Shown here one piece after another: positions 1 to 16,306 of a stretch of 16,306 nt of DNA. Source of the DNA: Bacteroidales bacterium (GTDB taxonomy: Bacteria > Bacteroidota > Bacteroidia > Bacteroidales > WCHB1-69); assembly GCA_031254735.1 (NCBI GenBank), contig JAIRTU010000115.1:1-16306 (forward strand), in the 5' to 3' direction. Under the pieces are notes generated by a model, which was not told the origin of the DNA, made no database searches, and worked only from the letters and a program-made list of their open reading frames with translations. Made by a program: the position numbers and the translations under genes. Each line of letters opens with the position of its first letter. The first letter of the stretch is position 1.

Positions 1-1509
1 CGAGACCGCATTCACTTCCACACCGCCAATTTGTTGCCCTGTGATACGGTGCAAAACATATACATTTCTTTCATCTTGGGCAATCTTCCGCTGTATAAAC
101 GTAAAATCGGTAACGATAAAATTGCCCGATGCCTGTTGCTCTGCTTCTTTGTTTCCTTTTTCCTCAATGGTAAACTCGTAAATACCATACGTTCCTGTGG
201 TGATTTTCCATTCAATTTCTGTCGAATAAAAGGTTTCGTCTACCGGCACTTCCAACTCTTCGGTTTTGACCAATGTACGCTTGGGATACGCCCTCCATTT
301 ATATTCGTTGTGTTTAAACAAATCGTATTCTTCTGCCGTTGCGTCCACGCGATATATTTTCATCTCTAAACGAGAAATATTTGCAACGCTACCCAAAAAG
401 ACCAATTCACTCGCAGGACTTGCCACCTCGCTTGTCATTACCCGAAGTGATTTTTGTTCCAATGTCAACAAAATATTTTGCAATAAATAACCGGAAGGCG
501 ACTTCGGAAAGCGTTTTATCCCGCTTTGGGCAATATCGTAAGCTTTTTTTCGGAGGGTGTCCCCTCTTTCCGACTGCGTATAGTAATAACCTGCCATTTC
601 TGCCAAAACAGGCACTGCCTCCGCCCTGTCGCCGTATGTTTCGCATAGCAATTCAAGGCTTTTCCGATACCAATCGTCTGCTTTTACGCTCTCCGAATGT
701 TCTTTTACATACTTCAAACGAGAAATATCCACATCTATCAATGCCTGAATATTGTTTGTCTTTCGATAAAAATCAAGCAACATCCGGTACAGCTCTACGG
801 TCTTGCTTTCTGCCGACTCTTTATATTTTTCTTCCGAAACGATGTTGATAAACAATTCGGCGGGAAGAAAATACAGCGTATCTCTCAATGGATTTTTCAC
901 CATTGCCGCATCGTGCAAATTGCCGAGAATCATGATTGCCCTGTCCGCTAAAAAATCAAACAACGTCTGCTGCAAATTGTCTCCCGCCGTGATCAAAGGC
1001 TTGAAACATTTCACCGTCAGGGTTTGCAACGTGTCCGTGTCTTGCAACGAAAGCCGGAGTTCTTCGCTTATCCTGTCGAAAAACAGGTTTTTACTCCACA
1101 AACGAATGTCATCGGGCAGATAATCCACCACCTGCGAACGCCTGTTGATACTGTATCGCTCCGACGAATAATACATAGAATACAGCTCTGCCGCCATCGA
1201 ATGCAGCAGCGCCCGTTGCTCTGCGGCGGTGTAATGGGCGGCAAAATGCTGAAAACTGTCAATCACCGAAGGGGCGTCGTCCGGGTTTTTGACCAACGTG
1301 AAACGCATCTTATAGATATATGCTTTCACCGTTTCGTTAAAATTCTCTGCTTTTCTTGCCTCCGCAAAAATGCTTTCAACCTCTTTCAATGCCGATTCGG
1401 GCAATTGTTGCTTCGCCAACTTGTCTACTTTTTCCCACCTGCCGGCATACTGTGCCGATGCCGAAAGAAACACTAAGGATAACAAAATGAATATCACCGA
1501 TTTTTTCAT
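1..1509 (-). CDS. Alpha-2-macroglobulin-like secreted protein, N-terminal part (runs off left edge)
   Basis: The minus-strand frame is open from an ATG at 1507-1509 to base 1, giving 503 residues with no stop, so the gene is partial at its 3' end. Residues 1-20 form a signal peptide (MKKSVIFILLSLVFLSASAQ) without a lipobox cysteine, so export to the periplasm or cell surface is likely. Residues about 20-370 are mostly helical and hold a TPR-like stretch. From about 385 the chain turns beta-rich. Near the edge it reads ASGNFIVTDFTFIQRK and then VLHRITGQQIGGVEV, which matches the macroglobulin (MG) domain pattern 'F-V-TD ... TG-P-GA-V' of the bacterial alpha-2-macroglobulin family. Full-length Bacteroidetes members are, from memory, near 1900-2000 residues, so about a quarter is visible. 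The thioester and bait regions cannot be checked. The family traps or inhibits proteases or acts in envelope maintenance; its role here is unknown. It is separated from the upstream operon by a terminator and has its own promoter. Confidence 0.72.
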   Translation of the reverse strand, partial: MKKSVIFILLSLVFLSASAQYAGRWEKVDKLAKQQLPESALKEVESIFAEARKAENFNETVKAYIYKMRFTLVKNPDDAPSVIDSFQHFAAHYTAAEQRALLHSMAAELYSMYYSSERYSINRRSQVVDYLPDDIRLWSKNLFFDRISEELRLSLQDTDTLQTLTVKCFKPLITAGDNLQQTLFDFLADRAIMILGNLHDAAMVKNPLRDTLYFLPAELFINIVSEEKYKESAESKTVELYRMLLDFYRKTNNIQALIDVDISRLKYVKEHSESVKADDWYRKSLELLCETYGDRAEAVPVLAEMAGYYYTQSERGDTLRKKAYDIAQSGIKRFPKSPSGYLLQNILLTLEQKSLRVMTSEVASPASELVFLGSVANISRLEMKIYRVDATAEEYDLFKHNEYKWRAYPKRTLVKTEELEVPVDETFYSTEIEWKITTGTYGIYEFTIEEKGNKEAEQQASGNFIVTDFTFIQRKIAQDERNVYVLHRITGQQIGGVEVNAVS

Positions 1510-1535
1510 GCTCTATACTTTTTATAAAAAACAAA

Positions 1536-1566
1536 CAAAGGTAGTAAAAATTATCGAACACCGCAA
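1536..1566 (-). promoter_or_regulatory. Predicted Bacteroidetes promoter of the alpha-2-macroglobulin-like gene
   Basis: On the minus strand TACCTTTG (complement of 1536-1543) fits the Bacteroidetes -7 consensus TAnnTTTG. A TTG (complement of 1564-1566) lies 20 bp upstream as the -33 element. Transcription would start near 1529, leaving a leader of about 20 nt before the ATG at 1509. The same nine-base string CAAAGGTAG occurs at the promoter of the decarboxylase operon (6491-6499). Confidence 0.6.
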
Positions 1567-1638
1567 TAACTGTTTTCGCCGCCGGCTTTCCGTTTGTCCA
1601 ACCCGAGATTAAGCGTTGCTGTTTTGGGTGTGCAGAAC

Positions 1639-1666
1639 TATTCACTATTCGTTATTAGTTATTCAC
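1639..1666. repeat. Four 7-bp direct repeats (TATTCAC type)
   Basis: Four contiguous heptamers can be read: TATTCAC, TATTCGT, TATTAGT, TATTCAC. They share TATT in the first four positions and differ in the last three. The array ends 17 bases before the hairpin array. Function is unknown; such heptamer runs could be replication-slippage products. Confidence 0.6.
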
Positions 1667-1683
1667 TGTTTAACGTCCCTAAA

Positions 1684-1769
1684 TCTGAGTCTCTCTCAGA
1701 TGAACGTCTGAGTCGGTCTCAGATGAACGTCTGCCTTGGTGGCAGATGAACGTCTGTGGTTACCGCAGA
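1684..1769 (+). repeat. Tandem array of four 23-bp hairpin units with covarying stems
   Basis: Each unit is a 6-bp stem with a 5-nt loop followed by a 6-nt linker TGAACG. The units start at 1684, 1707, 1730 and 1753. The stems are TCTGAG/CTCAGA (units 1 and 2), TCTGCC/GGCAGA (unit 3) and TCTGTG/CGCAGA (unit 4). Loops are TCTCT, TCGGT, TTGGT and GTTAC. Unit 3 differs on both arms yet still pairs fully. Unit 4 pairs with one G-U wobble if read as plus-strand RNA; read as minus-strand RNA the same position is an A-C mismatch. The last linker is degenerate (TAAACA). No protein frame explains the pattern. It could be a structured RNA, a protein-binding array or an intergenic repeat family. Confidence 0.8.
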
Positions 1770-1834
1770 TAAACACGCAATAACACACTTCCAACGCCAA
1801 AGCATAATCACGATGCAGACAACCTTTGAAACCC

Positions 1835-1858
1835 AAAAAAGGCTGTCTTTCGACAGCC
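1835..1858 (-). terminator. Rho-independent terminator of the decarboxylase operon
   Basis: Read on the minus strand, a 7-bp GC-rich stem GGCTGTC/GACAGCC (1841-1858) closes on a GAAA tetraloop. It is followed at once by six T residues (1835-1840). It lies about 36 bases after the mmdA stop codon, as expected for the end of the five-gene operon. Confidence 0.88.
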
Positions 1859-1894
1859 CATAAATAATTTATTTAAAAAAAAATAACAATAAAT

Positions 1895-3454
1895 TTACAA
1901 GGGTAAATTATCGTGTTTTTTTGCAGGGTTTTCCAATCGTTTATTTTGAATGGCACGCAAGGCTTTAATCACACGATAACGAGTATTACGCGGTTCTATA
2001 ATATCATCAATATAGCCGAAACTTGCGGCGGCATAAGGATTTAAGAACAGTTTATTGTATTCTTCTTTCTTTGCCAGCACGGCGTCTGTTTGTTTTTGCG
2101 GATCGGTTTCGGCTTTGATTTCTTTGGCGTACAACACTTCTACCGCACCGTCTGCACCCATAACGGCAATTTCTGCGGTGGGCCAGGCATAGTTGATGTC
2201 GTTGCGGAGTTGTTTACAGCCCATTACAATGTGCGAACCGCCGTACGATTTACGCAAAGTAACCGTTACTTTCGGAACGGTAGACTCTCCGTAGGCATAC
2301 AACAATTTAGCCCCATGGGTGATCACAGCGCCATACTCTTGTGCCGTCCCCGGCAAAAATCCCGGAACATCAACCAAAGAGACAATCGGAATATTGAACG
2401 CATCGCAAAAACGAACAAAACGCGCTCCCTTGCGAGAAGCATTGATGTCTAAAACTCCCGCCATGTGCGACGGCTGATTGGCAACAATACCCACCGTCAT
2501 TCCGCCCATGCGTGCAAATCCGATGATGATATTTTTTGCATACAGCGGATGCACTTCCAAAAACTCGCCGTTGTCTACGATAGAAGAAATAACGTGTTTC
2601 ACCTCGTAGGGTTTGTTTGGGTTGTCGGGGATAATGTCGTTCAACTGATCGCTCACTCTTTCCACAGGGTCGGTGCATTCTATTTCAGGAGGCGTTTCCA
2701 TATTGTTTGAGGGCAAAAAACTCAACAAATGACGTATCATTTTTATTCCGTCTTCTTCGTTTTCCGCAACAAATTGAGCCACGCCCGACTTGGTGGAATG
2801 GATACTTGCCCCGCCCAAATCTTCTGTTGTAACATCTTCGCCTGTAACGGTTTTTACTACTTTCGGACCGGTCAAAAACATGTAACTTGTATTTTTTACC
2901 ATCATCACAAAGTCGGTGAGGGCAGGGGAATATACCGCCCCGCCTGCACAGGGACCAAAAATAGCGGAAATCTGCGGCACAACGCCCGAAGCCAGAATGT
3001 TTCGTTGAAATATCTCCGAATATCCCGCCAGACTGTTTACGCCTTCCTGAATACGTGCCCCGCCCGAATCGTTGATTCCGACCACAGGAGCACCCACTTT
3101 CATGGCTTGATCCAATACTTTACATATTTTTTCGGCATGAGTTTTCGACAGCGAACCTCCCGATACGGTAAAATCCTGAGCAAAAACATATACCAAACGT
3201 CCGTCGATAGAACCGTAGCCGGTAACAACGCCGTCGCCCAAGTATTTTTCTTTCTCCATACCAAAATTGGTACATCGGTGCGTTACAAACATGTCAAATT
3301 CTTCAAAACTGCCTTCGTCCAACAGCATATTGATACGTTCTCTTGCTGTGAATTTTCCTTGTGAATGTTGTTTCTCGATGCGTTTTTCACCGCCTCCGAG
3401 TCTTGCTTTTGCTCGAAGTTCCAACAATTCGTTTACTTTATCTTGCATTGCCAT
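1895..3454 (-). CDS. mmdA: Methylmalonyl-CoA decarboxylase alpha subunit (carboxyltransferase)
   Basis: This 519-residue protein is the carboxyltransferase that moves the carboxyl group of (S)-methylmalonyl-CoA to the biotin of MmdC, releasing propionyl-CoA. It is full length for the acyl-CoA carboxylase beta family and has both crotonase-like halves. The N-half carries [13 protein letters not shown] (126-138) and the oxyanion-hole segment [13 protein letters not shown] (166-178). The C-half carries [11 protein letters not shown] (363-373) and [10 protein letters not shown] (403-412). By sequence alone it could be a propionyl-CoA carboxylase beta chain. No biotin carboxylase gene is present, and it shares an operon with a sodium-pump beta subunit and a separate biotin carrier, so decarboxylase is the better call. 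It is the last gene of the operon, 33 bases after the epimerase stop, and is followed by a strong terminator. The protein begins MAM; the first ATG (3454) was kept, the one at 3448 is possible. Confidence 0.92.
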
Positions 3455-3487
3455 ATTTCAATGTTTTAAAAATTCAAATTAATTTAA

Positions 3488-3901
3488 TTATTTCTTTTCA
3501 GGGTTTTCACACAGTTCTGTTAATACGCCGCCTGTCGATTTGGGGTGAAGAAAAGCGATATTCAGACCTTCCGCACCTTTTCGGGGCTGTTTGTCTATCA
3601 GTTGTATCGCTTTACTTTCTGCTTTTGCCAAAGCCGTTGCCACATCATTGACCGCGTATGCAATATGATGAATGCCTTCGCCTCTTTTCTCGATAAACTT
3701 TGCAATGTTTCCTTCCGAATCGGTCGATTCCAACAGCTCTATTTTGGTTTGTCCAACCATAAAAAATGCCGTTTTTACTTTTTGATCCGCCACTTCTTCG
3801 ATAGAGTAACACTTTAAGCCTAACACCTTTTCGTAGTAAGCAATAGCAGTCTGCAAATCTTTAACGGCAATACCTATATGTTCTATATGTGATATATTCA
3901 T
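3488..3901 (-). CDS. mce: Methylmalonyl-CoA epimerase
   Basis: This 137-residue vicinal-oxygen-chelate (VOC/glyoxalase-fold) protein interconverts (R)- and (S)-methylmalonyl-CoA. That links the B12-dependent mutase product to the decarboxylase. The start ISHIEHIGIAVKDL is the family signature, with a candidate metal ligand at His8. The second half has GEGIHHIAYAV with His78/His79, and the end has VLTEL with Glu129, both at expected ligand positions. Glu55 in KIELLE sits where the fourth ligand is expected. Length is normal for the family. It lies between mmdB (15-base gap upstream) and mmdA (33-base gap downstream) and is clearly co-transcribed. No mutase gene is in view; it must be elsewhere. 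Confidence 0.93.
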   Translation of the reverse strand: MNISHIEHIGIAVKDLQTAIAYYEKVLGLKCYSIEEVADQKVKTAFFMVGQTKIELLESTDSEGNIAKFIEKRGEGIHHIAYAVNDVATALAKAESKAIQLIDKQPRKGAEGLNIAFLHPKSTGGVLTELCENPEKK

Positions 3902-3916
3902 TTCTTTGTTTATTTA

Positions 3917-5068
3917 TTATCCCAAAAATCCTAATAATAATCCTGCCGCAACCGCACTGCCAATCACTCCCGAAACATTGGGACCCATGGCGTGCATCAA
4001 CAGGTGATTGGTTTTGTCGTAATGCAAACCCACTTCGTGCGACACACGTGCCGAATCGGGAACGGCGCTCACGCCTGCATTTCCTATCAACGGATTGATT
4101 TTGTTTCCTTCTTTCAAAAATAAGTTGAAAAACTTTACGAAAATCACTCCCGAAGCCGTTGCAACCATAAATGAGAATGCTCCCAAGACAAATATCAATA
4201 TTGATTTATAGGTCAGGAAAGATGTAGCCTGCGTGGAAGCACCTACCGTCAATCCCAATAAAATAGTAACAATATCTATCATCGGATTGGCAGCCGTATT
4301 TGCCAAACGGCGAGTTACTCCGCTTTCTTTCAGAAGATTGCCAAAGAATAACATTCCCAACAACGGAAGACCCGACGGAACAACAAATGTTGTCATCAAT
4401 AATCCTAATATGGGGAAAATAATTTTCTCGGTTTGCGATACCTTACGAGCGGGTCTCATACGGATAACACGTTCTTTTTTCGAGGTGAGGAGTTTCATAA
4501 TCGGCGGTTGAATAACAGGAACCAGTGCCATGTACGAATACGCCGAAACCGCAATCGCACCCATCAAATCGGGAGCTAATTTGGAAGAGAGGAAAATAGC
4601 CGTAGGACCGTCTGCCCCGCCAATAATTCCTATTGCACCGGCTTCTGCCGCATTAAATCCTACCGCATTGGCAGCAATATAAGCTCCAAAAATACCAAAT
4701 TGAGCCGCCGCACCGATAAGCATCATTTTGGGATTGGAGATGAGGGACGAAAAATCGGTCATTGCCCCGATGCCCAAAAATATCAACGGCGGATACCAGC
4801 CTTTTACCACGCCATGGTAAAGAATATTCAACACCGAACCCTCTTCGTATATACCAATCTGAAAACCGGGGGTGAAAGGAATATTTCCTATCAGGATACC
4901 AAAACCGATAGGAACCAACAACATAGGCTCCCACTTTTTTGCAATTCCCAAAAAGAGGAAACCTAATCCTACGAATATCATGATAAAGTGTCCGTAGGTT
5001 GCGTTGGCGAAACCTGTGTAAGACAAAAACTGTGCGATGTTATCGCTTATTGTAGTAACAAAATTCAT
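3917..5068 (-). CDS. mmdB: Sodium-pumping decarboxylase beta subunit
   Basis: This 383-residue polytopic inner-membrane protein is the OadB/MmdB/GcdB-type subunit. It decarboxylates carboxybiotin and couples this to Na+ export. Family hallmarks are visible: GGADGPTAIFLSSKLAP (150-166), with Asp153 as the conserved membrane aspartate expected in Na+ binding; SYMALVPVIQPPIMKLLT (178-195); the conserved segment GNAGVSAVPDSARVS (329-343); and HAMGPNVSGVIGSAVAAG (359-376) at the C-terminus. Multiple hydrophobic segments run through the chain. Length is normal. It starts 3 bases after the stop of the biotin carrier and ends 15 bases before the epimerase start, so it is tightly coupled. By sequence the substrate could be oxaloacetate or glutaconyl-CoA; the neighbouring epimerase and carboxyltransferase favour methylmalonyl-CoA. 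Confidence 0.93.
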   Translation of the reverse strand: MNFVTTISDNIAQFLSYTGFANATYGHFIMIFVGLGFLFLGIAKKWEPMLLVPIGFGILIGNIPFTPGFQIGIYEEGSVLNILYHGVVKGWYPPLIFLGIGAMTDFSSLISNPKMMLIGAAAQFGIFGAYIAANAVGFNAAEAGAIGIIGGADGPTAIFLSSKLAPDLMGAIAVSAYSYMALVPVIQPPIMKLLTSKKERVIRMRPARKVSQTEKIIFPILGLLMTTFVVPSGLPLLGMLFFGNLLKESGVTRRLANTAANPMIDIVTILLGLTVGASTQATSFLTYKSILIFVLGAFSFMVATASGVIFVKFFNLFLKEGNKINPLIGNAGVSAVPDSARVSHEVGLHYDKTNHLLMHAMGPNVSGVIGSAVAAGLLLGFLG

Positions 5069-5071
5069 TTT

Positions 5072-5494
5072 TTATTCTATGATTAATAAAACATCACCTT
5101 CGTTTACGCTGTCGCCTTTGCCCACTTTTATATCTTTCACAACGCCGTCTCTGTCGGAATCGATGTTGTTTTCCATTTTCATGGCTTCCAGAAGCAATAC
5201 TTTTTGTCCGTTTTTAACGGCGTCTCCCACTTTTACATACAAGTCGAGGATAACACCCGGCAGCGGCGATTTTAATGGTTTTCCACTGTTTCCCGCTGTT
5301 GCAGGCGTCGGCGAAGCCGCCACAGGACGCTGTACGGCAGGACGTGCCGCCACGACAGGCGTTTCTATTGTCTTTTCTTCTAATTCTACAACATGTTTTG
5401 TCCCATTGACGGTCAGATTTACAATATTTTCTTCTGCATTATCTACTGAAACCGTATAGTCTTTTCCACTTACTTTGAATTTATATTCTTTCAT
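5072..5494 (-). CDS. mmdC: Biotin carboxyl carrier subunit of methylmalonyl-CoA decarboxylase
   Basis: This 140-residue protein carries the carboxyl group between the MmdA active site and the MmdB pump. The C-terminal biotinyl domain (about 73-140) contains LLLEAMKMENN, with Lys106 in the AMKM motif as the biotinylation site. The N-terminal 40 residues form a small beta-rich segment (KFKVSGKDYTVSVDNAEE) common to such carriers. A flexible Ala/Pro/Thr-rich linker spans about 46-70. Length and layout match gamma subunits of decarboxylating sodium pumps. It starts 12 bases after the LTD-OadG gene and ends 3 bases before mmdB. A dedicated biotin ligase is not in the window. Confidence 0.92.
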   Translation of the reverse strand: MKEYKFKVSGKDYTVSVDNAEENIVNLTVNGTKHVVELEEKTIETPVVAARPAVQRPVAASPTPATAGNSGKPLKSPLPGVILDLYVKVGDAVKNGQKVLLLEAMKMENNIDSDRDGVVKDIKVGKGDSVNEGDVLLIIE

Positions 5495-5506
5495 AACGAG
5501 TATTAA

Positions 5507-6427
5507 TTATTTTCTGTTTGGAGATTTTTTAAACAATAAATTTTTTGAAGCCCATGCGGGTTGTTCGTTCAATTGGCGATTTAATCGGAAGCCGGTTTGT
5601 TCCACTTCGTGTTGATTGCCGAAATAAAGATGCAAAGCCATTGCGATAGCCGCCACATCGGTATCTTCTGCCGACGTTGCCTGAACAGCGGAAACTTTTT
5701 CTACCTCTTCCTGTTGCAGTTTTATTTTCTCTTTTGTTTCATTTGCATTTGCCTTGCGTTTGAAGTATCTTCCTGTAAAAATAAAAACAAGAGCCAAAAG
5801 GAGTAATACAATAAATACGATCGACATGGTGGTTGCGGTGATGAGAAATCCGTATTTATCGGTTTCGGCGTATCTTTGGGCGCGTGTTTTTTCCACTTTG
5901 GTGTAGTTGATGGCGGCGGGCGTAGGCTCGTCCAATATTTGCCATGTCGCTTTTTCGATAGGAACATTTTCCATTCTTCCGAAAGAAATATCCGGCACTT
6001 GTGCCTCAATATTATAACTTACGCTGTCGAGCAGTTCTTTTCCGCTTTGGTCGAACAGAGCCAAAAAGCCCACTTCGTCCAACGAGAAATTCACATGAAA
6101 AATACCTCTGTCCACGCTGTTGTAAGCGAAGAATAAAGCGTATGTCCGGGAGGCGATTCTTGTTTTGGGGTCGCCTTTGGGAATGCGGTATTTGGTTGGG
6201 TTGTCAATATCGTTTGTAACGTAACAACCGCCAACATCTGCTGTTGCATAACCGGTGTTGAAGACTTCAAACCAACCGCTGCGAACACCGTATTGGTCAA
6301 TGTAGTTTGAACCGTTTTTCACCAACACTTCGTTGATACGAAGGTCTCTCACTCCTTGTCCGAATACGGTCGAAAAAGACGTTCCAATGAACAAAAACAA
6401 GAAAATTCTTGAAAATATAACTCTCAT
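5507..6427 (-). CDS. OadG-like membrane subunit fused to an N-terminal lamin-tail domain
   Basis: This 306-residue protein is the first gene of the operon. It has a signal peptide (1-24, cleavage after VFGQ likely). A domain at about 28-175 looks like a lamin-tail (LTD) fold: LRINEVLVKN, then GWFEVFNTGYATADVGG, then YRIP. One transmembrane helix (about 193-218) is followed by a charged helical linker. The C-terminal segment DVAAIAMALHLY (257-268) is the conserved end of OadG/MmdD-type gamma/delta subunits. The tail (about 290-306) is basic, as in other OadG-like proteins. OadG proteins are usually under about 120 residues; the extra 180 residues are the extracytoplasmic LTD. Its expected role is assembly and stabilisation of the pump complex; what the LTD binds is unknown. 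The start at 6427 lies downstream of a consensus promoter. Confidence 0.82.
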   Translation of the reverse strand: MRVIFSRIFLFLFIGTSFSTVFGQGVRDLRINEVLVKNGSNYIDQYGVRSGWFEVFNTGYATADVGGCYVTNDIDNPTKYRIPKGDPKTRIASRTYALFFAYNSVDRGIFHVNFSLDEVGFLALFDQSGKELLDSVSYNIEAQVPDISFGRMENVPIEKATWQILDEPTPAAINYTKVEKTRAQRYAETDKYGFLITATTMSIVFIVLLLLALVFIFTGRYFKRKANANETKEKIKLQQEEVEKVSAVQATSAEDTDVAAIAMALHLYFGNQHEVEQTGFRLNRQLNEQPAWASKNLLFKKSPNRK

Positions 6428-6490
6428 TTCTTATGTAACTATTTGATTTTTAATTTTATGATAAAAATATGTCTACAAAAAATAATGCTG

Positions 6491-6518
6491 CAAAGGTAGA
6501 AAAAAAAACCGCATGCAA
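6491..6518 (-). promoter_or_regulatory. Predicted promoter of the methylmalonyl-CoA decarboxylase operon
   Basis: Read on the minus strand, TACCTTTG (complement of 6491-6498) is a perfect TAnnTTTG -7 element. A TTG (complement of 6516-6518) lies 17 bp upstream as a -33 element. Transcription would start near 6484, about 57 bases before the first start codon. No other convincing promoter was seen between the five genes. Confidence 0.65.
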
Positions 6519-6521
6519 TAC

Positions 6522-6548
6522 ACTTTCATTATCGAAAGTTAACGTTAA
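6522..6548. promoter_or_regulatory. Inverted repeat and palindrome upstream of the operon promoter
   Basis: ACTTTC (6522-6527) and GAAAGT (6534-6539) form an inverted repeat with a 6-bp spacer. It overlaps by one base a perfect 10-bp palindrome TTAACGTTAA (6539-6548). Both lie 4-30 bp upstream of the predicted -33 element, a usual place for activator or repressor binding. No regulator can be assigned from sequence. Confidence 0.4.
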
Positions 6549-6771
6549 TTTAATATGTGAGGCGAAATCGCAATTTGAGGGGGAGAAATGAAAGGGAAAA
6601 ATATAACGAATGATGAACAATTTTTTGCGAAACACGTAATGAAAAATGTCTTCGCTGAAGTTGCGAAGTCGGAATAGTATAGCATGCGTGAAATGAGATA
6701 ATTACTTTGTTTGTCGCCAAGTTTTTTTTCATTTTTTATCTGTCGTTACGTGCAGATTCAATTTTTTTATG

Positions 6772-6779
6772 TATGTTTG
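6772..6779 (+). promoter_or_regulatory. Predicted -7 element of the TPR regulator gene
   Basis: TATGTTTG fits the Bacteroidetes TAnnTTTG -7 consensus. No good TTTG/TTG was found at the proper distance upstream, so the promoter is probably weak or regulated. Transcription would begin near 6786, about 30 bases before the ATG at 6816. That supports this start over the in-frame ATG at 6711. Confidence 0.4.
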
Positions 6780-6815
6780 TATTTTATTTTTCAAATCGAC
6801 AATAGTTTATATATA

Positions 6816-8582
6816 ATGGAATGGAAATCTTTTTATAAAACAATATTTCTTTTGTGTGCGGTGTTTTGTTTTACAATCGGACATGCTCACAACGAACATC
6901 TTCAAAGAGAATCGTATCATAAAAAATTATCGCAATTATATCAGCAGGCATACATCAGCAAAGACTATCCCAAAGTGTTGAGCTATCTGCAAGAAATGCA
7001 ATCGTTGGCAGAAGCAAATAATTGGACGGATTTACAGATAGAAGTCCTTAACGACATGGGATATTTGTATTCAACGGTATTGGAATACGACAAAGCAATG
7101 CAACATTTTGTACTGTCGTATGAAATTGCGGTTGCTTGTGAAAACCTTAATGGACAGATACTTACTTTGAGTAATATAGGTTGGCAATATTCGTTGGAAC
7201 GAAATTACGAAAAGGCACAAACATATACCAAAGAGGCTTACGATATTTCAATAAAAGTAAACGACAGCATCCGCATTGGGCAAATGGCGATGAATTTGGC
7301 GGACAATTACAATACGATCAACAAACTTGACAGTGCCGAAAAATACATAAATATTGCTTTGGAAATGCTTAAAGGACGAGAAAGCATTATCGGAATGCCA
7401 CATGCAGTAACAATAAAGATGAAAAATTTATATCTGCAAAGAAAATATCAACAGGCAGAGAGTTTGGCACTGGATTATCTGAATGAATTTCCCGAAAAAC
7501 GAATTGACGATGTAAAATCTCAATTTTTCCTTCTTCTGTCGAAAAACTACGAAAAGCAAAATAAAATCTCAAAAGCGATAGTCTCGGCAAAAGAGTCGTT
7601 AAAAAATAATCCCAATATTACAAACATCGTGGAAATATACAATCATTTAGCCGATTTGTATATAGGAAATAAAAATTGGACACTCGCCTTTGCCTATAAA
7701 GATTCTGCTATGCAGGCAAAAGATTCTTTGATCAACCTTAGCGAAATAGACAGAATGATAAACACTCAAATTCGTTTGGAACTTTCTAATTCTGAAAAGA
7801 GACTTATCGAAAACAGAGCCAAGCAAAAAGCCGAACGCAATTTGTTTGTTTCCATACTGATATTTATGACAATACTTACTATTGTTTTGGTGTGGATATT
7901 TAGAATGCGATCGGTGAAAAGCAAGCAGCAAAAAATAATTCTGGAAAATATGCAGAAGATTACCAAACTGAAGCTGCAACAGGAACACAATCAGAAACTG
8001 ATTATGGAACAACAGTTTAAAGAGAAAGAAACTTTAACATTGTTGGAACAAGAGCAGTTGAACAACGAAAAACTGCGTTTGGAACGGCAATTGAAAGAGC
8101 AGGAAACCGTAGCTTTGTTGGAACAGGAACGTTTGAATAACGAAATAGAAGCAAAAAACAGGCAGTTGACCGCAAAAATCTTAACTCATACCACACGATA
8201 CGGATGGATAAAAGAAATGCTGCAGTCGCTTTCGGCAATTCCTGAAAAATCAAAAAGTCCCGCATTGGAAGCCATCATTCGGAAGTTGAAACTCGAATTG
8301 GCCGATTCTACCGAATGGAATAATTTCCTCACGCATTTTGAACAGATGAACCCGCTGTTGCTCTCTTTGCTCAAACGCACGCATCCGTATTTAACGGCAG
8401 GCGATATGCAACTGCTTGCCTGTGTATATTTAGAACTGGATACAAAGAAAATAACCTATTTGCTGAATATCTCGGTTGTGGCATATCGGAAAAAGAAGCA
8501 ACGTCTTGCAGGCAAAATGGGATTGAAAGTGTCCGAACTCTATATCTATTTACGAGATATAGCAATTGCAACTCCTTTGTAG
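6816..8582 (+). CDS. Membrane TPR protein with C-terminal LuxR-like helix-turn-helix (putative one-component regulator)
   Basis: The protein has 588 residues from the ATG at 6816. Residues 1-25 form a signal peptide ending GHA. About six tetratricopeptide repeats span roughly 45-320, for example LNDMGYLYSTVLEYDKAMQH and LSNIGWQYSLERNYEKAQTY. A transmembrane helix follows (about 343-363, LFVSILIFMTILTIVLVWIF). A long Gln/Glu/Lys/Leu coiled coil (about 365-455) contains a 25-residue tandem duplication. The C-terminal region (about 520-583, LTAGDMQLLACVYLELDTKKITYLLNIS...KMGL) matches the LuxR/GerE-like helix-turn-helix of Bacteroidetes TPR regulators. The expected topology is a periplasmic TPR sensor with cytoplasmic coiled coil and DNA-binding domain. 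Such genes often sit beside a surface or polysaccharide locus they control; here the next gene encodes a giant secreted protein. The target and signal are not shown by sequence. Confidence 0.8.
   Translation: MEWKSFYKTIFLLCAVFCFTIGHAHNEHLQRESYHKKLSQLYQQAYISKDYPKVLSYLQEMQSLAEANNWTDLQIEVLNDMGYLYSTVLEYDKAMQHFVLSYEIAVACENLNGQILTLSNIGWQYSLERNYEKAQTYTKEAYDISIKVNDSIRIGQMAMNLADNYNTINKLDSAEKYINIALEMLKGRESIIGMPHAVTIKMKNLYLQRKYQQAESLALDYLNEFPEKRIDDVKSQFFLLLSKNYEKQNKISKAIVSAKESLKNNPNITNIVEIYNHLADLYIGNKNWTLAFAYKDSAMQAKDSLINLSEIDRMINTQIRLELSNSEKRLIENRAKQKAERNLFVSILIFMTILTIVLVWIFRMRSVKSKQQKIILENMQKITKLKLQQEHNQKLIMEQQFKEKETLTLLEQEQLNNEKLRLERQLKEQETVALLEQERLNNEIEAKNRQLTAKILTHTTRYGWIKEMLQSLSAIPEKSKSPALEAIIRKLKLELADSTEWNNFLTHFEQMNPLLLSLLKRTHPYLTAGDMQLLACVYLELDTKKITYLLNISVVAYRKKKQRLAGKMGLKVSELYIYLRDIAIATPL
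8013..8162 (+). repeat. 75-bp tandem duplication in the regulator coiled coil
   Basis: Two adjacent in-frame 75-bp copies (8013-8087 and 8088-8162) encode 25-residue segments beginning QFKEKETLTLLEQEQLNNEK and QLKEQETVALLEQERLNNEI. They diverge at the nucleotide level, so the duplication is not recent. A 25-residue period is not a multiple of seven, so the heptad register must shift at the junction. Confidence 0.8.
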
Positions 8583-8659
8583 CTTAAACGTTTGTTAAAG
8601 GCTTTTATTCGGTGTTGAAGAAAATATTGCAATTATTTTTTTAATGTTTATTAACGAAA

Positions 8660-8703
8660 TGTCTTCCTTTTGTCTTCTTTTTGTCTTTCTATTGTCTCTC
8701 TGT
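8660..8703 (+). repeat. Four phased 11-bp direct repeats upstream of the giant gene promoter
   Basis: Contiguous 11-bp units start at 8660, 8671, 8682 and 8693: TGTCTTCCTTT, TGTCTTCTTTT, TGTCTTTCTAT, TGTCTCTCTGT. TGTCT is invariant. The spacing is about one helical turn, so all copies face the same side of the DNA. The array ends two bases before the predicted -33 element. A regulator-binding array is a reasonable inference; a low-complexity pyrimidine tract is the alternative. Confidence 0.6.
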
Positions 8704-8705
8704 TT

Positions 8706-8739
8706 TTTGAGGTTGTTATCTTGATTTGATTTATCTTTG
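8706..8739 (+). promoter_or_regulatory. Predicted promoter of the giant secreted-protein gene
   Basis: TTTG at 8706-8709 and TATCTTTG at 8732-8739 match the Bacteroidetes -33 (TTTG) and -7 (TAnnTTTG) elements, with a 22-bp spacer, slightly longer than usual. Transcription would start near 8746, giving a leader of about 217 nt. No clear terminator was found between the regulator stop (8582) and here, so read-through from the regulator is also possible. Confidence 0.5.
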
Positions 8740-8962
8740 CTTTGTCAATTTTAATCGAAATCAGGCGGAAACAATTTGGCAGTTAAATTTTTATTAATTG
8801 ATGAAATAATATATTGGCATTTCGCATAAGAAACAAATTATAATTTTTGTAAATAAAATGCTATTAAAAGATTGCAAGCAGTAACCGAAATATAGAATAA
8901 ATGGGAGTAAGCCGAAAATCCTGTGTAAATAAGAGTAGGCAATAATTTAAAAAATATTTATA
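8740..8962 (+). other. Long AT-rich 5' leader of the giant gene
   Basis: About 220 bases lie between the predicted promoter and the ATG at 8963. The stretch is strongly AT-rich, with no open frame of note, no recognisable riboswitch and no strong hairpin. Bases just before the ATG are almost all A and T, which is the usual Bacteroidetes translation signal in place of a Shine-Dalgarno site. Confidence 0.45.
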
Positions 8963-11900
8963 ATGAAAAGAATAATCACATTACCGATTTTGATGTTGTG
9001 TATACTGCAATCAGTTTATTCACAACAGGTATACCAAGAAGACTTTGACGGGAATACCGTCTCGTTTACCGCAACACCGCTTCATTCTTGGATACCCAAC
9101 ACTAATTATTATCTGCCCGGTTTTACCCATGCAGCGGTTTCCAAGTCATATTTGGGGTTTGTGCCAAATCGAATAGGCGATACCACTATTTTGCAACTTG
9201 CAGGTGCGTATAATTTTTCGGGATATTCGTATGTACGACTTCAGTTTAGCCATATCTGTAAGGTATCGCCCAGAGACACAACCTTGATACAGTTTAAGCG
9301 ATCTTGGGAGTCGAATTGGACGACAATCCATTCGGATTGGTATGGCGGAGAAGCCGAAAATTACGCCCATCAAGGGTTTAATGCGGCAAGTTACCCACAA
9401 TGGCGTTCAGACGACAGTACGATTATTCCTTCTCAATCGTGGTGGAAAGACGAAATTTTTGACATGTCGAACGATTGGAATAATGAATCTTCTGTGCAAC
9501 TGCGTTTTGTGATTATCCACGGCGCTGTTGCCAATACACAGGCTTCTTTGGGGTGGTTGTTGGAGAATATAATGGTAACCGCTGCCCCTTACGAACTCTT
9601 TCTTCCCGAAGCCGCATTTCTGCCTCCTTTGGTTAAAGATACAGTATATAAAACCGGACCTTGGGCTATCAACGCCAAAGTAATGAGTCGCACATCGGCA
9701 GATATACAGCAACCTCGTGTGGTATATACGGCGAGTAAAAACGGCGTACCTTTCAAAACGGATTCTGTGTTAATGACGAATATATCGGGCGATTCTTTGT
9801 GGACGGCTCATATCGAACAGTTTGAAACAGGCTCAGAGGTTTCGTATTCTATCACAGGAAAAGACATGAATAATAATTCGTCAAAAATAGAGGCAAAATA
9901 TACGATAAACATACCACCTTCCGGCACACAAACAGGTTTTGCTGCGATCGAGCTTGATGCACGTACTATTTTTACTGTTCCGATAGGTCTGCGAGATAAT
10001 TTCACGTGGACACGCCAGTTGTATCTTGGCTCGGAACTCTCTCCGAATAATACTGGCGGGACGATTACAAAAATGGCGTGGCATTACGCCTCAAACAATA
10101 CATGGATGTATACCAAGCAATCTTGTTATTTCAAAGTGGTAGACGATACCGTGATGACTTCCAATGCTTATGTTGATCCTCTATCAGACGGAGCCGCATT
10201 GGTATATCAGGGAAATATAGGAGCGACAGCGTCCGGTTGGGTGGAAATAGATTTGAGTACGGAATTTTTTCTGCCGCCCGGCAAGAATTTGATGATATAT
10301 TGGAATCATCAGCATGGGGCAAATTTGGGTAGTGGTTATGCTTGGAGTATTCACTCGACAGGACAAAATATGACAGCTTACGGGGGTTCTCTCACCAGCT
10401 TTAGCGGTGCTGCGAGTGGGTATAATTTTGCGACATATCGTCCTGATGCACGATTTTTTATTGTAGGCGGTCCCTCTTTGAATCATTCGGCAGCCATATC
10501 TTCCATCGACATTACCGATACGGTGGCAGTAGTTGCCAATGTTTCTACTCCTCTGTATGTCAATTTGAAAAACAAAGGATTGGATACCCTGCGAAGTGCT
10601 GTTATTTATCATATTATCAATAATGGAACGCCAATTCAAACCGCTTACAATTCTCCTTTCGGCTTAACTTGGGATATGAACGATCGAGTATGGTTAGGCG
10701 ATTTTCAGGCAAAGGTAAACGGAAAAGATACCATTACAGTTTGGGTAGAATATCCCAACGGAATGTATGATTCTACTACCTTTGACGACACTTTGACAAA
10801 GATAATCTACGGATCGTCGGATTATAATATGTATTTTGTCGAAAAAGTTGTTGATACCGTTACCATTACGGGTCCTTTTGCTATTTCGGCACATGTTTCT
10901 ACTCATTCTTCGCAAGGAGGCGGAAATGTAGTTTTGGAGGTGAATTCTACAAAAGACGGACAAACAACAACGCTTTTGTTGTCCATGCAATATAATTCCA
11001 AAAGGAAATTGTATGTAACCGAAATTCCCCAAATTCCATTCGGCACGCACGTTGTTTATAGTATTACCAAAACCGATTATTTGGGTAATGTGGTTTCCAT
11101 TGTCGACAGTTTTTATGTAAAGCGAGAAACAGCCAATCAACAGACAGGCAATTATAAGTATATAGGAAGTCCTGCATCGCCTTATACGATTGACAATATT
11201 CCGTATAATACTCAATGGGAATATGGTTGGAGCAGAGTTTTGGTACTTGCTTCGGAATTGAATGCCGGCAGTCTCGGATGTATCATAAATTCCATAGCCT
11301 ATTATCCCAACAGTTACAACAGAGGAACTATGATTAGACAATCGGTTTATTTTAAGGCGGTATCGGAAACGAACATAACCGATGCCGATTGGATAGATCC
11401 CATAGCGGAGGGCGCCTCTCCGGTATTCGCAGGCAGTGTACCACCACCTCCAAACAATACATGGATGAATATAACGCTGGATACCGAATTTGAGCTTCCT
11501 CCAAATTTAAATTTAATGATATGGTGGTTGAATGAATCAAATGGATATTCGGGACTAACCACGTGGAAATCGGAAAATGCGTCCGCCAACGATATGTCGG
11601 CATTCGCTTTCGATATGACGTCGCTCACGGGAGGAAATCAGGGTAAGGGAAAAACTACATCACGCCCGGTGATGCGTTTTGAAGTCTTTAATGCCGCAAG
11701 TTTGGACGAAGACCATTCCGTTGCGTTAAAAACAATAGAATCGCCTTCGGAAAAAATAAATACAGTCGGTCAGCCGATACCAATAAGTGTATCGCTTAAA
11801 AATTTGGGAAGAAATGATCTGGATTCCTGTTTGATAAATTGGTCACTCAATGGTCAACTGCAAGCGCCGACCTATATCTACAGAGGACGGTACAATGGAA

Positions 11901-14900
11901 AATTGTGGGGAGATTTTTCCGATACCGTTACCATTGGATATTATCTTCCGACAGAAGGAGAAGTAGCCGATATAATCGTTTGGGTGAGCATGCCGAATAA
12001 CGAAATAGACAATATTACCAACGATGACACTTTATCGATAAAAACGATAGCCTGTACACATCCTTTGACAGGAGTATACACCATAGGTTCATCGCCTGCG
12101 GCAGATTATCGCAATATGGAGTCTGTTATCTGCGCATTGAAACAATGTGGCATGTCGGGAAAGCTCACACTGCGGTTGGAAGCAGAAAAGCATACCGAAA
12201 GTATTGATTTATCGGCATTGAATGCCATTGCAGGAAATACTGATACCATAGAAATCGTTTCATTATCGGGTAATGCAAGCAATACCATTATCGAAACCGA
12301 TAACTTTGGTATTAAATTGGGTGCGGTCAGCAATGTGCTTGTTAAAGATATTACCATAAATCTTTTGGGAGCAGGATATGGCATTGAGTTGGGTTCGGGC
12401 AATAATATAGAAATCAACAATTGTTATATCTATTTGGATACTGCTGTTGCCGCGGGATTATCCGCAAGCAATGCCAATACACATATTGGTATTTATAAGG
12501 CACAATCTGTCATTTCAAACAATGTACGGATAGTAAACAATTTTATTTCGGGAGGATATTACGGAACAATGCTTTATGGAGGATATCCGTTGGTTGCAAA
12601 TGTGGATTGGCTGTATGAAAACAATCGTCACGAAAATGCGTATATGTATGGTGCGGTGTTGCGTAATGGTGGTTTCATCAGTATATCCGATAATGTTTTC
12701 TTACCTGCGTCAAACAGTGCATATACTGCCACCGATTGGTGGGGATTGACGGTTGAAGAAAGCTATGCAGGCGTAATAGCAAACAACAGAGTGAATGCAA
12801 GTAGACATCCGAATTTAATACATGGTAGCGGTATATATTTGTATGCGAACAATTCGGCTTACGCCATGCCACCGATTTTGGTAAAAAATAATGAAATTAT
12901 TATGAATGCCAAATCAGACAGCCTTTACGGAATGAATTTATATAATACCTCTGCCGATGTATACCATAATTCTATTTATATAAACAGCGATTCTCTGTCG
13001 AAAAATTGTGCCTTACGTGTAGAATCGGACAAAACGGTGAACGTTTCCAACAATAATATTGTATCTGCGTTTGGCTATGTACTTTCTTATACGGATTCTT
13101 CCACTGTTTCCGATTACAACAATCTTTATACCGGCGGTACAGTATTGGGAAATTATGCAGGAAACGTTTGTAGCAATTTCTCTTTCTGGCAAGAAATTAC
13201 AGGAAAAGACGAACATTCGGTTTCTCTCATGCCTGTGTTTGTGGATGTTAATCATTCAATGGAATTATCTTCCAATTTTGAAGACTATTTGTGTCCTGTA
13301 TTTTCCAATGTTTCGACAGATATAAACGGCAATCAAAGACTTGAATTTACAACAATGGGTTGCCATACATTTGAACCGTATAGCAACAATTATATTTTTT
13401 TCGATTTTCACCAATGGAACAATGTGGTATTTACGGGACAAATAATACCGGTAAATATTTATGTACGGAATATGAGTGCAAATCCGATTAATACACTTAC
13501 GTTTGAATGGTCGTTGAATGAAGCAACGCCAACACCATACACGTATACATTTGCCGTTCCGCTTGTTACTGTTGCCGATACGGTTATTACCATAGGTACT
13601 TTTACCGTTTCTCCACAGGATAAAGTAGAAGTGTGGTTGCGATCGATCAATGGAGATATAAATCACGCTCATAAAACTTCTATTTCTGCCCGTTCGCAAA
13701 TGGAAAAGCTGGCAGAGTTTGTTCCACCGTTTGTAGAAGATACCATTTATAATCTGACCTTTGACGTGAATGCTTTAATACGTGTGCAACCGGATGCTTT
13801 GACAAGGCAACCTCAATTGGATATTACATCCATAATCAATGAAACGGATACTGCTTATTCGTCTGCTTTGATGACATTGACCGATGGTATTTGGCACGTT
13901 ACGCTTCCGCAGCAATATTATAACAGCCGGGTTATTTATTCTTTAACCGTAACCGATCTGACAGGAAATACTGTCACGATCACAGATTCTACCTGTATAA
14001 AATACACTCCGTTTCTAAAACAGGATACCGTACTTATAGGAACAGAGGCAAGAGGAGGTTTTAATGCGTGGTCGAATCCATATAAGGTAGATTATGAATA
14101 TTCATGGTCGCGGAATTATTATATGGCGTACGAAATAGATAAAGACAAAAAAGAAGGAGGTTATATAAAGAGTATTGCATTTTATAACGATCAAGCCTAT
14201 GGAAACTCAACCTCGGTTAGAAATGTGTCTTTTTATTTAAATGCGGTTACCGACTCTATTGTCGGAGACGAATTGTATATAGATCCTGTAGCAGACGGTG
14301 CTACATTGGTTTGGGGTCCCACTACAAGCAATACCTATGGAAAAGGTTGGGTAACATTTGAATTGGATACGCATTTTTATCTTCCGCCCAATATGAACCT
14401 GTTGGTATATTGTGAAAACCGCAACGGCATTTTCAGCAATTTCACGAATGCTGTATGGCAATACTCGGAACAAAATAAGTACACATCCATTTCCGATTAT
14501 TACGATCTTCATTTTCCATCAGACATCACATCTCCTTTTCGACGGAAAAGCTTTAATCGACCGAACATGCAACTTGAAATTTATATTCCGTCCGATCTGT
14601 ATTCGGGATATAACCTTGCTGTTGCCTCTGTGGTAGAACCTGTAAACAAAGAAGAGGAGTTGTGTACACCGTATCATATTCCGGTAAAGGTCGCGGTTGT
14701 AAATTTGGGAACGGACGATATAGATTTTGCCGAGCATAATCTTCAAGTGGGCGTAGAAGTAACAGATCCTTTAGGAAATGTGTCTTTTTATGCCAACATC
14801 ATTTCTACAGGAGGGATAGCTTCGGGAAAAACCGATACCTTGGAATTTATCCCGATATTACCGCTTTTAGACAGGGGAAGTTATGCCATTAAAGTATGGA

Positions 14901-16306
14901 TAAACAATGCGGTAGATTTTATTCCTTATGATGATACGCTGCAAAGTCAATTTGTTTCTACAAAAGACGATCTGCCCATACTCACCGACTTTAGCAACGG
15001 AATACCGCCACAATTTGTTTCTTCTATTGAAGCAGGCGACAGTAAATGGGAATATTTTAGCGATCCATCATTTGCCGTTCAGCCGGATTCCGGTACGGCA
15101 ATGATACGTTTTGCAGGAAATGCAGGAACAGCCTCCCGCTTAAGTACTCGACAATTGAATTTGTATCAGGCAACTAATCCTTTTGTGGAATTTTGGTATT
15201 ACCACGATACCAATGCCGCAAAAAATGATTATTCGTACACCGATATAAATATTTTTGTAAACGGAGTTGTACGCAATCTGGATATAATTTATTTACGCGA
15301 TCCCGGTGGAAAACACGGGTGGACATATTATAAGTATACGTTAAATCAGTTTACCATGTCAACAGAGTGTGTATTGATACAGTTTGAGTCGATGAACAGA
15401 TATTCGGGAACATCGCAATACATTGATTATATACATATATCATCGGAGGCAGACGCTGCCGTATCGGAGATTATTATAATGCCGACGCCGGAAATGTGTA
15501 AACTTGATCAATCACGTATTGGCGTGGTGATAAGGTCGATACGTACGCGGGCGATTGTTTTTGAAGACAGCGCTGCATTGATATTGGATTTCAACGGAAC
15601 AATGTATTCTGTTCCTTTGCAGGGAAAAACACTGGAAGGTTTTTCCTCAGACACGGTATGGATAACTCCCAATCCTGTTTTTTCGGTAGGAAACAATACC
15701 TTAATGGCGTATTTTAATATGCCGGTAGATAATGCTCCCGGCAACGATACGGCGAAAAGGATAATCGACGTCGAACCCAAATTAGAGGTGGCTATCCATA
15801 ATCTGAGCGATCCGTCCACTCCGACTTTGGCAGGATTGGAGAATCCGCAGAAAATCACTATTAAGAATACAGGCAATATAGAATTGTCTAATATCGGCTT
15901 GATATTGAAAGTAAATGCCCCGACAGCCACGCCACCGTACTCTTTTACTACGAAAAAAGTGTACACGCAACCGTTGGCAGCCGGCGATGTGATAGATATT
16001 ATTTTCGATGAAGCCTATATCGTTCCATGGGCAGCTCGGTACGATGTGGAAGTGCTTGCTTACTTGGAATGCGATTCGGCAAATATTCGTGCATCCGACA
16101 ATGTGCAGGAATATGTCAACATGACCGATTTGTATATAGTGGAGGTTACTCGTCCTGTTGTTGGCACAAAAGACAATGTCGGTGAGGCAATAAGCGTATC
16201 TTTACGTATCAAAAACAGAAATATCGGTAAGATATATAATGAGGGCGATGCAAAAGTCGGCATTATGATCAAAGACGACAATGGCAGCATACGCAGTACT
16301 GTGGCA
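8963..16306 (+). CDS. Giant secreted multimodular surface protein (partial, at least 2448 residues)
   Basis: A single frame runs from the ATG at 8963 to the last base without a stop (2448 codons), so the gene is partial at its 3' end. The start MKRIITLPILMLCILQSVYS is a signal peptide. I read these modules: a jelly-roll/MAM-like domain (about 21-215); Ig-like B1 (221-318), surface beta-sandwich C1 (322-505), CARDB-like D1 (505-616); B2 (624-721), C2 (728-908), D2 (913-1030); a right-handed beta-helix (1031-1471); a further D-like domain (1473-1575); B3 (1586-1680), C3 (1685-1872), D3 (1874-1999); a second MAM-like domain (about 2005-2160); two more CARDB-like domains (2162-2383); and the start of another. 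C modules resemble a beta-sandwich common in Bacteroidetes surface proteins. No catalytic motif was recognised. Adhesion or matrix binding is inferred. Type IX secretion is expected, but its C-terminal signal would lie beyond the window. Confidence 0.85.
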   Translation, partial: MKRIITLPILMLCILQSVYSQQVYQEDFDGNTVSFTATPLHSWIPNTNYYLPGFTHAAVSKSYLGFVPNRIGDTTILQLAGAYNFSGYSYVRLQFSHICKVSPRDTTLIQFKRSWESNWTTIHSDWYGGEAENYAHQGFNAASYPQWRSDDSTIIPSQSWWKDEIFDMSNDWNNESSVQLRFVIIHGAVANTQASLGWLLENIMVTAAPYELFLPEAAFLPPLVKDTVYKTGPWAINAKVMSRTSADIQQPRVVYTASKNGVPFKTDSVLMTNISGDSLWTAHIEQFETGSEVSYSITGKDMNNNSSKIEAKYTINIPPSGTQTGFAAIELDARTIFTVPIGLRDNFTWTRQLYLGSELSPNNTGGTITKMAWHYASNNTWMYTKQSCYFKVVDDTVMTSNAYVDPLSDGAALVYQGNIGATASGWVEIDLSTEFFLPPGKNLMIYWNHQHGANLGSGYAWSIHSTGQNMTAYGGSLTSFSGAASGYNFATYRPDARFFIVGGPSLNHSAAISSIDITDTVAVVANVSTPLYVNLKNKGLDTLRSAVIYHIINNGTPIQTAYNSPFGLTWDMNDRVWLGDFQAKVNGKDTITVWVEYPNGMYDSTTFDDTLTKIIYGSSDYNMYFVEKVVDTVTITGPFAISAHVSTHSSQGGGNVVLEVNSTKDGQTTTLLLSMQYNSKRKLYVTEIPQIPFGTHVVYSITKTDYLGNVVSIVDSFYVKRETANQQTGNYKYIGSPASPYTIDNIPYNTQWEYGWSRVLVLASELNAGSLGCIINSIAYYPNSYNRGTMIRQSVYFKAVSETNITDADWIDPIAEGASPVFAGSVPPPPNNTWMNITLDTEFELPPNLNLMIWWLNESNGYSGLTTWKSENASANDMSAFAFDMTSLTGGNQGKGKTTSRPVMRFEVFNAASLDEDHSVALKTIESPSEKINTVGQPIPISVSLKNLGRNDLDSCLINWSLNGQLQAPTYIYRGRYNGKLWGDFSDTVTIGYYLPTEGEVADIIVWVSMPNNEIDNITNDDTLSIKTIACTHPLTGVYTIGSSPAADYRNMESVICALKQCGMSGKLTLRLEAEKHTESIDLSALNAIAGNTDTIEIVSLSGNASNTIIETDNFGIKLGAVSNVLVKDITINLLGAGYGIELGSGNNIEINNCYIYLDTAVAAGLSASNANTHIGIYKAQSVISNNVRIVNNFISGGYYGTMLYGGYPLVANVDWLYENNRHENAYMYGAVLRNGGFISISDNVFLPASNSAYTATDWWGLTVEESYAGVIANNRVNASRHPNLIHGSGIYLYANNSAYAMPPILVKNNEIIMNAKSDSLYGMNLYNTSADVYHNSIYINSDSLSKNCALRVESDKTVNVSNNNIVSAFGYVLSYTDSSTVSDYNNLYTGGTVLGNYAGNVCSNFSFWQEITGKDEHSVSLMPVFVDVNHSMELSSNFEDYLCPVFSNVSTDINGNQRLEFTTMGCHTFEPYSNNYIFFDFHQWNNVVFTGQIIPVNIYVRNMSANPINTLTFEWSLNEATPTPYTYTFAVPLVTVADTVITIGTFTVSPQDKVEVWLRSINGDINHAHKTSISARSQMEKLAEFVPPFVEDTIYNLTFDVNALIRVQPDALTRQPQLDITSIINETDTAYSSALMTLTDGIWHVTLPQQYYNSRVIYSLTVTDLTGNTVTITDSTCIKYTPFLKQDTVLIGTEARGGFNAWSNPYKVDYEYSWSRNYYMAYEIDKDKKEGGYIKSIAFYNDQAYGNSTSVRNVSFYLNAVTDSIVGDELYIDPVADGATLVWGPTTSNTYGKGWVTFELDTHFYLPPNMNLLVYCENRNGIFSNFTNAVWQYSEQNKYTSISDYYDLHFPSDITSPFRRKSFNRPNMQLEIYIPSDLYSGYNLAVASVVEPVNKEEELCTPYHIPVKVAVVNLGTDDIDFAEHNLQVGVEVTDPLGNVSFYANIISTGGIASGKTDTLEFIPILPLLDRGSYAIKVWINNAVDFIPYDDTLQSQFVSTKDDLPILTDFSNGIPPQFVSSIEAGDSKWEYFSDPSFAVQPDSGTAMIRFAGNAGTASRLSTRQLNLYQATNPFVEFWYYHDTNAAKNDYSYTDINIFVNGVVRNLDIIYLRDPGGKHGWTYYKYTLNQFTMSTECVLIQFESMNRYSGTSQYIDYIHISSEADAAVSEIIIMPTPEMCKLDQSRIGVVIRSIRTRAIVFEDSAALILDFNGTMYSVPLQGKTLEGFSSDTVWITPNPVFSVGNNTLMAYFNMPVDNAPGNDTAKRIIDVEPKLEVAIHNLSDPSTPTLAGLENPQKITIKNTGNIELSNIGLILKVNAPTATPPYSFTTKKVYTQPLAAGDVIDIIFDEAYIVPWAARYDVEVLAYLECDSANIRASDNVQEYVNMTDLYIVEVTRPVVGTKDNVGEAISVSLRIKNRNIGKIYNEGDAKVGIMIKDDNGSIRSTVA
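9623..10810 (+). repeat. B-C-D supermodule, copy 1, of the giant protein
   Basis: This covers residues about 221-616. B1 starts PPLVKDTVYKTGPWAINAKV and ends VSYSITGKDMNNNSSKIEAKYTI. C1 has the hallmark string DPLSDGAALVYQG, then GWVEIDLSTEFFLPPGKNLM. D1 is a CARDB-like domain with PLYVNLKNKGLDTL and ends FDDTLTK. Confidence 0.65.
10832..12052 (+). repeat. B-C-D supermodule, copy 2, of the giant protein
   Basis: This covers residues about 624-1030. B2 reads VEKVVDTVTITGPFAISAHV, then VVYSITKTDYLGNVVSIVDS. C2 has INSIAYYPNSYNRG, DPIAEGASPVFAG and ITLDTEFELPPNLNLMIWW. D2 has ISVSLKNLGRNDLDSCLINW and ends TNDDTLSIK. It is collinear with copies 1 and 3. Confidence 0.65.
12053..13375 (+). other. 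Right-handed beta-helix region of the giant protein
   Basis: This covers residues about 1031-1471. It opens with LTGVYTIGSSPAADYRNMES, the usual entry to parallel beta-helices in Bacteroidetes secreted proteins. Short repeated rungs rich in Asn, Ile, Val and Gly follow, for example NVLVKDITINLLGAGYGIEL, NNIEINNCYIY and NVSNNNIVS. Beta-helices often bind or cleave polysaccharide, but no lyase or hydrolase residues can be assigned. It ends at FTTMGCHTFEP, where an Ig-like domain takes over. Confidence 0.7.
13718..14959 (+). repeat. B-C-D supermodule, copy 3, of the giant protein
   Basis: This covers residues about 1586-1999. B3 reads VPPFVEDTIYNLTFDVNALI, then VIYSLTVTDLTGNTVTITDS. C3 has IKSIAFYNDQAYGNSTSVRN, DPVADGATLVWG and GWVTFELDTHFYLPPNMNLL. 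D3 has PVKVAVVNLGTDDIDF and ends PYDDTLQ. It is separated from copy 2 by the beta-helix and one extra D-like domain. Confidence 0.65.

Follow-up and report, generated by a model that had tools for sequence, protein, structure and literature searches.

A probable palindromic 23-bp minisatellite in an intergenic gap of a Bacteroidales genome, with analogous hairpin arrays in a relative

A 16,306-nt stretch of DNA from a Bacteroidales bacterium (the window) carries, between two genes, an array of four head-to-tail 23-bp units at 1684-1775, each made of a 6-bp stem, a 5-nt loop, and a 6-nt linker. The letters of the stems differ among units while the stems continue to pair, which raises the question of what keeps them paired: selection on an RNA, a binding protein, copying processes that act on the DNA itself, or chance.

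Architecture and genomic setting of the array

The tandem repeat at 1684-1775 is real beyond doubt. TRF assigns it a period of 23, 3.2 copies, 86% matches, and a score of 90, and the word CAGATGAACGTCTG occurs in it three times exactly; allowing up to 3 mismatches raises this to 4, compared with a mean of 0.86 for shuffled sequences (4 or more in 2 of 200 shuffles). A first-pass annotation had described this row of hairpins and placed it at 1684-1769; the start stands, but the end shifts to 1775, since the last linker extends the array. Two loop bases are all that separates unit 1 from unit 2, whereas unit 3 departs from unit 2 by four stem bases and one loop base, and unit 4 differs from any other unit at 8 or 9 positions. 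The loops of the four units have no common motif. Coordinates of the units and of the surrounding features are collected in Table 1.

Table 1. Features of the array and its surroundings (window positions)
Feature	Position	Strand	Details
Large protein, N-terminal 503 aa, truncated by window edge	1..1509	-	Open frame
Bacteroidetes-type promoter candidate for leftward gene	1536..1566	-	TTG-N20-TACCTTTG; consensus scan
Short TTCACTA/TTATTCG-like repeats, immediately left of array	1639..1670	+	Sequence reading, TRF
Imperfect inverted repeat bracketing array, left arm (GTTATTCACTGTTTA)	1658..1672	+	12/15 matches to 1770-1784
Unit 1	1684..1706	+	TCTGAG-TCTCT-CTCAGA-TGAACG
Unit 2	1707..1729	+	TCTGAG-TCGGT-CTCAGA-TGAACG
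Unit 3	1730..1752	+	TCTGCC-TTGGT-GGCAGA-TGAACG
Unit 4	1753..1775	+	TCTGTG-GTTAC-CGCAGA-TAAACA; one G-T stem pair; sole unit with altered linker (TGAACG in units 1-3)
Imperfect inverted repeat, right arm	1770..1784	-	Overlaps last linker of array
Intrinsic-terminator-like hairpin and T run, end of decarboxylase operon	1840..1859	-	1 found, 0.6 expected in region shuffles
Carboxyl transferase subunit, 519 aa, decarboxylase operon	1895..3454	-	PF01039 677.4 bits; mmdA model 830.7 bits, under cut-off of 998.8

The gap that holds the array separates two co-directional (leftward) genes, with the terminator-like site of a decarboxylase operon (1859-1840, minus strand) on one side and a promoter candidate for the next leftward gene on the other, just as the first-pass annotation had it. 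Profile matches in the operon to the right of the array are to a carboxyl transferase subunit, methylmalonyl-CoA epimerase, a sodium-pump beta subunit, a biotin carrier, and an OadG-like protein. (In the protein encoded at 5507-6427, the OadG-like region forms the C-terminal part and is preceded by a lamin tail domain match that falls below the Pfam cut-off.) The protein to the left has no Pfam or NCBIfam match at an E value of 0.001, and its relatives are weak (26% identity for the hit with the best E value), many of them lying in frames of about 2,000 aa. Farther along the window, a DUF805b RNA (Rfam RF02914; 36.5 bits, gathering score 35.6) occupies 8902-8941, just ahead of an open frame at 8963-16306 that encodes at least 2,448 aa and continues past the window end.

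Only one TAnnTTTG site is present in the gap (1543-1536, minus strand), preceded by a TTG box at a distance of 20 nt, and we take this site to be a candidate promoter of the Bacteroidetes type (consensus TTG/TAnnTTTG). The gap scan detected no TAnnTTTG promoter reading into the array, and the terminator scan of the region detected no plus-strand terminator for it. A sigma-70-like consensus scan returned three matches against 1.2 expected: two overlapping ones (1936-1907, minus strand) are aimed at the array, but from beyond the terminator, and the third (1780-1808, plus strand) is directed away from it. The word CGCAATAAC occurs at 1562-1570, at the promoter candidate, and again at 1776-1784, at the right edge of the array.

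An array lying 118-209 bp upstream of a candidate promoter could be an operator, in which alternating TCTG/CAGA half-sites bind a dimeric protein upstream of the leftward gene. The stem-base TCTG and CAGA are indeed invariant across all four units, with spacings of 9 and 6, but the distance from the promoter is large, and the arms beyond TCTG and CAGA pair despite their differing letters, for which half-sites have no need. Nor was the layout found intact in the genomes searched. With 3 mismatches allowed, the pattern TCTG-9-CAGA-6-TCTG-9-CAGA-6-TCTG is matched in 10 of 104 genomes of the family (5 for the reversed control) and in 60 of 375 genomes of the phylum (15 for the control), and the matches listed for both sets have 2 or 3 mismatches and lack the TGAACG linker run. 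These matches are probably due to chance, with the excess over the controls arising from common CTG/CAG words, and we hold the operator to be distinctly improbable.

The imperfect inverted repeat that brackets the array was equaled in 2 of 1,000 shuffles with 30-nt flanks, in 37 of 1,000 with 60-nt flanks, and in 40 of 300 with 100-nt flanks, as well as at 10 of 414 other positions in the window. This evidence is weak because the tight flank was picked post hoc. A bracketing repeat would suit an element resembling BrickBuilt (discussed below); defining an element by it was considered and rejected, the signal being unusual for the tightest flanks only.

Paired change in the stems

All 24 of the 24 stem cells in the array pair, and two of the six pair positions have changed on both sides (three cells), the remaining four never varying, which bears out the initial description of stems that change on both arms. 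When covariation is assessed statistically within the array, the paired changes are present, but 19 of 500 shuffles, and 30 of 500 in an independent run, pair as well as the array does. Covariation support is weak, because there are only four units with three changed cells. Substitution statistics can also be approached from the arms themselves. In a simulation given the four arm changes of unit 3 and the two of unit 4, the chance that these units keep all their pairs under independent random substitutions is 0.012 x 0.065, or ~8e-4, and the paired change therefore needs explaining. Selection on an RNA is just one possible cause; template switching during replication is another.

RNA folding of 1660-1790 yields z scores of -4.49 (plus strand) and -3.50 (minus strand), and none of 200 shuffles was equally stable on either strand. 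Pairing within units is confirmed as the sole scheme that fits all four. Pairing across units, which the first-pass annotation had reduced to four pairs at the two other junctions, does fall to 4 of 6 pairs at junction 2/3; at junction 3/4, however, 5 of 6 remain, including one G-U. For 1683-1776, the plus-strand fold prediction nevertheless joins unit 1 to unit 2 (mean probability of 0.97, against 0.03 for pairing within the units) and forms separate hairpins for units 3 and 4 only. The proposed selection for a row of small hairpins is not upheld by these results, in which three cells have changed in four units and the first two units are predicted to pair together; the orientation toward a plus-strand RNA, drawn from the G-U wobble, rests on one stem G-U pair, and no TAnnTTTG promoter leads into the array.

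The hairpin row could still be a functional RNA, transcribed either on the plus strand or on the minus strand as the leader or tail of a neighboring mRNA, with its stems under selection; it might, for instance, bind a protein or act as a sponge, with linker and stem base as the conserved part. The complete pairing with its two-sided changes, the plus-strand z score, and the single G-T stem pair, valid on the plus strand only, are what such an RNA would show. The loops without a common motif, the predicted joining of units 1 and 2, and the lack of a TAnnTTTG promoter reading in and of a plus-strand terminator speak against it, as do two results given below: the array was found neither in Rfam nor in the searched genomes of relatives, and stems in analogous arrays are often broken on one arm. 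We regard a functional RNA as unlikely.

Relatives of the array and analogous arrays

Searches for relatives of the array itself were negative. In Rfam, no family reaches its gathering score anywhere in the gap, nor does the array itself draw a weaker match, and blastn with window positions 1640-1800 returned no match among plasmids and phages and none among 104 genomes of the family. A covariance model, R1, for which the only input was the array itself, taken as three overlapping unit pairs, produced 0 matches at an E value of 0.01 in 393 genomes of the order (under stricter filters, with at most 15 candidates scored per listed genome), so that the check suggested in the first-pass annotation came back empty. 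At an E value of 10, R1 found weak matches in 9 of 18 relatives (best E value of 0.285); one, in G053 (C273, E value of 1.38), is located inside a 23-bp hairpin array, and the others that we viewed were rejected as relatives, being single hairpins or chance. The word CAGATGAACGTCTG, with 1 mismatch allowed, gave one single match, in one of six genomes. Viral contigs searched with three patterns returned 3, 1, and 0 stretches and no relative of the array: the three for the first pattern are single matches, and the one for the second contains two linker words but, judged by eye, no stem to match. A search of the open-licence literature turned up nothing on such arrays in this lineage.

A relative identified through the neighbor protein is a Bacteroidales metagenome-assembled genome (L001; 56% identity over that protein), and the closest genomes, reached through its family, are G051 (69%), G052 (69%), and G053 (66%), a ranking by one protein with which the operon proteins broadly agree. 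The orthologous gap is not comparable in these genomes because a different gene follows the carboxyl transferase in G051, no tandem array is present in the 505 bp beyond this gene in G052, and the contig stops at the gene in G053 and G076. At L060 and L061, from two relatives, no more than 14 nt lie between the end of the carboxyl transferase gene and that of the contig.

To place the array among other tandem repeats, we scanned 195 nonviral loci (contained ones removed; 991,470 bases) for periods of 18-30 and at least 2.5 copies, the loci being sampled by contig number rather than at random (G051 C1-C40, G052 C1-C20, G053 C1-C59, and a few chosen ones). The 39 arrays found are distributed over G053 (19), G051 (10), G052 (2), other genomes (7), and the window (1). 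A stem of at least 5 in the consensus unit is a feature of eight of them: six in G053, one in G051 (among 10 arrays in 280 kb), and the window array, with none of the two arrays in the 76 kb from G052. The six in G053 make up two dispersed families; one (L172) was chosen via a lead, and the other five are on contigs taken by number.

The first family has a 22-bp unit (AAAAGC...GCTTTT and a 4-nt linker) and is represented in G053 by 40 match rows, or 19 distinct places by count; it was not found in 17 other genomes (for G051, 40 of 65 candidates were scored). Its flanks are conserved in most copies, with 13 of 19 sharing at least 90 nt on the left and 13 of 19 sharing at least 50 nt on the right, the exceptions being L249 and L250, which have little flank in common, and L252, which has lost most of its array. 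A full copy, estimated at about 250 bp, consists of leader, array, and tail (L232-L247, L249, L250, and L252, in a 1.6-Mb assembly). The next right-hand frame (at least 70 aa) is co-directional with the element at 15 of 19 places, and 11 of these frames start no more than 103 nt from the array, counts that carry no orientation control; the element could serve as a portable leader or promoter. At 12 of the 19 places the nearest frames on both sides share one direction, and the co-directional neighbors of the window array, which resemble this arrangement, count in favor of a functional RNA.

The second family has a 23-bp unit (TCGGAC-ATATA-GTCCGA and a 6-nt linker), with 8 match rows and at least 4 places in G053 (7 of 115 candidates scored), and was not found in 103 other genomes. 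Among L262-L265, the three copies other than the query align to it over about 240-250 nt at 85-90% identity, and the linkers flip orientation within the array. Compared in register with units 1 to 4 of the window, the 23-bp unit matches at 13, 13, 12, and 10 of 23 positions. A match of 13/23 in this fixed register is reached by 0.5% of random hairpin units, and one in any rotation or strand by 6.3%; unit 1 then reaches 14 (1.8%). The 12-mer GAATAGTGAATA lies near both the window array and the G053 23-bp array and nowhere else in 1.2 Mb of loci, on opposite sides relative to the linker, and blastn of the window stretch found nothing in G053. Judged by sequence, the G053 arrays are best treated as analogues of the window array, not as demonstrated homologues. 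G053 also contains short GTCCC...GGGAC palindromes (L149:2833-3130 and others), some with TTTCTACCAACATTTT-like flanks: 7 are present in the first 104 kb examined there, as opposed to 1 in 127 kb of G051 and 0 in 83 kb of G052. The window has a GTCCC at 1675, left of the array, where we considered a truncated hairpin of this type.

Stem changes in these analogues are both two-sided and one-sided. Among 78 extracted units of the 22-bp family, 46 keep all six pairs (a count that leans toward pairing, as the extraction pattern favors A/T-ended stems), and pair 5 is G-C in 57, G-G in 18, and C-C in 3, which leaves it unpaired in 21 of 78 units; the family pairs no better than shuffles do (319 of 500 as high). 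In the 23-bp family, the sixth position is unpaired in 3 of 7 extracted units, as scored by eye. In contrast, in the 15 units analyzed at L174, pair 5 alternates in step between T-A and C-G, and pairing exceeds that of shuffles (0 of 500 as high), although pair 4 is C-C in 7 of 15. The full repeat there (L174:138-483) comprises about 16 units of 22 bp with AAAGTA/TACTTT, AAAGCA/TGCTTT, and half-broken AAACC/GCTTT stems, and the G051 array (L224:485-710) comprises about 11 hairpin units, GACATG-AAAAAA-CATGTC, with a 21-bp period. The one-sided changes in G053 weaken rather than refute the case for hairpin selection, because the G053 arrays are analogues and not demonstrated homologues; L174, where pairing exceeds shuffles, points the other way.

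The scan also bears on whether the array is merely an ordinary hairpin duplicated in tandem by chance, confined to this locus, unique, and without a family. Tandem repeats of such a period are common (39 in 991 kb), this one has four units only and no relative in the searched genomes, and the shuffles noted above pair equally well in 19 of 500 and 30 of 500 cases. However, stem-bearing units are a minority (8 of 39), the six in G053 all belong to dispersed families, and random substitutions rarely keep stems. We give chance duplication about one chance in five.

Interpretation and comparison with known systems

The reading that we prefer, to which we assign an even chance, makes the array a palindromic minisatellite and probably a copy of an intergenic repeat element specific to its lineage, with pairing that is kept at the DNA level. 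Slippage or unequal exchange would have amplified a 23-bp unit containing an inverted repeat into a head-to-tail row, and the pairing of the unit's arms would be renewed by template switching, which copies one arm onto the other, and by exchange of units, with no selection on an RNA. The paired changes in the array would then have originated by template switching. By analogy, the array may belong to a family dispersed through the genome that it comes from; this reading stems from G053, among the three closest genomes, where hairpin arrays with 22-23-bp units are dispersed and share flanks. Several facts stand against an element: the only known copy of the array is the one in the window, no searched genome, G053 included, contains a sequence relative, and G053 is no closer than G051 and G052 (66% versus 69%, by one protein), in whose sampled contigs stem-bearing arrays are scarce. 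Against the DNA-level part of the reading, selection would equally explain the ~8e-4 retention of stems, and L174 pairs beyond shuffles. The suggestion in the first-pass annotation of an undescribed intergenic repeat family holds as to kind, there being two dispersed families of such arrays in G053.

A broader proposal, which we consider doubtful and put on a par with chance duplication, would make the array one member of an as yet undescribed class of mobile, lineage-specific hairpin-array elements in these Bacteroidales: 22-23-bp hairpin units between a short leader and tail, which would settle between genes in the direction of transcription, act as portable regulatory leaders, and have, for one common layout, a sequence of their own in each species. 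If this class is real, BrickBuilt-like hairpin minisatellites would be recurrent in the order and not a peculiarity of Porphyromonas, turnover would be so fast that close relatives keep the layout and not the letters, and the many copies per genome would offer a setting in which to separate selection from copying machinery as the source of paired stems. Little would follow for the window array by itself, and nothing yet points to a job for it in the cell.

Among known systems, the minisatellite/MITE BrickBuilt of Porphyromonas gingivalis is similar in kind. Its published description reports intergenic 23-nt units without spacers, counts 19 copies in strain ATCC 33277, and, bar weak translated matches, names P. 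gulae as the only other source of homologues (PMC4596501). The window array likewise has spacerless head-to-tail 23-nt units in an intergenic position, dyad symmetry that predicts stem loops, and no Rfam match, and the narrow host range of BrickBuilt is paralleled by the G053 families (PMC4596501). It differs in sequence, as the array unit matches the BrickBuilt consensus AGAYCATARTATCCTCTCRTRTG at 11-13 of 23 positions in the best rotation and strand (shuffled mean of 11.5; 17% reach 13), and in the absence near the array of IS5-like terminal inverted repeats of the GAGACCTTTGCA type; with up to 3 mismatches, such repeats number 15 in the window against 11.2 expected, with none at 386-2688. 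We therefore rejected BrickBuilt as the identity of the array on both unit sequence and terminal repeats.

CGTC-tagged REP elements are small palindromes with stem variants reported from five phyla, including Bacteroidetes, and HH dimers predominate (PMC3733652). The array shares the small palindromes and the stem variants, but its stem is 6 rather than 8-9 bp and does not start with AT, the TC of CGTC lies inside the stem, and its units run head to tail in place of HH dimers (PMC3733652). As the CGTC tag is not outside an 8-9-bp stem of the kind described there, membership in this group was rejected.

Template switching in replication can create and maintain perfect stems (PMC8794818), and stems that have changed on two sides without the need for two independent substitutions are what the array has in common with such hairpins, although the cases shown there are histories of RNA genes. 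A further parallel is the pair of families in G053, which, like the window array, have symmetric 22-23-bp units between genes, mostly 3-5 units per array; their letters differ, the window array lacks their common flanks, and both families display one-sided stem changes, but the 23-bp family has a layout identical to that of the window array, a 6-5-6 hairpin followed by a 6-nt linker.
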